From: Deltaproteobacteria bacterium
GTDB taxonomy: Bacteria; Desulfobacterota; Desulfomonilia; UBA1062
Reading direction: 5' to 3'
DNA: 64,000 bases
Assembly: GCA_017992605.1 (NCBI GenBank)
Contig: JAGOOG010000012.1
Location: 1 to 64,000 of the forward strand
Positions 1-64,000 of the stretch are shown piece after piece. The notes beneath the pieces are model-generated. The model was not told where the DNA came from and did no database searches. It saw nothing but the letters and a program-made list of their open reading frames with translations. A program made the position numbers and the translations under genes. The first letter of the stretch is position 1. The number at the start of each line of letters is the position of its first letter.

Positions 1-736
1 GGAGATGCTTGGTTATGACAGGGGTCTTCCCCTTGACAATGCCCTGATTCAGGAGCTTTTCCGGCTGGACATGGCGGTAGACCTCGATGGCCTCCTCCGG
101 GGACGGGAACCCCATTTCCATGAGGCGTAGCGATCTCCGCTCGTAGGACGTCTCTTCCATGGTGGTCTTCATTTCGTACATGACCGCTTCGAGGATGGAC
201 GCATAGAGTTCCTGTTCGTGGGTGAACAGCATGCTCAGCATCTCCTTGATGAAGTGGGATCTGTCGTCTTCGTTGATGACGCGATAGAAGTACGTGTTGT
301 CCAGGCTCTCGAACCCTTCGTCGAGGAGGTCCGGTATGTGTTCGTCCGTAGGCCTGACGTGCACCACCTCGATATAGTCCTGGAACAGGAGCACGAGGAT
401 CTCGAGATCGAGGGTCTCAAAGGCCTGGATCAGCGATTCGGAGGATGCGCCGGAGAGTTCCATGAGCCACTCCATGAGGGAATCCACAGACAACGAGTCG
501 CGCTCCCAGCAGTCCAGGTCGATGAACCGGCAGACCGCCTCCGCAGGAACGTACTGGAGCAGGATCTGGCTGTCCATGCCCCAGGATTCCTTGATGACGA
601 TGTATGCTTCCTGGGGCGGGAGCTGCTCGAGGATCTGCTTGGTATAGGGGGAATCAATGATACCCCGGGCCCGCTCGGACAATGTGCACGCGAGAACCCT
701 CGATATCTCGTCCTTGAGGGTCAGCTTGTTTGTCAT
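1..736 (-). CDS. DUF6178 family protein, 3' end truncated by window edge
   Basis: An open frame reads leftward from an ATG at 736 and runs off the window without a stop, giving about 245 N-terminal residues of a larger protein. It is rich in Leu and Glu. It carries the features I associate with DUF6178: LPPQEAYIVIKE near residue 40, DLDCWERDSL near 73, LEILVLLFQDYIEVV near 113, and RRSLRLMEMGFPSPEEAIEVYR near 205. Family members are usually about 550-600 residues and common in Desulfobacterota; their function is unknown. No clear Shine-Dalgarno precedes the ATG. A TTGACA lies on the same strand at 792-797 but has no good -10. It is separated from tolC by an 11-bp hairpin, so it is probably its own transcription unit. 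Confidence 0.75.
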   Translation of the reverse strand, partial: MTNKLTLKDEISRVLACTLSERARGIIDSPYTKQILEQLPPQEAYIVIKESWGMDSQILLQYVPAEAVCRFIDLDCWERDSLSVDSLMEWLMELSGASSESLIQAFETLDLEILVLLFQDYIEVVHVRPTDEHIPDLLDEGFESLDNTYFYRVINEDDRSHFIKEMLSMLFTHEQELYASILEAVMYEMKTTMEETSYERRSLRLMEMGFPSPEEAIEVYRHVQPEKLLNQGIVKGKTPVITKHL

Positions 737-831
737 GCCGATGTGGTTAGCACACAAGAAGGCGCGCTATCAAGACCGGGTACCGGTGGTTTGTCAACCG
801 TCGGAATGCGTGCGCGGGATCAACGAGAGGG

Positions 832-861
832 GAATGCCCCGGGCCACTATCCGGGGCATTC
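832..861 (-). terminator. Perfect 11-bp hairpin downstream of tolC
   Basis: GAATGCCCCGG (832-842) and CCGGGGCATTC (851-861) are exact reverse complements around an 8-base loop, 22 bases past the tolC stop. There is no U-tract on either strand, so it may be a rho-dependent end or an mRNA-stabilising hairpin rather than a classical intrinsic terminator. Confidence 0.5.
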
Positions 862-883
862 GTCGGTTGTTAAGACAGGTGTC

Positions 884-2167
884 TCAGAGGGTACCCATGG
901 ATGCGCGTAATGCCGCCATGGCCCTGGCCTGATCGGCCCGGGCGGAGATCAGGTTGTTCTGAGCCTGGGCAAGCAGTGCTTCCGCCCGGAGAACATCGGT
1001 TGAGGTGGAAACCTGGAGGTTATAGCGGTCTTTCTCGATCCTGAAGTTCTCCTGTGCCTGGGCGATGGTCTTATCCGCCACCTGGAGCCGGGCCTGCGCC
1101 TCCTGGATATTGAGGTACGAGTTCTTGACCTCGAGGGTGACTTGATTCTTCAGGCTTTCGAGGAGGTATCCCACCTTGGCGCTGGTGTACTTGGCCCTGT
1201 TATACTCCCAGTAGCTGCCGCCGCCCTGGAAGAGGTTCCAGTTCAGGCCGAGACCGGCCTGCCAGGAATCGTCCTCCACATCCGGGTCCTCGCCGGACCT
1301 TGTGTATGTGTAGGTTGCCGCAACGCTCGGCATGAATGCGGAGCGGGCAATGGTTATGCCTTTCTCGGTGTTGTCGAGCTGGAGCTTGGCGGTCCTGATC
1401 TCCTGCCTGCTCTCAAAGGCGGTCTGCAGGGCCTGATCAAAGGAGATCTCCATGGTGGTTAGCGGGATCTCCGTGTCTATGCTGATTTCTTCGGATAAGT
1501 CCCTGACGAGGAGGAGGTTGAAGTTGGACTCGGCAATCTTGACCGCGTTCTCTGCGGATATGAGGTTCTGCTCGGTCTCAGCGTACCGCACCTGGGTTTC
1601 GAGAAGGTTGTTTTTGGGGATCATGCCCTGGTTGAAGAATGCGTTCGAGACATCGAGCAGGGACTTGACGGAGGTCACGCTTGTCTTTGCCACTTCCATG
1701 AATTGCCGAGCCTTTATTACTCCGTAGTATGCATCGATGACCAGGAGCTTGAGCCGCCTGATGGTCTGCTCGCGATCGATCTCGGCGGCGAACTGGTCGT
1801 TTTTCGCGACCAGATAGCTGTTGTACAGGGCGCCGCCCGCGAACAGGACCTGCCTTGCGTCGAGGTTCATCTCGTAGTTGTCCTTGGTGCCTATGACGAG
1901 AGTGCCCAGGTTGGGGAGTGTCATCGAGGGAGCCTCGTTGAGCCGGGCATACCCATAGGACAGGTCGGCGCTGGGGAGCATCTGGGAGAACCGGGACTTC
2001 TTCTCCATCTCCTTGATGAAGACCTCCTGGTTCTGGGCCTTCACCTGTGGATTTCGTTCAATGGCAACCTTCAGGGAGTCCTCCAGGTTCATGTACTCGG
2101 CCGCCTGAACGCCGAACATTCCAAGACACAGGATGCAGATCACGGTCAATAAGACTATTTTTCTCAC
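884..2167 (-). CDS. TolC-family outer membrane efflux protein
   Basis: A 427-residue outer-membrane channel component of an efflux or type I secretion system. I start it at the GTG at 2167 because GGAGGG (2175-2180) sits 7 bases upstream and the protein then opens with a signal peptide (MRKIVLLTVICILCLGMFGVQA). Reading the frame further upstream only adds a Pro/Arg/His-rich shadow of the regulator gene. The body shows the two OEP-type repeats: SLKVAIERNPQVKAQ near the N-terminus, QALQTAFESRQEIRTAKLQLD in the middle, and alpha-hairpin heptads in ALLAQAQNNLISARADQARA near the end. Its start codon overlaps the TetR stop (GTGA), so the two are translationally coupled. No membrane-fusion protein or inner-membrane pump follows, so its partner pump must be encoded elsewhere. 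Confidence 0.88.
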   Translation of the reverse strand: MRKIVLLTVICILCLGMFGVQAAEYMNLEDSLKVAIERNPQVKAQNQEVFIKEMEKKSRFSQMLPSADLSYGYARLNEAPSMTLPNLGTLVIGTKDNYEMNLDARQVLFAGGALYNSYLVAKNDQFAAEIDREQTIRRLKLLVIDAYYGVIKARQFMEVAKTSVTSVKSLLDVSNAFFNQGMIPKNNLLETQVRYAETEQNLISAENAVKIAESNFNLLLVRDLSEEISIDTEIPLTTMEISFDQALQTAFESRQEIRTAKLQLDNTEKGITIARSAFMPSVAATYTYTRSGEDPDVEDDSWQAGLGLNWNLFQGGGSYWEYNRAKYTSAKVGYLLESLKNQVTLEVKNSYLNIQEAQARLQVADKTIAQAQENFRIEKDRYNLQVSTSTDVLRAEALLAQAQNNLISARADQARAMAALRASMGTL

Positions 2168-2793
2168 GATGATACCCTCCCTAGGAATTCCTCCAGTATA
2201 CCGGCGATGAACTCTGCCGGGGCCTTTTCCAGTATACCGAGAAAATACGTTTGAGCAATGGTGTGAATGATGCCCATGAGCATGATGGATTTGAGCTCCG
2301 GGTCGCCCAGGTACCCTTCGCGGCACGCTTCCATGAAGATCTCGCGGGTAATGCGGAAGTTCTCGGCATGGATTTCGCGGATGTATCCGAGGATACGCTG
2401 GGTGACATCGGGGATGGGGGCGGAATAGATCTCGTAGATGAGCCGGTGGAATCCGGGGTTGTTCTCTATCCACCCGAGATTGAATTCAACGTATATCGTG
2501 AGCTTATCCTGCCAGGGGTTCTTTCTCGACAGCAGATTCCTCAGGGAGAGCATGAAGGCGTCAAGGCCGCTTTTGATCACCTCGGTATAGAGCATCTGTT
2601 TGCTGGCAAAGAACTGGTAGAGGGTCCCGACCCCGAATTCGGCCTTTGCCGCGATCTGCGCCATCGTCGCGTTGAAAAACCCCTCTTTTTCAAATACATC
2701 TCTGGCTGCATCCAGAATGGCATCGCGCCGGAAGGCCGACTCCCGTTCCTTTCTGGTCATGGGGCTAGAATTATGATTCATATTCTGAATCAT
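2164..2793 (-). CDS. TetR/AcrR-family transcriptional regulator
   Basis: 209 residues from the furthest upstream ATG. The N-terminal helix-turn-helix is typical of TetR: RRDAILDAARDVFEKEGFF, then TMAQIAAKAEFGVGTLYQFF, then KQMLYTEVI at residues about 22-70. The rest is an all-helical ligand-binding domain. It lies directly upstream of tolC and overlaps its start, so it probably controls efflux in response to a small hydrophobic compound. The true start is uncertain. A TTGACA-17-TAGGTT promoter predicts transcription beginning at about 2793, exactly on the first ATG. The ATGs at 2781 and 2760 (MTRKERE) are therefore good alternatives, although none of the three has a clear Shine-Dalgarno. Confidence 0.88.
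   Translation of the reverse strand: MIQNMNHNSSPMTRKERESAFRRDAILDAARDVFEKEGFFNATMAQIAAKAEFGVGTLYQFFASKQMLYTEVIKSGLDAFMLSLRNLLSRKNPWQDKLTIYVEFNLGWIENNPGFHRLIYEIYSAPIPDVTQRILGYIREIHAENFRITREIFMEACREGYLGDPELKSIMLMGIIHTIAQTYFLGILEKAPAEFIAGILEEFLGRVSS
2773..2793. promoter_or_regulatory. Palindromic operator candidate for the TetR regulator
   Basis: ATGATTCA (2773-2780) and TGAATCAT (2786-2793) form a perfect 8-bp inverted repeat around a 5-base spacer. It lies over the predicted transcription start and the first codons of the TetR gene, where an autorepressor would bind. The assignment to this regulator is inferred from position only. Confidence 0.55.
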
Positions 2794-2799
2794 CGTTCA

Positions 2800-2828
2800 A
2801 ACCTAGAACAATCATTCTCTTGTGTCAA
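2800..2828 (-). promoter_or_regulatory. Sigma70-type promoter for tetR-tolC
   Basis: On the minus strand TTGACA (2828-2823) is followed after 17 bases by TAGGTT (2805-2800). The -35 is consensus and the -10 is weak. Predicted start of transcription is near 2793, inside the palindrome at 2773-2793. Confidence 0.5.
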
Positions 2829-2878
2829 GTGGATGAGTGCTGTCCTACGAGACACGTTCACGGCACAGGCCACTCGTG

Positions 2879-4162
2879 CTATTCGAGGGAATGAAAGACG
2901 AGCCCCGTGGGAGCCTTCGGGTGAAAATAGGTTGAGTTGAGCGGCATTCTCAACCCTGCATCGGCAATTTCCATCACGTCCTCGATGGAGGGTGGATTGA
3001 GGAGGAAGGCAATGTCCGCCTGCTCCTTGGCAACCATGTCAAGCGCCTCCTCCGCCCTGCTCGTGAACATGATCCTCTTGTTCTCGATGTTGGTCCCTAT
3101 GCCGAGGATGGGATCGATGATGCATTCATGGAGAATGGTCGCGTCGTGCCTCTTGAGAAGGGTATGGGTATCCGCCGGGAGATACTTGTCGATCTCCGGC
3201 TCTTCTGAGAGCTGGATCAGGTAGAATCTGGGAATACCCTTGACATAAAGGCCGAGCGTACCTTTCCCCCCCTTGTTCAGAGCCGCGATGAAACCCTTGC
3301 GGTTGTCGAAGGGGACCATGTTGAAGATCTCCTTGAGGCGATACTCCAGGTCAACGAGACCTACGCCCATGCTGTCGATGACGATCCGATGCATGGGCAG
3401 GATCTTGATCCCTTCCTCCACGTTTATCAGGTACATCTGGATGAAGTCGAAGTTCTGGTTGCCGTCGCTCTTTCCGGTCGCCGCTCTCATGCGGTCCCGG
3501 TATATCTTTGCCGTCTCGTAGCGGTGCTGGCCGTCGGCGATGATGATTTCCTTGTTCTGCATCATCCTGACGATCTTCTCGATCAGGGGCGTTTCGTGAA
3601 TGACCCAGAGCCTGTGGGTTTCATCACGGGAGGAGAATTCGATCACAGGGGATCCGAGCTTGACCCGGACCTGGTTCTCTAGAACCTTCTTCGTGTCGGA
3701 ATACAGGCCGAAGATGGAACTGAAATTGGTCCTGACCTCGCTCATCAGGCGGAGGCGGTCGAGCTTGGGGCTCTTCATGGTGTGTTCGTGGGGCCTGATA
3801 TTCTTCTTGTCGTCGTCCTCAAGGCGAACCGATGCGATGAAGCCTCTCCTCGTGTACGCCTTGTCACCGATGGCATAGGTATGTTCATGGTAGTACAACG
3901 ACGGCTTGGCTTCCTGACACAGGGCCCCTTCATCCAGCCATTGCCTGAAGAGGTCGCGCGCCCTCGTGTAGCGGTTGTTGTCCTTGTTGTCCTTGGGAAA
4001 CTGCTTCCCGAGCACGAGTCGTACCGCGTTGTAGGGACTCTTGGCGTAGTAATCCTCCACCTGTTGCGGCGATATAATATCATAAGGAGGACAAACAACG
4101 CTGGCGAGATCAACGCGGTCAGGGTTATACCTGATACCCCGAAAGGAACGGATCTTCGGCAT
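2879..4162 (-). CDS. DUF1015 family protein
   Basis: 427 residues, the usual length for DUF1015 (about 410-450). The hallmark N-terminus is present: MPKIRSFRGIRYNPD, then VVCPPYDIISPQQVEDYYAKSPYNAVRL. So are EHTMKSPKLDRLRLMSEV near residue 128, IADGQHRYETA near 210, and a C-terminal FLLNPPSIEDVMEIADAGLRMP segment. The ADGQHRYE motif resembles that of ParB/SerK-like nucleotide-binding folds, but I know of no proven reaction for this clade. It has its own promoter (4212-4240) and is separated from the downstream tetR by about 85 bases, so it appears to be monocistronic. Cytoplasmic: there is no signal peptide or membrane segment. Confidence 0.88.
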   Translation of the reverse strand: MPKIRSFRGIRYNPDRVDLASVVCPPYDIISPQQVEDYYAKSPYNAVRLVLGKQFPKDNKDNNRYTRARDLFRQWLDEGALCQEAKPSLYYHEHTYAIGDKAYTRRGFIASVRLEDDDKKNIRPHEHTMKSPKLDRLRLMSEVRTNFSSIFGLYSDTKKVLENQVRVKLGSPVIEFSSRDETHRLWVIHETPLIEKIVRMMQNKEIIIADGQHRYETAKIYRDRMRAATGKSDGNQNFDFIQMYLINVEEGIKILPMHRIVIDSMGVGLVDLEYRLKEIFNMVPFDNRKGFIAALNKGGKGTLGLYVKGIPRFYLIQLSEEPEIDKYLPADTHTLLKRHDATILHECIIDPILGIGTNIENKRIMFTSRAEEALDMVAKEQADIAFLLNPPSIEDVMEIADAGLRMPLNSTYFHPKAPTGLVFHSLE

Positions 4163-4211
4163 TCACGGCTCCCTTCATGGCCTGCATGTCAATAAAAGAC
4201 ACAGAAAGCGG

Positions 4212-4240
4212 TATATATACGGGGTTTTGAAAAATATCAA
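4212..4240 (-). promoter_or_regulatory. Sigma70-type promoter for the DUF1015 gene
   Basis: Minus strand TTGATA (4240-4235), 17-base spacer, TATATA (4217-4212). This gives a leader of about 40 bases to the ATG at 4162. The surrounding stretch is AT-richer than its neighbours, as expected for a promoter. Confidence 0.6.
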
Positions 4241-4336
4241 CTGCAATTTATGATGCACAGGCCAGCCAGGAATCAGTGAAGAGCCATCTGCCAGGAAAGA
4301 TTGATCTTCCCTGCTGATTCAGGGTATAAAGACGCC

Positions 4337-4651
4337 ATGCGGTATCTGAGCATAGTGCTGTCGCTTCTCTTTCTCCTCGCAATCATCACCTTCTGCGTGA
4401 ACAATACGCAGGAGTTCACCCTGAGCTTCCTTGGCTACCGCCTTGTGGTGCCGCTGCAGCTGTGGGTGCTCATGGTGACCTTCTTCGTGGCGGGCATGGT
4501 GCCCATCGTGATGGTGGAGATCCCCGTCCAGATAGCCAGGTTTTTCAGGAGGAGGGCCGTGAAGGCCCGGATCCGTGAGCTGGAGGGTTCGCTCGCCCGC
4601 CTGGCACCTTCAGCGGGTGAACCTGGCAAAGAGGTCCCGGATAAAACGTAG
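4337..4651 (+). CDS. LapA/DUF1049-like small inner membrane protein
   Basis: 104 residues from the ATG at 4337. I prefer this start because the 12 codons before it (from 4301) only extend a hydrophobic N-terminus that should begin MRYLSIVLSLLFLLAIITF. It has two membrane segments (about residues 2-20 and 38-60) joined by the NNTQEFTLSFLGYRL-VPLQLWVL stretch typical of the lipopolysaccharide assembly protein A domain. A basic, coiled-coil-prone cytoplasmic tail (RRRAVKARIRELEGSLARL) follows. LapA-type proteins act in envelope or LPS homeostasis. Its last 42 bases overlap the end of the convergent kinase-like gene. No strong Shine-Dalgarno is visible. Confidence 0.75.
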   Translation: MRYLSIVLSLLFLLAIITFCVNNTQEFTLSFLGYRLVVPLQLWVLMVTFFVAGMVPIVMVEIPVQIARFFRRRAVKARIRELEGSLARLAPSAGEPGKEVPDKT

Positions 4652-5239
4652 CAGCCGGGGCGGCAGCCACAGTCGGCTCAGGGTCTCACCCCGGGAGCAG
4701 CGTTGCCTGTCATCGTGGGTGAGCAGGCCGGGGTTGAGCCTTGCCTTGACTTTCAGGTAGCCCATATGGTCGATGCCGCAGAGCAGCTTCCAGAGGGATC
4801 CTTTCCAGGGCAGGTAGATACTCGATGCAAAGTCAACCAGGTATGGTTTCCCTTCATCATCCATGCCATAGTTCCTGCGGTTTCGCATATCCAGATGGAT
4901 GACCCCGCGACCGTGGACGGTTGTGATAAGTCGCTCGAGGTTCTCGAAGTAGGTGTTGTCAGGGATCCTCTCCCTGGTCTTGAGGTTGTGCCCCCCCATG
5001 AAGGTGGTGGTGAGGGTGTACGGGTCATCGCTTGGAACTACCGAGGGGATGCCTGGCAATCCCTTCAGCTTCAGGTAGACGAAGGTCTCCCATTTCACGA
5101 GCAGACGCCCTGCCATCCTGACCGGAAGAGGCCTTCTCCGGTAGGTCTTCTCCACCAGGGCATGGTCTCCCCGGTCGACAAGATGCACATCAGGGCCATA
5201 AAGGCGCTTCTTTTTGAGGGGGGTTTGCGGTGTCGTCAT
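4610..5239 (-). CDS. Small LPS-kinase/RIO-like protein kinase-fold protein
   Basis: 209 residues from the ATG at 5239, chosen because GAGGCAGAGG lies just upstream; longer reading (to 5377) gives low-complexity sequence. Kinase-fold features are VEKTYRRRPLPVRMAGRLLVKWE (a possible Lys-Glu pair), the catalytic-loop-like RGVIHLDMRNRRNYGMDDEG and the metal-binding-loop-like PYLVDFAS. The HLD-x-RN-x-x-N and DFA motifs resemble the Kdo/WaaP lipopolysaccharide core kinase family, shorter than the usual 230-260 residues. It is convergent with and overlaps the LapA-like gene, and is divergent from RNase R. Both flanking clues (LapA, LPS kinase) suggest an envelope role, but the substrate is unknown. 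Confidence 0.72.
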   Translation of the reverse strand: MTTPQTPLKKKRLYGPDVHLVDRGDHALVEKTYRRRPLPVRMAGRLLVKWETFVYLKLKGLPGIPSVVPSDDPYTLTTTFMGGHNLKTRERIPDNTYFENLERLITTVHGRGVIHLDMRNRRNYGMDDEGKPYLVDFASSIYLPWKGSLWKLLCGIDHMGYLKVKARLNPGLLTHDDRQRCSRGETLSRLWLPPRLLRFIRDLFARFTR

Positions 5240-5301
5240 GTCCTCTGCCTCACCCTCTATCATTGCATGTTTCGCCCGGAGGATGGTAGGGTTTTTCACC
5301 A

Positions 5302-7236
5302 ATGAGGGGAAAGACGAAGGCGCGGGTCGTGGGAAGGATCTCCTGGAATCCCAGGGGGTATGCCTTTGTAGATGCACGGGGCCTTGATGAGGGCGTCTTC
5401 GTGCCGCTGGAGGCCATGAATGGGGCGCTCCCGGGCGATCTCGTGGAGGTCGCTGCCTGGCACGACAGGAAAGGCCTGCGCGGCAAGGTGATATCCATTG
5501 TCGAACGCACCAAACTTTCCGTGACGGGAAGGTATGTCAGGCATCGGGAATATGGCGTCCTGGAGCCATTGCAGCCCATGCCCTACCCCATTGTCATTCC
5601 TCTGGGATTCGAGGGGGATGCCTCCCACAACGACATGGTGAGCGTCATGGTCATGCCTCCCAGGTCGGCACAGAAGGTGAGCGCGCTGACGGCCAGGGTG
5701 GAGAGGTCCCTCGATGTCCCGGCAGGGGCGGGGGAAGACCTCAGGTACGTCACGGCCAAATACGGCCTTTCCTGGCGATTCCCGGAAGAGGTCGAGGAGG
5801 AGGCCGCCAGGGCGGCACGGATGGACATGGCATGTGAGCTCGGTCGCCGGAAGGACCTCAGAGAGCGTGTGCTCTTCACCATCGACGGCGTCAATGCAAA
5901 GGATTTCGACGATGCCGTGGGGATCGAGAAGCTTCAGGACGGGACCTTTCTCCTGACCGTGGCCATCGCGGACGTGGCACACGCGGTCAGACCGGGAACC
6001 GCCCTGGACAGGGAGGCACGGGAGCGGTCCTTCAGCGTCTACTTCCCCGAGATCGCCATCCCCATGCTTCCCGAAGCTCTCAGCAACGGGGCCATGAGCC
6101 TGAAGCCCGGCCTGGACAGGCTCGCCATGGCGGTCGAGATCGTCATCGGTCCGCGGGGGAGGGTCATATCCTCCCGGGTTTTCGAGGCCGTCATCCGATC
6201 GGCGGCCAGGCTCACCTACGAGGAGGTGGGGCCGTTCCTCGAAGGCACACCGGATGCAAAAGGGTATTCCCCGGTCGTTGCCTCAGGCTTGAAGGACCTT
6301 CACCGGCTCTCCATGCATCTGATGGAACGAAGGAAGAAACAGGGCAGCCTCGACTTTGACATCGCCAAGGTGCAGATCGAGGCAAATGCCGTCGGGGAGG
6401 TTGCATCGATCGGACGTATACGGCACGGGCCTGCCGAGCGGCTCATCGAGGAGGCCATGCTCCTGGCCAACCGGACCGTGTGCACGTATCTCCTGAAACA
6501 TCACATGCCCGTGCTCTTCCGCGTGCACGAACCTCCCCGGCAGCGGGATCTGCTCGATCTCCTCGAAACACTTGCCGAGATAGGATTCTCCTCGTCGCTT
6601 TTGGCCGGGCTGAAAAAGGCTGCATCGTCGGGGGAGCACATCCATGAAGCGCTCCAGGCCATTGCCGATGCATGCAGGGGCAGGCCCCTGGAGCACTTCG
6701 TGAACATGCACATCCTCAGGTCCCTTCAGCGTGCACGGTATTCCAGCGAAGACCTGGGCCACTTCGGGCTGGCCTTCACGGGGTACCTCCACTTCACCTC
6801 GCCCATCCGGAGGTACCCTGACCTGGTCGTGCATCGGCTCGTCAAACAGGCGCTCACATCCGGAGGTTTTTCCGTCAAGGAGAGGGAGCGCTTTCAGAAA
6901 TATCTGAAAAAGTTGGCACCCGAGGTATCCGACCGTGAGGAACTCACGGACACCGCCATGATGGAGGCCCTCAAGATAAAGACCGCTGCCTACATGGTTT
7001 CGCACCTCGGCGACGAGTTCGATGCGGTCGTCACGAGCGTGAAGCCCTACGGCATGTTCGTGGAGGTCATGGACCCGCCAGTGGATGGGCTCATGAGGGG
7101 TGATGGGGCAGTGGGGATGCCTGCACGGGGAGGCAGGAAGTCCCGCTCACCGAGAAGGGCCATCGGGCAGACGGTGCGGGTGAAGCTCGTCAGGGCGGAC
7201 AGGACCAACGGGCAGCTCGATTTTGTCCCGGTGTGA
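5302..7236 (+). CDS. rnr: Ribonuclease R family 3'-5' exoribonuclease
   Basis: 644 residues, shorter than E. coli RNase R (about 800) because the basic extensions are reduced. N-terminal OB/cold-shock-like region: GRISWNPRGYAFVDA, then VFVPLEAMNGALPGD. The RNB catalytic domain carries the magnesium-site motif NAKDFDDAV (about residues 198-206) and FTSPIRRYPDLVVHR near residue 500. The C-terminal S1 domain (about residues 565-640) reads DEFDAVVTSVKPYGMFVEV, then GQTVRVKLVRADRTNGQLDFV. RNase R degrades structured RNA processively in the cytoplasm. No strong Shine-Dalgarno precedes 5302. The gene ends 6 bases from the convergent livF. Confidence 0.92.
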   Translation: MRGKTKARVVGRISWNPRGYAFVDARGLDEGVFVPLEAMNGALPGDLVEVAAWHDRKGLRGKVISIVERTKLSVTGRYVRHREYGVLEPLQPMPYPIVIPLGFEGDASHNDMVSVMVMPPRSAQKVSALTARVERSLDVPAGAGEDLRYVTAKYGLSWRFPEEVEEEAARAARMDMACELGRRKDLRERVLFTIDGVNAKDFDDAVGIEKLQDGTFLLTVAIADVAHAVRPGTALDREARERSFSVYFPEIAIPMLPEALSNGAMSLKPGLDRLAMAVEIVIGPRGRVISSRVFEAVIRSAARLTYEEVGPFLEGTPDAKGYSPVVASGLKDLHRLSMHLMERRKKQGSLDFDIAKVQIEANAVGEVASIGRIRHGPAERLIEEAMLLANRTVCTYLLKHHMPVLFRVHEPPRQRDLLDLLETLAEIGFSSSLLAGLKKAASSGEHIHEALQAIADACRGRPLEHFVNMHILRSLQRARYSSEDLGHFGLAFTGYLHFTSPIRRYPDLVVHRLVKQALTSGGFSVKERERFQKYLKKLAPEVSDREELTDTAMMEALKIKTAAYMVSHLGDEFDAVVTSVKPYGMFVEVMDPPVDGLMRGDGAVGMPARGGRKSRSPRRAIGQTVRVKLVRADRTNGQLDFVPV

Positions 7237-7242
7237 GAAGGG

Positions 7243-7980
7243 TTAGGAGTTCCTTTTCAATGCACTCCCACCCAGGTATGCCTCCTGGATCTTCTCGTCG
7301 GCCTTGAGAACGCCTGCAGGACCTTCGGCTGCGATCCGGCCGTTCTCCAGCACATAGCCGCGGCCGGCGATGCCCAGGGATTTGTGGGCGTTCTGCTCCA
7401 CCAGGAGGATGGACGTGCCCTGGGTGTTGATCTCGCGGATGATGTCGAAGATCTGCTTGACCAGGATGGGAGCAAGGCCCAGGGAGGGCTCGTCGAGCAG
7501 AAGGACCCGTGGGTTGCTCATGAGTGCCCGGCCGATGGCAAGCATCTGCTGCTCGCCGCCGGAGAGCGTACCGGCGAGCTGGCTGCTCCGCTCTTTCAGT
7601 ATGGGGAACAGGGAGTGGACCCGCTCCTTGGCAAGGGCTATCTCTTCGGTGTGCTTCCTGCGGGTGAACGCGCCGAGGTTGAGGTTCTCCTCCACGCTGT
7701 GGGTGGGGAATACCCGCCGGCCCTCGGGGGAGAGGGATATACCCAGGATAACGATCTCGTATGCGGGGACCCTGTTCAACGTCCTGCCTGCATAGGTTAT
7801 GGTACCGCCGGCAACGGGGATAAGCCCGCACACGGCCTGGAGCAGGGTGGATTTGCCCGCGCCGTTGGCGCCGAGCACGGTAACGATTTCACCTTCGTCG
7901 ACATGGAGACTGATCCCCTTGAGGACCTCCCGGGCTCCGTACTTGATACGGAGATCGTCTATGCTGAGCAGGGCAGGCAT
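7243..7980 (-). CDS. livF: Branched-chain amino-acid-type ABC transporter ATPase LivF
   Basis: 245 residues, the normal LivF length. Walker A GANGAGKSTLL near residue 37, signature LSGGEQQMLAIGRAL near 138, Walker B VLLLDEPSLGLAP near 158, and switch His in SILLVEQNAHKSL. The C-terminal GYVLENGRIAAEG is characteristic of LivF rather than LivG. Last gene of the livKHMGF unit, 7 bases behind livG. It powers import through LivHM with LivG. The substrate may be Leu/Ile/Val, but in anaerobic degraders such systems often import other amino acids, urea or aromatic acids, so specificity is open. Confidence 0.93.
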   Translation of the reverse strand: MPALLSIDDLRIKYGAREVLKGISLHVDEGEIVTVLGANGAGKSTLLQAVCGLIPVAGGTITYAGRTLNRVPAYEIVILGISLSPEGRRVFPTHSVEENLNLGAFTRRKHTEEIALAKERVHSLFPILKERSSQLAGTLSGGEQQMLAIGRALMSNPRVLLLDEPSLGLAPILVKQIFDIIREINTQGTSILLVEQNAHKSLGIAGRGYVLENGRIAAEGPAGVLKADEKIQEAYLGGSALKRNS

Positions 7981-7987
7981 CCTATGC

Positions 7988-8785
7988 TCACTCCTCGTCC
8001 TTGCCGAGGTACGCCTCGATGACGTCCTGGTTGTTGTAGATCGCTTCCGGACCGCCCTCGGCGATCTTCTTGCCCTCGTCCATAACCACCACCCAGTCCG
8101 AGATGCCCATGACCACGTTCATGTCATGCTCAATGAGCAGAATGGTGAGGTCCTCGTGACGGATGAGGTCTCTGAGGAACTCCATGAGGTCGTGGCTTTC
8201 CCTCGGATTCAGGCCGCTGCTGGGCTCGTCCAGGACCAGGAGCCGGGGTTGTGTCGCCAGGGCTCGGGCGATCTCCAGCATCCGCTGCGATCCATAGGCG
8301 ATGTTCTTGGCCAGTTCGTCTGCAAAACCTGCAAGCTCCACCTGGGCGATCCGGTCCTCGGCGACCTTCCTGATGCAATCCTCTTCCTTCCTCATGGCAG
8401 GCGTTCTGAATATGGAAGAGAAGAGCCCGGATCTCGCCCTGCAGTGCTGGCCTGCCATGACGTTCTCCAGGCAGGTCATGTCCGGGAAGAGCCGGATGTT
8501 CTGAAAGGTCCTAGCAATTCCTGTGGAAACTATCTGGTGAGGTTTCCTGCCGGTGATTGTCTCTCCCAGGAAGATGACGTCGCCGTGCTCGGGTTTGTAG
8601 ATCCCGGTCACCACGTTGAACACGGTGGTCTTTCCAGCTCCGTTCGGCCCGATGATGCTCAGGATCTCCCCCTTGTGCACGGTGAGGTCGAAATCGCTCA
8701 CCGCGCGGAGTCCGCCGAAGATCTTGGTGAGTCCTCTGGTGACTAGGACCGCCTCGGATGAGGCATGTTGCCTAGTTCCCCCCAT
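7988..8785 (-). CDS. livG: Branched-chain amino-acid-type ABC transporter ATPase LivG
   Basis: 265 residues from the ATG at 8785, chosen because GGAGG lies 9 bases upstream. The ATG at 8794 abuts that GGAGG and is less likely. Walker A GPNGAGKTTVFNVVTGIY near residue 47. The LivG-specific extended loop (FRTPAMRKEEDCIRKVAEDRI) lies between Walker A and the signature GSQRMLEIARAL, followed by Walker B LLVLDEPSSGLNP and LLIEHDMNVVMGISD. The first codons overlap the end of livM, so the two are coupled. Partner of LivF as the cytoplasmic ATPase pair. Confidence 0.93.
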   Translation of the reverse strand: MGGTRQHASSEAVLVTRGLTKIFGGLRAVSDFDLTVHKGEILSIIGPNGAGKTTVFNVVTGIYKPEHGDVIFLGETITGRKPHQIVSTGIARTFQNIRLFPDMTCLENVMAGQHCRARSGLFSSIFRTPAMRKEEDCIRKVAEDRIAQVELAGFADELAKNIAYGSQRMLEIARALATQPRLLVLDEPSSGLNPRESHDLMEFLRDLIRHEDLTILLIEHDMNVVMGISDWVVVMDEGKKIAEGGPEAIYNNQDVIEAYLGKDEE

Positions 8786-9773
8786 CACCGGCATCCTCCA
8801 TGAGGGGGTGGAGCGCTACGCCGCCGCGCTTTCTCGGCCAGAAGCCGCCCGGGCGAACCATCATCATGATGATCATGATGGATCCGAACACGAGCATGCG
8901 GTACATGGCAAAGGGCCTGAAGACTTCGGGGAAAAGGCTGATGAACGCCGCCCCGATGAGCACGCCCGGGATGGAGCCCATGCCTCCGATGAGCACGATG
9001 CAGAACATGAGGCATGACTCCCAGAAGGTGAAGCTCTCGGGAGAGACGCACATGAGCTTGCTGGCGTAGATGTTGCCCGCCACCCCGGCCAGTGCCGCAC
9101 CGATGACAACGGCAAGGAGCTTGTAGTTCCGCACATTGATACCCGTCGACCCGGCTGCTGTGCTGTCCTCCCTGATGCAGTTCCAGGCCCTGCCGATGCG
9201 TGAATGCTGGAGGCTGATGAGCCCCACGATGGACAGACCCACCACGATCCAGATGAGGAAATAGTACTCGATGGATGAATCGATGACGATGGAGGGGGTA
9301 AGCTTCGGGAATTCGATACCGAAGACCCCGTTGGGTCCCCCGGTGAGGTCGAAGGGATTGTTGATGAGACCGATCCTGACTATCTCGCCTACACCGAGCG
9401 TAACGATGAGGAAGTAATCCCCCTGGAGGTGAATGACCGGCGAAAAGACGATATAGGCGAACAGTGCCGCCGCCAAGGCGCTGATGGGCAGCAGGACGAG
9501 GATGGGGACACCATAGCGTGTGTTGAGGATCGCGGTCACATACGCGCCTATGGCGTAAAAGCCAGCGTGACCCAGGTCGAAGAGCCCGACCTCACCCAGC
9601 ACGATGTTGAGACTCAGGCCCAGCAGGGCATAGATCCCGAAGAAGAAGGCGATGTCGATGAAATAGTCGCTCACGAAGAACGGGTATACGGCGATGAGAG
9701 CGATAAAGCCTACGGGAACGTACCACGGCGTGGTGGTAAAGATCCTCGAGAATGCCGTCTCCTTACCGCTCAT
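8772..9773 (-). CDS. livM: Branched-chain amino-acid-type ABC transporter permease LivM
   Basis: 333 residues with about eight to ten hydrophobic segments. LivM hallmarks are YALLGLSLNIVLGEVGLFDLGHAGFYAIGAY near residue 50, a GRAWNCIREDSTAAGSTGINV cytoplasmic loop near 195 and GMGSIPGVLIGAAFI near 275. Inner membrane. It begins 4 bases after livH ends and overlaps livG, which keeps the usual gene order H-M-G-F. Confidence 0.93.
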   Translation of the reverse strand: MSGKETAFSRIFTTTPWYVPVGFIALIAVYPFFVSDYFIDIAFFFGIYALLGLSLNIVLGEVGLFDLGHAGFYAIGAYVTAILNTRYGVPILVLLPISALAAALFAYIVFSPVIHLQGDYFLIVTLGVGEIVRIGLINNPFDLTGGPNGVFGIEFPKLTPSIVIDSSIEYYFLIWIVVGLSIVGLISLQHSRIGRAWNCIREDSTAAGSTGINVRNYKLLAVVIGAALAGVAGNIYASKLMCVSPESFTFWESCLMFCIVLIGGMGSIPGVLIGAAFISLFPEVFRPFAMYRMLVFGSIMIIMMMVRPGGFWPRKRGGVALHPLMEDAGDGGN

Positions 9774-9777
9774 GGCC

Positions 9778-10689
9778 CTATACCTTCTCGGCTGTCTTTT
9801 CCCCGAACAGGCCGGTGGGCCTGAAGATGAGCACGAGGATAAGGATGATGAACACGAACACGTCCTTCCAGGCAGCCGAGATGTATGCCGCGCCCAGCAT
9901 TTCGAGGACGCCGAGTATGAGTCCGCCGAACATGGCCCCGGGGAGGTTCCCGATGCCGCCCAGGATGGTTGCCGTAAAGGCCTTGAGCCCGTAGTTCCAG
10001 CCCATGGTGAAGCTTATCTGGCGGTAATACATGCCCACCATGACCCCTGCCATGGCGCCCAACGCCGGACCCAGGGTGAAGATGAAGAGGATGACCTTGT
10101 TGAAATTGATGCCCATGAGGGAAGCCGTGTTCCTGTCGTGGGCCGTTGCTCTGACGGCAGCGCCGAAGGTTGTTTTCTGTATGACGTAGTAAAGCACGGA
10201 CATGAGCAGGAAGGACAGCGCAAGGATGATGATCTGGAGCAGGGTGATGTTGATCTGGCCGATCTGGAAGCGCATGGCAGGGATGAGTTCCGAGGGATAT
10301 GCCTGGTAGCGCGGTCCCCAGATGACCATGATGGCGTTCTGCAGAAAGATGGATGCCCCAAGCGCCGATACGACCGCGGGGAGGCGCCCCGCGGGATAGA
10401 CTGGCCGATACGCGATGCGCTCCACTATGATGCCCACGATCCCCAGGCTGATGGCGGCAACACCAAGTGCCGCCATCATGCCCACCCATGGTCCGAAAAA
10501 GGTGGTCGCTGCACCCACGCCAAAGACCAGAAGGGTGTAGCCGAGATATGAGCCCAGGGTGAAAAAATCACCGTGGGCGAAGTTGATGAGCTTCAAAACG
10601 CCGTAGACCATCGAGTATCCCAGCGCGATGAGCGCGTAGAATGACCCGATGGTCAGGCCGTTTATGAGCTGTTCGAGCAACAGTTGCAT
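9778..10689 (-). CDS. livH: Branched-chain amino-acid-type ABC transporter permease LivH
   Basis: 303 residues, typical LivH. The N-terminal INGLTIGSFYALIALGYSMVYGVLKLINFAHGDF motif region is diagnostic. GAAVRATAHDRNTASLMGINF (about residue 185) is the conserved cytoplasmic loop that contacts the ATPases, and AFTATILGGIGNLPGAMFGGL follows near the C-terminus. About eight membrane segments. It follows livK by 28 bases, so binding protein and permeases are expected to be co-transcribed from the promoter upstream of livK. Confidence 0.93.
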   Translation of the reverse strand: MQLLLEQLINGLTIGSFYALIALGYSMVYGVLKLINFAHGDFFTLGSYLGYTLLVFGVGAATTFFGPWVGMMAALGVAAISLGIVGIIVERIAYRPVYPAGRLPAVVSALGASIFLQNAIMVIWGPRYQAYPSELIPAMRFQIGQINITLLQIIILALSFLLMSVLYYVIQKTTFGAAVRATAHDRNTASLMGINFNKVILFIFTLGPALGAMAGVMVGMYYRQISFTMGWNYGLKAFTATILGGIGNLPGAMFGGLILGVLEMLGAAYISAAWKDVFVFIILILVLIFRPTGLFGEKTAEKV

Positions 10690-10717
10690 GATCTTCTGAG
10701 GTGCAGCACCTGCCCTG

Positions 10718-11875
10718 TTACTTCGAGATTACTATTTTGCCGGCATCGTCTACCACGTAGAGATAGAACGGGACGCCTTCACGGTCGCCCTGGGCGGTAA
10801 AGCCGATGGGACCGGTGATGCCGGGCACGCCGTTCACGCTGTTGCGCAGGTAGGCGGCCAGCTTGTCCGAATCCGTGGACTTGGTCTTGTCGATGGCATA
10901 GGCGATAATGTTCACGGCATCGGCTGCATAAATGGGCCAGGGGCTCGACGGGATCTCGCCGTACTTTGCCTTGTACGCTGCGAGGAATTCCTTGGCCTCC
11001 TTGTAGGGAAGGTCGCCGGGCAGGGGCTCGTTGGTCATGTAACAGCCCTTTGCCAGTTTGAGGCCCGCGATCTTCACGAACTCGTCGTTGATGGCCGCAT
11101 TGCCGCCCACGAAGGGACATTTGACGCCGATATCCCTTGCCTGGGTCACGAGCAGCGCCGCCTCGGCGTAGTAGCCGGTGAAGTACCAGACATCGGGTTT
11201 GCTCTCGCGCAGGTTGGTCAGCGATACCTTGTAATCCTTTTCCCCCGGGGTGATGGCATCGAAATACACGAGCTCGACCTTCTTGGCCTTGATCATGGGA
11301 TCCAGGGCCTTTTTCGTGTCCTCGGCAAGGCCTTTGCCGAAGGCGGTGTTGTCATGCATGATGGCGATGCGCTTGGCCTTGAACCTGGCAGGAACGGCAT
11401 CGGCGAAGAACTTGCCCTGCGAGTCGTCACGGCCGCAGGTGCGGAAGAAGTACTTGAAGTTCCGCTCGGTAAGTCTCACCGCGGTCACGCCGTATCCGAT
11501 GTTCACCTTCTTGAACTTCTCGTAGATGTTGGAAGCCGGTTCGCACACCGATGATCCGTAGGTCGAAACTGCAGCAACCACGTCCTTCTGGCCCACGAGC
11601 TTCTGGGCTGCCAGTGCGCCGGTCTTTGGTTCACCGGCATCGTCTTCAACCTTGATGACAACCTTGCGGCCGCCCAGGATGCCGCCCTTCTTGTTGATGA
11701 GATCCGCCGCGATCTCGCATGACTGCTTGGCCATCTGGCCCTCGTAGGCCCAGGCACCGGTGATGGGGCCCTGCAGGCCTATGACCACCGTGTCCGAGGC
11801 TGCCTGTGCCTGAGGCTGGCCGAGTATACAGAACAAACCGCACACCAGTACAATGAACAATCCCTTGATCTTCAT
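10718..11875 (-). CDS. livK: Branched-chain amino-acid-type ABC transporter substrate-binding protein
   Basis: 385-residue periplasmic type I binding protein. I prefer the ATG at 11875 (MKIKGLFIVLVCGLFCILG, then PQAQAA, a cleavable signal peptide). An AGAGGGGGGA stretch lies about 10 bases upstream; the alternative ATG at 11884 is too close to it. Mature features are VIGLQGPITGAWAYEGQMAKQ, GGRKVVIKVEDDAGEPKTGA, AVSTYGSSVCEPASNIYEK and a C-terminal GVPGITGPIGFTAQGDREG. It captures the ligand and delivers it to LivHM. First gene of the operon, with the promoter at 11976-12004. Confidence 0.92.
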   Translation of the reverse strand: MKIKGLFIVLVCGLFCILGQPQAQAASDTVVIGLQGPITGAWAYEGQMAKQSCEIAADLINKKGGILGGRKVVIKVEDDAGEPKTGALAAQKLVGQKDVVAAVSTYGSSVCEPASNIYEKFKKVNIGYGVTAVRLTERNFKYFFRTCGRDDSQGKFFADAVPARFKAKRIAIMHDNTAFGKGLAEDTKKALDPMIKAKKVELVYFDAITPGEKDYKVSLTNLRESKPDVWYFTGYYAEAALLVTQARDIGVKCPFVGGNAAINDEFVKIAGLKLAKGCYMTNEPLPGDLPYKEAKEFLAAYKAKYGEIPSSPWPIYAADAVNIIAYAIDKTKSTDSDKLAAYLRNSVNGVPGITGPIGFTAQGDREGVPFYLYVVDDAGKIVISK

Positions 11876-11975
11876 GAACGACATTCCCCCCTCTGTTAAG
11901 AGATGTGTATCGTGGATGGGTTTGCAGGAAGCGAAACCACCACAATCCCCCTATCGTGAGGATAGAAGGAAAAAA

Positions 11976-12004
11976 AGTATAGTTTTGCCATGGTGGGGTG
12001 TCAA
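11976..12004 (-). promoter_or_regulatory. Near-consensus sigma70 promoter of the liv operon
   Basis: Minus strand TTGACA (12004-11999), exactly 17 bases, then TATACT (11981-11976). Predicted transcription start is near 11969, giving a leader of about 95 bases before livK. This is one of the best promoter matches in the window and implies high basal expression of the transporter. Confidence 0.8.
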
Positions 12005-12018
12005 GGAGAAAGTACTTA

Positions 12019-12043
12019 CAGGCTTTCTGTCTCGGAAAGCCTG
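12019..12043. other. 9-bp inverted repeat just upstream of the liv promoter
   Basis: CAGGCTTTC (12019-12027) and GAAAGCCTG (12035-12043) are perfect reverse complements around 7 bases. It lies 15 bases upstream of the liv -35 and beyond the proX terminator. It has no U-tract, so an activator/operator site is as likely as a second terminator. Confidence 0.4.
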
Positions 12044-12084
12044 GGCGACGCACGCTTGTGACCTTACGGCGCGTTCAATGCCAT

Positions 12085-12114
12085 GAAAAAAGCAGCCGCC
12101 CTGCGGGCGGCTGC
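12085..12114 (-). terminator. Intrinsic terminator of the proVWX operon
   Basis: On the minus strand GCAGCCGCC and GGCGGCTGC (12092-12100 and 12106-12114) form a perfect 9-bp GC stem with a 5-base loop, followed directly by six or more Ts (complement of 12086-12091). It sits about 60 bases after the binding-protein stop codon and insulates it from the liv operon. Confidence 0.85.
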
Positions 12115-12176
12115 CATGCACTTGGGATAACAGAATTGATGAGCAGGCGTTTTAACGAAACATCATACTCCCGACG

Positions 12177-13028
12177 CTAATTCAGCCAGGCATTCACCTT
12201 GTCCGGGTTTTCCTTAATCCAGCGCTTGGCCGAATCGTACGGATCTGCACCGTCGGCGTTCCATCCCATTACCAGACCGATATCTGCAAGGGTCCAGTGG
12301 AACTTGTCCAGGAACCGGTAGACATCGGGCTTGTCCTTGTCGAGTCCCTTGCGGACGATCGTGCGGATCTCTTCGGAGCCGCCATAAATATTCTTGGGGT
12401 CCTTGAGATATTTGAGGTCCCACCTGGCGAATTTCCAGTGGGGGGTCCATCCGGTTACCACGACCCATTCCTTCTTCTTGATCTTGTCCTTCAAGACCGC
12501 CGTCATCATGGCGCCAGAGCCTTCCATGAGCTTGAAGTTCGTCATGTTATAGTCCTTGAGGGCCTTTTCGGTCAGGCTCATGATGCCGGCACCCGGGTCT
12601 ATACCGGTGATCTCGCCATTGAATTTTTTTGCCTGGGCATTGAGTTCTTCAATGGAGTCAATGGTGACATAGGTCGGTACCACCAACCCGATGGCGGCAC
12701 CTTCACAATTTATTCCGAGATCCACCACCTTGTCCTTGACCTTTTCCATGTAATGCTTGTGGGTGTGGGGCAGCCAGGCCGTCGTCAGACCGTCGACATC
12801 ACCCGATGCGACTGCCTGCCACATGGCGGCTGCACTGACAGGAAGGAGGTCGACCTCGTACCCCAATTTCTGTTCCAGCACTGCCTTGACGACATTGGCG
12901 CTGGCTGTGGCGCAAGCCCACTCGACGTAGGCGATTTCGACCTTGCCCTTTGCGGCTTGTGCGTTGGTGATGAAGCCAGTGATTGCAAAGATACAGATGA
13001 ATACGACCAGTAAGCCAATTCGTTTCAT
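12177..13028 (-). CDS. proX: Glycine-betaine/proline-type ABC transporter substrate-binding protein
   Basis: 283 residues from the ATG at 13028, which has AGGAGA 7 bases upstream and opens a signal peptide (MKRIGLLVVFICIFAITGF, then ITNAQA). OpuAC-type fold: VEIAYVEWACATASANVVKAVLEQKLGYEV, SAAAMWQAVASGDVDGLTTAWLPHTH, GAAIGLVVPTYV, TGIDPGAGIM and VVTGWTPHWKFARWDL. The Trp-rich cage residues (W in WACAT, WLPH, GWTPHWKFARW) are those used by this family to hold quaternary ammonium groups. Expected to be periplasmic, binding glycine betaine, carnitine or choline-like solutes. Last gene of the operon before a strong terminator. Confidence 0.88.
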   Translation of the reverse strand: MKRIGLLVVFICIFAITGFITNAQAAKGKVEIAYVEWACATASANVVKAVLEQKLGYEVDLLPVSAAAMWQAVASGDVDGLTTAWLPHTHKHYMEKVKDKVVDLGINCEGAAIGLVVPTYVTIDSIEELNAQAKKFNGEITGIDPGAGIMSLTEKALKDYNMTNFKLMEGSGAMMTAVLKDKIKKKEWVVVTGWTPHWKFARWDLKYLKDPKNIYGGSEEIRTIVRKGLDKDKPDVYRFLDKFHWTLADIGLVMGWNADGADPYDSAKRWIKENPDKVNAWLN

Positions 13029-13078
13029 AGAGATTCTCCTTTCAGTGTGTGGTTGATCGAGACAGGACACGGGCACCA

Positions 13079-13930
13079 CTATTCGGCGTGGACCATTCCC
13101 CTGCTTTTCCTGCCGACGCCCTGCATGACCCTGTCGAGGATCATGGCTATGATCACGATGGCGATTCCCGCCTCGAATCCCTTGTCAGGCTGGAGGCGCT
13201 GTATGGCCTTCCAGACCTCTCCTCCGAGACCTTTGGCTCCGATCATGGATGCAATGACCACCATGGACAGGGCAAGCATGATCGTCTGGTTGATGCCTGC
13301 CATGATGGTGGGTGTTGCCATGGGGAGCTGGAGCTTGAACAGCTTCTGACCCTTGGTGCTCCCGAAGGCGTCCGCTGCCTCCACCAGTTCGACGGGCACC
13401 TGTTTGATGCCCAGGCAGGTGAGCCTGATTGCCGGCGGCATGGCGAAGATCACGGTGGAAAAGATGGCACCAACAGGCCCCAGGCCGAACAACGGAATGG
13501 CCGGGATCAGGTACACAAAGGCCGGCATGGTCTGCATGACATCCAGGATGGGCATGATGACCCGGTAGGAATTCGTGCTGAGTGAGGCGAGGATCCCCAG
13601 GGGCAACCCTATTGCAATGGCGATGAGTGTTGATATGAGGACGAGGGCGATGGTGCTCACCGTAGGTGCCCAGAGCCCCATGTTCCAGATCAAAAGGAGG
13701 CCTATCAGCGTAAACAGGGTGATGCCCTTCTTCCTGCTCAGGGAATATGCAAGGGCCGTAAAGAATCCTATGAGGACCCATGTCGGGAAGAACATCATGC
13801 CGTTGACCAGGATGTCGATGCCATTCTCCGTTATCTCGGAGAAAGCCTTGGTAATGAAGGACATGTGCTCCGTGAAGAGGTCTATTGCCAGTTCGATGGA
13901 CTTCCCTATGGGTATTCTAATGATTTCCAT
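13079..13930 (-). CDS. proW: Glycine-betaine/proline-type ABC transporter permease
   Basis: 283 residues with about six membrane segments. ProW-like motifs: ISTLIAIAIGLPLGILAS, IMPILDVMQTMPAFVYLIP, then AIRLTCLGIKQVPVELVEAADAFGST (the EAA loop that docks the ATPase) and KLQLPMATPTIMAGINQTIMLALSMVVIASMIGAKGLGGEV. AAGGAGTG lies upstream of the ATG. The start overlaps the end of proV by 14 bases. It is shorter than E. coli ProW (354) because it lacks the long N-terminal extension. Confidence 0.9.
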   Translation of the reverse strand: MEIIRIPIGKSIELAIDLFTEHMSFITKAFSEITENGIDILVNGMMFFPTWVLIGFFTALAYSLSRKKGITLFTLIGLLLIWNMGLWAPTVSTIALVLISTLIAIAIGLPLGILASLSTNSYRVIMPILDVMQTMPAFVYLIPAIPLFGLGPVGAIFSTVIFAMPPAIRLTCLGIKQVPVELVEAADAFGSTKGQKLFKLQLPMATPTIMAGINQTIMLALSMVVIASMIGAKGLGGEVWKAIQRLQPDKGFEAGIAIVIIAMILDRVMQGVGRKSRGMVHAE

Positions 13931-15116
13931 TGGCAGTCACTCCTTCCGACAGGGCTGCGAGCAGGGAACCCCTCACGATCACACCCATGAGCCGGTCTTC
14001 CTTGTCCACCACGGCCAGAGGACTGCTGTTCACCAGCAGCGGGAAGAGATCGGTGGCCGGCGTGTCCGGAGACGTCTTCTGGAGGTCCTGATTCAGGATG
14101 CGGGACAGGTCTTTTTCCCCTCTCTTCAGGGCCTCGGTCGCGTCATCCGCGGTCACTATCCCGACGAGCTTGCCCTTGTGCTGGACAAATATGCTCGATA
14201 TGCCGGCCTTGTTCATCTTCCACAGGGCTGCACGCGGCCCGTCATGTGCATAGCTCGCAACCTCGAGGGGGTTCTTCATGATTGTCTCGGCGGTGAGCAC
14301 CTTCGATAGGTCAATGTCCTCGACGAATTTCTCCACATAGGTATTGGCAGGGTTGGTGAGTATTTCTTCTGCGGTCCCCTCCTGCACTATGATGCCGTCT
14401 TTCATGAGGATGATCCTGTCACCGAGCTTCAGTGCCTCATCGAGGTCATGGCTGATGAAGATGATGGTCTTGTGCATCTTTTCCTGGAGTTTGAGGAGCT
14501 CGTCCTGCATGTCACGTCGAATGAGCGGGTCCAGCGCGCTGAAGGCCTCGTCCATGAGCATGATGTCGGGGTCGAGCGCAAGTGCCCTGGCGAGACCGAC
14601 ACGCTGCTGCATGCCTCCGCTGAGCTGGGCGGGGTATGAATGTTCCCACCCCTTCAGCCCCACCTGTTCCAGGGCTGCCATGGCCCGGTCTTTCCGGGAG
14701 TTCGGATCAACCTTCTGGATTTCGAGACCGTACTCCACGTTCCTGATCACGGTCCGGTGGGGAAACAGGGCGAAATGCTGGAAAACCATGCCGAAGCGTT
14801 TCTGCCTGATATCCCGAAGGTTGTCTTTTGAAAGGGATGTGATCTCGATGTCTTCAAGAAAAACCTTGCCCGCGGACGGTTCGATGAGACGGTTGATGCA
14901 GCGGACCAGTGTGGACTTGCCGCTCCCGGACAGACCCATGACCACGAGGATCTCCCCTTCGTGTACGGTGAAGGATACGTCGGCAATTCCCACGCTGAGT
15001 TTGGTCCTCTTCATGATCTCATCCTTCGAGACCCCATCCCTGAGCATCTTTATGGCCCTGTCGGGTTGAGGCCCGAAGATCTTGTAGAGGTCCTTGACGA
15101 TGATCTTTTCAGTCAT
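13917..15116 (-). CDS. proV: Glycine-betaine/proline-type ABC transporter ATPase with CBS domains
   Basis: 399 residues from the ATG at 15116; a GTG at 15128 is possible and neither has a strong Shine-Dalgarno. N-terminal ATPase: a ProV-type leader (DRAIKMLRDGVSKDEIMKRT), Walker A GLSGSGKSTLVRC near residue 63, signature LSGGMQQRVGLARALA near 165, and Walker B IMLMDEAFSALDPLIR. A tandem CBS pair follows (about residues 275-395), starting ETIMKNPLEVASYAHDGPRAALWKM. In OpuA/ProV systems the CBS module senses ionic strength and gates transport, which supports an osmoprotectant role. A 19-bp imperfect palindrome lies just upstream (15133-15151). Confidence 0.9.
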   Translation of the reverse strand: MTEKIIVKDLYKIFGPQPDRAIKMLRDGVSKDEIMKRTKLSVGIADVSFTVHEGEILVVMGLSGSGKSTLVRCINRLIEPSAGKVFLEDIEITSLSKDNLRDIRQKRFGMVFQHFALFPHRTVIRNVEYGLEIQKVDPNSRKDRAMAALEQVGLKGWEHSYPAQLSGGMQQRVGLARALALDPDIMLMDEAFSALDPLIRRDMQDELLKLQEKMHKTIIFISHDLDEALKLGDRIILMKDGIIVQEGTAEEILTNPANTYVEKFVEDIDLSKVLTAETIMKNPLEVASYAHDGPRAALWKMNKAGISSIFVQHKGKLVGIVTADDATEALKRGEKDLSRILNQDLQKTSPDTPATDLFPLLVNSSPLAVVDKEDRLMGVIVRGSLLAALSEGVTANGNH

Positions 15117-15132
15117 GTTCTGTCTCACTTAC

Positions 15133-15151
15133 GGGAACAAGGCTTGTCCCC
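15133..15151. promoter_or_regulatory. Palindrome upstream of proV, possible MarR operator
   Basis: GGGAACAAG and CTTGTCCCC flank a single central G; 8 of 9 arm positions pair (one A/C mismatch). It sits 17 bases upstream of the proV ATG. The half-site ACAAG also occurs in the palindrome in front of the MarR gene (15863-15877), although the spacing differs, so a shared regulator is only a suggestion. Confidence 0.35.
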
Positions 15152-15234
15152 AGTCTTGATCCAAACAATGCCAAGATCCTTCCTGATGATGGTTAATCCT
15201 AGGCTGTATAGCGAGGGAACGATGGCGCTCGATC

Positions 15235-15846
15235 CTACTCCTTTTCCTTCATCATGCTGAGCATCCTCTCCAGGGAGAGGGCTATGGAAACCTGCTCAAG
15301 TTCAGGCATCTCAGAGATGGCATGTATAAGCCTTCCCTGGAGAGGCAGAGGGGCCTTGGAGCTCAGGGCTTTTCCTTCCTCTGTGGTGGAAATGAGGACC
15401 TTTCTGCGATCGTGGAGCTGGCGTTCCCGGTGCACGAGTTTCTTCTGCTCGAGCCTGTCGACGATGCCATTGGCCGTACTCATGCTCAGGCTCACCTGTT
15501 TCCCGAGATCGGACAGGGTGAGGGGGCCGTTCTTCACGATGGCATAGAGACAGACGAGCTGTGGTCCCGTTATCTGGTACTCGGTGGCGAGTTGGCGAGA
15601 ATAGCTGTCCACGTAGTGCATGATATGACGAAGGGTCATGAGAATACGAAAACCGTAGCTTTCCTGGTGGTCCTCCCTGGGATAGTCACTTTCGAGAGGA
15701 CGAAAAGGCTCCTCCAGGTCTTGAACCAGAAGGACAGGGGGTATTTCTGCCGTCCCGGGCATGGCATCCGTGTCCAAGGGCTCTATTTTTCGAGGAGCCT
15801 CAGGTGATTGTGTGATGTCGCTTGTTTTATCTGGGATGTTGGCCAT
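15235..15846 (-). CDS. MarR-family transcriptional regulator
   Basis: 203 residues from the ATG at 15846 (MANIPDK). An upstream in-frame start at 15936 would add a Cys-rich stretch overlapping the promoter and is unlikely. A Pro/Glu-rich, probably disordered N-terminal extension of about 60 residues precedes the winged helix: ILMTLRHIMHYVDSYSRQLATEY, then GPLTLSDLGKQVSLSMSTANGIVDRLEQ and LVHRERQLHDRRKVLISTTEEGK (wing DRR motif). It lies about 120 bases upstream of proV in the same orientation, so it probably regulates itself and the osmolyte transporter, in the manner of GbsR-like or BetR-like repressors. The ligand is unknown. Confidence 0.85.
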   Translation of the reverse strand: MANIPDKTSDITQSPEAPRKIEPLDTDAMPGTAEIPPVLLVQDLEEPFRPLESDYPREDHQESYGFRILMTLRHIMHYVDSYSRQLATEYQITGPQLVCLYAIVKNGPLTLSDLGKQVSLSMSTANGIVDRLEQKKLVHRERQLHDRRKVLISTTEEGKALSSKAPLPLQGRLIHAISEMPELEQVSIALSLERMLSMMKEKE

Positions 15847-15862
15847 ACAAAAGTTCTTTCGA

Positions 15863-15877
15863 CAAGAATATTTCTTG
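15863..15877. promoter_or_regulatory. Operator candidate at the MarR promoter
   Basis: CAAGAA (15863-15868) and TTCTTG (15872-15877) form a perfect inverted repeat with a 3-base spacer, just downstream of the predicted transcription start. This is a typical position for MarR autorepression. Confidence 0.5.
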
Positions 15878-15885
15878 CACGAAAC

Positions 15886-15914
15886 ATTCTTACACAAAAG
15901 ATATCCTGTGTCAA
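15886..15914 (-). promoter_or_regulatory. Promoter of the MarR gene
   Basis: Minus strand TTGACA (15914-15909) with a TAAGAAT -10 region after 16-17 bases (15892-15886). The -35 is consensus and the -10 is imperfect. Predicted transcription start is near 15880, next to the CAAGAA/TTCTTG palindrome. Confidence 0.5.
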
Positions 15915-16017
15915 TGTACGTCACGCCAGGGGGCATAACTATTGGAATGGTATGGTCAAATAACAGAACAGGATGAGGCTGAACAGGGAACAGGTTCTCC
16001 TGAGGGGATTGGGAGAA

Positions 16018-16965
16018 TCACCCCTGGAACATCTCGCCCTGATCTGTTGATCGGCTCCGGATGGCCTCGGGGCTGAGTTCGTCCTGCTCGCGTTCCCTCT
16101 GGAGTAATATGATGGCTGCGAGGACAGTGATGCCCCCTGCGATCTGCAGAGGCGCGAATGCTTCTCCAAGGAGGAAAAAGGCCAGGAAGGCAGCGGCAAT
16201 GGGCTCAAGGGTTGCAGTTATTATGGTACGGGTCGACCTGATGTAGTTTACGCCTGTGAGGTACAACCCGAAGGGGATCAGCGTGCCGATGATGACGATG
16301 TAGCATACGGCTGCCCAGGAGACGAGAGTGAATGACTGTGTCATTACGCTCAAGGGGCGGTGTACGATATTCAGTGAAAGAGATGAGAACAAGAGACCAT
16401 AGGTCAGCGCTGTCCAGGGATTGTATCTGTGCATAACCTTTTCTCCAAGCAGCGTGGTGGATGCAAAGGCCAGGGCTGACATGAGGCCCCATGCGATACC
16501 GGCCCGGTTCAACTTCAGCAGGGTGATGTCGAATCCGCCCACGACGAGATAACAGCCTATGAGCGACATGACGAGAGCAGCCAATTTAAGGGGAGTGACG
16601 CGCTCTTTCCAGAAGATAAATGAATAACATGCTACCATCGATGGTGCGAGGTACTGGAGGAGGATGGCCGCGGCCACATGGATCCTGCTGATTGCCATGA
16701 AATATGACAGCTGCATGATTGCGAGGAAGAAGCCACCGAAGAGCATCAAGTACCCGGTGTCGCGAAACTTTATTCTGAGAAGAGAGGGTCTGAACAGGAT
16801 GAAGGCAATGAGGAGAATCGCTGCTGCCAGCGTCACCCGAGTCTGGACAAGGATGAACGGTGACAGTCCGGCGTTGAAGAGTGCCTTGCCCACTGTTCCG
16901 CACGATGCCCACAGGATGGCGGCAGTGGTGACGCTCAGATATCCTTTCCAGGACACTGTATTCAT
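16018..16965 (-). CDS. EamA/DMT-superfamily transporter
   Basis: 315 residues with about ten predicted membrane helices arranged as two EamA repeats. The first begins TTAAILWASCGTVGKALF and contains FFLAIMQLSYFMAISRIHVAAAILLQYLAP. The second begins AGIAWGLMSALAFASTTLLGEK and ends TITATLEPIAAAFLAFFLLGEAF-type sequence, the glutamate/LGE signature of this superfamily. Inner-membrane exporter or importer of metabolites or amino acids; substrate not predictable. It follows the acyl-CoA dehydrogenase by about 50 bases in the same orientation with AGGGAG upstream, so it is probably the third gene of the XRE-led operon. Confidence 0.88.
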   Translation of the reverse strand: MNTVSWKGYLSVTTAAILWASCGTVGKALFNAGLSPFILVQTRVTLAAAILLIAFILFRPSLLRIKFRDTGYLMLFGGFFLAIMQLSYFMAISRIHVAAAILLQYLAPSMVACYSFIFWKERVTPLKLAALVMSLIGCYLVVGGFDITLLKLNRAGIAWGLMSALAFASTTLLGEKVMHRYNPWTALTYGLLFSSLSLNIVHRPLSVMTQSFTLVSWAAVCYIVIIGTLIPFGLYLTGVNYIRSTRTIITATLEPIAAAFLAFFLLGEAFAPLQIAGGITVLAAIILLQREREQDELSPEAIRSRSTDQGEMFQG

Positions 16966-17017
16966 GGTGGCGGCATCTCCCTGTTCTGGTTCAGGGGTCT
17001 ATTCCGAAGGTTCTATA

Positions 17018-18142
17018 TCAGAGCTGCGACGCGATGACCATCTTCTGCACGTTTGCGGTTCCATCGATGGCCCCCATGAGCCGGCTGTCATGGTAGATGC
17101 CGGACAGCTCGTTCTTCTCAGTTACTGACCGGTATCCGATGATCTCCACGCCGAAGGCAGCGACATCCATGAGGGTCTGTGCGGCATGGAGTTTTGCCAT
17201 GGAGGCCTCCATGGTGAAGGGCCTGCCTTCGTCGATGCGGTTCAGGGCATCCCGATAGAGAAGCCTTGCGGCATGAATCTCCGTGGCATGCTCGGCCAGG
17301 CTGAAGGAAATAACCTGAAAAGAATTGAGTGAATTACCGAACTGTTCGCGTTTCTTCGTATACTCTATGGTGAGGTCGAGGGCCTTCTGTGCCTCCCCGG
17401 TGCAGCTCGCCGCCACCAGGGGCCGGCCTTTGTCCAGGGTCTCCATGAAGAGCAAATAGCCGCTTCCTGCTTCTCCGAGAAGGCAAACATCGGGGACACG
17501 CACGTCATCGAACACCACGGAGCCCATCACGCCGCTGGAGAACCCGATCGTGTCATAAGGATCTCCCCGTGATATCCCTGGGAGATTCGCATCCACGACA
17601 AAGGCGTTCAGCGATGCCCTGCCGGCGGCCGGGGGCATGGCTGCGAACACGATGAGGGTCTGTGCGATGGTATTGTTGATGACGATGCTCTTTTTGCCGG
17701 TGATAATGTATGAATTCCCCTGCTTGTAGGCCAGGGTGCGTACGGCTGTTATATCCGAGCCCGCGGATTCCTCGGTCAGGCAGAATCCCGCCGGATCGTG
17801 TTCACGGGCGATGGCCTTCAAGCGGTCCTCATGGAAGTCGTTCTGTGCGCCGCTCATGATCATGAAGGCACAGTGGGCCGAGGTCAGGGGGCCGTAGAGC
17901 GTGCCTGGAAGTTCATAGCTCAGGGTCTCATAGATGATGCCCGCACTCAGATGATCGATTCCCTTTCCCCCGAAGTGCCTGGGGATCAGCAGGGCATGGT
18001 ATCCCTTTTGCGCGAATGCGGTGAAGATGGATAGTGCCAGGGCTGTCTTGTCCAGCGGTTTATCGAGCAGGGGACGTATCTCCCTCGCAAAGGACCTGGC
18101 CCGGTCCACCCGCTTGACCTGCATTGCATTGAGTTCAGCCAT
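17018..18142 (-). CDS. Acyl-CoA dehydrogenase family protein with Asp at the usual catalytic Glu position
   Basis: 374 residues from the ATG at 18142, chosen for GGAGGA 6 bases upstream. Typical three-domain FAD enzyme: helical N-terminal domain, FCLTEESAGSDITAVRT (flavin/substrate motif) near residue 117, beta domain, then C-terminal helices with GEAQKALDLTIEYTKKREQFG. The MCAD-type catalytic glutamate site (YEGT in most families) reads AIDGT, placing Asp at residue 360. The alternative isovaleryl-type position (residue before Arg in LDKGRP) is Gly. The enzyme may therefore use Asp as base, or may have a different or no dehydrogenase activity. It is co-encoded with the XRE regulator, whose end overlaps its start by 8 bases. 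Confidence 0.88.
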   Translation of the reverse strand: MAELNAMQVKRVDRARSFAREIRPLLDKPLDKTALALSIFTAFAQKGYHALLIPRHFGGKGIDHLSAGIIYETLSYELPGTLYGPLTSAHCAFMIMSGAQNDFHEDRLKAIAREHDPAGFCLTEESAGSDITAVRTLAYKQGNSYIITGKKSIVINNTIAQTLIVFAAMPPAAGRASLNAFVVDANLPGISRGDPYDTIGFSSGVMGSVVFDDVRVPDVCLLGEAGSGYLLFMETLDKGRPLVAASCTGEAQKALDLTIEYTKKREQFGNSLNSFQVISFSLAEHATEIHAARLLYRDALNRIDEGRPFTMEASMAKLHAAQTLMDVAAFGVEIIGYRSVTEKNELSGIYHDSRLMGAIDGTANVQKMVIASQL

Positions 18143-18473
18143 GATGTCTCCTCCATGCAAGGAAGTCGAGATAATCTTCGAGGTCCTTGAGCTCGTCGCC
18201 CTCCATATTCGTTATGCGACGGATGACCCGATCCCTCGCGGGCGTTGACGTGCCTGCAGACCCTGCGTTTTCCGCCCCGATGAAATACTCGAGGTCCTTG
18301 CCCAGGGTACGGGCTATCTGCTCGATCTGGTGGAGATAGAGCCTGCGTTTGCCCAGTTCGTAGTTGGACAGTCCCGCCTGGGTGATGCCCAGGGCCTGGG
18401 CGAGCTCCACCTGGGTGAGCCCCTTGTCTTCGCGTGCCTGCTGGATCTTCTTCCCGATCTCCTTGAACCCCAT
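18135..18473 (-). CDS. XRE-family (Cro/CI-type) helix-turn-helix regulator
   Basis: 112 residues. The N-terminal HTH_3 domain (residues about 6-60) reads IGKKIQQAREDKGLTQVELA, then QALGITQAGLSNYELGKRRL and LEYFIGAE. A short helical C-terminal region (VIRRITNMEGDELKDLEDYLDFLAWRR) probably mediates oligomerisation or sensing. GGGAG precedes the ATG. It overlaps the downstream acyl-CoA dehydrogenase start and is divergent from a second acyl-CoA dehydrogenase, with overlapping opposing promoters between them. It is likely a local switch for acyl-CoA metabolism; the signal is unknown. Confidence 0.88.
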   Translation of the reverse strand: MGFKEIGKKIQQAREDKGLTQVELAQALGITQAGLSNYELGKRRLYLHQIEQIARTLGKDLEYFIGAENAGSAGTSTPARDRVIRRITNMEGDELKDLEDYLDFLAWRRHHG

Positions 18474-18540
18474 ACCGATCTCCCATGTAGAGGACCGCCC
18501 GACGGAAATGCAAGCCCATTCTCTACAACAGGCAAGGCCC

Positions 18541-18569
18541 TTGACAGGAATATAACAAAAAAGGATAAT
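18541..18569 (+). promoter_or_regulatory. Sigma70 promoter for the rightward acyl-CoA dehydrogenase gene
   Basis: TTGACA (18541-18546), 17 bases, GATAAT (18564-18569). Predicted start near 18576, about 29 bases ahead of the ATG at 18605. A GTTATAAC palindrome (18583-18590) follows directly and could be an operator. Confidence 0.72.
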
Positions 18570-18576
18570 ATTACAA
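18549..18576 (-). promoter_or_regulatory. Opposing promoter for the XRE operon
   Basis: Minus strand TTGTAA (18576-18571), 16 bases, TATATT (18554-18549). It lies on top of the rightward promoter (18541-18569), so RNA polymerase can occupy only one of the two at a time. Confidence 0.5.
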
Positions 18577-18604
18577 CAAATCGTTATAACCGATGGAGGC
18601 CGAC

Positions 18605-19852
18605 ATGTTCGATTATATCATGACCGATGCGCAGAAAAAGCTCCGCGACGAGGCCAGGGCCTTTACCAAGTGGGTCCCCAAGCAGCTCATCCTCGATATG
18701 GATGCGGAGAAGATACAGTTTCCCCGTGAGTACCTGGAGGAGGCGGGCAGGAGAAACCTGCTGGGGATACGGCTTTCGAAAGAGCTCGGCGGCAGGGGGC
18801 TCACCTGGGTGGACGATTCCATCGTAGCCGAGGAGATCGGCGTGGCGAGCTACTCCCTGGCCTGCCTCTGGGGAGTTGGAGCCGACATCGTGTGCGAGGC
18901 CGTTACCCTGTTCGGCAATGACGAGCTCAAGCAGGCCGTCGTCGTCCCCCTGCTCAAGGGGGAGACCTTCGCGGCAGAGGGCCTCACCGAGCCAAGGGGC
19001 GGCTCGGATTTCTTCGGGGCAACGACCTATGCGAAAAAGGACGGCGGGGACTGGGTCATCAACGGCCAGAAGCGGTTCATCGTGGGCGCCCAGGGGGCGG
19101 ACTGGTTCCTCGTCTATGCGGTCACCGACCCCGACGCACCCCCCCACAAGCGCATGACCGCTTTCATGGTGCCCCGGACAACGGGCGTGGAATCGAAGTA
19201 CATCTACGGCCTCATGGGGGTACGGGGCGGCGGCGCCGGCCGGCTCGTGCTCAAGGACGTGAGGGTTCCCGAGCGCTATGCGCTCAACGGCATCAACGGC
19301 GGCTTCGACGTGTTTGTGCGCATGATGATCCCCGAGAGGCTCGGCACTGCGGCCATGACGCTGGGTTCGGTGCGGCCGGCCATCGAGATCGCGACCCGCT
19401 ATACCTCGAAGCGCAAGGCCTTCGGGTTTCCCATCCAGATGTTCCAGGCCGTGGGGTTCAAGGTGGCGGATGCGGTCATGCTCCTGGATGCCGCCCGTTC
19501 CATGGTATACTCCACCTGCCTGGCAGTGGATTCAGGCCGGGCACACCCCAACCGGGTGCGGCGCCTCGTCTCCGAGTCCAAGAAGTTCGTCACCGAGGCA
19601 GCCTGGGAGATCGCGAACAAGTGCATGCAGGTGGTGGGCGGCATCGGCTACACCAATGTGTACCCCCTGGAACGTATCGTGCGCGACATCAGACTCTCCA
19701 TGATCTGGGTCGGCAGCAACGAGATCATGCAGCTCATCGTGCAGAACGAGTGGTACAAGGAATACTTCAAGACGCTTTCCAAGGAGGATGTCCGCGACGT
19801 GGAGGCCGACGCCGTCGGAGCGGACGCCGAGGAGGAGAAGATATACGAATAG
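18605..19852 (+). CDS. Acyl-CoA dehydrogenase family protein
   Basis: 415 residues from the ATG at 18605, which has GGAGG 5 bases upstream; an in-frame ATG at 18593 lies before that site. Features: AAEGLTEPRGGSDFFGATTYAKKDGGDWVINGQKRF around residues 123-158 and RYTSKRKAFGFPIQMFQ near residue 265. C-terminal VVGGIGYTNVYPLERIVRDIR is followed by IWVGSNEIMQ. The MCAD-type catalytic position (YEGT) is Val369, but Glu244 in MMIPERLG sits where isovaleryl-CoA dehydrogenase carries its base. An acidic C-terminal tail is unusual. It probably oxidises a branched or atypical acyl-CoA and passes electrons to an ETF. First gene of the rightward cluster. Confidence 0.9.
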   Translation: MFDYIMTDAQKKLRDEARAFTKWVPKQLILDMDAEKIQFPREYLEEAGRRNLLGIRLSKELGGRGLTWVDDSIVAEEIGVASYSLACLWGVGADIVCEAVTLFGNDELKQAVVVPLLKGETFAAEGLTEPRGGSDFFGATTYAKKDGGDWVINGQKRFIVGAQGADWFLVYAVTDPDAPPHKRMTAFMVPRTTGVESKYIYGLMGVRGGGAGRLVLKDVRVPERYALNGINGGFDVFVRMMIPERLGTAAMTLGSVRPAIEIATRYTSKRKAFGFPIQMFQAVGFKVADAVMLLDAARSMVYSTCLAVDSGRAHPNRVRRLVSESKKFVTEAAWEIANKCMQVVGGIGYTNVYPLERIVRDIRLSMIWVGSNEIMQLIVQNEWYKEYFKTLSKEDVRDVEADAVGADAEEEKIYE

Positions 19853-19893
19853 CCAGCACAGGCGCTGAGGGCCTCTGCTGGACCTCAGTCCCG

Positions 19894-19951
19894 GGCGCCG
19901 GTGCCCTGGTCATGGAGTCCTTCACACCCCACCAGGGAACCGGCGCCTTTT
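19894..19951 (+). terminator. Terminator after the acyl-CoA dehydrogenase gene
   Basis: Arms 19894-19909 and 19932-19947 pair over 16 bp with a single mismatch, around a 22-base loop, and are followed by TTTT. It separates the upstream dehydrogenase gene from the ligase operon, which has its own promoter. Confidence 0.7.
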
Positions 19952-20003
19952 CCCTCCAGGCCAGATCAGTCCTTCCCGTTGTTTATCCTAGATAAAATCC
20001 CGC

Positions 20004-20033
20004 TTGCCCCCGTGGGCAAAAAATGCATATATT
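20004..20033 (+). promoter_or_regulatory. Promoter of the acyl-CoA ligase operon
   Basis: TTGCCC (20004-20009), 18 bases, TATATT (20028-20033). Predicted transcription start is near 20040, within the FadR-like box at 20038-20048. Confidence 0.5.
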
Positions 20034-20037
20034 AGTA

Positions 20038-20048
20038 TTGTAATACAA
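20038..20048. promoter_or_regulatory. FadR/GntR-type operator box
   Basis: TTGTAATACAA is a perfect 5-1-5 inverted repeat and matches the general FadR-subfamily pattern T-N-G-T-N3-A-C-N-A. It overlaps the predicted +1 of the ligase operon, which fits repression. The FadR-family regulator at 26648-27406 is the obvious candidate; that link is an inference. Confidence 0.55.
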
Positions 20049-20076
20049 ACATACATATGTCACGGAGGTTCTTGCC

Positions 20077-21699
20077 ATGATGGATTTTCCCCTGCTGCTC
20101 AGGACGTTTCTGCTGCGGTCTGCCAAGTATTTTCCCAAGAAAGAGATCGTCTCCGTCTTTCCCGAGATCGTGCACCGCTACACCTACGCAGATTTCTACA
20201 AGAGGACGTGCCAGCTCGCCCATGCCCTCAAGTCGCTGGGTATAAAACGGGGTGACCGGGTGGCGAGCGTGGCGCTCAACGACCACCGGCACCTGGAGCT
20301 CTACTTCGGCGTGCCCTGCTACGGTGCGGTGCTGCACACGGCCAACTTCAGGCTGCCGCAGAACCACCTGAGCTACATCCTCAACCATGCCGAGGACCAG
20401 GTGATCTTCGTGGACGAGGACCTCCTCATGTTCGTGGAACTGGTGCGCGACCGGCTCGAGACCGTCAAGCACATCGTCGTGCTCTCCCACACGGGCAAGA
20501 AACCGGCGTCGAACCTGCCCGGTCTCATCATGTACGATGAGCTCATCTCCCAGTTCCCCGAGGAGTACGACTTCCCCACCGACCTCTCCGAGTGGGATCC
20601 GGCCATGATCTGTTACACCTCCGCCACCACCGGCGACCCCAAGGGGGTGGTGTATTCCCACCGGGCCCTCGTGCTCCACACCTATGCCGTGGCCGTGACC
20701 TTCGGCGCCAGCGAGGCCGACTGTGTCCTGCACATCGTGCCCATGTTCCACGCCAATGCCTGGTGCGGACCTTTTGCCGCGGTCGGTGCCGGCTGCAAGC
20801 AGGTCCTGCCGGGAAGGGAAGTCATCAACATGGAGAAGCTCTGCAAAACCATAGCGGAGGAAAAGGTTTCATTCACGGCAGGGGTTCCCACCATCTGGCT
20901 TCTCCTGCACGACTACCTCGAGAAGGGAGGGTGGCACGACTTCAGCTCGCTCAAGACCATTGCCAGCGGCGGAGCGGCCATCCCCAGACAGCTCCTCATC
21001 GATCTCAATGAAAAGTACGGGTTCCCCATAAAGCAGGCCTATGGATCCACCGAAACCACGCCGCTGGCCACGGCGGCCATCCCCAAGAGCTACATGAAGG
21101 ACTGGCCTGCAGAGAAGCTGTACGATCTCAAGACGAGCATAGGCATTATCGCCATGGGCCTCGAGATGAAGATCGTGAACGACTCGGGTCAGGAAGTGAA
21201 GATGGACGGCAAGGAGTGGGGCGAGATCTGCCTGAGAGGGCCGTGGATCGCCAATGAATACTACAAGGACCCCGAGCGGTCCAGGGAGACCTTCGGGGAC
21301 GGGTGGTACCACACGGGTGATGTCGGGACAATCGACGAAGAGGGTTACGTGCGCCTCGTCGACCGGAAGAAGGATCTGGTCAAGAGCGCGGGCGAGTGGA
21401 TCTCGTCGGTGGACCTGGAGAACCTCATCATGGCGCACCCCAAGGTCATGGAGGCCGCCATCATCGGGGTGCCCCACCCCAAATGGCAGGAACGCCCGCT
21501 GGCCTGCGTGGTTGCATCCCCGGGACAGAGCGTGAACGCTGACGAGCTCAAGGATTTCCTCAAGGACAAGGTCAAGGCCTCCTGGTGGATACCCGACGAG
21601 TTCATCATCCTGCCCGAGTTGCCCAAGACGAGCGTGGGCAAGTTCAACAAGCGCGAGCTCAGACGGCTCTATGCCGAGGGCCAGTTGAAGTCACTCTAG
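20077..21699 (+). CDS. Fatty-acyl-CoA ligase (AMP-forming)
   Basis: 540 residues, class I adenylate-forming enzyme that activates a carboxylic acid with ATP and CoA. GGAGG lies upstream of the ATG pair at 20077/20080. Motifs: P-loop-like ICYTSATTGDPKGVVYSHRA near residue 180, FHANAWCGPFAAVGAG near 225 (long/medium-chain type), QAYGSTETTPLA near 320, WYHTGDVGTIDEEGYVRLVDRKKDLVKSAGEWISS (hinge and AMP-contacting Asp/Arg), and the catalytic C-terminal Lys in LPKTSVGKFNKRELR. The WCGPF and long insert resemble the medium-/long-chain FadK/AlkK group. Cytoplasmic. It is followed 19 bases later by an acyl-CoA dehydrogenase, giving an activation-oxidation pair. Confidence 0.92.
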   Translation: MMDFPLLLRTFLLRSAKYFPKKEIVSVFPEIVHRYTYADFYKRTCQLAHALKSLGIKRGDRVASVALNDHRHLELYFGVPCYGAVLHTANFRLPQNHLSYILNHAEDQVIFVDEDLLMFVELVRDRLETVKHIVVLSHTGKKPASNLPGLIMYDELISQFPEEYDFPTDLSEWDPAMICYTSATTGDPKGVVYSHRALVLHTYAVAVTFGASEADCVLHIVPMFHANAWCGPFAAVGAGCKQVLPGREVINMEKLCKTIAEEKVSFTAGVPTIWLLLHDYLEKGGWHDFSSLKTIASGGAAIPRQLLIDLNEKYGFPIKQAYGSTETTPLATAAIPKSYMKDWPAEKLYDLKTSIGIIAMGLEMKIVNDSGQEVKMDGKEWGEICLRGPWIANEYYKDPERSRETFGDGWYHTGDVGTIDEEGYVRLVDRKKDLVKSAGEWISSVDLENLIMAHPKVMEAAIIGVPHPKWQERPLACVVASPGQSVNADELKDFLKDKVKASWWIPDEFIILPELPKTSVGKFNKRELRRLYAEGQLKSL

Positions 21700-21718
21700 C
21701 GTGAAGTGGGGAGGGTTC

Positions 21719-22870
21719 ATGTCATTGCTGGACAAGTATTATACCGGGGAGCACCAGATCTTCCGGGAATCGGTGCGGCGCTACTTCGAAAAGGAGGTGA
21801 CGCCCCATGCGGATCTGTGGGAAAAGGAGGGGATCGTCCCCAAGGATGCCTGGAAGAAGTTCGGCTCACAGGGTTTCCTCTGCCCCTGGCTGCCCGAGGA
21901 GTACGGCGGCTCCGGAGCGGATTTTCTCTACTCGTTCATCCTGGCAGAGGAACTCGCACGGACGCACTGCGGCGGATTTTTCTTTCCCCTCCACTCGGAC
22001 ATCATCGTGCCCTATCTCTTCACCTACGGGAACGACGAGCAGAAGCAGAGGTGGCTTCCGGGATGCGTCACGGGTGACTGCATCACCGCACTCGCCATGA
22101 CGGAACCGGGGACCGGGTCCGACCTTGCCGCCATACGCACCACGGCGGTCAAGGACGGTGATTCCTACGTCATCAATGGACAAAAGACCTTCATTTCCAA
22201 CGGCATCAACTGCGATCTGGTCATCGTGGCGGCCAGGACCAACCTCAACGCGGCGTCCCCCTACGAGGGCATGTCGCTCATCGTGGTGGAGGACGGCACA
22301 CCAGGATTCGAGAAGGGGCGCAAGCTCGACAAGATCGGCCTGCATTCGCAGGATACCTCCGAGATGTCCTTCGTCGACTGCAGGGTCCCGGCGAAGAACC
22401 TTCTGGGCGCCGAAGGGCACGGGTTCTACTTCCTCATGGAGAAGCTCCAGCAGGAACGTCTCGTGTGCGCCATGGGATCACAGGTGGGGGCCGAAGAGGC
22501 CCTCCGCCTGACCATCGAATACACCAAGACCCGGGAGGCCTTCGGGAGGCCCATCAGCCGCTTCCAGTACATCTCCTTCGAGCTCGCGAAGATGGCCACC
22601 GAAGTCGAGGTCGGAAGGGCCTTCCTGGAGAGCCTCCTCATAGACCACCTGGAGGGGAGGAAGGACGTCAAGAAGGCCTCCATGGCCAAGTACTGGATCT
22701 GCGAGATGCTCAACCGGGTGGTGGGACAGTGCGTGCAGTTCCACGGCGGATACGGGTACATGGAGGAATACCCCATAGCCCGCATGTTCAGGGATGCCCG
22801 GGTCCAGACCATCTATGCGGGAACGTCCGAGATCATGCTGCTCATCATATCGCGGCAGCTCGGTCTTTAG
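21719..22870 (+). CDS. Acyl-CoA dehydrogenase
   Basis: 383 residues from the ATG at 21719, preceded by GGGGAGGG. Flavin motif ALAMTEPGTGSDLAAIRT near residue 124 and YVINGQKTFISNG near 150. C-terminal region IEYTKTREAFGRPISRFQ, then FHGGYGYMEEYPIARMFRDARVQTIYAGTSEIM. The MCAD-position base is replaced by Ala367, while Glu246 in LQQERLVCAMG occupies the isovaleryl/long-chain-type catalytic site. It is probably a functional long-chain or branched-chain acyl-CoA dehydrogenase that reduces an ETF. Second gene of the ligase operon. A 10-bp hairpin (22915-22924 with 22953-22962) lies between it and the thiolase gene. Confidence 0.92.
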   Translation: MSLLDKYYTGEHQIFRESVRRYFEKEVTPHADLWEKEGIVPKDAWKKFGSQGFLCPWLPEEYGGSGADFLYSFILAEELARTHCGGFFFPLHSDIIVPYLFTYGNDEQKQRWLPGCVTGDCITALAMTEPGTGSDLAAIRTTAVKDGDSYVINGQKTFISNGINCDLVIVAARTNLNAASPYEGMSLIVVEDGTPGFEKGRKLDKIGLHSQDTSEMSFVDCRVPAKNLLGAEGHGFYFLMEKLQQERLVCAMGSQVGAEEALRLTIEYTKTREAFGRPISRFQYISFELAKMATEVEVGRAFLESLLIDHLEGRKDVKKASMAKYWICEMLNRVVGQCVQFHGGYGYMEEYPIARMFRDARVQTIYAGTSEIMLLIISRQLGL

Positions 22871-22914
22871 GGAGAGAGGCGGCTGGGTTGGAGATTTCCG
22901 ACTTCTGATATGCC

Positions 22915-22962
22915 GGACGGGCCGGTCGCCTGCGCGCGTGCATGGGGGTGAACGGCCCGTCC
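22915..22962 (+). other. Intergenic hairpin between dehydrogenase and thiolase genes
   Basis: GGACGGGCCG (22915-22924) and CGGCCCGTCC (22953-22962) pair perfectly over 10 bp across a 28-base loop. No U-tract follows, so it is more likely an mRNA processing or stability element that sets differential expression within the operon. Confidence 0.4.
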
Positions 22963-23022
22963 GTATGTCCTCCTGATACGATCAGCACGGTGGAGGATAC
23001 ATCAAGATAATCTGGAGGGAGT

Positions 23023-24348
23023 ATGGCAAGAAAGGCTGAAAGATCGAAGACGGGAAAAAGGATCGCGATCATAGACGGGTGCCGCGTGCCGTTCCAGAGA
23101 TCGGGGACCGGGTACTACGACATCATGGCGTGGGAACTCGGCAGGTATGCGGTCAAGGGGCTTCTGGCGAAGACGGGCGTTTCGCCTGAAGACATAGACC
23201 ACGTCCTCATGGGGTGCGTGGCAACGGACATCGCAACCACCAATGTCGCCCGCGAGGTGGCCCTCGGCGCCGGGCTCCCCAAGAAGGTGCCCGCGCATAC
23301 CTGCACCATTGCGTGCGTATCGGCCAATGCGGCCTTCACCAACGGCGCCAATCTCATCGAGACAGGCAATGCCGACGTGATCGTCATCGGCGGCGTGGAG
23401 AGCTTCTCGGATGCCGACATCAAGGTCTCCAAGCGCTTCCGCAGGTTCATCCTGGACATGACCATGTACCACAAGCCCAAGAGTTTCAAGGACACCCTCA
23501 GGCACCTCAGGGGCATGACGCCCCTGGACTTCGTGCTTCCCGAGCGGCCGGCGGTTTCCGAGTATGCCACGGGCCTGCTCATGGGGCAGACCGCAGAGAT
23601 CCTGGCCAAACGCATGGGCATATCGCGCCAGGAGCAGGACGAGTTCGCCGTGCTCTCCCACCAGCGTGCCCTCAAGGCCCAGGAGGACGGGGTGTTCAGG
23701 AAAGAAGTCGTACCTGTCGTGGTGCCGGGAAAGGATGCGGTCGTCAAGACGGACAACGGCCCGAAGAAGGAAACCACCATGGATAAAGTTTCCAAGCTCA
23801 AGGGCTCCTTTGATAAGAAATACGGCAGCGTCACCGCCGCGAACTCCTCATTCCTGACCGATGGCGGCTCCGCGGTGCTCGTCATGAGCGAGGACAAGGC
23901 AAAAGATCTCGGCCTGAAGCCCAAGGCATTCCTCGCGTCCTATGCCTATACCGGCCAGGACCTCGTGGAGGAACTGCTCCTCGGACCGGCCTTCTCCATC
24001 CCGGCTGCCCTGGGCAAGGCGGGCCTGAGACTTTCCGATATCGGGGTCTTCGAGATCCACGAGGCCTTTGCTTCCCAGATCATCGGCAATGTCAGGTGCC
24101 TTGCCTCGAAGGAGTTCGCCCGCGACAAACTCGGTCTCGACGATGCCGTGGGCGAGATCGACTACGACAGGCTCAACATCCATGGCGGTTCGCTTTCCCT
24201 CGGCCACCCCTTCGGCGCTACGGGCGGCAGACTCATCACGACGTGCGTCAACCGCATGATCGACGAGGACCGGCAGTACGGCGTCGTGGCCGGGTGCGGA
24301 GCCGGCGCCCTGGGCAATGCCATCATCTTTGAAAATGCCAACGCATGA
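23023..24348 (+). CDS. Acetyl-CoA acyltransferase (thiolase)
   Basis: 441 residues, close to the FadI/trifunctional-type thiolases (about 430). GGAGGGAGT precedes the ATG. N-terminal IAIIDGCRVPFQRSGTGYYDIMAWELGRYAV. The nucleophile Cys lies in TCTIACVSANAAFTNGANLI (about residue 96), with GQTAEILAKRMGISRQEQDEFAVLSHQRA in the loop domain. The HEAFA catalytic His is near residue 345 and GHPFGATGGRLI near 393, with the second Cys in AGCGAGALGNA near the end. It cleaves 3-ketoacyl-CoA with CoA, the last beta-oxidation step. The downstream multifunctional gene begins within or just after its stop, so the two act together. Confidence 0.93.
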   Translation: MARKAERSKTGKRIAIIDGCRVPFQRSGTGYYDIMAWELGRYAVKGLLAKTGVSPEDIDHVLMGCVATDIATTNVAREVALGAGLPKKVPAHTCTIACVSANAAFTNGANLIETGNADVIVIGGVESFSDADIKVSKRFRRFILDMTMYHKPKSFKDTLRHLRGMTPLDFVLPERPAVSEYATGLLMGQTAEILAKRMGISRQEQDEFAVLSHQRALKAQEDGVFRKEVVPVVVPGKDAVVKTDNGPKKETTMDKVSKLKGSFDKKYGSVTAANSSFLTDGGSAVLVMSEDKAKDLGLKPKAFLASYAYTGQDLVEELLLGPAFSIPAALGKAGLRLSDIGVFEIHEAFASQIIGNVRCLASKEFARDKLGLDDAVGEIDYDRLNIHGGSLSLGHPFGATGGRLITTCVNRMIDEDRQYGVVAGCGAGALGNAIIFENANA

Positions 24349-24362
24349 GGGAGGCGGACGTC

Positions 24363-26543
24363 ATGAAGAATCTGAGCTTTGAAAAGAAAGACAACGGTGT
24401 GGCGGTCGTCACCATCGACTGCCCCGACTCCAGGGTGAACAAGGTCAGCAGCGGCCTGCTGGCGGAGATAGCTGGCCTGCTCGATGAGGTCGGCAGGGAC
24501 GGGACCATCAGAGGCATGGTCATCCTGAGCGGCAAGGACGACAACTTCGTGGTGGGTGCGGACGTGGACGAGCTCAACGCCATGAAGGGCAAGGATGAGG
24601 TTATCGCCTACATCACCAAGGCCCACGACGTCCTGAAACGGATCGAGGCGCTCCCCTTCCCGGTGGTATGCGGGATCCACGGGAACTGTCTCGGCGGCGG
24701 GCTCGAGCTCGCCCTGGTGGCGAATTACCGGATCGCCACCGACTCGCCCAAGACCACGCTCGGTCTTCCCGAGGTGCAGCTCGGCCTCATCCCGGCTGCA
24801 GGGGGAACCCAGCGGCTGCCCCGGCTCATCGGGCTCCAGAACGCCCTGCCGCTCATGCTCACCGGCAGGAACCTCAGGCCGAAGAAGGCACTCAAGATGG
24901 GCCTCGTGGACGAGGTGGTGATGTTCCACGGCATGAAGGACATAGCGGTCAAGAAGGCACTGGACCTTTCGTCAGGCACGGACCCTGCAAGGAAGAAAAG
25001 GCAGGGTCTCCAGCAGAAGGTGCTCGACGCAACCCTGAAACGGTTTATCGACGAGACGCCCGTGGGGCAGCGCATCGTGTTCAACCAGGCCCGCTCCCAG
25101 GTCCTCAGGCAGACCATGGGTCTCTATCCGGCCGCGCTGGCCATCATTTCGTCAGTGGAGTTCGGGCTCAAGCACGGCGTCGCCAAGGGGCTTGAAAACG
25201 ACATCAGGATCTTCGGCGAGCTCGTCATGGACGGCAAGTCAAAGGCGCTGCGGAGCCTCTTCGACGGCATGACGGCGCTGAAGAAGAATCCCTTCGAGGA
25301 GATGGCCAGGCCGGTCCGCAAGATCGGCGTTCTCGGCGCAGGCCTCATGGGACACGGCATCGCATCGGTATCCACCGGGGCGTGCGATACCATCCTCATC
25401 AAGGACGTCTCACTCGAGGCGGTGGCCAAGGGGATGAAGGAGATCTACAAGGGACTCGACAAGCGGTCTCGTTCCGGCGGCATCACGAACTTCGACCGCG
25501 ACGTACAGTACGGCAAGGTCATCGCATGCGACGACTACAGCCTGTTCGGCAGGACGGACATCGTCATCGAGGCGGTGTTCGAGGATCTCGCCCTCAAGCG
25601 TCGAATTCTCGCCGAGGTGGAGGCCGCCACGGGCGAGGATACGATCTTCGCGTCCAATACCTCGGCCCTGCCCATAACCCTCATAGCGGAGGGCAGCGCC
25701 CGCCCGGCAAACGTCATCGGCATGCACTACTTCTCTCCCGTGCCCAAGATGCCCCTGCTCGAGATCATCACCACCGAGGCAACCGCGGACTGGGTCAAGG
25801 CAACGGCCCTCGAGTTCGGGATCCAGCAGGGCAAGACCTGCATCGTGGTAAAGGACTGTCCGGGGTTCTACACCACCCGCATCCTGATACCCATGCTCAA
25901 TGAGTCCATGAAGCTCATCGAGGAAGGCGCCGACATCAAGGCCATCGACACTGCCATGAAGAGGTTCGGGTACCCGGTGGGCCCCGTCACACTGGTGGAC
26001 GAGCTCGGCATCGACGTGGCCGCCCACGTGGCCAAGGGCGAGGTGAAAAAGCTCTTCGATGCGCGTGGATTGAAGGCATCCGAGGGATACACCAAGCTTT
26101 TCGAGAAAGGGTACAAGGGCAGGAAGAACAGGAAGGGATTCTACCTTTACGAGGAACCCGGTAGAAAGGGGCTGCTCGCGTTGAAGAGGAAGAAAGGCGG
26201 CAAACCTGTCAACACGGAGGTCTACGAGATCCTCGGCGGAGCGCGCAGGGTATTTGCCGAAGAGGAGATCCAGGACCGCCTCTCCCTGGCCATGATCAAC
26301 GAGGCGGCGCTCTGTCTCCAGGAGGGCATCCTGTCCTGTGCCCGGGACGGCGACATCGGGGCCGTGTTCGGGCTGGGATTCCCGCCGTTTACCGGGGGGC
26401 CTTTCAGGTACGTCGACGCGGTGGGCGCCAAGACCCTCGTGGAAAAGATGAAACGCATGGAGCAGGGGTTCGGTGCCCTGTACAAGCCGGCGGACATCCT
26501 TGTCGACATGGCCGCCGGGGGAGCGAAGTTCCACCGTTCATAG
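24363..26543 (+). CDS. fadJ: Enoyl-CoA hydratase / 3-hydroxyacyl-CoA dehydrogenase fusion (FadJ/FadB type)
   Basis: 726 residues from the ATG at 24363, chosen because GGGAGG lies upstream; an ATG at 24345 overlaps the thiolase stop and is possible. N-terminal crotonase domain with oxyanion/catalytic motifs GNCLGGGLELALVANYRIA (Glu) and LGLPEVQLGLIPAAGGTQRLP (Glu). The NAD-binding 3-hydroxyacyl-CoA dehydrogenase domain follows from about residue 310: KIGVLGAGLMGHGIASV, FASNTSALPIT, and GMHYFSPVPKMPLLEII with the catalytic His. The C-terminal domain contains FGYPVGPVTLVDELGIDV, then GLGFPPFTGGPFRYVD. It catalyses hydration and oxidation of 2-enoyl-CoA and pairs with the thiolase just upstream. 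Confidence 0.94.
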   Translation: MKNLSFEKKDNGVAVVTIDCPDSRVNKVSSGLLAEIAGLLDEVGRDGTIRGMVILSGKDDNFVVGADVDELNAMKGKDEVIAYITKAHDVLKRIEALPFPVVCGIHGNCLGGGLELALVANYRIATDSPKTTLGLPEVQLGLIPAAGGTQRLPRLIGLQNALPLMLTGRNLRPKKALKMGLVDEVVMFHGMKDIAVKKALDLSSGTDPARKKRQGLQQKVLDATLKRFIDETPVGQRIVFNQARSQVLRQTMGLYPAALAIISSVEFGLKHGVAKGLENDIRIFGELVMDGKSKALRSLFDGMTALKKNPFEEMARPVRKIGVLGAGLMGHGIASVSTGACDTILIKDVSLEAVAKGMKEIYKGLDKRSRSGGITNFDRDVQYGKVIACDDYSLFGRTDIVIEAVFEDLALKRRILAEVEAATGEDTIFASNTSALPITLIAEGSARPANVIGMHYFSPVPKMPLLEIITTEATADWVKATALEFGIQQGKTCIVVKDCPGFYTTRILIPMLNESMKLIEEGADIKAIDTAMKRFGYPVGPVTLVDELGIDVAAHVAKGEVKKLFDARGLKASEGYTKLFEKGYKGRKNRKGFYLYEEPGRKGLLALKRKKGGKPVNTEVYEILGGARRVFAEEEIQDRLSLAMINEAALCLQEGILSCARDGDIGAVFGLGFPPFTGGPFRYVDAVGAKTLVEKMKRMEQGFGALYKPADILVDMAAGGAKFHRS

Positions 26544-26592
26544 GGCGTGACACGTTCGGTCCGTACCCGGTCTCCGTACGGCCTGAGAAACG

Positions 26593-26626
26593 AAGAGCCG
26601 CCGTGATGCTCATCACGGCGGCTCTT
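26593..26626. terminator. Bidirectional intrinsic terminator between fadJ and the GntR gene
   Basis: AAGAGCCGCCGTGAT (26593-26607) and ATCACGGCGGCTCTT (26612-26626) form a perfect 15-bp stem with a GCTC loop, between two convergent genes. The A- and T-containing stem base gives short U-runs in both directions. Confidence 0.85.
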
Positions 26627-26647
26627 TCACAGGAGGGTACTATATAC

Positions 26648-27406
26648 TCAGGAGACCGCGAGGGCCTTTTTCAGGGACTTCTTGAGATAGTCGATATGCT
26701 CGACGATGGCTGCGCTGGCCATGTCCGCGTTTCGCGCTTCGATGGCCCCGTAGATCGCGTGGAGCTGGTTCACGATGGTGCGGGAACTCCCCTCGATGGA
26801 TGAGAGCTTCTTTCTGCTGTAGGGGAGCGCACCGATGAGGATCGAGTTCACGGACTTGCGGATATGCATGAACAGGGTGTTTTTCGTGGATGCCAGCAGG
26901 GCGTTGAAGAATTCAGTATAGAGCTTGCCGCCCTCCTGGACGTCGTGGAGCACCCTGTCTTCGCCGATGGCCACCGCGCGGTCGTAGACCCGACGGAGGC
27001 CATCGAGGTCTTTCCTCGTCGCATGCCGGCAGGCGAGCCTCGCCGCCTCGGAGTCAAGGATCCTCCGCACGCACAGGAGTTCCCAGATCTTGGCGTGATC
27101 CACCTGCAGGATATCCTCGATGGTGCTCCTCGAGGATTGGGACGGGGAGTTGGCATACTTGCCTTTCCTGTGCCGCGATACCACGTAACCCTTCGCCTCG
27201 AGCAGTTTCATGGCCTCCCGCAGGGATATACGGCTGATGCGGAAGCGTTCGGTCATTTCCTGTTCCGAGGGGAGCCTGTCTCCCGGCTTGATCTTGCCCC
27301 TGCGTATAAGGTCGATGATCTGCTCAGCCACCAGCGTGGGTATGGCCGGTGACTTGCGTATGGGCGAGATGAGGTTCCCTTTTGTTTCCATGATCGGTCC
27401 AGACAT
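26648..27406 (-). CDS. FadR-subfamily GntR transcriptional regulator
   Basis: 252 residues. N-terminal winged helix (about residues 20-85): VAEQIIDLIRRGKIKPGDRLPSEQEMTERF, then RISRISLREAMKLLEAKGYV. C-terminal FCD ligand domain: IWELLCVRRILDSEAARLACRHAT, then EGGKLYTEFFNALLAST and the metal-ligand-like His in AIVEHIDYL. It is convergent with the beta-oxidation cluster, and FadR-like boxes occur both in its own promoter and in front of the acyl-CoA ligase gene. A likely acyl-CoA-responsive repressor of that cluster; FCD regulators commonly bind organic acids. The start at 27406 is preferred by default, with 27391 as an alternative. Confidence 0.88.
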   Translation of the reverse strand: MSGPIMETKGNLISPIRKSPAIPTLVAEQIIDLIRRGKIKPGDRLPSEQEMTERFRISRISLREAMKLLEAKGYVVSRHRKGKYANSPSQSSRSTIEDILQVDHAKIWELLCVRRILDSEAARLACRHATRKDLDGLRRVYDRAVAIGEDRVLHDVQEGGKLYTEFFNALLASTKNTLFMHIRKSVNSILIGALPYSRKKLSSIEGSSRTIVNQLHAIYGAIEARNADMASAAIVEHIDYLKKSLKKALAVS

Positions 27407-27412
27407 GTTATC

Positions 27413-27435
27413 GTATTATTGACATACTATAATAC
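27413..27435. promoter_or_regulatory. Autoregulatory operator candidate of the GntR gene
   Basis: GTATTAT (27413-27419) and ATAATAC (27429-27435) form a perfect 7-bp inverted repeat with a 9-base spacer. The centre (TTGACATACTA, 27419-27429) matches T-N-G-T-N3-A-C-N-A with one mismatch. It covers the -10 and start of the regulator's predicted promoter. Confidence 0.55.
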
Positions 27436-27454
27436 AAAGTGAAACGAGAATCAA
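27426..27454 (-). promoter_or_regulatory. Promoter of the FadR-type regulator gene
   Basis: Minus strand TTGATT (27454-27449), 17 bases, TATAGT (27431-27426). Predicted start near 27419, inside the inverted repeat 27413-27435. Confidence 0.6.
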
Positions 27455-27652
27455 CCGAAAAGCGAACACCGTGAAGATATATCGCAGTCGGACATGAAGA
27501 CCTCGGTCCTGCCTGTCAGCGTGTTCGGAAATCTTCCAAAGAATGTCCTTGTGACATGAATATCCTTGGTGTATTTTCTATCCCGCACTGAATCGATCAT
27601 GTCTTGCACAACGGATTTCCTACCAAGGGAATGACATCTGCGCGGGGGAGTT

Positions 27653-29173
27653 ATGGCTTCACGGATCGGCTTCGACAACGAGCGTTATCTGCAGGAACAG
27701 ACGCGGTGTATCCTCGAGCGGGTACAACGGTTCGACAACAAGCTTTACCTCGAGTTCGGGGGCAAGCTCATGTACGACTACCATGCCGCACGGGTCCTGC
27801 CCGGCTATGACCCGAACGTGAAGATGAGGCTCCTGCACGGGCTGCGAGACAAGGCAGACATCATCCTGTGTATCTTTGCGGGTGATATCGAGCGCAAGAA
27901 GATCCGGGCCGATTTCGGTATCACGTACGACTCCGATGCCATGAAGCTCATCGACGATCTCAAAGGATGGGGCATTCATGTGGTCGGGGTCGTCATCACC
28001 CGGTTCGAGGGCCAGCCTTCTGCGAACCTGTTCAAGAACAAGCTCGAGCGGAGAGGCATCAGGGTCTACACCCACCGCTACACCAAGGGATATCCCACGG
28101 ACGTGGACCTCATCGTGAGCGAGGAGGGATACGGTGCCAACGAGTACATCGAGACCGACAAGCCCCTGGTCATCGTAACGGGTCCCGGACCAGGCAGCGG
28201 CAAGCTTGCCACGTGCCTCTCCCAGTTCTACCACGACCACCAACACGGGGTGCACTCGGGTTATGCCAAGTTCGAGACCTTCCCCATCTGGAACCTGCCG
28301 CTCAAGCACCCCGTCAATGTGGCCTACGAAGCCGCCACCGCCGATATCGGGGACTTCAATCTCATCGATCCCTTCCACCTGGAAGCGTACGGAAAGACCG
28401 CGGTGAACTATAACCGCGACGTGGAGGCGTTCCCCGTACTCAGGCGCATCCTTGAGCGTATCACCGGCATGGAGGCCTTTTACCGTTCACCTACCGATAT
28501 GGGCGTGAACCGGGCCGGGTTCGCCATCATGGACGACGAGGAGGTGCAGGAGGCGGCCAGGCAGGAGATTCTCAGGCGCTACTTCCGCTACCAGTGCGAA
28601 TACGCCCTGGGCTTCGCCGAGAAGGGGACGCTCCAGCGGGTTGAGCTCCTGGTGAAGGAGTTCGACCTCAAGCCCGAAGACCGCAGTGTCGTGGGACCGG
28701 CGCGGGAAGCAGCCACCAGCGCCGTGCACAACCCGGAAAAAGGCAATGAAGGGATCTACTGCGGTTCGGCAGTGGAACTCAGGGACGGCACCATCATCAC
28801 GGGGTGCAACTCTCCCTTCATGCATGCGGCATCAAGCCTGATACTCAAGGCAGTCAAGCATCTGGCGGAGATACCCCCCCGGCTTGACCTGCTCCCGCCC
28901 GTCATCACCGAGTCGGTGCGCAACTTCAAGACCGAGATCCTCAACGAGAAGAGCGTAAGCCTGGATCTGGAGGAGACCCTCGTGGCGCTGAGCATCTCCG
29001 CCACCACGAACCCGGCGGCGCGGCTTGCCCTGGAAAAGGTCAAGGAGCTCAAGGGCTGCGAGGTGCACATTACCCACATGCCCACGCCGGGAGATGAGGC
29101 CGGACTGCGCAAGCTCGGGCTGAACGTGACGAGCGATCCCAACTTCGCCACGAAGGACCTGTTCATATCGTGA
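27653..29173 (+). CDS. DUF1846 (UPF0371) domain protein
   Basis: 506 residues, the usual DUF1846 length. GGGGGAG precedes the ATG. Diagnostic stretches: GFDNERYLQEQTRCILERV, LYLEFGGKLMYDYHAARVLPGYDP, DIILCIFAGDIERKKIRADFGITYD, VIVTGPGPGSGKLATCLSQ (a P-loop-like glycine-rich turn) and GTIITGCNSPFMHAASSLILKAVKHLA. The family is widespread in Firmicutes and some anaerobes; its biochemical role is unproven. A weak promoter (TTGTGA 27549-27554, 17 bases, TATTTT 27572-27577) is visible. It stands alone between a regulator and the convergent S1-repeat gene. Confidence 0.9.
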   Translation: MASRIGFDNERYLQEQTRCILERVQRFDNKLYLEFGGKLMYDYHAARVLPGYDPNVKMRLLHGLRDKADIILCIFAGDIERKKIRADFGITYDSDAMKLIDDLKGWGIHVVGVVITRFEGQPSANLFKNKLERRGIRVYTHRYTKGYPTDVDLIVSEEGYGANEYIETDKPLVIVTGPGPGSGKLATCLSQFYHDHQHGVHSGYAKFETFPIWNLPLKHPVNVAYEAATADIGDFNLIDPFHLEAYGKTAVNYNRDVEAFPVLRRILERITGMEAFYRSPTDMGVNRAGFAIMDDEEVQEAARQEILRRYFRYQCEYALGFAEKGTLQRVELLVKEFDLKPEDRSVVGPAREAATSAVHNPEKGNEGIYCGSAVELRDGTIITGCNSPFMHAASSLILKAVKHLAEIPPRLDLLPPVITESVRNFKTEILNEKSVSLDLEETLVALSISATTNPAARLALEKVKELKGCEVHITHMPTPGDEAGLRKLGLNVTSDPNFATKDLFIS

Positions 29174-29190
29174 TGCGAAGGGGGAAGAGG

Positions 29191-30642
29191 TTATTTCTTT
29201 TTTTTGTCCAGGGCCTTCTGCAGCTTGTCTCCGAGGGAGCTGAACGACCCCTTTGACTCCCCTGTCCTGGTGAACCTGGTCCAGTCCCCCTCCTCGTTTC
29301 TGTCGCCCGGGGCAAGGGAGATCTTCCGCTGGTCGGCGTCGACCCGTTCGACGGTAACGGTGATGGCATCGCCCTCGCGCATTTTGTCCAGCGCCGCCGC
29401 GTCATGGTGCTGGGCCATGACCGATCTCGGCAGGAGCCCGGTGACGCCGGGTTCGAGCCTGACGAAGTAGCCGAAACGCTCCTTTTTCTCCAGGACTCCG
29501 GACACCACCTGCTCCGGCCTGTACCTCTGCGCGATGCCGATCCACGGGTCTCCCTCGGCCTCCTTCATGGATAGGGAGATCTTTCTGGATTCCGGCGAGA
29601 TGTCCTTGATCATGACGTCCACCTCGTCACCGGGGCCTACCAGGTCTTCGGGCCTTTTCACCCGCTTCGTGTAGCTCATTTCCGATATGTGCACGAGGCC
29701 CTCGAGGCCGGGGGCTATCTCCACGAACACCCCGAAGTCGGCGATGCGGGTGACCTTCGCACGCAGGCGGTCGCCGGGTTTGAAACGGTTCAGCACTGTG
29801 TTCCATGGGTCTTCCTCGAGCTGCTTCATGGACAGCGAGATCCGTTTCCTGCCGGACTTCTCATCGTCCTCCACGGAAAGGACCTTGACCTCGATCTTCT
29901 CCCCGATATGGAGGATGTCCTCGGGGGAGAGGGTCCTGGACCAGCTCATCTCGGACACGTGCACCATGCCCTCGATCCCTTCCGCGAGCTCCACCAGGGC
30001 GCCGTAGGGCATGATCCTGGATACCGTCCCCTCGAGCACGGCACCGGCCTGCATGGTGCCGAAGAATGCCTCCTTCGCCGCCAGGCGCTCCTGCTCGAGC
30101 AGGGTCCTGCGGGAGACGATTATGTTGCTGGCGTCTTCCTCGAGTTCGGTGATGAGGAAGAGGTATGTCCTGCCGACGTGTATGTTCGGGTCTTCAACCC
30201 GGTACAGGTCCATCTGGCTGAAGGGGCAGAATGCCCTTCTCTTGACCACTTCCACCCGGTAGCCGCCCTTGACCTGTTCCAGAACCTTGCCCTCGATGGG
30301 CACGCCTTTTTCCAGGGCTTCCTGGAGAATGGCCAGCCCGCCGATGCCCGAGATGGCCTTGCTCAGCCTTATCTCACCGCCCTTCTTCGACATGACGAAG
30401 GCATCGATGGTGTCGCCGACCTCGAAGGGAATGGACCCGTCCTCGCCCGCCAGTTCGGCACGCTCGATGACTCCGTCGAGCTTATGCCCGGTATCAACGA
30501 AGATGTGCTCCCTGCCGATGGACAGTATTCTGCCCTTGATCCGGTCCCCCACCTGGATGGATGCCTGCTGCTCCCTGTCATAGGCCTCGAGCAGCTCCGC
30601 CATGGTTGTCGTGTCGTCGTCCGAATGATTGTCCTGTGTCAT
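29191..30642 (-). CDS. S1 RNA-binding repeat protein (ribosomal protein S1 family)
   Basis: 483 residues with an acidic N-terminus and five S1/OB domains at about residues 30-100, 112-180, 205-277, 290-360 and 375-445. Repeats 3 and 4 are canonical: GTVSRIMPYGALVELAEGIEG, then MVHVSEMSW, and AKVTRIADFGVFVEIAPGLEG, then LVHISEMSY, each followed by GRKRISLSMKQ/SRKISLSMKE. A Lys-rich tail (LQKALDKKKK) ends the protein. It is shorter than E. coli S1 (557, six domains), so it may be the main S1 of this lineage or a second S1-like translation or RNA-binding factor. GAGG lies upstream of the ATG. Confidence 0.87.
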   Translation of the reverse strand: MTQDNHSDDDTTTMAELLEAYDREQQASIQVGDRIKGRILSIGREHIFVDTGHKLDGVIERAELAGEDGSIPFEVGDTIDAFVMSKKGGEIRLSKAISGIGGLAILQEALEKGVPIEGKVLEQVKGGYRVEVVKRRAFCPFSQMDLYRVEDPNIHVGRTYLFLITELEEDASNIIVSRRTLLEQERLAAKEAFFGTMQAGAVLEGTVSRIMPYGALVELAEGIEGMVHVSEMSWSRTLSPEDILHIGEKIEVKVLSVEDDEKSGRKRISLSMKQLEEDPWNTVLNRFKPGDRLRAKVTRIADFGVFVEIAPGLEGLVHISEMSYTKRVKRPEDLVGPGDEVDVMIKDISPESRKISLSMKEAEGDPWIGIAQRYRPEQVVSGVLEKKERFGYFVRLEPGVTGLLPRSVMAQHHDAAALDKMREGDAITVTVERVDADQRKISLAPGDRNEEGDWTRFTRTGESKGSFSSLGDKLQKALDKKKK

Positions 30643-30758
30643 ATATGACCTCGAGCGTCTCCGGTTTGATCAGGTAGAAGGATGGTATAGAGGAATTCTC
30701 CACAGGAGTAAATGGGAAACTCGAGCGGTTTCGGAAGATCGGTGGGCGAGGTGTCCTT

Positions 30759-31715
30759 TCAGAGAATGGTGAGCCACCGGTATTCCCGGACATGGTCCAG
30801 AAACTCGTATATGAGGTCCTGCTTGTCGGTGGAGCAGGCCCGGCTGGAGAAGACAAACCGCCAGCAGGGGAGCATTTCACCGCCCAGCATGTCGACGAGA
30901 GCACCGCTTCGAGTGATCCTGCCCTGCGCTCGCGCCACCCTGACAAGATGGGAGAACCGGATTGTGTACTCGCTGTGGGCATGGAGCCGTATCTCCCTGG
31001 GGAAGGAATCCAGCGAGAGGCCCCGGGCAAGATACGGCATAGCATCGGGTATGATGGGGTCACTCGAGTGCTCGCTGATGAAGACGGGGACACCGAAACT
31101 GCACAGGGCCTCCACCATCCTGATGGCGCCGATATTCAGATTGAAGGGTTTTTCTCCGGGCATGTCCAGTCCATAGGCATCTACGAGGGAAAGGGCATCG
31201 GGCGGCAGGTCGTGGGGATCGATCTCGGTCGCCGTATCGAGATCGCCGATGACCTCGTTCACGATGATGAGGTCGAGGCTTCCCCTGACAACCGGCATTT
31301 CATGGACGTCCGCCTGTATGAAGGCAACCTTTTCCGAATGGTCTCTCAGCCTCTGCCGCTGCCTTTTCAGCAGCCGGGGAGAGAGGTCCATCATGAAGAC
31401 CCTGTGTACCAGGGCGCCGTGGGATGAGAGGAGTCCCTCCATGAGGCTGCCGTAGCCGCCCCCGATTTCGAGGATCGTCGCCCCGGGGTTGAGCACCCCG
31501 GATTCCAGGAGGGAATCACCCAGCATGGCCCCGTAACTTTTTGAGTATCCGAGGGCCCGGGCATAAGGGCTGGCAGGGCTCGCCAGGGTTTCGCAGATGG
31601 TGAGTTCCTTCATGAGGTCAACGGGGATCTCTCTATGGAAACCGCGGGTGCTGTTCATGCCCATGGCATTCGATCTATACAGGAATTGACCCCATTCATT
31701 CAAGTACGAATGCAT
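30759..31715 (-). CDS. SAM-dependent methyltransferase-like protein
   Basis: 318 residues. Class I methyltransferase motif I is seen as ATILEIGGGYGSLMEGLL (about residue 80), followed by VHRVFMMDLSPRLLKRQRQRL, VAFIQADVHEMPVVRGSLDLIIVNEVIGDL (motifs II-IV). The C-terminal half has no family motif I recognise. The substrate is unknown. It lies divergent from the degP-like gene with overlapping upstream regions and follows no obvious Shine-Dalgarno, so the start is uncertain; ATGs 17 and 19 codons in (MGMNSTRGF) are alternatives. Confidence 0.75.
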   Translation of the reverse strand: MHSYLNEWGQFLYRSNAMGMNSTRGFHREIPVDLMKELTICETLASPASPYARALGYSKSYGAMLGDSLLESGVLNPGATILEIGGGYGSLMEGLLSSHGALVHRVFMMDLSPRLLKRQRQRLRDHSEKVAFIQADVHEMPVVRGSLDLIIVNEVIGDLDTATEIDPHDLPPDALSLVDAYGLDMPGEKPFNLNIGAIRMVEALCSFGVPVFISEHSSDPIIPDAMPYLARGLSLDSFPREIRLHAHSEYTIRFSHLVRVARAQGRITRSGALVDMLGGEMLPCWRFVFSSRACSTDKQDLIYEFLDHVREYRWLTIL

Positions 31716-31768
31716 TGATAGCCGGTGTTTTCTGTGTTATGTGCGCACCAGGAAAAGGAGGGACAGCT

Positions 31769-33148
31769 ATGGCGAGGACGAAGGTGTGCGTGGTCTTCAC
31801 AGCCCTGGTGTTCTGTATCTCAGGTATCGCTTCAGCCGAGCAGCCCAACCCCTATGAGGGGGACTGGGTAGCCGATATCGCGGCGGAGGTTCTCCCCTCG
31901 GTGGTGAATATATCGTCCATGAAGACGGTGGCGCAGCAGTCTCCCCTCTTCTCGGATCCCTTCTTCAGGGAATTCTTCGGCGGCGGAATACCACGGGAGC
32001 GGGTCCAGCGAGCCTTGGGCTCGGGGGTCATCGTGTCCTCGGACGGCTATATCGTGACCAACAACCACGTGGTGGGAGGCGCCGACAAGGTGGAGGTGAG
32101 ACTGTCCGATGCCAGGGTCTTTCAGGCTGTCATCGTGGGAACGGACCCCAAGAGCGATCTCGCCGTCATCAAGATCAGCAAGACAGGGCTGCCGGCCATC
32201 AAGATAGGAGATTCTTCAAAGCTGCGTATAGGTGATTTCGTCCTGGCGGTCGGAAACCCCTTCGGTCTTGAACAGACCGTGACCATGGGCATCATCAGTG
32301 CACTAGGGAGATCGGGCCTCGGCATCACCGACTACGAAAATTTCATCCAGACCGATGCTGCCATCAATCCCGGCAATTCCGGAGGGGCCCTCGTGAACAT
32401 GAGGGGTGAGCTCATCGGGATCAACACGGCCATTCTCTCCCGCACCGGGGGCAACGTGGGTATTGGGTTCGCCATTCCAGTCAACCTCGCCATGAGCATC
32501 AAGCAGAGCATCGACAAGTACGGCAAGGTCGTCAGAGGGTGGCTCGGGGTCATGGTACAGGAGATTACCCCGGAGCTTGCCCAGTCCCTGGGCCTCGCTT
32601 CCGTCAAGGGTGCACTCATCAACGAGGTGATGAAGGGGTCGCCCTCGGAAAAGTCGGGCATAAAGAGGGGAGACGTCATTGTCGCGATCGACGGTCAACC
32701 AGTGAACAACTCGGCAACCATGCGGTTCCTGATTTCCGAGGTCATGCCTGGTACCATGGTGAAGGTGAAGGTTATCCGGGACGGGAAGGAGAGGGTATTC
32801 CCGGTGGTCATAGGCGACCTCGCCAGGGCCCAGGTGCCAGAACATCAGATACTGATAAAGGACAACCGGTTTCTGGAAGGTGCCACGGTGGCCGATCTCT
32901 CTCCGGCCACGCGGGAGACCATGGAGGTCGATGCGAAGGTGCAGGGTGTCATGGTGATCGATGTGGCCAACAACTCGGCTGCCGCTAGGACGGGCCTCAA
33001 GCCCGGCGATGTCATCCTCTCCATAAACAGCAGGAATACGAGGAACCTCAAGGAATTCGAACAGGTCATCGGCACCCTCAAGGGTGTCAAGATGAGCATC
33101 AGTATTTACCGGGAAGGCATGGTCATGACCATGACCATCATCAGATAG
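31769..33148 (+). CDS. DegP/HtrA-family periplasmic serine protease
   Basis: 459 residues from the ATG at 31769, preceded by AGGAGGGAC and opening a signal peptide (MARTKVCVVFTALVFCISG, then IASA). Trypsin-like domain with catalytic triad His in IVTNNHVVGGA, Asp in PKSDLAVIKI and Ser in PGNSGGALVN. Two PDZ domains follow: GWLGVMVQEITPELAQ with GVIVAID-type sequence, and a second one around KVQGVMVIDVANNSAAARTGLKPGD. It degrades or refolds misfolded envelope proteins. The next gene, dtd, starts 27 bases after its stop. Confidence 0.93.
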   Translation: MARTKVCVVFTALVFCISGIASAEQPNPYEGDWVADIAAEVLPSVVNISSMKTVAQQSPLFSDPFFREFFGGGIPRERVQRALGSGVIVSSDGYIVTNNHVVGGADKVEVRLSDARVFQAVIVGTDPKSDLAVIKISKTGLPAIKIGDSSKLRIGDFVLAVGNPFGLEQTVTMGIISALGRSGLGITDYENFIQTDAAINPGNSGGALVNMRGELIGINTAILSRTGGNVGIGFAIPVNLAMSIKQSIDKYGKVVRGWLGVMVQEITPELAQSLGLASVKGALINEVMKGSPSEKSGIKRGDVIVAIDGQPVNNSATMRFLISEVMPGTMVKVKVIRDGKERVFPVVIGDLARAQVPEHQILIKDNRFLEGATVADLSPATRETMEVDAKVQGVMVIDVANNSAAARTGLKPGDVILSINSRNTRNLKEFEQVIGTLKGVKMSISIYREGMVMTMTIIR

Positions 33149-33174
33149 TGCATGAGCGCAAAGGAATAGGCGCC

Positions 33175-33627
33175 ATGAGGGCCGTTGTCCAGAGGGTGAC
33201 GAGCGCCGGGGTGACCGTGCAGGGTGTCGAGGTCTCCCGCATCGGAAGGGGCCTGTGCTGCCTCATCGGCATCGAGGTCGACGACGGTCCCGACGACCTT
33301 GACTATATCGCCAGAAAGATCGTGGGACTGAGGGTCTTCGACGACGCGGCGGGGATCATGAACTGCGATATCACTGCGGCGGCAGGCGACCTCCTGCTCA
33401 TCTCCCAGTTCACGCTGCTTGGCGATGCCCGGAAGGGCAGGAGGCCCTCGTACTCACGGGCTGAACCCCCCGAAAGCGCCAGGAAAAAGTTCGAGGATTT
33501 TCTCGCGCTGGTGAAAGGAGTCTTTGCAGGAACTGTGGAGACCGGACAGTTCCAGGCCATGATGGAGATCTCGATCGTCAACCATGGCCCGGTCACTATC
33601 CTGCTCGACAGCAGAAAGCTCTTCTAG
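33175..33627 (+). CDS. dtd: D-aminoacyl-tRNA deacylase
   Basis: 150 residues from the ATG at 33175 (MRAVVQRVTSAGVTVQG), the normal family length and start; AAAGGAATAGG lies upstream. Catalytic motifs SQFTLLGDARKGRRPSY and the Gly-cisPro loop NHGPVTILLDS are intact. It hydrolyses D-aminoacyl- and Gly-tRNA mischarged species in the cytoplasm. Convergent with thioredoxin, with stops only 11 bases apart. Confidence 0.95.
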   Translation: MRAVVQRVTSAGVTVQGVEVSRIGRGLCCLIGIEVDDGPDDLDYIARKIVGLRVFDDAAGIMNCDITAAAGDLLLISQFTLLGDARKGRRPSYSRAEPPESARKKFEDFLALVKGVFAGTVETGQFQAMMEISIVNHGPVTILLDSRKLF

Positions 33628-33637
33628 GAGTGCCGGC

Positions 33638-33988
33638 TCATCCCTTTAGGGCGTTGATGCGCTCGATGAGCCGGGCCTCGGGCATGGCCCCGACTATGTC
33701 GCCCACCTTCTGGCCGTTCTTGAAGACCAGGAGATTGGGTATGGACCTGATCCCGAACTTGCGCGCCGTGTCAGGGTTCTTGTCCACGTCGAGCTTGGCG
33801 AAGACGATCTGGCCGGTATGCTTCTTGGCCAGGTTCTCCAGGATCGGCCCCAGCATTTTGCACGGCCCGCACCATTCGGCCCAGCAGTCCACCACGAGGA
33901 AGGGGTAGGTTGTCAATGCCTGGTCCAGGTCCTGATCCGTCAGGGTAATGGGGTGGTCAGGATCCTTCACGAATTTCTCATCAGCCAT
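33638..33988 (-). CDS. trxA: Thioredoxin
   Basis: 116 residues with the active site CWAEWCGPCKMLGP (WCGPC) and the cis-Pro motif IRSIPNLLVFKNGQ. No signal peptide, so cytoplasmic. An N-terminal extension of about 15 residues precedes the core. GGAGGAAACC lies upstream of the ATG. It is encoded 24 bases downstream of thioredoxin reductase, giving a complete disulfide-reducing pair. Confidence 0.95.
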   Translation of the reverse strand: MADEKFVKDPDHPITLTDQDLDQALTTYPFLVVDCWAEWCGPCKMLGPILENLAKKHTGQIVFAKLDVDKNPDTARKFGIRSIPNLLVFKNGQKVGDIVGAMPEARLIERINALKG

Positions 33989-34011
33989 GGTTTCCTCCTG
34001 TCTTCATAGTA

Positions 34012-34968
34012 TCAGGCCTTGTATCCGCCGTACGATGTCCCCTTGAGCCCGCTCACGTACTCGTTTGCGGCGAAGGCTGCAGTGGCACCGTCGCCACAGG
34101 CGGTCACCACCTGGCGAAGAAGCTTTCTCGTGCAGTCCCCGCAGGCGAAGATACCGGGGACGGATGTCCTCATGTGGGCGTCGACCGTGATATATCCGGC
34201 ATGGTCCATGTCCACGAGACCTCTGAAGACCTCGGTGTTGGGGATGTTCCCGGTGAATATGAATACGCCGTCGACGTCCAGGGTCTTTATGCGCCGGGGA
34301 TCGTGCACATCCCTGATCCTGATGGATTTTACTGCGGAGTCGCCGGCGATCTCCTCCACGACCGAATTCCACGCAAAGGAGATCTTCCCGTTGGACAGGG
34401 CCCTGTCCTGCAGTACGGCAGTGGCCCGCAGCCTGTCTCTGCGGTGGATGATGGTCACCTTCGCGGCGAAGTTCGTCAGATACAGGGCCTCCTGGACGGC
34501 CGTATCCCCACCGCCCACCACCGCGAGCGCCCCGCCCTTGTAGAAGGGGCCGTCGCAGGTGGCGCAGTAGGACACCCCCCTGCCAGTGAATTCCGCTTCC
34601 CCGGGGACGTTGAGGTGGGCATACTCGGTGCCGGTCGACAAGATCACGGACAGGGTCTTGAACTCGCCCGAGGAGGTGCTCATTTGCCAGCCCGCATGGC
34701 CGTCGACCCTGGTCGCCGCGATGGTGGAGAGATCGTCGTCCATGATCTCGGTGCCGAACCTGAGGGCCTGCTGGGTGAAGCGCTCAACGAGTTCGAACCC
34801 GCCGATCCCTTCGGGAAAGCCGGGATAGTTCTCGATGAGGTCCGTGGTGGTTATGAGGCTCGGTTTGAAGGCGCTCCTGATGAGCAGCGTCTTCATGTTC
34901 GCCCGTGATGCATAGATGCCTGACGTCAGACCGCCGGGGCCTCCGCCGATAATGATCACATCATACAT
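34012..34968 (-). CDS. trxB: Thioredoxin reductase
   Basis: 318 residues, low-molecular-weight type. FAD-binding MYDVIIIGGGPGGLTSGIYAS, redox site SYCATCDGPFYKGG (about residue 134), NAD(P)-binding VVGGGDTAVQEALYLTNFAAKVTIIHRRDRLRA split over the second Rossmann fold, and C-terminal GIFACGDCTRKLLRQVVTACGDGATAAF. HRRDR suggests the usual NADPH-type recognition. Cytoplasmic flavoprotein that reduces the thioredoxin encoded next to it. Confidence 0.95.
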   Translation of the reverse strand: MYDVIIIGGGPGGLTSGIYASRANMKTLLIRSAFKPSLITTTDLIENYPGFPEGIGGFELVERFTQQALRFGTEIMDDDLSTIAATRVDGHAGWQMSTSSGEFKTLSVILSTGTEYAHLNVPGEAEFTGRGVSYCATCDGPFYKGGALAVVGGGDTAVQEALYLTNFAAKVTIIHRRDRLRATAVLQDRALSNGKISFAWNSVVEEIAGDSAVKSIRIRDVHDPRRIKTLDVDGVFIFTGNIPNTEVFRGLVDMDHAGYITVDAHMRTSVPGIFACGDCTRKLLRQVVTACGDGATAAFAANEYVSGLKGTSYGGYKA

Positions 34969-35032
34969 ATGCGATGCCTTTCGTGATGGTATGGTGCTGT
35001 GGTAATATCATGTCAATCCCATGCAATGGCTG

Positions 35033-35041
35033 TGGTATAAT
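35033..35041 (+). promoter_or_regulatory. Extended -10 promoter of the small barrel-like gene
   Basis: TGGTATAAT: a consensus TATAAT (35036-35041) with the TG extension one base upstream. No good -35 is visible, as is usual for extended -10 promoters. Predicted start near 35048. Confidence 0.55.
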
Positions 35042-35074
35042 AACAATAGAAACGATCTCACCGGAGGTCAAGAC

Positions 35075-35569
35075 ATGAAGAAGATTATTTTCTCATCGAT
35101 GGTATTCCTGCTCTTCCCCGTTATGTCCCACGGGGCCGGGTATGTCCTCGCCACGTACGGTTCAGGGGGCGAGGTCGACGGACCCAGCTACGGTATCGAA
35201 ATGGGGGGCATCTTTCTTTCCCCCTATCATCCAGCCGGCGGCGCCTTCAGCGTGGGGCTCGGCATCAGCGTTGCTGACACCGACGAAGACCCCCCCGATA
35301 GGATCACGAAGACGTACAACGACGGCAATGAACAGGAGGTCCATGCGACCTTCGGGGCCGAGATCACCCCTGCCTTTTTCGGCGTTGCGGGCATCGGGTA
35401 CGCAAGCCAGGACACCGTGCAGCCGGACGGGTTGGGGGGGAAGGACTCCGAAACGGACAGCCATGCCTCCTGGTTGCTCGGGGTACGCTACGTGATGGAG
35501 TGGTTTAATATCGGTGTGGGGTACCACAATCGCCGAGGGGTCATGGCCGGCCTCGGTATTGCGTTCTGA
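35075..35569 (+). CDS. Small secreted, outer-membrane-barrel-like protein
   Basis: 164 residues from the ATG at 35075 with GGAGGT upstream; the signal peptide is MKKIIFSSMVFLLFPVMSHG. The mature part is Gly-rich with alternating hydrophobic strands (YGIEMGGIFLSP, GAFSVGLGISVADT, HATFGAEITPAFFGVAGIGYAS, SWLLGVRYVMEWFNIGVGYHN) and ends MAGLGIAF, the terminal Phe of many outer membrane barrels. Function unknown. It has its own promoter and a terminator-like hairpin, so it is monocistronic. Confidence 0.75.
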   Translation: MKKIIFSSMVFLLFPVMSHGAGYVLATYGSGGEVDGPSYGIEMGGIFLSPYHPAGGAFSVGLGISVADTDEDPPDRITKTYNDGNEQEVHATFGAEITPAFFGVAGIGYASQDTVQPDGLGGKDSETDSHASWLLGVRYVMEWFNIGVGYHNRRGVMAGLGIAF

Positions 35570-35592
35570 ACGGGCCGTCTTTTCCCCGGTGC

Positions 35593-35622
35593 TTCAGGTG
35601 ATCCCCTGAAAGGGGGTTTCTT
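35593..35622 (+). terminator. Terminator after the barrel-like gene
   Basis: CCCCT (35603-35607) pairs with AGGGG (35611-35615) around GAA, followed by a T-rich stretch (GTTTCTTT). A competing stem TTCAG/CTGAA overlaps it. Short, so moderate support. Confidence 0.45.
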
Positions 35623-35646
35623 TCGCGGAGAGGGCGTTGGTACTAC

Positions 35647-37044
35647 GTGAAGATATCGAAGAGAGCGACTTTCACCGTTCTTTGCCTCCTGATCGCGTGC
35701 AGCGGCTGCTCGAGCCTCCAGAACTATACCCTCAAGGCGGCGCCGGCACGTGCATCGATCATGTCCGGGGACTACGGGACCGCGCTTTCCGTTTTCCCCG
35801 AAGAGACGGCACGAGGCGGCAACGAGGTCCTGATCCGCATGGAACGGGCAACCATTCTCCAGGGCCAGGGCCTCTTCGAAGAGAGTTCCCTCGAGTTCGA
35901 AGAAACCGCCAGCAGGATCAGGGAGCATGAAGACAAGGCGGTCATTTCCGCCAGCAGGACCGCCGCCCAGGCCGGCACCCTGCTCATCAACGAGCAGGTC
36001 ATGCCCTATGAGGGCGAGGACTTCGAAAAGATCATGCTGCATGCGCTCAATGCGGTAAACTATCTCATGAGGGGTGATCTCGATGGTGCCCGTGTAGAGG
36101 TGAGACGGTCCTACCAGCGGCAGGAGGAACTCTCCGCCAGGCATCAGAAGGAACTCGAAAAGGCGCGTACCGAGGAGGGCTTCAACCAATGGGAGCAGAC
36201 CCTGGAGCAGGCGGATAAAAGCGGATACGACACCCTGAAGGAGAACTCGGACAGGGTCGTCAGTGTCTATCACAATGCCCTTGCGTCCTACGTTTCGGCC
36301 CTCGTCTATGAGCTGAACAATGAGCCGGATGAGGCGTATATCGACATGAAGAAGGCCTACGAGGCGTACCCCTCATCCCGCTCCATCCGCATGGACCTGG
36401 TGCGGTTGAGCAGGAAAGCCGGTTTCAAGGAGGACCTCGAACGCTGGGAAAAAGCGTTCGGGAAAGCCGAACACGCACCCGAAGGGTCAGTGGATGTGTT
36501 TGTCCTTTTCAGCCATGGTCTTGCCCCGGTCAAGGAACCCCTGAGCCTGCCCATACCCATCAGTCGGGGGTTTGTGGTTGCATCCATGCCGGTGTACCGA
36601 TTCAGCCCGTCGGGGATCTCCGGCGCAGTGATCAGGGCGGGCGCAGAAGGGGAAGAGACCGCGACGGTATGCGACATCGATGCCATTGCGGCACGCAACC
36701 TCCTGGACACATTCCCAACCCTGTTCGTGAAGCAGGTTGCCAGGTCTTACCTGAAGGCACGGGCCGTCGGCGGTATGGCCCGGGAGCACGGCGGTACGGG
36801 GGCGCTTCTGGGATCGCTGTTTTCCATGGTGACCGAGCAGGCCGACCTGAGGACGTGGTCCACGCTGCCCAAGCAGATTCAGGCCGCCCGGCTCTTCGTC
36901 CCCCGCGCCGTGTCGGAGATCTCCGTCCAGGCCTTCCCGGGAACCCGGCCGGAGACCATCGCGATTCCCCCTGGCGCGCGGCACGTGATCGTACTGGTCA
37001 GGCACACGGATGCGGGATTGAGCATCCACACGAAATCATATTAA
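35647..37044 (+). CDS. COG3014-type lipoprotein of the LpoB locus
   Basis: 465 residues from a GTG at 35647. The signal peptide ends in a lipobox (LLIACSGCSSL), so it should be a lipoprotein. The central region (about residues 60-280) is helical with TPR-like character: VLIRMERATILQGQGLFEESS, HALNAVNYLMRGDLDGARVEVRR, YELNNEPDEAYIDMKKAYEAYP. The C-terminal half is beta-rich: VDVFVLFSHGLAPVKEP, then TRPETIAIPPGARHVIVL. Size, order and partners match the uncharacterised COG3014 proteins found beside ycfL and lpoB, probably part of a peptidoglycan-synthesis or envelope-sensing module. GAGAGGG lies about 13 bases upstream. Confidence 0.82.
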   Translation: MKISKRATFTVLCLLIACSGCSSLQNYTLKAAPARASIMSGDYGTALSVFPEETARGGNEVLIRMERATILQGQGLFEESSLEFEETASRIREHEDKAVISASRTAAQAGTLLINEQVMPYEGEDFEKIMLHALNAVNYLMRGDLDGARVEVRRSYQRQEELSARHQKELEKARTEEGFNQWEQTLEQADKSGYDTLKENSDRVVSVYHNALASYVSALVYELNNEPDEAYIDMKKAYEAYPSSRSIRMDLVRLSRKAGFKEDLERWEKAFGKAEHAPEGSVDVFVLFSHGLAPVKEPLSLPIPISRGFVVASMPVYRFSPSGISGAVIRAGAEGEETATVCDIDAIAARNLLDTFPTLFVKQVARSYLKARAVGGMAREHGGTGALLGSLFSMVTEQADLRTWSTLPKQIQAARLFVPRAVSEISVQAFPGTRPETIAIPPGARHVIVLVRHTDAGLSIHTKSY

Positions 37045-37062
37045 AGGAAAGGAGGCACACCG

Positions 37063-37494
37063 ATGAGTACCCATAAGGCATTTCTGGTGCTGATTGCAGT
37101 GATGGTGTTCGCCTGCGCGGGCACGGCGCCGAACATCCTGTCCGTTCAGGCGGGACCTGCAGGCGTGAGCTCAAGGCAGATCGAGATCAACGACAGGTTC
37201 ATCGAGAGGACCGTCAGCTTCGGCGAGGTGAGCATCAAACCCCTGGCCGCGGCGGGGATGTACGAGGCCCAGGTGAACCTCGCCAATGGAAGCGACCGTG
37301 ACGTGGCCTTTGAATATCGTTTCATCTGGTATGATGCGCAGGGATTCGAGCTGTCGCAGGTGACCTCATGGCTTCCGGCGGTCCTGGGGGCAAAGGAGGC
37401 GAAGTGGTTCCGCTCTTCAGCACCCGCGCCGGATGCCGCATCGTTCAAGCTCATGGTCCGCAAACCCCACCCGGTGACCTCCACAGGGTCGTAA
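37063..37494 (+). CDS. YcfL-family (DUF1425) lipoprotein
   Basis: 143 residues. GGAGG precedes the ATG. Signal peptide MSTHKAFLVLIAVMVFACAG with a lipobox-like FACAG. The mature domain is a small beta sandwich: MYEAQVNLANGSDRDVAFEYRFIWYDAQG, then LPAVLGAKEAKWFRSSAPAPDAASFKLMV, the pattern I associate with DUF1425/YcfL. The middle gene of the COG3014-ycfL-lpoB trio, 18 bases behind the first and 25 bases ahead of the third, so a shared transcript is likely. Confidence 0.85.
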   Translation: MSTHKAFLVLIAVMVFACAGTAPNILSVQAGPAGVSSRQIEINDRFIERTVSFGEVSIKPLAAAGMYEAQVNLANGSDRDVAFEYRFIWYDAQGFELSQVTSWLPAVLGAKEAKWFRSSAPAPDAASFKLMVRKPHPVTSTGS

Positions 37495-37519
37495 ACGGGA
37501 AACAGGAGGGAGATGAAGC

Positions 37520-38116
37520 ATGAAGAAGACAATAGTGATCCTTGGTCTGGCAGCGCTCGTGATAGTGGCGGCAGGGTGTGCCAGCACCCCGGCCGTGAGT
37601 TACGGCAGCCCCGACCAGGTGGAGACCGTGACCACGGATTTCGGATCGACGGACCTGCAGATGATCGCCGAGAAGATGGTGAATTCGCTGCTCGCAAGCC
37701 CGATCCTCGCCTCTGGGAAACAGCCGGTATTCTACGTGCAGACCGTGCGGAACAGGACCGACGAGCACATCGACACCAAGGCGGTGACCGACAAGATCAG
37801 GGTGACCCTGCTCAGGTCGGGCAAGGTGAAGTTTACCGCCATCGCCGAGGTCAAGGACGAGCTGGTGAATCAGCTCGAGTTTCAGGCGAGTTCCGGAATG
37901 GTGGACCCCGCCACCGCCCGGTCCATCGGTAAGCTCGTGGGTGCGGACTACTTTCTCTATGGAGAGCTCGCCTCCATCAGAAAATCTGCGGGCCGCCTCA
38001 AGGATGTGTACTACAAGTTCACGCTGAACCTCGTGAACATCCAGAACGGCCTCATCGAGTGGGCCGATGAGAAGGAGATACGCAAGCAGGCAAAGAAGCC
38101 GCTCCTGGGGGGATGA
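37520..38116 (+). CDS. lpoB: LpoB-family penicillin-binding-protein activator lipoprotein
   Basis: 198 residues with a signal peptide and lipobox (VIVAAGCAST). Domain features of LpoB: STDLQMIAEKMVNSLLASPIL, FYVQTVRNRTDEHIDTKAVTDKIRVTLLRSGKVKF, GADYFLYGELASIRKSAGR and FTLNLVNIQNGLIEWADEKEIRK. In E. coli LpoB reaches through the peptidoglycan to activate PBP1b; here a bifunctional class A PBP elsewhere is the expected partner. AGGAGGGAG lies upstream. Last gene of the lipoprotein trio. Confidence 0.9.
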   Translation: MKKTIVILGLAALVIVAAGCASTPAVSYGSPDQVETVTTDFGSTDLQMIAEKMVNSLLASPILASGKQPVFYVQTVRNRTDEHIDTKAVTDKIRVTLLRSGKVKFTAIAEVKDELVNQLEFQASSGMVDPATARSIGKLVGADYFLYGELASIRKSAGRLKDVYYKFTLNLVNIQNGLIEWADEKEIRKQAKKPLLGG

Positions 38117-38189
38117 CAGGTTTGGCTTGACGTGGTGCAGCCGAAACGGATACAAAGCGATGTCGATCGCAGATGGGGAGGTGGTGCCA

Positions 38190-38738
38190 ATGGATATGGA
38201 GCGTAAGCTCGAAAAGGTTACCAGCAGGACAATGGTACTCTTCGGGACCATTGCGCTGCTCGTGCTCTTCTCTAACCCCAGGTGGTGGTCCTGCCTGATC
38301 GGCTTCATCCCTGTCGTCGCTGGAGAGGCTCTCCGATTCTGGGCCACCGGTCATCTCCGGAAGAACGAGGAACTCACGACATCCGGTCCCTACGCCCACC
38401 TTCAGTCACCACTGTACCTGGGCAGCTACATGATCGGCACGGGACTGTGCATCATGGCCCTGAATCCGGTCGTGTGGATACTGGCGAGCCTCGTCTTCTT
38501 CATATCCTATGTCCCCAGAAAGCAGGAGATTGAATGGGGGAGGCTGGAACGGAGGTTCGGCGAGGAGTTCCTGAAATACAAGCGGGAGGTCAGCTACTTC
38601 TTCCCCCGGCTCGATCCCTACCCTGAGGGGAGCAAGCATCTCTGGTCCTTTGCCCAGGCCATCGAGAACACCGAGCATCAGACGGCTCTCGCAGTCATGT
38701 TCATCGCATTTCTCATCGTAGCGAAACTCTTCTGGTGA
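38190..38738 (+). CDS. Isoprenylcysteine carboxyl methyltransferase-like membrane protein
   Basis: 182 residues from the ATG at 38190, chosen because GGGGAGG lies 8 bases upstream; frames opening further left read into lpoB. About four membrane segments. The ICMT/PEMT motif region reads TTSGPYAHLQSPLYLGSYM, then EIEWGRLERRFGEEFLKYKREVSYFFPRL. The family's usual RHP of the SAM-binding loop (GPYRYVRHPxYxG) is replaced by QSP, so methyltransferase activity is not assured. It follows lpoB by 73 bases and may share its transcript. Confidence 0.72.
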   Translation: MDMERKLEKVTSRTMVLFGTIALLVLFSNPRWWSCLIGFIPVVAGEALRFWATGHLRKNEELTTSGPYAHLQSPLYLGSYMIGTGLCIMALNPVVWILASLVFFISYVPRKQEIEWGRLERRFGEEFLKYKREVSYFFPRLDPYPEGSKHLWSFAQAIENTEHQTALAVMFIAFLIVAKLFW

Positions 38739-38771
38739 GACAGGTGCAGGAGCAGTTCATGCAATGAAGGC

Positions 38772-38798
38772 CCGCCGGGGTACATCGTGCCCCGGCCT
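38772..38798 (+). terminator. Hairpin after the ICMT-like gene
   Basis: GCCGGGG (38774-38780) pairs with CCCCGGC (38790-38796) around a 9-base loop, 35 bases past the stop codon. There is no U-tract, so termination is plausible but not certain. Confidence 0.4.
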
Positions 38799-38966
38799 CA
38801 ATACGTTCCGCTTCATCGCTCTGGCATCTGCGTCTCGGATAGGGTATAGTCAAGGAAGCATCTTCATAGTTGATCTTTCGTGTGCTGCGAAGTTCGTATG
38901 CATTCCCTCCTTTGTACAAGCTGACGAGTGACCGGGAGTCACGTCGTTGAGATGTGGAGGGAGCAC

Positions 38967-41900
38967 ATGATGTTCTGCCCGAAGTGCGGCGGTTCAGTAA
39001 CCCGAGCCGATCGTTATTGCCGTCTCTGCGGGGTCGACCTTCCATCACATTCCTCCGGCGCGGAGAACCGCCTCGTGACGATTCTCTGCACGGATCTGTG
39101 CGGTTATTCCCCCCTTGCCGAACGGCTCGACCCGGAAGACCTCAGGGAGTGCATGGCCAGGATCATGGGGGAGGTCACAACGGCCATTACCCGCTATGGT
39201 GGCACCATCGAGAAGTACATCGGCGATGCGGTGGTCGCCATATTCGGCCTGCACAGGGTGAAAGAAGACGATCCCGTCAGGGCGGTTCTTGCAGCCCGGC
39301 AGGCGCACCGGGCGGTGGAGCACATCGATCTTCCCCGGGGCCTGCGGCCCCCTGCCCCCCTGAGACTGCACACGGGCATCAACACCGGGGAAGTTATCGT
39401 GGATTTCAATGTGAGCGCAGCCTCACCCCACGGCACCCTCGGAAGACCCATCAATATTGCGTCCCGGCTCTGTGACCTCGCATCCGAAGGGGAGATACTC
39501 ATCGGTGAAGCCTTGGTCTCCACCGTGATGAGGTATTTCAATATCGAATGGAAGGGAAACCGGATGTTCAAAGGCATCCAGACACCTGTCCACGTGTACA
39601 GCGTGCTGGACGAAAAGAAGACGCCGGTGGCCGTTCATCGTGAAGGCGGCCTGACCTCGCAGCTGGTGGGGCGGGAGCATGAGCTTTCCATCCTTCTTTC
39701 TGGGGCTCGAGGTATCGCCGCGAAACGGAAAGGGGTGATCTGTATCAATGGAGAGGCAGGAGTAGGCAAGAGCAGACTCATAGGGGAATTCAGAGATCGC
39801 CTCGGAACAGGCTCGTCCTTTCTCATGGCATCATGCGTCGACCATGCGGGATCCATCCCGTACTTCCCCCTCTACAAGCTCATTCCGCCTGCAATGGAGC
39901 TGGTCGGCCTAGGCAGGAAGGTGAAGGAGAATTCGTGGAGTACCCCGGGCGGTGCTGAGCATGCCGATCACGTCAGGTGCCTGATGGCGGTCTTTGGAGG
40001 GTCCCCGGCAGGAGGCCATGGATCACGGCGGATCATCAGGGAGAGGCTCATCGACGCCGTGCATTGGCTCTTCCGGGAGGTCTCTTCTAGGATGCCGCTG
40101 GTCGTGTGCATCGAGGACATCCACTGGGCCGACCAGAGCACCCTCGACCTTATTGCCTATCTGGTGAACTCATGGGGGCAGGAGAGCCCCTGGCTGATGG
40201 TTTTTTCCCACAGGCCACACTGGGTCCCGGGGTTTGCGGCGACAAGGATCAACCTGAAAGATCTTTCACAGGAGGATGTGGGCCGCATGCTCTCGTCCAT
40301 GCTCGATGTCCCGTCCGTTCCCGATGAGATGGTGTTGTCCATGACTCACGCAACTGGGGGAAATCCGTTTTTCCTGGAAGAGATGGTAAACTATCTCCTG
40401 GAAAAGGGGGCAGGCGTGACCCTTCAGGGACGTGAGGCCGCTCCCTGGGAAATCCCAGCATCGCTCCATGGCCTCATAGCCTCACGCATCGATAGCCTTG
40501 ACGCCTCATCCAGGCGTATTCTTCAGGAAGCATCGCTGATCGGGAGGACTTTCCATGAGGGACTGCTGGCTTCAGTAAGTTCACAGGCGCTCGAGCTTGA
40601 GGAGGGCCTCGATAGTCTCGTCAGACATGGCTTCATCCACCAGGAGGGCGGGGGGGAGTACATTTTCAGACATGACATAATCCGCGACGTGGCCGGCAGG
40701 TCGCTCCTGAAGAAAGAACGCAGGGCGATCCACGGGCAGATCGGCCGGGCCCTGGAAGGGTCCACGGGTCCTGTCGAAGGTAGTGTGAGCGGGGTGCTTG
40801 CCTATCATTTCACCAGGGCACAGGAGTATGAAAAGGCCGTTCAGTGCTGCCTTGATGACGCCGTACGGTGCCGGGTGTCGGGTGCATGGGTCGAGGCCTC
40901 GATGCAGTATTTCGCTGCTGAGCGTATCCTTGAGTCACAGGCGAACCTTCCGGGTCGCACGGAGATGCTCCGGGACGTGAGGGAGGGTATCTGGAACTGC
41001 TGTCGTGTCTTCAACCCCGCCCGGGCAATCACTGCGCTCGAGGCCCTTGCGATCCACTATCGGAACATGGGGATGAGAAAGGAAGAGGCCTATTCCTTCA
41101 TACGCCTCATCAATCTCTATTCACAGCTGGGTCTATTTGGAAAGGCTCTCCATGCTTATGAGTACGGACTCTTGCTGTGCAGCGAAGACCCTCTGCTCAC
41201 TGCCGCCGCACGGACCGCCGTTGCCTATACCCACACCTTTCTCGGCAGGCCGCTGGTCGCGCTGGAACTGCTGGAGTCGGCCAGGCCCGTCCTGGAGTCG
41301 TCCGACTTGTTTCTCCGTGCGATCAATGCCCTGAGCACCCTGGCGGCAACGGTCTGGAAGGCCGACATGAAGAGTGCGGACGCGTGGTATTCACGAACCA
41401 AGGAATTGAGCGCCGATTACATGGATATCGACCTCATGGCTGATATGTGGCTTGCCCACATCTGCTGTCTTTTGGGGAGGTTCGAGCAGGCGCGCAGGGT
41501 CCACGACGAGGTTTCGATCCGGGAGAAGAAGCTCGGCAGAATGGCGGGAGGGCTGTCTTACCTGAGGATACAGGGCTCGATCTATTTCAGGGCCCGTTAC
41601 TTCGGAGACATTCCGGGAGCCCGGGCAGACCTTGCACGGTTCGATGTCCTGGGCTCCAACATCCTTGGCGCCGGATATCTCAAGGAACTCTACACGGCCT
41701 GGATCGCCCTCGAAGAAGGCCGTGTCTGCGAAGCCCATGACCGTGCCGGCCAAGCGCTGCCAGGTCTCAGGGAGGGCTTCGCCAACAGGGTTCCCTATGC
41801 CCTCAACACGCTGTCCGAGGCCAGGCTCCTCATGGGTGACGCCCAGGGAGCATCCCGGGCTGCTCTTGAGTGCATCGAGTGGAATGAACGATACGGCAAC

Positions 41901-42194
41901 GGTGACCAGCTCATATGGGCCTTGAGGATGTATGCCGAGGCCTGTGTGCTCATGGGGGAAACGATCCCGGCGAGCGACGCACTCGTGAAGGCCTGGCGTC
42001 TTTCCCGGGCCTCCGGCATGAAACCTCACCAGGCATGGATTCTCGAATCCTGTGGGAATCTCTTTCGCCACGAGGGCAACGTCCAGGGCGCGGTTCGGTA
42101 TTATGGCGCCTCGAAAAGGATCTGGGAAAGGATGGGCAATGCAGCCCAGGCGAGCAGGGTTGCGGCCCGGGAGCGTTTCGTCAAGCAGACATGA
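38967..42194 (+). CDS. Zinc-ribbon / class III nucleotidyl cyclase / AAA ATPase / TPR regulator
   Basis: 1,075 residues from the ATG at 38967 (GGAGG 6 bases upstream). Order: zinc ribbon CPKCG-CRLCG (residues 4-24); class III cyclase domain (about 35-215) with metal Asp in ILCTDLCGYSPL and in EKYIGDAVVAIFG (with the purine-contacting Lys) and transition-state Asn/Arg in INIASRL; then an AAA/STAND ATPase with Walker A NGEAGVGKSRLIGEF (near 270) and Walker B LVVCIEDIHWAD; then TPR-like helical repeats to the C-terminus. The second base-specificity residue (Asp or Thr, three residues before the Gly of LGRPIN) appears to be Gly, so the product nucleotide is uncertain. A cytoplasmic signal-integrating protein; ligand and target unknown. 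Confidence 0.9.
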   Translation: MMFCPKCGGSVTRADRYCRLCGVDLPSHSSGAENRLVTILCTDLCGYSPLAERLDPEDLRECMARIMGEVTTAITRYGGTIEKYIGDAVVAIFGLHRVKEDDPVRAVLAARQAHRAVEHIDLPRGLRPPAPLRLHTGINTGEVIVDFNVSAASPHGTLGRPINIASRLCDLASEGEILIGEALVSTVMRYFNIEWKGNRMFKGIQTPVHVYSVLDEKKTPVAVHREGGLTSQLVGREHELSILLSGARGIAAKRKGVICINGEAGVGKSRLIGEFRDRLGTGSSFLMASCVDHAGSIPYFPLYKLIPPAMELVGLGRKVKENSWSTPGGAEHADHVRCLMAVFGGSPAGGHGSRRIIRERLIDAVHWLFREVSSRMPLVVCIEDIHWADQSTLDLIAYLVNSWGQESPWLMVFSHRPHWVPGFAATRINLKDLSQEDVGRMLSSMLDVPSVPDEMVLSMTHATGGNPFFLEEMVNYLLEKGAGVTLQGREAAPWEIPASLHGLIASRIDSLDASSRRILQEASLIGRTFHEGLLASVSSQALELEEGLDSLVRHGFIHQEGGGEYIFRHDIIRDVAGRSLLKKERRAIHGQIGRALEGSTGPVEGSVSGVLAYHFTRAQEYEKAVQCCLDDAVRCRVSGAWVEASMQYFAAERILESQANLPGRTEMLRDVREGIWNCCRVFNPARAITALEALAIHYRNMGMRKEEAYSFIRLINLYSQLGLFGKALHAYEYGLLLCSEDPLLTAAARTAVAYTHTFLGRPLVALELLESARPVLESSDLFLRAINALSTLAATVWKADMKSADAWYSRTKELSADYMDIDLMADMWLAHICCLLGRFEQARRVHDEVSIREKKLGRMAGGLSYLRIQGSIYFRARYFGDIPGARADLARFDVLGSNILGAGYLKELYTAWIALEEGRVCEAHDRAGQALPGLREGFANRVPYALNTLSEARLLMGDAQGASRAALECIEWNERYGNGDQLIWALRMYAEACVLMGETIPASDALVKAWRLSRASGMKPHQAWILESCGNLFRHEGNVQGAVRYYGASKRIWERMGNAAQASRVAARERFVKQT

Positions 42195-42560
42195 CCCCTC
42201 GTGCAGGGTCGGGTCGATTACCATTCTGTAACCTGTCAGCCCATGGCCGGAGTGGAGCCGAACAGCGGAGAGAACGCCTCGATACCTGTCTTCCCCGGCG
42301 GTGAGGAGAAAAAGCTGGTGTGGCCCGGGTCCACTTGAATCACATTCATGTTCTCACGGGTTCCGATCGATAGGATACGTGAGAGTTGGGCGATGATGCC
42401 CGGACCGTTCTTTGACAATCTGCGGGAAGTGCCATGTGCGCTCTTTGGCTGCAGAGACCGCACATGGGTAAAAGAGTAACAGGAGCAGCGTTCAGCACCT
42501 CACGGTCAGTACGAGAGGGGTCGACAGGGATGCTCATGGTTTGGGGGCTCCGGAGATCGA
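42195..42560. other. Non-coding gap upstream of the riboswitches
   Basis: About 365 bases with no convincing gene on either strand. Short frames on the minus strand lack Shine-Dalgarno sequences and homology I recognise. The only structured element seen is the 9-bp inverted repeat at 42432-42467. A TTGACA occurs at 42412-42417 but has no acceptable -10 at 16-18 bases. Confidence 0.5.
42432..42467. repeat. Perfect 9-bp inverted repeat upstream of the aptamers
   Basis: CCATGTGCG (42432-42440) and CGCACATGG (42459-42467), with an inner CTCT/AGAG pairing, give a stable hairpin about 100 bases before the first riboswitch. It has no U-tract. It could be an operator, an RNA processing site, or the end of the cyclase transcript. 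Confidence 0.45.
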
Positions 42561-42561
42561 C

Positions 42562-42656
42562 TCCTTGCACACGCCAAACCACAGGCAACTGTGGGACGGA
42601 AAGCCACGGGTCCTCTCCCGGTCAGCCGGACGGACAGCCGGGCCGCCTGAGAAGGA
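42562..42656 (+). ncRNA. GEMM-I (cyclic dinucleotide) riboswitch, first aptamer
   Basis: Matches the GEMM-I core: GCACACG-C-CAAACC (42567-42580), then a P2 hairpin closed by a GNRA tetraloop (CCACAG-GCAA-CTGTGG), the conserved GGACGGAAAGCC (receptor side, about 42594-42605), and a P3 arm containing CCGG-TCAG-CCGG. The 3' signature ACAGCCGGGCCGCC (42634-42647) completes the core. TCCTT (42562-42566) and AAGGA (42652-42656) can close a P1 stem. GEMM-I RNAs bind c-di-GMP or, in a subgroup common in Geobacter, cGAMP. By eye the discriminating 5' residue is G, favouring c-di-GMP, but this alignment needs a covariance model. Confidence 0.8.
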
Positions 42657-42754
42657 TTCTGCAGAACAGTCTATCACTGCCACACCAGGGGTAACCCTGG
42701 GCCGGAAAGCCACGGGTCCACGCACGATTGGACAGCCGGGTTGCCTGGAGAACC
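42654..42754 (+). ncRNA. GEMM-I riboswitch, second tandem aptamer
   Basis: Repeats the same core: P2 with a GNRA loop (CCAGGG-GTAA-CCCTGG, 42685-42700), GGCCGGAAAGCCACGGGTCC, a P3 stem GTCCA/TGGAC around an 8-base loop, and the 3' signature GACAGCCGGGTTGCC (42731-42745). GGATTCT (42654-42660) can pair with AGAACC (42749-42754) with one bulge as P1. The 5' junction (CACTGCCACACC) departs from consensus more than the first copy. It ends about 10 bases before the Shine-Dalgarno of the downstream gene, so translational control is as likely as transcriptional. Confidence 0.72.
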
Positions 42755-42774
42755 TCATCAGAAAGGAGTTTTTC

Positions 42775-43248
42775 ATGAAGAACAAGAGCTTCTGTGCTGC
42801 TCTCTGTATGGTCGGGCTGCTCATGCTCCCATACCCTGCATCGGCACAGCTGGTGCCCCTGTCCGATGATCAGCTCGGCGAAGTCATCGGTCAGGCAGGG
42901 ATCGCCATTGACCAACACTTTGACAGTATGTCGGTGGTGGGTGGTCTCCTGAACTACAGCGACATCACCATCATCGGTTCGGTGGACTCGAGGGGGACCT
43001 ATAATGTCGACTCGAACTTCCTCAAGGAGATGGCCATGCCGGGCTTCGGCATGACCGGTCTTGGCCTCATGGGACTCGGGTCGCTGGGCCTCGGAACCCA
43101 CGTGATCGACATGACCATCGACATCGACCAGTTCACCATCGGTGCCATACGGATCGGGAACGACACCACAGGCCCGAGCCTCGGCAGCCTCTCCATTTAC
43201 GGATTGCATGCAGACGTCAAGGGAACAGTTTCGATATGGACACACTAG
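42775..43248 (+). CDS. DUF6160-like secreted protein under riboswitch control
   Basis: 157 residues. AAAGGAG lies 6 bases upstream of the ATG. A signal peptide (MKNKSFCAALCMVGLLMLP, then YPASA) is followed by the hallmark LVPLSDDQLGEVIGQAGIAID, which I associate with DUF6160-type and pilus-linked secreted proteins. The remainder is beta-rich and Gly/Leu-rich: YSDITIIGSVDSRGTYNV, then a short MTGLGLMGLGSLGLG run, IDMTIDIDQFTIGAIRIG and SLGSLSIYGLHADVKGTVSI. Probably surface-exposed or matrix-associated. Its expression should follow intracellular cyclic dinucleotide levels through the two upstream aptamers. Function unproven. Confidence 0.8.
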   Translation: MKNKSFCAALCMVGLLMLPYPASAQLVPLSDDQLGEVIGQAGIAIDQHFDSMSVVGGLLNYSDITIIGSVDSRGTYNVDSNFLKEMAMPGFGMTGLGLMGLGSLGLGTHVIDMTIDIDQFTIGAIRIGNDTTGPSLGSLSIYGLHADVKGTVSIWTH

Positions 43249-43330
43249 AACGCACAACGTTGCTCTTTTACCCCATTCCTCCCGGACATCCCGCCTGAGG
43301 CTCGGCGGGATATCTTCTCCATCGCAGAAG

Positions 43331-44131
43331 CTACTGGCGGATGAGCCGTGTATGCTCCACCCCGTCCTGGCCGACCGGGTCCGATCGCCGGTGCGCCGTG
43401 ATGTCGATGCCACCCCTGCGGGTATAGAAGCAGGTAACGCGTAGCGTATCCAGGGAGCATCGTTCCATGAGATCCACGTAGATGAGCTCGCTCACCTCTT
43501 CCGCAAACCCCCTGTGGTCCCGGTAGGAGCAGATGTACCTGAGCAGGGATGCGTGGTCGATGACCCTGCCGCGGTAGCGTACCTCCACCGTTGCCCAGTC
43601 CGGCTGCCCCGTTATGGGGCACGAGGTCTTGAGAAGATTCGAGGTAAGGGCCTCTTCCGTCTGCCCCTGTCCGCAGGACAGGAGGTCAGGTGTTCTGGTG
43701 TACGTGTCTATGGTTATGTCCTGGGTGTCCAGACAGGTTCCCCCGAGCTCTTTCCAGGATGGTGCGTCCTGGGGAGAAACGAGATCCGCCACGTTTATCG
43801 ACAACCACCCTGTCTTTAGAATGCTGCCGAGGTCCTGCCCGATCACTTGCCTCAGTTCTTCTCTGGAGGAAAACCGTTCGTACGAGAGACCGCCCAGGTA
43901 AAGCTTGAGCGATTTCGATTCCACGATGAACCCGCTCTGTACGGGATATGCGAGATCAAGGATGCCTGCTTCGGGCTTGCCCTTTTCGTCGAGCCAGGAA
44001 AGCTCGTAAGACCTCCAGAGGTCATAGCCGTGTACCGGTATCGGGCACGGTTTTCTCTGTATGGCGCACAGCACGGAAGGGTCACGCCTGACGGGCTGAT
44101 TCACCTTCCTGCCCAGCGGCAGCCTGCTCAC
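43331..44131 (-). CDS. queF: NADPH-dependent 7-cyano-7-deazaguanine reductase (long QueF type)
   Basis: 266 residues, the bimodular type seen in proteobacteria. QueF motif FIVESKSLKLYLGGLSYERF near residue 68 and the catalytic Cys in LLKTSCPITGQPDWATVEV near residue 170, followed by SLLRYICSYRDHRGFAEE. It reduces preQ0 to preQ1 in queuosine biosynthesis. Its start overlaps the queC stop (ATGA), and queE overlaps queC in turn, so queE-queC-queF form one coupled unit. QueD and a GTP cyclohydrolase are not in the window. Confidence 0.94.
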   Translation of the reverse strand: MSRLPLGRKVNQPVRRDPSVLCAIQRKPCPIPVHGYDLWRSYELSWLDEKGKPEAGILDLAYPVQSGFIVESKSLKLYLGGLSYERFSSREELRQVIGQDLGSILKTGWLSINVADLVSPQDAPSWKELGGTCLDTQDITIDTYTRTPDLLSCGQGQTEEALTSNLLKTSCPITGQPDWATVEVRYRGRVIDHASLLRYICSYRDHRGFAEEVSELIYVDLMERCSLDTLRVTCFYTRRGGIDITAHRRSDPVGQDGVEHTRLIRQ

Positions 44132-44790
44132 GAGAGGTACCTCGTGGGATCAATTCCCGCATCGAATTCCAGTGCGTACTTCCGTTCGAGGCAGGTGGCG
44201 CAGGTGCCGCAGTGGAGGTCGAGGCCCTTGTAGCACGACCACGTCATGGTGAAATCGAAGCCCAGGTCCCTGCCGATCCGTGCGATCCCGCGTTTGTCGA
44301 ATCCGGAGAAGGGGGCTTTGACCATCACCTTGGTGAAGGTCCCGAGGGTCGAGGCCTGGGACATGGCGTCTGTGAACTCGCTCGTGCAGTCAGGATAGAC
44401 GGGATGGTCACCGGTGTGGGATGCGATGAGGACGGTGCCTATCCGGTGCGTCTCCGCGTATCCCGTTGCGATGGCGAGCATGATCCCGTTCCTGAAGGGC
44501 ACCACCGTGGAAGATATCGAGTCCGGGCGGTACGGGCCGTCAGGTATCGCTTCTCCGGACTGCAGCAGGCTCGAGGTGAACAGTGCATTGATGAAAGGGA
44601 GCCCCACCTCGGTGAACGTTGCGCCGTACTCCTGGGCAAGCCGGCGGGCCATGTAGACCTCCTTGGCTGCATGCTTGGACCCGTAGTCGAAGCTCAAGGC
44701 ATGGACAGCCGCATACCGCGGCCTTGACCAGGCAAGGAGCACCCCTGAATCCATACCTCCAGAAAGCAGGATAACGGCATCTTCCATCAT
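44128..44790 (-). CDS. queC: 7-cyano-7-deazaguanine synthase QueC
   Basis: 220 residues. N-terminal PP-loop ILLSGGMDSGVLLAWSR, the SFDYGSKHAAKE motif, PFRNGIMLAIATGYAE, and the C-terminal zinc site WSCYKGLDLHCGTCATCLERK. It makes preQ0 from 7-carboxy-7-deazaguanine, ammonia and ATP. Overlaps both neighbours by four bases. Confidence 0.95.
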   Translation of the reverse strand: MMEDAVILLSGGMDSGVLLAWSRPRYAAVHALSFDYGSKHAAKEVYMARRLAQEYGATFTEVGLPFINALFTSSLLQSGEAIPDGPYRPDSISSTVVPFRNGIMLAIATGYAETHRIGTVLIASHTGDHPVYPDCTSEFTDAMSQASTLGTFTKVMVKAPFSGFDKRGIARIGRDLGFDFTMTWSCYKGLDLHCGTCATCLERKYALEFDAGIDPTRYLS

Positions 44791-45422
44791 ACCCCCCGCT
44801 GATCGTCGAATATCAGGATATGGAGCCTCGGTGTCATCCGGAACCCGCTGTCCCTGCAGAAGGCGAAAACGGAAGCCATCCTCGCCAGCTGTTCCTCCCT
44901 GGTGGATCCCATGGGCATGACGAAGACCTTCTCTGCAGGGGTGGCGTTGTCTGTGATGAACCGTCCGATCTCGTCAAGGGAGGCCCTGTCATCGGCAATG
45001 AACTTGAGATAGTCCGCCTTTCCCACGGTTTTTCCTGATACGTGCCACCTCCCCTCGATGTGTTTGGGGCTCAGGACAACGGTCGCGTTCGCCAGGTCGG
45101 GAATGCCCGCCTTGCCGCTCGTCTCATAGAGGATGCGGTAGCGCCTTTTTACGAGTTCACGGTGCAGGTCTTCCAGCCCGGTCTCCCACTGCAGGAACGG
45201 CTCCCCGCCGGTTATCACGATGTCCCTGCACCTGTACCGCTCGATCCTGTGGAGAATTTCGTCACCCTGCATTTCAGAGAACTCGTGCCAGGCATAGCTG
45301 GTGTCACACCACGGGCACAGGGGTTCGATGCATCCGCCCAGGCGGACGAACACCGAGGGCAGGCCGATCAGGGGGCCTTCGCCCTGGAGCGAAAGGAAGA
45401 TCTCGGTGACCACGAGGTTCAT
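44787..45422 (-). CDS. queE: 7-carboxy-7-deazaguanine synthase QueE
   Basis: 211-residue radical-SAM enzyme. N-terminal VTEIFLSLQGEGPLIGLPSVFVRLGGC, then the cluster region CIEPLCPWCDTSYAWHEF. The spacing C-x3-C-x2-C is read from EPLCPWC with the preceding Cys in GGC. SAM-binding VITGGEPFLQ follows. It converts 6-carboxytetrahydropterin into the deazaguanine ring. First gene of the que unit; it begins 17 bases after the DUF362 gene ends on the same strand, so the que genes may be transcribed with it. Confidence 0.94.
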   Translation of the reverse strand: MNLVVTEIFLSLQGEGPLIGLPSVFVRLGGCIEPLCPWCDTSYAWHEFSEMQGDEILHRIERYRCRDIVITGGEPFLQWETGLEDLHRELVKRRYRILYETSGKAGIPDLANATVVLSPKHIEGRWHVSGKTVGKADYLKFIADDRASLDEIGRFITDNATPAEKVFVMPMGSTREEQLARMASVFAFCRDSGFRMTPRLHILIFDDQRGV

Positions 45423-45438
45423 GGTTCAGGCAAAGATG

Positions 45439-46725
45439 TCAGAATGCGCCATGCAGGACCTTCTGGGCACCCTTGAGGATGGTGTTCAATACAACGAGAG
45501 GCGTGTCCCGCGGGTCGAACAGGGGCGAAGGCATGTCGAACGTGAAAGGCAGCACGGTGGTGAGCTGGACCGCCCCGATGGGACAGCCCTTCACGCGCTT
45601 GACCTTTTTCGCCCGCAGGTTTCCCCTGACCTCGGTGCAGTCGCCGATGAGCACGCATGTCCCGTCGCCCGCATCCACATCCCCCTCGAAGATGCCGGTG
45701 ACGATTGCACCCCCCGACGCACGTTTGAGCGATCCGGGCCTCCGGGCATCGATGGTTCCCAGGCACCCCTTGACCGCCGCCATGCAGCCGCCGTAGCATA
45801 TTTCATGGGTGTTTGGCCCGATCCCCTCGTAGAAACGGATGGGGGTTTCCACCTTCTGGATATCCTGAAACTCGCTCACGACCCCCGAGGTCCTGGCGGC
45901 GAGTTCGGCGATGGAGATATCGCCGTGCACCGACACCGAGTCGGGTTCGATGGATCCGTACCCACGCTCGGAGGCGATTTTGAGGTGGCGGACATCGGAG
46001 GGCTTGTACCCGAGGATCTGGGCGGCCACGACATCGGCGGCGATGGGGTCGTTGCTGATCATGACGAGCCCCAGGTGGAAGGGCTTGGCGCAGGACTCGA
46101 AGCCGTGCCCGATGGTGATGGCATCGCTGATGACCATGTCCGGGTAGCCGATCTCCAAGATGTCCACGATCTTCTCGTTGAGCCGGTCGTCATGGTAGAG
46201 CATGCGCTCCTTGTGGAGCAGGCTTCCGATGTTGAGCTTCAGGGCATTGGTGATCTCGCAGCAGATGTGGAACTTCAGCTTGGGCATCCAGATCTTGAAA
46301 TCCGCGTCATGGATGAGCCGCGGGCAGTGCAGCGTGGTGTGGTATCTCGCCCGGGACAGGGACACCTTCACGGAGCGGTCTTCGTTGAAGTCCACCACGG
46401 GCACCTTGTGCTTGAGGCCCATTTCATAGTACCCTGCTTCCTTGAAGACAAGCCTGGTGGGGATGGCGAACCCACCGGATTCTCCCACAGTCAGGTCCGA
46501 GATGGGGTAACGGCGGAGATGGTCCACCGTGGTGCCCACCAGGGAAGGGTGCGTGAATGCATGCATCGAGTAACGCTTGTTGGCAAAGACCACGTTGGGC
46601 TTGATCAACACCCTGCCCCGTGGGGTACGTCCCAGGAGTTCGAACCCTTCTGACACGACCGACGCCATCTTGACGGGATCATACTGATCCACCCTGCGCA
46701 GTAAGACCCAGCGGTCCTTTGGCAT
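45439..46725 (-). CDS. DUF362 domain protein
   Basis: 428 residues from the ATG at 46725, chosen because AAAGGAGAG lies just upstream and the frame beyond reads non-coding. DUF362 features: GRVLIKPNVVFANKRYSMHAFTHPSLVG near residue 38, LTVGESGGFAIPTRLVFKEAG near 75, KLKFHICCEITNALKLNIG near 145 and PIAADVVAAQILGY near 225. C-terminal Cys residues (EICYGGCMAAVKGCLG, then CVLIGDCTEVRG, KGCPIGAV) could bind a metal cluster. The family has no settled function; members occur near Fe-S proteins and ferredoxins in anaerobes. Confidence 0.85.
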   Translation of the reverse strand: MPKDRWVLLRRVDQYDPVKMASVVSEGFELLGRTPRGRVLIKPNVVFANKRYSMHAFTHPSLVGTTVDHLRRYPISDLTVGESGGFAIPTRLVFKEAGYYEMGLKHKVPVVDFNEDRSVKVSLSRARYHTTLHCPRLIHDADFKIWMPKLKFHICCEITNALKLNIGSLLHKERMLYHDDRLNEKIVDILEIGYPDMVISDAITIGHGFESCAKPFHLGLVMISNDPIAADVVAAQILGYKPSDVRHLKIASERGYGSIEPDSVSVHGDISIAELAARTSGVVSEFQDIQKVETPIRFYEGIGPNTHEICYGGCMAAVKGCLGTIDARRPGSLKRASGGAIVTGIFEGDVDAGDGTCVLIGDCTEVRGNLRAKKVKRVKGCPIGAVQLTTVLPFTFDMPSPLFDPRDTPLVVLNTILKGAQKVLHGAF

Positions 46726-46819
46726 AGTCTCTCCTTTCGCATCGGACCGGTTATCCGGAAGGAAAGGGACGCGAATGCACCGTCCATCTCCCCCTCGTCT
46801 GGATGTCCGTTGAATGCAC

Positions 46820-46848
46820 ATTATACAGCACAGAGGAGGTAATGCAAA
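46820..46848 (-). promoter_or_regulatory. Probable promoter of the DUF362 gene
   Basis: Minus strand TATAAT (46825-46820) is a perfect -10. The -35 at 17 bases (TTTGCA, 46848-46843) is weak. Predicted start about 90 bases upstream of the ATG. Confidence 0.5.
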
Positions 46849-46967
46849 TGGTCGTATGGGGTCGTGGCTTTCCCCGTTCCTCATAGGTCTTTTCAGATAA
46901 CCATTCACAGGGTTTGTATTTTCTGCTAGGAATACATACGACATGACAGTCAGGACAGGGAGATACT

Positions 46968-47648
46968 ATGAAGATCATTGAAGACGCTCTCAAGCGGGGC
47001 GATAAGGCGCTCAACGAATACGAGTCCAAGCAGCTTCTGAACGCCTATGCCATCCCGGTGACCAAGGAATTCGTTGCGACGAGCATCAAGGATGCCCTCT
47101 CGTTCGCCCACCAGATAGGCTACCCGGTGGTTCTCAAGGGTTCTTCCCGGACGCTCACCCACAAGACCGAACACCGGCTCATAGAGCTCGGCATCGACAG
47201 TGACGACGCCCTCCAGAAGGCCTACAAGGCCCTCGAGGAGCGCGGCAAGGGCCAGCTCGACGGCATCCTCGTCCAGCAGATGGTCAAGGGCGAGCGGGAA
47301 CTCGTGGCCGGCCTCATCCGCGACCCCCAGTTCGGCCCCTGCGTCATGTTCGGCCTTGGCGGCATTTTTACCGAGGTCCTCAAGGACGTCACCTTCAGGG
47401 TCGCGCCCCTGGAGATGAGGGACGCATACGAAATGATGGACGAGATCAAGGCGAAGAAGCTCCTCGACGAGTTCCGGGGCAAGCCGGCCGTGAACCGCGA
47501 GGTGCTTGCCAAGGCCCTGCTCAACCTCGGAAGGATAGGGCTCGAGGTCGATGAGGTGGCCGAGATCGACATCAACCCCATGATCATCCACGAAGACATG
47601 CCTGTTGCCGTGGATGCCCTGGTGGTGCTGAGGGACCCCAAGGCATAG
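46968..47648 (+). CDS. ADP-forming acyl-CoA synthetase beta-subunit-like (ATP-grasp) protein
   Basis: 226 residues: LNEYESKQLLNAYAIPVTKEFVATSIKDALSFA, GYPVVLKGSSRTLTHKTEHRLIELGIDS, ILVQQMVKGERELVAGLIRDPQFGPCVMFGLGGIFTEVLKD and AEIDINPMIIHEDMPVAVDALVVL. It is the ATP-grasp (beta) half of acetate/acyl-CoA ligase (ADP-forming), which conserves energy from acyl-CoA as ATP. The size matches archaeal beta subunits (about 230). The CoA-binding alpha partner is not adjacent, so it must be encoded elsewhere or the protein has diverged. GGGAG precedes the ATG. Confidence 0.87.
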   Translation: MKIIEDALKRGDKALNEYESKQLLNAYAIPVTKEFVATSIKDALSFAHQIGYPVVLKGSSRTLTHKTEHRLIELGIDSDDALQKAYKALEERGKGQLDGILVQQMVKGERELVAGLIRDPQFGPCVMFGLGGIFTEVLKDVTFRVAPLEMRDAYEMMDEIKAKKLLDEFRGKPAVNREVLAKALLNLGRIGLEVDEVAEIDINPMIIHEDMPVAVDALVVLRDPKA

Positions 47649-47655
47649 CGTTTTC

Positions 47656-48606
47656 ATGCCCCTGTTTCCCAAGAACGCCCTGTTCATGGCCCCCATGGTG
47701 GACCTGAGCCATGTGGCCATTCAGGACCTGGTGCGTTCTTTTTCCGGGTGCGACCTTCTCTACTCCGAGATGCTCAATGCACGCATCGTCCCGGTCGAGA
47801 AACCGGGCACCTCGGTGTACCTGAAGTGGACGAGACTGGACGACCTCATTTTCCAGATCGCAGGCAACGACCTGGATAGGATGAGGGAGTCTGCGGCCAG
47901 ACTGAATGGCTTTTCCCCTTTCGGGATCGACGTGAACATGGGGTGCTGGCTCAAGAAGGTCACCTGCCACGGCTGGGGGGCCGGGCTCATGAAGGATGCC
48001 GTGCGGGCACATGCGGTCCTCTCCGAAGTCAGAAAGGTGGTGACCAGGTCGCTCTCCGTCAAGATGCGGATCGGCTACAAACCGGATGTGCAGGCCATGT
48101 GCGATTTCGCGGACATGCTGGTGGAGAGCGGCGCGGATTTCATCGTGATCCATGCACGCACCGTGGACGACGGCATGGCACGCAGTGCCAGGTGGGAGTA
48201 CATCGCCGCGCTGAAGGGCCACGTCAGGGTCCCCGTGGTGGGCAACGGGGATGTCAGGACGGCCGGTGACGCCCTGAACATGTTCGCCGAGACCGGTTGC
48301 GACGGGGTCATGGTGGGCAGGCAGGCCATCGTCCAGCCGTGGATGTTCCGAGACATCAAGGCTCTCCTGGCCGGGGAAGACCAGCCCCCGCCACCACAGC
48401 TCAGAGACGTCATGCTTGACCTGCACCGGCTCCTTTCCGTGCACTTTTCCGCCGACGTGGCGCTCAAGCGCTTCAAGACAGCCATGGCCTGGCTGTCCCA
48501 GAACCTCACCTTCGGCCACCACCTCGCCAAGAGCGTGGGCAGGGAGAAGACCATGGAGGGGGCGGCCCGGTGCGTTCAGGGGGCGTTCGAGCGGGGCATC
48601 ACCTGA
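47656..48606 (+). CDS. tRNA-dihydrouridine synthase family protein
   Basis: 316 residues, FMN-dependent TIM barrel. NALFMAPMVDLSHVAIQDLVR near the N-terminus, the catalytic Cys loop FGIDVNMGCWLKKVTCHGWGAGLM near residue 92, VKMRIGY, HARTVDDGMARSARWEYIA (normally HgRtxxxxYxGxAdW), VVGNGDVRTAGDAL and MVGRQAIVQPW. In most Dus enzymes the Cys is followed by Pro (NMGCP); here it is Trp. It reduces specific uridines in tRNA. It begins 7 bases after the preceding ATP-grasp gene, so co-transcription is likely. Confidence 0.88.
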   Translation: MPLFPKNALFMAPMVDLSHVAIQDLVRSFSGCDLLYSEMLNARIVPVEKPGTSVYLKWTRLDDLIFQIAGNDLDRMRESAARLNGFSPFGIDVNMGCWLKKVTCHGWGAGLMKDAVRAHAVLSEVRKVVTRSLSVKMRIGYKPDVQAMCDFADMLVESGADFIVIHARTVDDGMARSARWEYIAALKGHVRVPVVGNGDVRTAGDALNMFAETGCDGVMVGRQAIVQPWMFRDIKALLAGEDQPPPPQLRDVMLDLHRLLSVHFSADVALKRFKTAMAWLSQNLTFGHHLAKSVGREKTMEGAARCVQGAFERGIT

Positions 48607-48700
48607 ACGTCCTTGAATTTTTCTCTCAAGGTGGTAGAACGTTCCTGAACCACGTGCACCGAGCTCGGTGCAGACTCTTCCCCATACCAAGGAGTGGCGC

Positions 48701-49906
48701 ATGAAACAGATCGACCTGATGAAAGAGCTCCGGACCCCATCCGACAAGAAGATCGTCATGCTCGTGCTCGACGGTCTCGGCGGCCTGCCGGGTGAAAAAG
48801 GCAAGACCGAGCTCGAGACGGCCCGTACGCCGAATATGGACAGTCTATGCAGGGACTCCGTCTGCGGGCTGTCGACACCCATCGCCCCGGGCATCACCCC
48901 GGGCAGCGGCCCCGGCCACCTGGGCCTCTTCGGCTATGACCCGCTGGAATACCCCATCGGCAGGGGGGTGCTCGAGGCCCTGGGGATAGGGCTTTCACTG
49001 AACCCGAAGAGTCTGGCGGCCAGGGGCAACTTCTGCACACTGGACCCGGCGAGCGGTGTGATCACCGACCGCAGGGCGGGAAGGATCCCCACCGAGAAGT
49101 GCGCCGAGCTCGTCGGGAAACTCAAGAACATAACGCTCGACGGGGTGAGCATCATTGTGGAGCCGGTCAAGGATTACCGGTTCGCCCTGATCCTCGAGGG
49201 CGACGGGCTCGAGGAGGGCCTGAGCGAGACCGATCCCCAGAAGACCGGGCTCAAGCCCCTGAAGGTGGAGCCCCTCCACGCCGGTGCAAGGAAGAGCGCC
49301 GAGCTCCTGAACGCCTGGATCGACAAGGCCTTTGCCGTGCTCAGGGACGAGAGACCGGCCAACGGATGCACCCTGCGCGGCATCGCCAAGGATCCCGGGT
49401 TGCCATCCTACAAGGAGGTGTACGGCCTGGAGGCCTGCGCCATCGCCACGTACCCCATGTACAAGGGACTAGCGCGCCTGGTGGGCATGGACGTGCTCGA
49501 TGCGGGAGACACCCTGGCCACCGAGCTCAGGACGCTCAGGGATGCCTGGAACACCCATGACTTCTTCTTTTTCCACGTCAAGAAGACCGACTCTGCGGGA
49601 GAGGACGGGAACTTCGACGCCAAGGTGAAGGTCATCGAGGAGACGGATGCCATCATCCCCGAGATCATGGCCCTCAAGCCGAACGTCCTCCTCATTACCG
49701 GCGACCACTCCACCCCGGCGGTCCAGAAATCGCATTCCTGGCACGAGCTGCCGGTGCTCTTCCATGCGGACAACATCCGTACGGACACCGTGGCCGAATT
49801 CGGCGAGCGGGCGTGCATGGCCGGGGGACTCGGACATGTCCGCCACGTGGACCTCATGCCGCTGGCCATGGCCCACGCGGACAAGCTGACCAAGTATGGC
49901 GCATGA
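48701..49906 (+). CDS. apgM: 2,3-bisphosphoglycerate-independent phosphoglycerate mutase, archaeal type
   Basis: 401 residues from the ATG at 48701 (AAGGAG upstream). Alkaline-phosphatase-superfamily fold: metal-binding KIVMLVLDGLGGLPGE, ARTPNMDSLCRD, the Ser nucleophile region GITPGSGPGHLGLFGYDPLEYPIGRGVLEALGIG, NFCTLDPASGVITDRRAGRIP, DFFFFHVKKTDSAGEDGNF, and ITGDHSTPAVQKSHSWHELPVLFHA with metal His/Asp. It interconverts 2- and 3-phosphoglycerate. Archaeal-type mutases are frequent in anaerobic bacteria. The ddl gene starts just after its stop. Confidence 0.93.
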   Translation: MKQIDLMKELRTPSDKKIVMLVLDGLGGLPGEKGKTELETARTPNMDSLCRDSVCGLSTPIAPGITPGSGPGHLGLFGYDPLEYPIGRGVLEALGIGLSLNPKSLAARGNFCTLDPASGVITDRRAGRIPTEKCAELVGKLKNITLDGVSIIVEPVKDYRFALILEGDGLEEGLSETDPQKTGLKPLKVEPLHAGARKSAELLNAWIDKAFAVLRDERPANGCTLRGIAKDPGLPSYKEVYGLEACAIATYPMYKGLARLVGMDVLDAGDTLATELRTLRDAWNTHDFFFFHVKKTDSAGEDGNFDAKVKVIEETDAIIPEIMALKPNVLLITGDHSTPAVQKSHSWHELPVLFHADNIRTDTVAEFGERACMAGGLGHVRHVDLMPLAMAHADKLTKYGA

Positions 49907-49922
49907 GCGGAGGTCGAGATCA

Positions 49923-51032
49923 TTGAAAGGCCAGAAGACGAAGGTAGGCCTCATCTTCGGGGGCGTCTCCACCGAGCACGATGTATCCATCGTTTCCGCA
50001 TCGTCCGTTGCGCGAAGCATCGACACGGAACGGTTCGATCCCATCTTCGTGGGCATCGACAAGAACGGCAAGTGGCTCCTCGGAGAGGGGGCCTTCGATG
50101 CGCTCAGCAGGGGGGGGAGGCAGGGGGTGGAACCGGTCGTGCTTTCCACCGACCCTGACAAAAGGGGGTTTCTCCACCTCGAGTCCGGTCGCCTGACATC
50201 GGTGGACGTCATCTTCCCGGTCCTGCACGGGCCCCGGGGGGAAGACGGCACCATTCAGGGACTCTTCGAACTCGCCGGGATCGCCTACGTGGGGTGCGAT
50301 ACCATGGCCTCCGCCATAGCCATGGACAAGGACATGACCAAGAGGGTCCTGGCCCAGCACGGTATCCCGGTGGTGAAGGGCACCAGCGTGACCAGATGGA
50401 TGTGGACCACGGACCAAGACGAGGTCCTCAGAGAGATCGGGCAGACCCTGAAGTTCCCCCTGTTCATAAAACCCGCCACCATGGGATCGAGCATCGGCGT
50501 CACCAAGGTCACGGACATGGACGGGGCAGTCAAGGGGCTGGATTACGCCCTGAGCTTTTCAACCAAGGCCGTGGTGGAGGATTCGGTGGAAAAGGCCCTG
50601 GAGGTGGAGATCGCGGTCCTGGGGAATAACGAGCCCCGGGCATCCATCCCCGGTCAGGTCATCCCCAGCGGTGATTTCTACGACTTCGATGCCAAGTATG
50701 TGGACAACGCGAGCGAGCTCATAATCCCCGCGAAGATCAGCAAGGCGATGACCGAGGACATGCAGTTCGCAGCCGTGGAGGCGTTCGTGGCCATCGGCGG
50801 GTCCGGCATGGCCCGCATAGATTTTCTGGTATCTCCGGAAACTTTCTACCTCAACGAGATCAACCCGATCCCGGGCTTCACGAGCATCTCCATGTATCCC
50901 AAACTCTGGGAGGCATCCGGCATAGCCTACGTCGATCTCGTCACCACGCTTATCGATCTGGCCCTCGTGCGCCATGCGGAGAATCAGGCGCTCACGAGGA
51001 CCATCGAGCTGGACAAGGGGCTGGGGGTGTAA
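49923..51032 (+). CDS. ddl: D-alanine--D-alanine ligase
   Basis: 369 residues if started at the TTG at 49923, which has GGAGG 9 bases upstream. An ATG at 49896 overlaps the apgM end and has no Shine-Dalgarno. ATP-grasp enzyme: KVGLIFGGVSTEHDVSIVSA, VIFPVLHGPRGEDGTIQGLFELAGIAYVG, SAIAMDKDMTKRVL, FIKPATMGSSIGVTKV, and FYLNEINPIPGFTSISMYPKLWEASG with metal-binding Glu/Asn. It makes the D-Ala-D-Ala end of peptidoglycan stem peptides. The Tyr or Phe of the active-site loop, which separates D-Ala from D-Lac specificity, cannot be assigned with confidence by eye. Confidence 0.92.
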   Translation: MKGQKTKVGLIFGGVSTEHDVSIVSASSVARSIDTERFDPIFVGIDKNGKWLLGEGAFDALSRGGRQGVEPVVLSTDPDKRGFLHLESGRLTSVDVIFPVLHGPRGEDGTIQGLFELAGIAYVGCDTMASAIAMDKDMTKRVLAQHGIPVVKGTSVTRWMWTTDQDEVLREIGQTLKFPLFIKPATMGSSIGVTKVTDMDGAVKGLDYALSFSTKAVVEDSVEKALEVEIAVLGNNEPRASIPGQVIPSGDFYDFDAKYVDNASELIIPAKISKAMTEDMQFAAVEAFVAIGGSGMARIDFLVSPETFYLNEINPIPGFTSISMYPKLWEASGIAYVDLVTTLIDLALVRHAENQALTRTIELDKGLGV

Positions 51033-51042
51033 AGACGACGAA

Positions 51043-51387
51043 TCAGGAATTGCCGCGAGACGCCCATCTCAGTGGGATCGAGATGCTGAACCCGTAGAGA
51101 TGCTCCCTTCCTGATTCCCTCCGGTAGAATCCTGCCGATGCGTGCTCCATCGAGCTGATGCCCAACGCGAGGCCTGCAGCGAGACCTACCCCTGCGCCGA
51201 TGCCTATGTAGCCGGAATGCTCCTCGGGATCGCCCGTGACGAGGCTCGCCAGGAATCCTGCCATGGCGCCTATGCTCATCCCCAGGAGAGGGGTGGTGAA
51301 CACAGGTCCCGCATCGGCGGCCTGCGCTGCGAGGGGAGGCACTCCGAGAGCGGCTATGAAGGCAAGAATGAGAAGAGACCTTTTCAT
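51043..51387 (-). CDS. Small glycine-zipper membrane protein, paralog 1
   Basis: 114 residues from the ATG at 51387 with AAGGAGG upstream. Signal peptide MKRSLLILAFIAALGVPPLAAQA. Two small-residue-rich segments follow: LGMSIGAMAGFLASLVTGD and SGYIGIGAGVGLAAGLALGISSM, with GxxxG spacing typical of glycine zippers. It ends LYGFSISIPLRW, a strand-like tail. Expected in the periplasm or outer membrane; function unknown. The gene upstream (51457-51786) encodes a paralog with the same layout. Last gene of the glp-linked run; convergent with ddl, stops 11 bases apart. Confidence 0.75.
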   Translation of the reverse strand: MKRSLLILAFIAALGVPPLAAQAADAGPVFTTPLLGMSIGAMAGFLASLVTGDPEEHSGYIGIGAGVGLAAGLALGISSMEHASAGFYRRESGREHLYGFSISIPLRWASRGNS

Positions 51388-51456
51388 GGGGACCTCCTTT
51401 CCCGTCACCCTGCGCTCCTGCCCGGGTTTCCGGCAGGGGGTGTACCTGGGTGACGC

Positions 51457-51786
51457 CTAGTTCAACGGCATGCTCAGGGTGAGCCCGTACACCGTTTCCT
51501 TCTTTCCTGACGGGGTCGTGTACGAGTAGAACATGGGGGACAGCTCATAGACTCCGAACGCGAGACCGATGAACAACCCCACGGCCGCCCCCTGGTAGAT
51601 ACGCTCATAGTGATCGCTGGGATGGTCCATGAAGGCGAGCGATGCCGTTCCTGCCAGCGCACCGATGCCAGCCCCCCACAGGGAATCGACCAGGACGACC
51701 TCGAGGGACGACGATGCAGCCCTGGAAACGTTGGGAAGAGAGATCATGGCAAGGCACAGGGCGAGGATGATGACGATCTTTTTCAT
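51457..51786 (-). CDS. Small glycine-zipper membrane protein, paralog 2
   Basis: 109 residues. AAGGAGATACCC precedes the ATG. Signal peptide MKKIVIILALCLAMISLPN, then VSRAA. Layout as in paralog 1: WGAGIGALAGTASLAFMDHP, a short polar HYERIY spacer, GAAVGLFIGLAFGVYELSP, then VYGLTLSMPLN at the end. The two proteins differ in sequence but share segment order, spacing and C-terminal motif, so they probably arose by duplication. It starts 14 bases after glpC ends, so it is likely transcribed with the glp genes. Confidence 0.75.
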   Translation of the reverse strand: MKKIVIILALCLAMISLPNVSRAASSSLEVVLVDSLWGAGIGALAGTASLAFMDHPSDHYERIYQGAAVGLFIGLAFGVYELSPMFYSYTTPSGKKETVYGLTLSMPLN

Positions 51787-51799
51787 GGGTATCTCCTTT

Positions 51800-53029
51800 T
51801 CATGTCAGATGGTTGAGCAGATTTTTCAATCCCCCGGCCCGGGCTTCGTTCCCCGAGGCCCTATGGGCGATGGCCTCGGTGATGATTTCCACAGGGTCAA
51901 GGGCGGGCAGATCCGCGAAGTGGCCTAGTTGCATACGGCATGCCCCGCAGTCCGAGACCACGGCGTCCACCCCCAGGTCCCGTATGGGACCGGCAGCGAT
52001 GACGCCCAGCCTGCGGGAGGCATCCTGATTACGCTTCTTGAATCCATAGGTTCCTGCCATCCCACAGCAGTTGTCGTCCAGCACATGGAAGGTAAGACCC
52101 TCGATCAGAGCGAACAGCCTGGCAGCCGGGTACCCGATGCCCAGAGCCCGCAGGTGGCAGGGGATGTGGTAGGCTATGGTGCGATCGAGCCTTCCCAGCC
52201 CCCCTTCCTCGCCTGCGCCCTGCAAGAGGGGCAGCAGGTACTCGTAGACGTTGTAGGTGTTCTCCGCGATCTTCTTTCCACCGGGTACATCCAGGATTCC
52301 CGGGTAATCCCGCATGAGGGTCAGCCCGCATGAGGTGCAGGCATACACGACATCGAATCCGCGGTCGATGTATTTCGTGAGGACAGCGGCGTTTTTCTGG
52401 GCAAATTTCCTCGCTATGTCCAGATCTCCGTTGCCGAGAGCGGGAAGCCCGCAGCAGGTCTGGCGAGGCATGACGACCCGGCAGCCAACGGAGACCAGCA
52501 GGTCGCGTATTTTCCTGCCGATGTCCGGGCGGTTGAACCCCAGGTGACAACCATAGAAGAAGACCACCTTCCTGCCCTTGCCCTTCCTCCTCCTGCCGCG
52601 CTCGAGGTTGATGAAGCTGAATGCCGGGAGATCGATTTCCCCCGATATTCCGAGCATGCCCAGGAAGCCCCTGGCGATGGGCCATGATTCAATCCTGTTG
52701 ACTAGAGGAGCGAGGGTCGACCCCAGCTTGTTGAAGTGGAAGGCGTTGGCAAAGATGTGGGCGGTTATCGGGCTCAAGTGTTCGTTGCCGTATTTGAGCT
52801 GGGCCTTCAGGATGATCTCGGCAACTTCCACCCCGTACGGGCACGACACCTGGCACCTGCGGCACTGGCAGCAGTACTTCACCCACTCGTCCACCGATTT
52901 TTCCCCGTCGAGGCGAAACCGCTGGGCGTCCGGGCCGGATTGTTTCGGCCCCGGAAAGCGGGGCTCGACCTTGTATATCGGACAGTTCTCCACGCAGATG
53001 GTGCAGCGCATGCAGTGCTCAAAGGTCAT
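51800..53029 (-). CDS. glpC: Anaerobic glycerol-3-phosphate dehydrogenase subunit C
   Basis: 409 residues from the ATG at 53029, which overlaps the glpB stop (ATGA). N-terminal iron-sulfur motifs: CMRCTICVENCP (Cys 6, 9, 12, 16) and CCQCRRCQVSCP (about 53-63), binding two [4Fe-4S] clusters. Two CCG-type cysteine-rich domains follow: FYGCHLG with TCCGLPALGNGD, and IPCHLRALGIG with NCCGMAGTYGFKK, plus CGACRMQ. It anchors the GlpAB dehydrogenase to the membrane and carries electrons to the quinone pool or another acceptor. Confidence 0.93.
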   Translation of the reverse strand: MTFEHCMRCTICVENCPIYKVEPRFPGPKQSGPDAQRFRLDGEKSVDEWVKYCCQCRRCQVSCPYGVEVAEIILKAQLKYGNEHLSPITAHIFANAFHFNKLGSTLAPLVNRIESWPIARGFLGMLGISGEIDLPAFSFINLERGRRRKGKGRKVVFFYGCHLGFNRPDIGRKIRDLLVSVGCRVVMPRQTCCGLPALGNGDLDIARKFAQKNAAVLTKYIDRGFDVVYACTSCGLTLMRDYPGILDVPGGKKIAENTYNVYEYLLPLLQGAGEEGGLGRLDRTIAYHIPCHLRALGIGYPAARLFALIEGLTFHVLDDNCCGMAGTYGFKKRNQDASRRLGVIAAGPIRDLGVDAVVSDCGACRMQLGHFADLPALDPVEIITEAIAHRASGNEARAGGLKNLLNHLT

Positions 53030-54222
53030 AGGAGCATCCTCTCGCACATCTTTGCCGCCTTGAGTCCGGTGGCCAGCGCCATGCCGTGGCCGCATCGGTA
53101 CTTCATGATCTCGCTGCGGGCCAGAATGCTTCCGCACACAAAGAGATTCTTCAGCCCGCTCATGACGGGCCTGAAGCAAGAATCCACCTCGATGCCCGAG
53201 CCCTCGATGGGATGGCCGGTGGTGAAGAAGTCGTTCCAGAACCAGTCGTTCCGTGGTCCCGGGATATCGACGGGGAGACCGAACACGATCTCCTTGACCG
53301 CGTCCCGGGTTGCAAAGAGGCCCCCGCTCACGAAGGAACCCGTGGCGAGGATGAATACCCGGCCCTGGACACGTGACGGCCTTCCCGAAGCTGCCAGGGT
53401 TACGGCCTCCACCATGTCTCCGCGTGTCTCCACACTGGAGATCGCGTTGCCCCAGAACACGTCACCGCCCCGGTTCTGGAATGCCGCCTTCAGCGCACGG
53501 AAGAGCCTCAGTCCGGGAATGGACGGTGGCAGGGTGGGGATCTCGAAGACGTCGCGTCCGATACGGGCCGATATGGCGTTCATGAGGGACACGGGATTTC
53601 TCAGGCCGAGCACGGCCGGGACGGCGACCCTTCCGGGAGGGATCTCGAGACCAGAGAGCCAGGTGCAGAAGTCATCCACGAACCCTTCCTCTTCGAACCT
53701 GGTCGCTATGGCCAGTGTCGACGACGCCCCCGCATCATAGATCGAGAAGCTGGTGTTCGGAAGTCTCGACGTGATGTACGAGGGGTAGAAGTCCCGTATT
53801 CCGTGGAAGGAGATTACATGGAGGTGCTCATCCCTGCATCCCTGAGAAGCCTCCATGGTCCGTGGCACCAGGCACGTGGTCTTGAAGGTGCCGATGGGGG
53901 TCAGGATTTCGCGGTTTCTCCTGGTCGTTCCCACATAGGGCGAGGGGCCCTCGGCCATGAGATCCCTGAACATCTTCAAGGCATCTTCAATGCCCTTTCT
54001 GCCGACCAGGCGATAGGGGTGCCCTTCGGGCAGTTCCCCCATGGCCTCGAGGGGGCGCTTCCCGATATCGAGCACGTCGATGCAGCCCGTGGACAGGCTG
54101 CACACCGGATCACCCCGGGAGACGAGGGCGGTCCTTAGACCCTTGCCCGCTAGGTGGATCGCGGCCGTCAGACCGGACATCCCTCCGCCGATGACCACCA
54201 CGTCGTGCAGGGAATCATTCAT
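53026..54222 (-). CDS. glpB: Anaerobic glycerol-3-phosphate dehydrogenase subunit B
   Basis: 398 residues from the ATG at 54222, inside the end of glpA (8-base overlap). FAD/NAD(P)-binding motif HDVVVIGGGMSGLTAAIHLAGKGLRTALVSRG at residues about 6-37, then CSLSTGCIDVL near residue 42, LGLRNPVSLMNAISARIGRDVFEIPTLPPSIPG-type family sequence in the middle, and GLKNLFVCGSILARSEIMKYRCGHGMALATGLKAA at the end. It is the flavin-bearing partner of GlpA in glycerol-3-phosphate oxidation. Order A-B-C is as in enteric bacteria. Confidence 0.92.
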   Translation of the reverse strand: MNDSLHDVVVIGGGMSGLTAAIHLAGKGLRTALVSRGDPVCSLSTGCIDVLDIGKRPLEAMGELPEGHPYRLVGRKGIEDALKMFRDLMAEGPSPYVGTTRRNREILTPIGTFKTTCLVPRTMEASQGCRDEHLHVISFHGIRDFYPSYITSRLPNTSFSIYDAGASSTLAIATRFEEEGFVDDFCTWLSGLEIPPGRVAVPAVLGLRNPVSLMNAISARIGRDVFEIPTLPPSIPGLRLFRALKAAFQNRGGDVFWGNAISSVETRGDMVEAVTLAASGRPSRVQGRVFILATGSFVSGGLFATRDAVKEIVFGLPVDIPGPRNDWFWNDFFTTGHPIEGSGIEVDSCFRPVMSGLKNLFVCGSILARSEIMKYRCGHGMALATGLKAAKMCERMLL

Positions 54223-55723
54223 GGCGCACACCCATGTTGAGGATGCCCAGGTAGATGCTCTCGATGAGCTGCTCCTCACGGAGCTGGTCGCCCCACAACG
54301 CCGGCCTGATCCCCTTGAAGCGTCTCTGGAGGAATTCCTTCAGGATGGTGATGGAGGCATCGGGGCTCACCCGGCCCATCTCCTGCATGATGCCCAGTGC
54401 CCGGTACGTGCAGAAACCGCCCTGGCAGGGCCCCATGCCGAGCCGCGTGCGGTGCTGGATGTCTCCCACATACTGGGTGCCCATGGTATTGATGGCATGC
54501 TCCACGGTACGCCTGGCCACGAGTTCGCACTCGCACACGATGTCATCCATGGTCGAGAGCCGCTTGGAAAGCGGATACCCGCTGAGCTCGTCCTGGCCTT
54601 CCAGCGCCAGCTCCGCGGTCCTGCATGCGGCCTTCAGGCCGAAGTGGGCCATGACGGCATCCACCGTCTTCTCCGCCATGAGGCGGTACGTGGTCAGTTT
54701 GCCTCCCAGGACACTGAACATGCCGTTTGCATGATCGATGACCTTGAACCCCCGGGAGATGGAACGCGCATCCCTGGCGGATACCCTGAGCAATGGCCTG
54801 ACGCCGGTGTATGCCCTGATGAGTCGGGTCGTCCCGAAAACGGGAATCATCTGCTCGGCCTGGGTCGCCACGATGTCGACCTCGGCCGGATCGATCTCGA
54901 GATTGTTCGGATTGGAGACCGGGATGGATGTGGTACCGGCAAGACACACGGCTTCGTTGGGCACGATGATGTCCCCGTCCGAGGGTGGCCTGAGCCTGTT
55001 GATGACCATGTTGGTGAGCCGGTGGTTCGTTATGATGAGGCTGCCCTTGGACAGGGACATGGGAACGGATACGCCGCCGAGCCTGGCGACCCTGTCGCCC
55101 CAGGCGCCGGTGGCATTGATGAGGACCCTTCCCCTGATCTCCTTGACCTGGGATGTGAGGCGTTCCCGCGCCTTGACGCCGACGCAGCGTCCCTTTTCCT
55201 GGATGACCTCGACGACCTCGTGGTGTGTCAGGATACCTCCCCCCCGGTGGCGCGACGTGTAGGCGTTGAGCATGCACAGCCTGAACGGGTCGATGGAACA
55301 GTCCGGGACGCTGATGGCCTCTTCCAGGGTCGGGTTCAGCGTCGGCACCAGATCCAGGGCCTTGGTTGGTGAGAGGATGGCGGTTTCGATACCCGCCTCA
55401 TCGCAGCTTGCGAGGAATTCGTCGCGGTATCGCTTCGAGTCACCCGGCAGACGTATGAAGAGACCGCCGGTGGGTTCAACGCACTTCCTGGCTATCCTGC
55501 GGAGGATGGCATTCTCGGTGATGCACTCGCGGGCCGCTTCACGGTCCTTCACCACGTATCGGCCTCCGCTGTGCAGCAGACCATGGCATGCGCCGGTGGC
55601 GCCCGAGGCGAAGTCGCCCCGTTCCACCAGGTAGTGGGGGATCCCGCGGAGAGCTAGATCGCGGGCTATCCCGCAGCCGGTGGACCCCCCTCCGATGATG
55701 ATCACATCCGTCTTGATCGTCAA
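54215..55723 (-). CDS. glpA: Anaerobic glycerol-3-phosphate dehydrogenase subunit A
   Basis: 502 residues from a TTG at 55723 (GAGGCAGGG upstream). FAD domain: TDVIIIGGGSTGCGIARDLALRGI, then GDFASGATGACHGLLHSGGRYVVKD (DAO-type substrate region). The middle includes NATGAWGDRVARLGG and GVRPLLRVSARDARSISRG. A C-terminal BFD-like [2Fe-2S] domain is seen as DDIVCECELVARRTVEHAI and RLGMGPCQGGFCTYRAL. It oxidises sn-glycerol-3-phosphate to dihydroxyacetone phosphate. No glpK or glpF is nearby, so the substrate may come from phospholipid turnover or from a kinase encoded elsewhere. Confidence 0.93.
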   Translation of the reverse strand: MTIKTDVIIIGGGSTGCGIARDLALRGIPHYLVERGDFASGATGACHGLLHSGGRYVVKDREAARECITENAILRRIARKCVEPTGGLFIRLPGDSKRYRDEFLASCDEAGIETAILSPTKALDLVPTLNPTLEEAISVPDCSIDPFRLCMLNAYTSRHRGGGILTHHEVVEVIQEKGRCVGVKARERLTSQVKEIRGRVLINATGAWGDRVARLGGVSVPMSLSKGSLIITNHRLTNMVINRLRPPSDGDIIVPNEAVCLAGTTSIPVSNPNNLEIDPAEVDIVATQAEQMIPVFGTTRLIRAYTGVRPLLRVSARDARSISRGFKVIDHANGMFSVLGGKLTTYRLMAEKTVDAVMAHFGLKAACRTAELALEGQDELSGYPLSKRLSTMDDIVCECELVARRTVEHAINTMGTQYVGDIQHRTRLGMGPCQGGFCTYRALGIMQEMGRVSPDASITILKEFLQRRFKGIRPALWGDQLREEQLIESIYLGILNMGVRHE

Positions 55724-55756
55724 GAACGACCCTGCCTCGCTCTATAATTGGTGAGT

Positions 55757-55785
55757 ACCATATACAGGTGTGCAGGTCAGGTCAA
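55757..55785 (-). promoter_or_regulatory. Weak promoter candidate upstream of glpA
   Basis: Minus strand TTGACC (55785-55780), 17 bases, TATGGT (55762-55757). It lies in the 92-base gap between gpgS and glpA, so glpABC may be transcribed both from here and by read-through. Confidence 0.35.
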
Positions 55786-55815
55786 GGTTTCCCCCGGTGA
55801 AGCCGTTCGCGGGCC

Positions 55816-57024
55816 TCACACTGTCCTGCTTTCGACGATGTCCACCAGTTCGGAGGTGATGCCGGGCAGGGAGGAACTCGCCCTGGACCAGCTCGGGATA
55901 AAGCGGACCACGGTGGGATCTTCGAGAAACTCCATGAAGGCTATGTCCAGGCCCTTGGTGAAGGTATCCACCGCGACCTCTTCCGAGTGACGGTCGAAGA
56001 GGAGACCGTTGATGGCCGCGTCATCCTCGTAGAACCTTATCATGTCCTGTGCGATGAGCTGGTAGGAGACCTTCAGCGATCTGAAGAATGCCTCCGTGAA
56101 GGAGATCCCCTCGATGGCGAGGGCATGGAACAGGGTGCACGCGATATCGATGCACATCCTGTGGAGGCCTTTCGAAGGGTCCATGTCCGAGAGGTCGAGG
56201 TGCAGGTGCTCGTACTCGATGGACAGGTCCACCTGACAGACTCGTCGCTGGGCACAATTCCGGTACACCTCTTCGAGCATGCCGATCTCAAGTCCCCAGG
56301 TCGCAGGCATTCTGCACACGCGCATGAGTTCGGCACAGCAGGCGAATTCGCCGGAGATGGGATAGCGGAACGAGTCCAAGTACTCCAGGTAGGGCAGCCC
56401 CCCCAGGGTGGTTTTCAGGGCACGTATGAGGGGGATGACGAACAGCCGCATGACCCTTCCATGGAGTCGGTTGGTGACCCGGGCATAGTATCCCTTGGTG
56501 AATTCATATTCCATGCTCGGGTGCACGAGGGGGTAGATGAGCCTTGCGAGCAGCGACCGTTCGTAGGTGAGGATATCGGCGTCGTGGACGGCGATCACGT
56601 CCGTGTCCCTGCGGGCGAGAAGATAACCTGATGCCATCCACAGGCTCCTGCCCTTGCCGCCGGCGGTATCCACCAGACCCTCGGTCCACAGGCGCGAATA
56701 GAATGATTCCATGGATGGGGAGCCGTTCCAGATGATCACGGTCTCCTGGGGCAGTGTCGAGAAGAATTGCTTGGTCCGGAGATACCCGTCCCTTTTCGCT
56801 CCGTCCAGGGTTATCACGATGCGGCGAAGGTAATCGGCCCCCCTGAGGTGCTCAACGATGCGGGTCAGGGCGTCCCCCGTGATCTCCGAGTACTGGCACG
56901 GCATGATCAATGAGACGGGTTTGAACCGCACATAGTGACGCAGTTCGTCCTCAAGCCTGTCCAGTCTCACCGAGCACATCTGGTGAAGGGTCGCGATTCG
57001 CCCGCATTGAAAAAAGTCACCCAT
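55816..57024 (-). CDS. gpgS: Glucosyl-3-phosphoglycerate synthase-like glycosyltransferase
   Basis: 402 residues, GT-A fold. VSLIMPCQYSEITGDALTRIVEHLRGADYLRRIVITLDG near the N-terminus, GGKGRSLWMASGYLL near residue 122, the metal-binding DAD at 148-150 (VIAVHDADILTYER), GLPYLEYLDSFRYPISGEFA and WGLEIGMLEEVYRN. These match bacterial GpgS of the GT81 group, which joins UDP/NDP-glucose to 3-phosphoglycerate on the way to glucosylglycerate, a compatible solute. The phosphatase GpgP is not seen nearby. GAGGAAC lies upstream of the ATG. A related mannosyl enzyme is the main alternative. Confidence 0.82.
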   Translation of the reverse strand: MGDFFQCGRIATLHQMCSVRLDRLEDELRHYVRFKPVSLIMPCQYSEITGDALTRIVEHLRGADYLRRIVITLDGAKRDGYLRTKQFFSTLPQETVIIWNGSPSMESFYSRLWTEGLVDTAGGKGRSLWMASGYLLARRDTDVIAVHDADILTYERSLLARLIYPLVHPSMEYEFTKGYYARVTNRLHGRVMRLFVIPLIRALKTTLGGLPYLEYLDSFRYPISGEFACCAELMRVCRMPATWGLEIGMLEEVYRNCAQRRVCQVDLSIEYEHLHLDLSDMDPSKGLHRMCIDIACTLFHALAIEGISFTEAFFRSLKVSYQLIAQDMIRFYEDDAAINGLLFDRHSEEVAVDTFTKGLDIAFMEFLEDPTVVRFIPSWSRASSSLPGITSELVDIVESRTV

Positions 57025-57132
57025 GAACCCGTTCCTCTGCAGCCGTTTCAGGTGAGCAGGGAATGCCTCGATCCGAGGAGGTGGTTCGCAGGAACGGCCG
57101 CAGCAAGAAGTGATTTTCTGACAGAGATCCTC

Positions 57133-57405
57133 CTAGAGATCGCTCCCGGACGGAGGCAGATCCTGTGCCGGCTTGGTATAGTCACCCTTGCGCTTGTCAC
57201 GGTCACGCTTGCGCTCCTGGCAGAGGAAGAGGAGCGCGGCGGCATTGGCCCTTACATGGGCAAAGATGCTCTCCGGTCCCGTATATGCTGCGTGCCGTGC
57301 AAGGTTTTCCTCGAGGTCCTTGATCACCTTTGCCAGGGCCTCCTCGTGCAGGCTGTGTTTCTGCTGAACCATTATCTTCTTTGCCTGGGTCTCATGCTCA
57401 TCCAT
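57133..57405 (-). CDS. Small charged hypothetical protein
   Basis: 90 residues. AAAGGGGGACC precedes the ATG, which is why I keep it. The sequence is helical and charged: DEHETQAKKIMVQQKHSLHEEA, then LAKVIKDLEENLARHAAYTG, ESIFAHVRANAAALLFLCQERKRDRDKRKGD. No membrane segment or signal peptide. I do not recognise a family. It lies 109 bases upstream of gpgS on the same strand and may lead that operon. Confidence 0.55.
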   Translation of the reverse strand: MDEHETQAKKIMVQQKHSLHEEALAKVIKDLEENLARHAAYTGPESIFAHVRANAAALLFLCQERKRDRDKRKGDYTKPAQDLPPSGSDL

Positions 57406-57518
57406 GGCGGTCCCCCTTTCTTCTCAGAGGCTTGTTCCTGTCACACGTCATAGGTTAGCCAATGCACGCATCCCGGTCAATCGGTTTCCTGAGTCGGAAA
57501 GAGTATCTCGTGACCGTG

Positions 57519-57863
57519 CTAGTGCTTTTTCTGCGAGGTGTTTTTCTCAGACGTTTCCGACTTCTCGGCCTTGCCTGCCTTTTCAGTCTTCACATACCGG
57601 TCGTCCACCGTCCAGGTGAACTCGGAGACCTCAATCTTCTTCTTGCTCTCAACACGCTTGAGAGGCACCGGCGTGAGGGTTACCTCGTAGATCTTTCCCT
57701 GGCCGGAATAGTTTTCGAGGGCGGCCTTGAGGCTCTGGTAGACCTCGATCTTCTGTCCCCCGAACATGGCCTTCTTGATGATTGCGTAATCCTTTGCACT
57801 TGCGGTGGTTCCGACAGTCCCGATGAGAAGAGCGCCGACGAAGAGAACCAGTATCTTTCTCAT
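57519..57863 (-). CDS. Small secreted hypothetical protein
   Basis: 114 residues. AAAGGGGGAT lies upstream. Signal peptide MRKILVLFVGALLIGTVGTTASA. The mature part is short and basic: KDYAIIKKAMFGGQKIEVY, SLKAALENYSGQGKIYEVTLTPVPL, FTWTVDDRYVKTEKAGKAEK, with a Lys/Glu/Ser-rich tail ending SQKKH. Predicted periplasmic. No family recognised; it stands alone between two minus-strand groups. Confidence 0.65.
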   Translation of the reverse strand: MRKILVLFVGALLIGTVGTTASAKDYAIIKKAMFGGQKIEVYQSLKAALENYSGQGKIYEVTLTPVPLKRVESKKKIEVSEFTWTVDDRYVKTEKAGKAEKSETSEKNTSQKKH

Positions 57864-57946
57864 AGCCCATCCCCCTTTGAACCGTCTTTTTTGTCCTGCA
57901 TTTTCATGGAGATGTCAACACATAGATCGATGTCCTCGGGAGACGA

Positions 57947-59083
57947 TCATGCCTTCATGGCAGTGGCGTAGAGCTCGAAACATCTCTTCTCGATTCCTGC
58001 GAGCCGCTCGAACGCGTCGTAAAACGAGGTGCGCGATCCGACAAAGGATCCATGGCCGGAAACGATGGCTGCATGGGCTTCCCGCATGGCCTGAGGGAGC
58101 GTGTGCAGGATGCCTCTCGTGCCGGCCCCCACCTCGCCGGCAACCACGGGGATTCCCCCGACACTTCTCGTCTCGCCGAATTCCAGGGGGGCTCCTGCCA
58201 TGGACATGATCACGGAAAATCTGGGGTGTCCATGCAGGATCACACGGATGCCCGTGAGCTCGTAGATCCTCACATGGGCGCAGAGCTCGGAGGATGACGT
58301 GATCTCGCAGGTAGTTGAGCCGTCCATGGCCGTGCAGTCGATGCGGCCCTCGAGTTCATCGAGGGAGGAGCCTGTCTGAGAAATGAAGACATTATCGCCC
58401 TGTCTCAGCGAAATATTGCCGAAGAAGGAATCCACCAGCCCTGCCGCCACCATGGCCTTGCCGGCCGCATCCATCGCGCCGATGATCTCCTTCTCGCCCG
58501 AGGGCATGGCCCCGGAGAGGTGATTGGCCGTGTTCGACATGTCGATCTGCGAGAGGATCTTCCTGCAGGTGGCGAGCTCTTCGGCCGTGGGACGCGGTGT
58601 CGTCGCGGTCTGCGACCGTGCTTCGAGCATGTCGGCGAAGTACTTGACAAAGGTGGCGAAACAGATGGAGCTGAACACGATGAAGGCCTGTTCCAGAGAG
58701 ACCGACCCTGTGGACACGATGCCGATGTCCTTGACGATACAACCTTTTCTGCGGCTCAGGGCCTGTGCGATCTCCTCCGTGTCGAGGGATCGGACCACCG
58801 GGACATCATGGATGAATGTGAGGCTTTCCGAATCGGTCGGGCAAATGACGTCACCCCCCTCGCGGAGCAGTTCGGAGATGATGGTCCACCGTACGGGTTC
58901 CGGCTTTGCGATAATGAGGCTGTTGATGTTGAGGGCATCAAAGAGGGCACGGGCCTCTGCGGGGACGGTGTCCCCGCTGGAGGTGATTTCGTCATCCAGC
59001 CCGTAGAGCTGCGCATCCCCCGGTCCGGACACAAGGCCATGGACCACGAGCTTCCGGAGATACCTGTCTATCTGCCCGCGCAT
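57947..59083 (-). CDS. Class II aldolase/adducin protein with duplicated fold
   Basis: 378 residues. The C-terminal half (about 165-378) is a class II aldolase domain: AAGLVDSFFGNISLRQGDNVFISQTGSSLDEL, Glu266 in ITSSSELCAH, zinc His284 and His286 in ILHGHP, and His344 in IVSGHGSF. The N-terminal half (about 1-155) repeats the fold outline (VVHGLVSGPGDAQLYGLDDEITSSG, then GCIVKDIGIVSTGSVSLEQAF) but lacks the His ligands, so it looks like a degenerate copy. The start lies inside the end of the aldehyde:ferredoxin oxidoreductase gene (16-base overlap), suggesting that the aldehyde released by aldol cleavage is handed to that enzyme. Confidence 0.83.
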   Translation of the reverse strand: MRGQIDRYLRKLVVHGLVSGPGDAQLYGLDDEITSSGDTVPAEARALFDALNINSLIIAKPEPVRWTIISELLREGGDVICPTDSESLTFIHDVPVVRSLDTEEIAQALSRRKGCIVKDIGIVSTGSVSLEQAFIVFSSICFATFVKYFADMLEARSQTATTPRPTAEELATCRKILSQIDMSNTANHLSGAMPSGEKEIIGAMDAAGKAMVAAGLVDSFFGNISLRQGDNVFISQTGSSLDELEGRIDCTAMDGSTTCEITSSSELCAHVRIYELTGIRVILHGHPRFSVIMSMAGAPLEFGETRSVGGIPVVAGEVGAGTRGILHTLPQAMREAHAAIVSGHGSFVGSRTSFYDAFERLAGIEKRCFELYATAMKA

Positions 59084-60825
59084 GTCTTGGGACCTTTCGC
59101 GCGTTCGTCGGTCACGATGCCGTCAGGGTCACAGCCGCGAATCCGGTAGTACCTGTCCAGGGCATCTTCATAGACGGCCATGTCGATGGGGGGGGTCTCG
59201 ATGCCCGGGCCCGCAGTGCCTGGCTCCCGGTAGAAGCGCTCCGGCAGCATGTCGTCTTTCCGGGTAAATCCCCGCAGCATGTTGATGCGGCGCTCAAGGG
59301 TGTAGATGGCGTCCCCCCTGTGCAGGAGGTCCTGGGTGCTCAGGGGCAGGCCGATCACCGCGGCGAAGCCTCTCGCGTATTCCTCCAGAGATGCGGCCAG
59401 GAAGGCGAACTTGCAGGCGCCGATGGAGTCGACCACGGCCCCCAGGTCTTCGGCGAGCTTGATGATGCGGGCCTTGCCCGCAAACGAGAACCGGTCGGTG
59501 GCCACGGGCTTGCGGAGGATCTCGTGGGCGATGGGATAGGCCCGCAGATGGCACCCTCCCCTGGTGGAGGTCCCATATGCCAGTGCCATGCCGTAGGCCC
59601 CCCGCGGGTCATAGGCCGGCAACTCCAGTCCCTTGACGCTCATGGATGTCTCCGGGGCGCCCAGTTCGGCTGCCAGACGGGCTGATCCCAGCCTGAGCAG
59701 TTCAGCCTCAGCATCATCCCCCAGGATCGAGCTGACCTTGTCCGCCAGGTCGTGGCCCGTGTAGCGCACGCCTCTGATCTCCGCCATGCATGCGATGGTT
59801 GAGGCTGCGCTGATGGTGTCCATCCCGTTTTCGTTGCAGATGCGGTTGCACGCGATGATGGATTCGAGGTCGTCGTTCTCGTTGAGTGCCCCGAAGTGCG
59901 AAAGCGTCTCGTATTCGGGAATCTCGCCGTCGGACTTCTGCTTGCAGGCGATGGGGCAGCCGTGACAGGCATAGTGCCTGGGCCGGAGCCGTTCCCTGAT
60001 GACGGGGCCGGAGAAGGAACGGTACCCCTCGAAGTAGGTCCTGCGGAAATTTGCCGTCGGCATCATGCGGCGTGCAGCCATGAGGTCCACCAGGGAACTC
60101 GTGCCGTAGGCGCTGAGGCCGGAGCGGCCCATGATGACCGGCGAGGCGTCGAAGAGGCGGATGATGTCCCTGCGGGCGGTCTCCTCGGTGTCCTTGTCCA
60201 GCGACTGCCTTCGAGCGCTTCCGCTTCCTCTGACCACGAGGGCCCGGAGGTTTCTGGATGCCATGACCAGGCCGAGGCCTCCTCTGCCGGAAGCGAAGGT
60301 CGAGTCCACCATGATGGATGCATAACGGCACCCCTTCAAGGCTGCACGACCGACCGCTGCCGCAGATCCTCCCAGGGGCCTCAGTCTGTCGAAGACTGCC
60401 GAGAGGGGGAGGACCTCCGGCAGGCGGTCCTCGTTGAAGGCCACCGTACCGTCCTGTATCAGGACGGTGCAAGGCCGGGAGGCCCTGCCGGTCACGTGGA
60501 TGACGTCGATGCCGGCCTTTCTCATCTGCACGGCGAACCCCCCGCCCACGGAACAGCTGCATACGGTGTTCGTCAGGGGAGAGAAGGCCGAAATCACCAT
60601 GCGTCCCGAGGACGGTATCCGTGTGCCGGTAAGGTGACCGGCGGCATAGACGAGGGGGCTCTGGGGGTCAAGGGGGTCGAGCCGGGGCGACAAGCCGAGA
60701 AAGTACGTACCCATGCCCCTTCCCCCAAGCCAGGCGAGGGAGAGGTCCCTGTCGATCACCTCGATACGCGCATCCCTTGACCCCAGGTCGATAAAAAGGC
60801 ACGCGTGAGAGAACGGCTCCGGCAT
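59068..60825 (-). CDS. Aldehyde:ferredoxin oxidoreductase (tungsten enzyme family)
   Basis: 585 residues, normal AOR length (about 600). N-terminal domain WLGGRGMGTYFLG, GRMVISAFSPLTNTVCSCSVGGGFAVQMRKAG and ASGRGGLGLVMASRNL. The [4Fe-4S] ligands are Cys287, 290 and 294 in CHGCPIACKQ and Cys471 in IGACKFAF, as in the family. It oxidises aldehydes to acids with ferredoxin and a tungstopterin cofactor. The ATG at 60825 lacks a good Shine-Dalgarno. It shares an overlap with the class II aldolase gene and is divergent from tatA. Confidence 0.9.
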   Translation of the reverse strand: MPEPFSHACLFIDLGSRDARIEVIDRDLSLAWLGGRGMGTYFLGLSPRLDPLDPQSPLVYAAGHLTGTRIPSSGRMVISAFSPLTNTVCSCSVGGGFAVQMRKAGIDVIHVTGRASRPCTVLIQDGTVAFNEDRLPEVLPLSAVFDRLRPLGGSAAAVGRAALKGCRYASIMVDSTFASGRGGLGLVMASRNLRALVVRGSGSARRQSLDKDTEETARRDIIRLFDASPVIMGRSGLSAYGTSSLVDLMAARRMMPTANFRRTYFEGYRSFSGPVIRERLRPRHYACHGCPIACKQKSDGEIPEYETLSHFGALNENDDLESIIACNRICNENGMDTISAASTIACMAEIRGVRYTGHDLADKVSSILGDDAEAELLRLGSARLAAELGAPETSMSVKGLELPAYDPRGAYGMALAYGTSTRGGCHLRAYPIAHEILRKPVATDRFSFAGKARIIKLAEDLGAVVDSIGACKFAFLAASLEEYARGFAAVIGLPLSTQDLLHRGDAIYTLERRINMLRGFTRKDDMLPERFYREPGTAGPGIETPPIDMAVYEDALDRYYRIRGCDPDGIVTDERAKGPKTCAGR

Positions 60826-60860
60826 GAGAAGGTACTGTAATGGAATCCTTCCCCGAGCAC

Positions 60861-60880
60861 AACCGGTATGAACCGGTACC
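60861..60880. repeat. Tandem AACCGGTA repeat with 10-bp period
   Basis: AACCGGTATG (60861-60870) and AACCGGTACC (60871-60880) repeat with exactly one helical turn spacing, each with an ACCGGT palindrome. It lies between the divergent AOR and tatA genes and is a good candidate operator for a regulator binding one face of the DNA. Confidence 0.5.
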
Positions 60881-60915
60881 TATTCCCGCAGGAGTTGCCA
60901 TGTGCCCGGCGATAT

Positions 60916-60934
60916 GGTAAGGCTTAACCTTACC
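60916..60934 (+). other. 7-bp inverted repeat just upstream of tatA
   Basis: GGTAAGG (60916-60922) and CCTTACC (60928-60934) flank CTTAA, ending 6 bases before the AAGGAGG of tatA. It could be an operator or an mRNA 5' hairpin. Confidence 0.4.
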
Positions 60935-60954
60935 GAAAGAAGGAGGACTGCAAA

Positions 60955-61155
60955 ATGTTTGGCGGACTCGGGATGACAGAACTGATCGTCATACTGGTGA
61001 TCGTGCTCGTGATATTCGGAGCGGGAAAGCTCCCCGAGGTGGGAAGCGCCCTGGGCAAGGGTATCAAGAACTTCAAGTCCGCGGTGACCGACTCGGGGGA
61101 CAAGGCCACGAAGGGTGACATCGAGGACAAGAACAAGGGGGACAAGGCAGACTGA
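60955..61155 (+). CDS. tatA: Twin-arginine translocase subunit TatA
   Basis: 66 residues. AAGGAGG lies upstream of the ATG. A short periplasmic end (MFGGLGMTE), a single membrane helix ([21 protein letters not shown]), then the amphipathic helix [15 protein letters not shown] and a charged tail ([13 protein letters not shown]). The FG hinge and LPE motif are standard. It forms the folded-protein translocation pore with TatB/TatC, which are not in the window. It stands alone next to the AOR gene, although AOR itself has no Tat signal. Confidence 0.93.
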
Positions 61156-61298
61156 GCACGAAACACGACTCCCCCCCGCCGCCTTCCCGGGCGGCATGCA
61201 GGTCCGTATCCTTACGCCTGAATGGAAGACTCTTCCGGAGAAGCACAGGTTGTACGGTCGACCAATGAAACAGACAACCACCAAGAAAGGAACGGAAC

Positions 61299-62933
61299 AT
61301 GCCAATCACGCAAATTCTTGAACGCAACGCCGCCCTGTACGGTGAAGAGGTCAGCCTGGTTGAAATCAATCCTGATATCAAAGAGGTCAAGGCGAGCTGG
61401 AAGGACTACGAACTCGTTGAAACCAACCCTGAAAAGAAGTACCGGCGGGAGATGACATGGCGCGAGTTCGACGACAAGGCCAACCGTTTCGCCAACTTTC
61501 TGCTCGGAAGAGGTCTTCAGAAAGGCCAGAAGGTCGCGATACTGCTCATGAACTGTCTGGAATGGCTGCCGATCTATTTCGGCATCCTGAAGACGGGAGC
61601 CCTCGCGGTGCCGCTGAATTATCGCTATACAGAAGATGAAATCACGTACTGCCTCGATCTGGCCGAATGTGAAGTGCTCATCTTCGGGCCTGAATTCACC
61701 GAGAGAATCGATGCGATCCGGGGGCGGATCCCCAACATAAAGATACGGCTGTTTCTGGGTCAGGACTGCCCCGTGTTCGCCGAAAGTTACTATGCGCTCA
61801 CTGCGTGCTGTTCCTCTGTTGCCCCGAAAATAGCGCTTTCCGACGATGATGATGCTGCCATTTATTTTTCATCCGGGACCACCGGGTTCCCCAAGGCGAT
61901 TCTCCACGGGCACCGCAGCCTCACGATATCCTGCGAGGTGGAGATGGCCCACCACAAACAGACGCGGGCGGACAATTTCCTCTGTATCCCGCCGCTCTAC
62001 CACACCGGCGCGAAGATGCACTGGTTCGGCAGTTTCCTGTCCGGCAGCAGGGCCGTCCTGCTGCGCGGCGTCAAGCCGGAATGGATAATCAAGGCGGTGT
62101 CCGAGGAGCAAGTAACGATCGTCTGGCTGCTGGTGCCATGGGCACAGGACATTCTCGATGCCGTCGAGCGCGGGGACATCAGGCTGGGGGACTATGAGCT
62201 CGACCAGTGGAGGCTCATGCACATCGGCGCGCAGCCTGTTCCGCCCAGCCTGGTCAAGCGCTGGAAACACTATTTCCCGAACCATGAATACGACACCAAT
62301 TACGGGTTGTCGGAATCCATCGGTCCCGGTTGTGTCCACCTCGGTATCGAAAACATACATAAGGTCGGCGCCATCGGAATAGCCGGATACGGCTGGGAAC
62401 TACGGATCGTGGATGAAAACGGCAGCCCGGTGATCCAGGGCGAGGTGGGCGAGCTGTGTGTCAAAGGCCCCGGCGTGATGAAATGCTATTATAACAACCC
62501 GGAAGCCACTGCCGAGATACTCAGGGACGGATGGCTGTACACGGGCGACATGGCACGGATGGACGAGGACGGCTTCGTCTATCTGGTCGACCGCAAGAAA
62601 GACGTGATCATCAGCGGCGGAGAGAACCTTTACCCGGTGCAGATCGAGGACTTCTTGCGCACGCATGATGCGATCAAGGATGTGGCGGTGATCGGCCTCC
62701 CCGACCAGCGTCTGGGGGAAATCGTCGCTGCCATCATCGAGATCAAGCCGGGCGTTTCCTGTTCCGAGGCCGAGATAGAACGGTTCTGCGCTGCGCTGCC
62801 CCGCTACAAGCGCCCGCGCAGGATCATCTTCAACAAGGTGCCGCGCAACCCCACCGGGAAGATCGAGAAGCCGCGGCTCCGCGAGAAATATTGCGGCGGA
62901 AGCCTTGTCGAGACGCAGACCGAGAGTCGCTAG
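61299..62933 (+). CDS. Acyl-CoA/carboxylic-acid--CoA ligase (AMP-forming)
   Basis: 544 residues, class I adenylate-forming enzyme. AAGGAACGG precedes the ATG. Motifs: AAIYFSSGTTGFPKAILHGHRS near residue 187, IPPLYHTGAKMHWFGSFLSGS near 228, NYGLSESIGPGCVHLG near 330, WLYTGDMARMDEDGFVYLVDRKKDVIISGGENLYPVQIE near 410-450, and the catalytic Lys in NPTGKIEKPRLREK near the C-terminus. The family includes benzoate, cyclohexene-carboxylate and medium-chain CoA ligases; the acid used here cannot be read from the sequence alone. It stands alone and has no recognisable terminator before the 480-base gap. Confidence 0.9.
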   Translation: MPITQILERNAALYGEEVSLVEINPDIKEVKASWKDYELVETNPEKKYRREMTWREFDDKANRFANFLLGRGLQKGQKVAILLMNCLEWLPIYFGILKTGALAVPLNYRYTEDEITYCLDLAECEVLIFGPEFTERIDAIRGRIPNIKIRLFLGQDCPVFAESYYALTACCSSVAPKIALSDDDDAAIYFSSGTTGFPKAILHGHRSLTISCEVEMAHHKQTRADNFLCIPPLYHTGAKMHWFGSFLSGSRAVLLRGVKPEWIIKAVSEEQVTIVWLLVPWAQDILDAVERGDIRLGDYELDQWRLMHIGAQPVPPSLVKRWKHYFPNHEYDTNYGLSESIGPGCVHLGIENIHKVGAIGIAGYGWELRIVDENGSPVIQGEVGELCVKGPGVMKCYYNNPEATAEILRDGWLYTGDMARMDEDGFVYLVDRKKDVIISGGENLYPVQIEDFLRTHDAIKDVAVIGLPDQRLGEIVAAIIEIKPGVSCSEAEIERFCAALPRYKRPRRIIFNKVPRNPTGKIEKPRLREKYCGGSLVETQTESR

Positions 62934-63413
62934 GCCGTACGCATATCTTCGAAACAGCGGCTCTCTGAGAAGGGCTCGAGCGCGATGATTCCGGCTCGAG
63001 GACTCCCAGGCAGCGTGCTCCATGTCGTGTGATGGCTGATGGCACATGATCATCATTGGTACGTGCTTGTGAGAACGAGCGGGCATTGAGGGAACCTACG
63101 GTTAGGCCCTGGCGTGGTGTATGGTGCGGCACCAAGCGACTGCGCTTCCATTCATGGGTTACGATCTAACGCCATGAACATGAATACTTCCTGATACAAG
63201 CATACCTCTCGTCAATTCCGGTCACTTCATAGGACAGCCACTGAGATTGGTCGTTCAATGAGCCTTGGTTACAATTCATGCAGGGTCATGTACAATTATG
63301 TCGATACAAGCAACAAGAACGCACTTTAACTATATAATAATATTGGATGTAAAATGCTGGCTCACATATTGCCTCCATAGGATCACTTACTTGATCCCAC
63401 TTGAGGTGATATC
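62934..63413. other. Non-coding, AT-richer gap before the surface protein gene
   Basis: 480 bases without a convincing gene. AT content rises toward the right. A perfect TATAAT (63333-63338) with a weak GCAACA at -35 (63310-63315, 17 bases) is a promoter candidate for the FN3 gene, with a leader of about 70 bases. GGCTCGAG occurs twice about 20 bases apart (62974-63000). No tRNA or riboswitch fold was recognised. Confidence 0.5.
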
Positions 63414-64000
63414 GTGAGGAAATATATATGTGCGTTTTGTCTCTCCGCAGCATTGTTGATCTTATTCCCGGCCCAAGGTACTACAGCCTCCTTGAGCATA
63501 AGCTGGAACAGGAACACTGAGAGTGATCTGGCAGGATACAAAGTATATCACGGTACTCGATCGGGAACATTCAGCACGGTTGTCGATGTACATAACGTCA
63601 CCAGGTATCAGATCCCCAATGTGCAGAGCGGGGTCACGTACTATGTGGCAGTATCCGCCTATGATAGAGCTGGCAATGAATCGACGAGGTCTCAGACACA
63701 GAGTGTGTTCGTTCCTGCCCCTACACCCCCTACATCCCCTGCAGACACCACGCCTCCTGCGGGCAGTTTAGTGATCAACGCCGGTGCTGCCAGCACATCC
63801 TCGAATTCGGTGACCCTTACCTTGAGCGCCCAAGATACCGGGGGGACCGTTACCGGCATGAGGGTCAGCAACGACGGGATAACGTATTCCAGCGAGGTAG
63901 CCTATGCCACCAGCTACAGGTGGACGCTTTCCAGCGGGTATGGCACCAAAACAGTCTATGTGCGTTTCAAGGACAATTCTGGTAACTGGATGAGCTCCCC
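63414..64000 (+). CDS. Fibronectin type III surface/secreted protein, 5' part (runs off window)
   Basis: An open frame from a GTG at 63414, preceded by GAGGTG, continues to the window edge without a stop (about 195 residues). Signal peptide: MRKYICAFCLSAALLILFPAQG. An FN3 domain follows: SLSISWNRNTESDLAGYKVYHG, YQIPNVQSGVTYYVAVSAYDRAGNES. A Pro-rich linker (PAPTPPTSPADTTPP) leads into a repeat of the type INAGAASTSSNSVTLTLSAQD, MRVSNDGITYSSEVAYATSYRW, TVYVRFKDNSGNWMSS, which is usually present in several copies in large extracellular proteins. The region is AT-richer than the rest of the window, hinting at different ancestry. Confidence 0.8.
   Translation, partial: MRKYICAFCLSAALLILFPAQGTTASLSISWNRNTESDLAGYKVYHGTRSGTFSTVVDVHNVTRYQIPNVQSGVTYYVAVSAYDRAGNESTRSQTQSVFVPAPTPPTSPADTTPPAGSLVINAGAASTSSNSVTLTLSAQDTGGTVTGMRVSNDGITYSSEVAYATSYRWTLSSGYGTKTVYVRFKDNSGNWMSS

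Follow-up and report, generated by a model that had tools for sequence, protein, structure and literature searches.

A tandem GEMM-I riboswitch array precedes a DUF6160 gene whose mRNA has an rRNA-like leader and trailer in an uncultured deltaproteobacterium

The window analyzed here is a stretch of 64,000 nucleotides of contig JAGOOG010000012.1 (assembly GCA_017992605.1). At the locus described below, two GEMM-I aptamers stand before a gene for a small DUF6160 protein, with a nucleotide cyclase gene upstream and convergent queuosine precursor genes downstream. The positions of these features in the window are as follows.

38928-42194, + strand: class III nucleotide cyclase fused to AAA and TPR regions, resembling the TOMM kinase/cyclase but below the cut-off
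42564..42651, + strand: aptamer A, GEMM-I, a chimera of copy 1 and copy 2
42573, 42600 and 42646, + strand: pocket bases G20, A47 and C92 of aptamer A
42669..42748, + strand: aptamer B, GEMM-I
42679, 42706 and 42744, + strand: pocket bases G20, A47 and C92 of aptamer B
42775..43248, + strand: DUF6160 gene, 157 aa, predicted secreted, start codon ATG at 42775, with orthologues in 13 genomes
43331-45422, − strand: queuosine precursor genes queF, queC and queE, in convergent orientation to the DUF6160 gene

A sequence-only reading had recognized two GEMM-I cores before the Shine-Dalgarno (SD) sequence, and both were matched by the Rfam covariance models. With RF01051 (gathering cut-off, 35 bits), aptamer A scored 60.1 bits and aptamer B 55.3 bits (E = 4.3e-8). 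With RF03167 (gathering cut-off, 59 bits), aptamer A scored 62.3 bits (E = 2.7e-12) and aptamer B 54.4 bits, which is below the cut-off. The core motifs are found in each copy, i.e., a GNRA-capped P2 (GCAA in one and GUAA in the other), GGAAAGCCACGGGTCC, and ACAGCCGGG followed by GCC. Exactly two GEMM-I RNAs exceeded the curated scores in the window, both on the + strand, and no third GEMM-I RNA was detected at E ≤ 1 anywhere in the genome (2.71 Mb, 98% complete). A chance match is excluded by these E-values and by conservation at the corresponding position of 13 genomes; as GEMM-I RNAs, the aptamers are unexceptional. With the c-di-GMP-I family (RF01051), they share the sequence, the P2/P3 structure, and the pocket bases G20, A47, and C92; they differ from it in that the P2 pair is C21–G46 instead of the common G–C, and in that they stand in an array with what is probably a shared platform.

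The product of the downstream gene had been described as a small secreted, DUF6160-like protein, and our analysis agrees: it matched PF19657 with 35.1 bits (cut-off, 27 bits), and its N-terminus is a hydrophobic signal-like stretch. With the FilA/DUF6160 proteins (PF19657, NF050077), it has an N-terminal signal and a GQAG motif in common. One orthologue matched FilA weakly (28 bits), far under the FilA cut-off of 220 bits, and the C-terminal half of the product is unlike known proteins. No relative was found in the PDB, and the structure prediction gave an unusable model (pLDDT 35). Many DUF6160 proteins, at this locus and at others, terminate in a few residues of the type ISAH, ISAR, or IWAH, which may serve as a signal for sorting or assembly. 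A viral source was considered for the gene and rejected, there being no relative in viral contigs.

We analyzed the distribution of this arrangement among related genomes. A GEMM-I array of two or three aptamers lies directly 5' of the orthologous DUF6160 gene in 13 of the 24 genomes of the same order, and all 36 GEMM-I matches in those 13 genomes sit at the DUF6160 locus. The relatives with names are uncultured Deltaproteobacteria or Thermodesulfobacteriota MAGs, two of them labelled Syntrophaceae. Three intact aptamers are present in 10 of the 13 genomes, the first copy is degenerate in two others (G012 and G017), and the window, which represents the 13th genome, has two aptamers; at least two intact aptamers are kept in every case. 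The 5' half of aptamer A resembles copy 1 of the relatives (39–42 of 46 positions identical, vs. 32–35 for copy 2), and its 3' flank resembles copy 2 (32–36 of 40 identical, vs. 23–25 for copy 1). Aptamer A is therefore a chimera of the two, and the missing aptamer of the window was most likely lost through recombination between direct repeats. A decayed first aptamer at approximately 42480-42560 was also considered and rejected, because the alignment places this stretch against the region that precedes the aptamers in the sister genomes. Synteny is complete, and the orientation of the locus is constant, across the 13 genomes: the riboswitch unit has the cyclase-AAA-TPR gene as its upstream neighbor in each of the 12 relatives, and queF, accompanied by queC and queE, is convergent downstream wherever the contig extends far enough.

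Of 395 genomes sampled from the phylum, 21 encode DUF6160 proteins, often more than one each, and a further DUF6160 gene elsewhere in the genome studied here has no GEMM-I RNA. Outside the order, a single GEMM-I RNA with G20 lies directly 5' of a DUF6160 gene in two of the 13 DUF6160 genomes checked, and these two genomes belong to two different families, so the pairing of GEMM-I with DUF6160 recurs. The two single aptamers are at 1781-1874 of L136 and 1747-1846 of L133, both on the − strand and each directly before its DUF6160 gene. No boxA or trailer motif was found near these two loci in the stretch examined, and this order alone yielded the tandem form together with leader and trailer. A strong single GEMM-I RNA (78 bits; L015, 1501-1592) was observed in genome G003 of the same order, and the search of that genome gave no DUF6160 relative.

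The earlier reading placed the unit between the aptamers and the end of the gene. The tandem aptamers before the gene stand, but the conserved unit is wider, extending from approximately 42346 (promoter) to 43273 (3' trailer strand), and the predicted promoter, the rRNA-like leader with its boxA, the leader-trailer helix, and the aptamer triplet of the relatives had been missed. The additional elements are the following.

42346..42373, + strand: predicted sigma-28 (FliA)-like promoter, TCATGTTC-N12-ATCGATAG; TMATGTTT-N11-NTCGATA in the relatives
42386..42403, + strand: boxB-like hairpin directly 5' of boxA, also flagged as a stem-loop; at the same place with diverged sequence in 13 of 13 genomes
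42407..42418, + strand: boxA GTTCTTTGACAA, invariant except for one Y position in 13 genomes
42432..42467, + strand: leader hairpin H1, CCATGTG...CACATGG, 12 pairs
42466..42480, + strand: leader strand GGGTAAAAGAGTAAC, which pairs with the trailer and can alternatively pair with boxA
43259..43273, + strand: trailer strand GTTGCTCTTTTACCC, 10 nt past the stop codon

The order of sigma-28-like promoter, hairpin, GYTCTTTGACAA, covarying hairpin, GGGTAAAAGAGTRRC, and aptamers is the same in the 13 genomes. R1, a covariance model built on the leader, found one full-length copy in each of exactly these 13 genomes among 42 of the class, and no other Rfam family of note was detected in the leader or trailer. 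The best sigma-28 match falls at the same aligned place in 13 of 13 genomes, with 10–12 of the 16 consensus bases; the match in the window is weak and, taken alone, not above chance. In most relatives, the spacing is that of the flagellin promoter of the genome studied here. No sigma-70 promoter was found in the leader, and transcription probably starts at the sigma-28-type promoter. In H1, 4 of the 12 pairs show compensatory changes, and 96.8% of the cells are paired across the 13 genomes.

The boxA GTTCTTTGACAA is the only copy in this genome, and GYTCTTTGACAA is present in all 13 genomes. It is one base (G for A) off the gamma-proteobacterial consensus GYTCTTTAANA (PMC5725501). In four genomes of the same order, a boxA-like intergenic sequence, GTTCTTTGACAA(C/T)TGAATA, was observed upstream of CRISPR arrays (L093 and L103) or cas1 (L095 and L098). 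No rRNA was found beside the boxA matches in these draft genomes of the order, the contexts being CRISPR/cas instead. A boxA at CRISPR arrays has reportedly been described in one paper. By analogy with rRNA transcripts, the boxB-like hairpin and boxA of the nascent leader would recruit NusB/NusE, which would keep Rho off the untranslated leader of ∼390 nt; a role of the element in antitermination is suggested by the same analogy, and we give this boxA an even chance of being functional.

The complement of GGGTAAAAGAGTRRC lies 9–12 nt past the stop codon in 13 of 13 genomes. The resulting leader:trailer helix comprises 13 bp in the 13 genomes, with 99.4% of the cells paired; eight cells are changed, all of them compatible with G-U pairing, and one cell is a terminal mismatch. 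No pair is changed on both sides, and 9 of the 13 pairs never vary. The leader and trailer copies form a unique pair in the genome, and the predicted energy of their duplex is −21.9 kcal/mol, compared with only −4.6 kcal/mol for leader:boxA. The leader strand and the strand just past the stop codon would pair and close the mRNA end to end, a helix that probably serves stability or processing.

To which ligand the aptamers respond can be judged from the pocket bases (numbering after PMC4744006 and PMC7288161). G20, A47, and C92 are present in both window copies and in every intact relative copy that was read. GGDEF has eight matches in the genome, seven with a readable motif, and none of these seven motifs carries the Hypr-type (cGAMP-type) serine. 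Because the three pocket bases are kept and the seven readable motifs lack this serine, the ligand is likely to be c-di-GMP. Control of the DUF6160 gene by a cyclic dinucleotide, as proposed by the earlier reading, is well supported by the sequence and in our view highly likely. The same reading had named c-di-GMP or cGAMP as the ligand; the former is probable and the latter is disfavored by the G20 of the intact copies and by the absence of a Hypr serine. That the aptamers sense cGAMP or another dinucleotide would be consistent with the score of copy A, for which the variant family RF03167 is the best model, and with the abundance of cGAMP riboswitches in Geobacter, a related group (PMC6456294). 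However, the cGAMP riboswitches (GEMM-Ib) carry A20, and an A20G exchange turns one of them to c-di-GMP (PMC6456294), whereas all intact copies at this locus have G20. At the variant position, the window reads GGAAAG and the RF03167 consensus GCGAAG; A47 is kept as in RF01051 and stands where the RF03167 consensus has G, so the aptamers are not filed under RF03167. By our reading of the two consensus sequences, a G at the A47 position would be what defines that variant. With no Hypr GGDEF seen (one of the eight GGDEF matches was unreadable), we consider the cGAMP reading very unlikely. The Geobacter GEMM-Ib riboswitches belong to the same aptamer superfamily, some of them are tandem, and their surface and electron-transfer targets (PMC6456294) are a likeness to the present case. 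They have A20 and not G20, and Geobacter has ∼17 riboswitches, compared with one target locus in this genome.

We then considered how the two aptamers might act on the gene. The strands involved in the predicted expression platform are listed below.

42561..42566, + strand: CUCCUU, predicted anti-SD strand or 5' P1 strand of aptamer A; CUCCU at the same place in 13 of 13 genomes
42647..42664, + strand: CUGAGAAGGAUUCUGCAG, predicted either to complete P1 of aptamer A as its 3' strand or to form the 5' side of helix B; with almost no variation among 13 genomes
42745..42761, + strand: CUGGAGAACCUCAUCAG, predicted 3' strand of helix B
42763..42768, + strand: SD sequence AAGGAG, invariant in 13 genomes

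CUCCU, the complement of the SD sequence, stands before the penultimate aptamer in 13 of 13 genomes. Helix B, in which the 3' flank of the penultimate aptamer is paired with the 3' flank of the last one, encloses the last aptamer and has a predicted energy of −16.2 kcal/mol; shuffled sequences averaged −5.9 kcal/mol, and one of 1,000 shuffles reached the value of helix B. With the aptamer cores held, both anti-SD:SD and helix B form with P 1.00 in the window, and anti-SD:SD has P > 0.45 in 9 of the 13 genomes. CUCCU and GAGAAGG are both taken up by P1 of the penultimate aptamer, and forcing this P1 made the SD sequence more open in 11 of 13 genomes and left it unchanged in two. In the window, P1 is poor, forcing it costing 18 kcal/mol above the ligand-free ensemble, and in a longer window stretch folded without constraints, anti-SD:SD is not favored (P 0.04). 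With so little variation in the platform strands, covariation provides almost no test of the platform. No intrinsic terminator was found between or after the aptamers in the window, nor any terminator-like site that would give each aptamer an independent platform, and both copies probably share one translational platform, in non-equivalent positions. This anatomy points away from the earlier suggestion that the tandem aptamers would sharpen the response.

According to this model, in the absence of ligand, CUCCUU would pair with the SD sequence and the aptamer 3' flanks would pair together as helix B, and translation would be off because both helices form. Binding of c-di-GMP to the upstream aptamer would allow P1 to form and capture CUCCUU as well as GAGAAGG, so that neither OFF helix could persist and the SD sequence would become accessible. 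Because the P1 of the upstream aptamer takes both OFF-helix strands, c-di-GMP would switch translation ON, a polarity for which the predicted folds make the case about evenly balanced. The last aptamer may act differently from the upstream copy. The control would be translational rather than transcriptional, and the overall reading of c-di-GMP control with a translational platform seems to us slightly better than an even prospect.

The position of the last aptamer inside helix B, whose inner end abuts the 3' end of that aptamer, and its lack of a conserved P1 of its own also suit an OFF or band-pass switch, in which binding to the last aptamer would stabilize helix B and keep the SD sequence paired, the copies being opposed or jointly repressing. 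However, 14–17 unconserved nt lie between helix B and the 5' end of the last aptamer, so ligand need not stabilize helix B, and we regard this arrangement as rather unlikely. Control of transcription itself, by Rho-dependent termination in the untranslated leader modulated by boxA, with the SD pairing as a by-product, appears unlikely: the leader does carry a boxA, and the known tandem c-di-GMP-I systems mostly have separate, often transcriptional, platforms (PMC4759541, PMC9481103), but intrinsic terminators are absent between and after the aptamers, and the SD sequence and its complement are kept in 13 of 13 genomes. Similarly doubtful is the idea that the inverted pair GGTAAAAGAGTAAC is a DNA feature (two protein sites, or the termini of a segment that moves or inverts) and not an RNA helix. 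Its invariance exceeds what pairing alone demands, as is evident from the nine constant pairs, but the differences between the copies within a genome are all G-U-compatible except for the one terminal mismatch, the repeats do not include the conserved promoter, boxA, or H1, and the locus keeps a single orientation. A mobile or invertible segment was rejected, since the synteny speaks against it.

Tandem c-di-GMP-I arrays are known as 347 doublets and 12 triplets (PMC9481103). In Bc3-5 of Bacillus thuringiensis (PMC4759541), three tandem c-di-GMP-I aptamers precede one gene or operon, as in the ten relatives with triplets; Bc3-5 consists of three complete riboswitches, whereas here the flanking strands overlap in one predicted SD platform, and that paper mentions neither boxA nor a trailer. 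The rRNA leader (PMC10250234) has the same order of hairpin, boxA, leader strand, body, and complementary trailer strand, but the body here is a riboswitch mRNA, and the helix is 13–16 bp, compared with the >17 bp needed in Escherichia coli rRNA (PMC10250234). The suhB gene of E. coli (PMC5725501) likewise has a boxA within the 5' UTR of a protein gene; that boxA is near the SD sequence and represses, whereas here ∼350 nt separate boxA from the start codon downstream, and boxA precedes the aptamers. No description of a riboswitch combined with a boxA/NusB leader was found in the titles or abstracts of the matching papers in an open-access library. The new features here are the rRNA-like leader and trailer and a predicted platform whose strands overlap and which the aptamers share.

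Tentatively, the locus may be seen as a riboswitch mRNA in which an rRNA transcription package (boxB-like hairpin, boxA, and leader-trailer pairing), a tandem c-di-GMP platform, and the flagellar sigma factor would place three layers of control on one secreted protein. As the only GEMM-I target of the genome, the DUF6160 gene may well encode a surface or motility-transition factor, and the recurrence of this pairing in two further families points to a wider occurrence. If the reading is true, antitermination by Nus factors would also protect long structured regulatory leaders, beyond rRNA and CRISPR transcripts.
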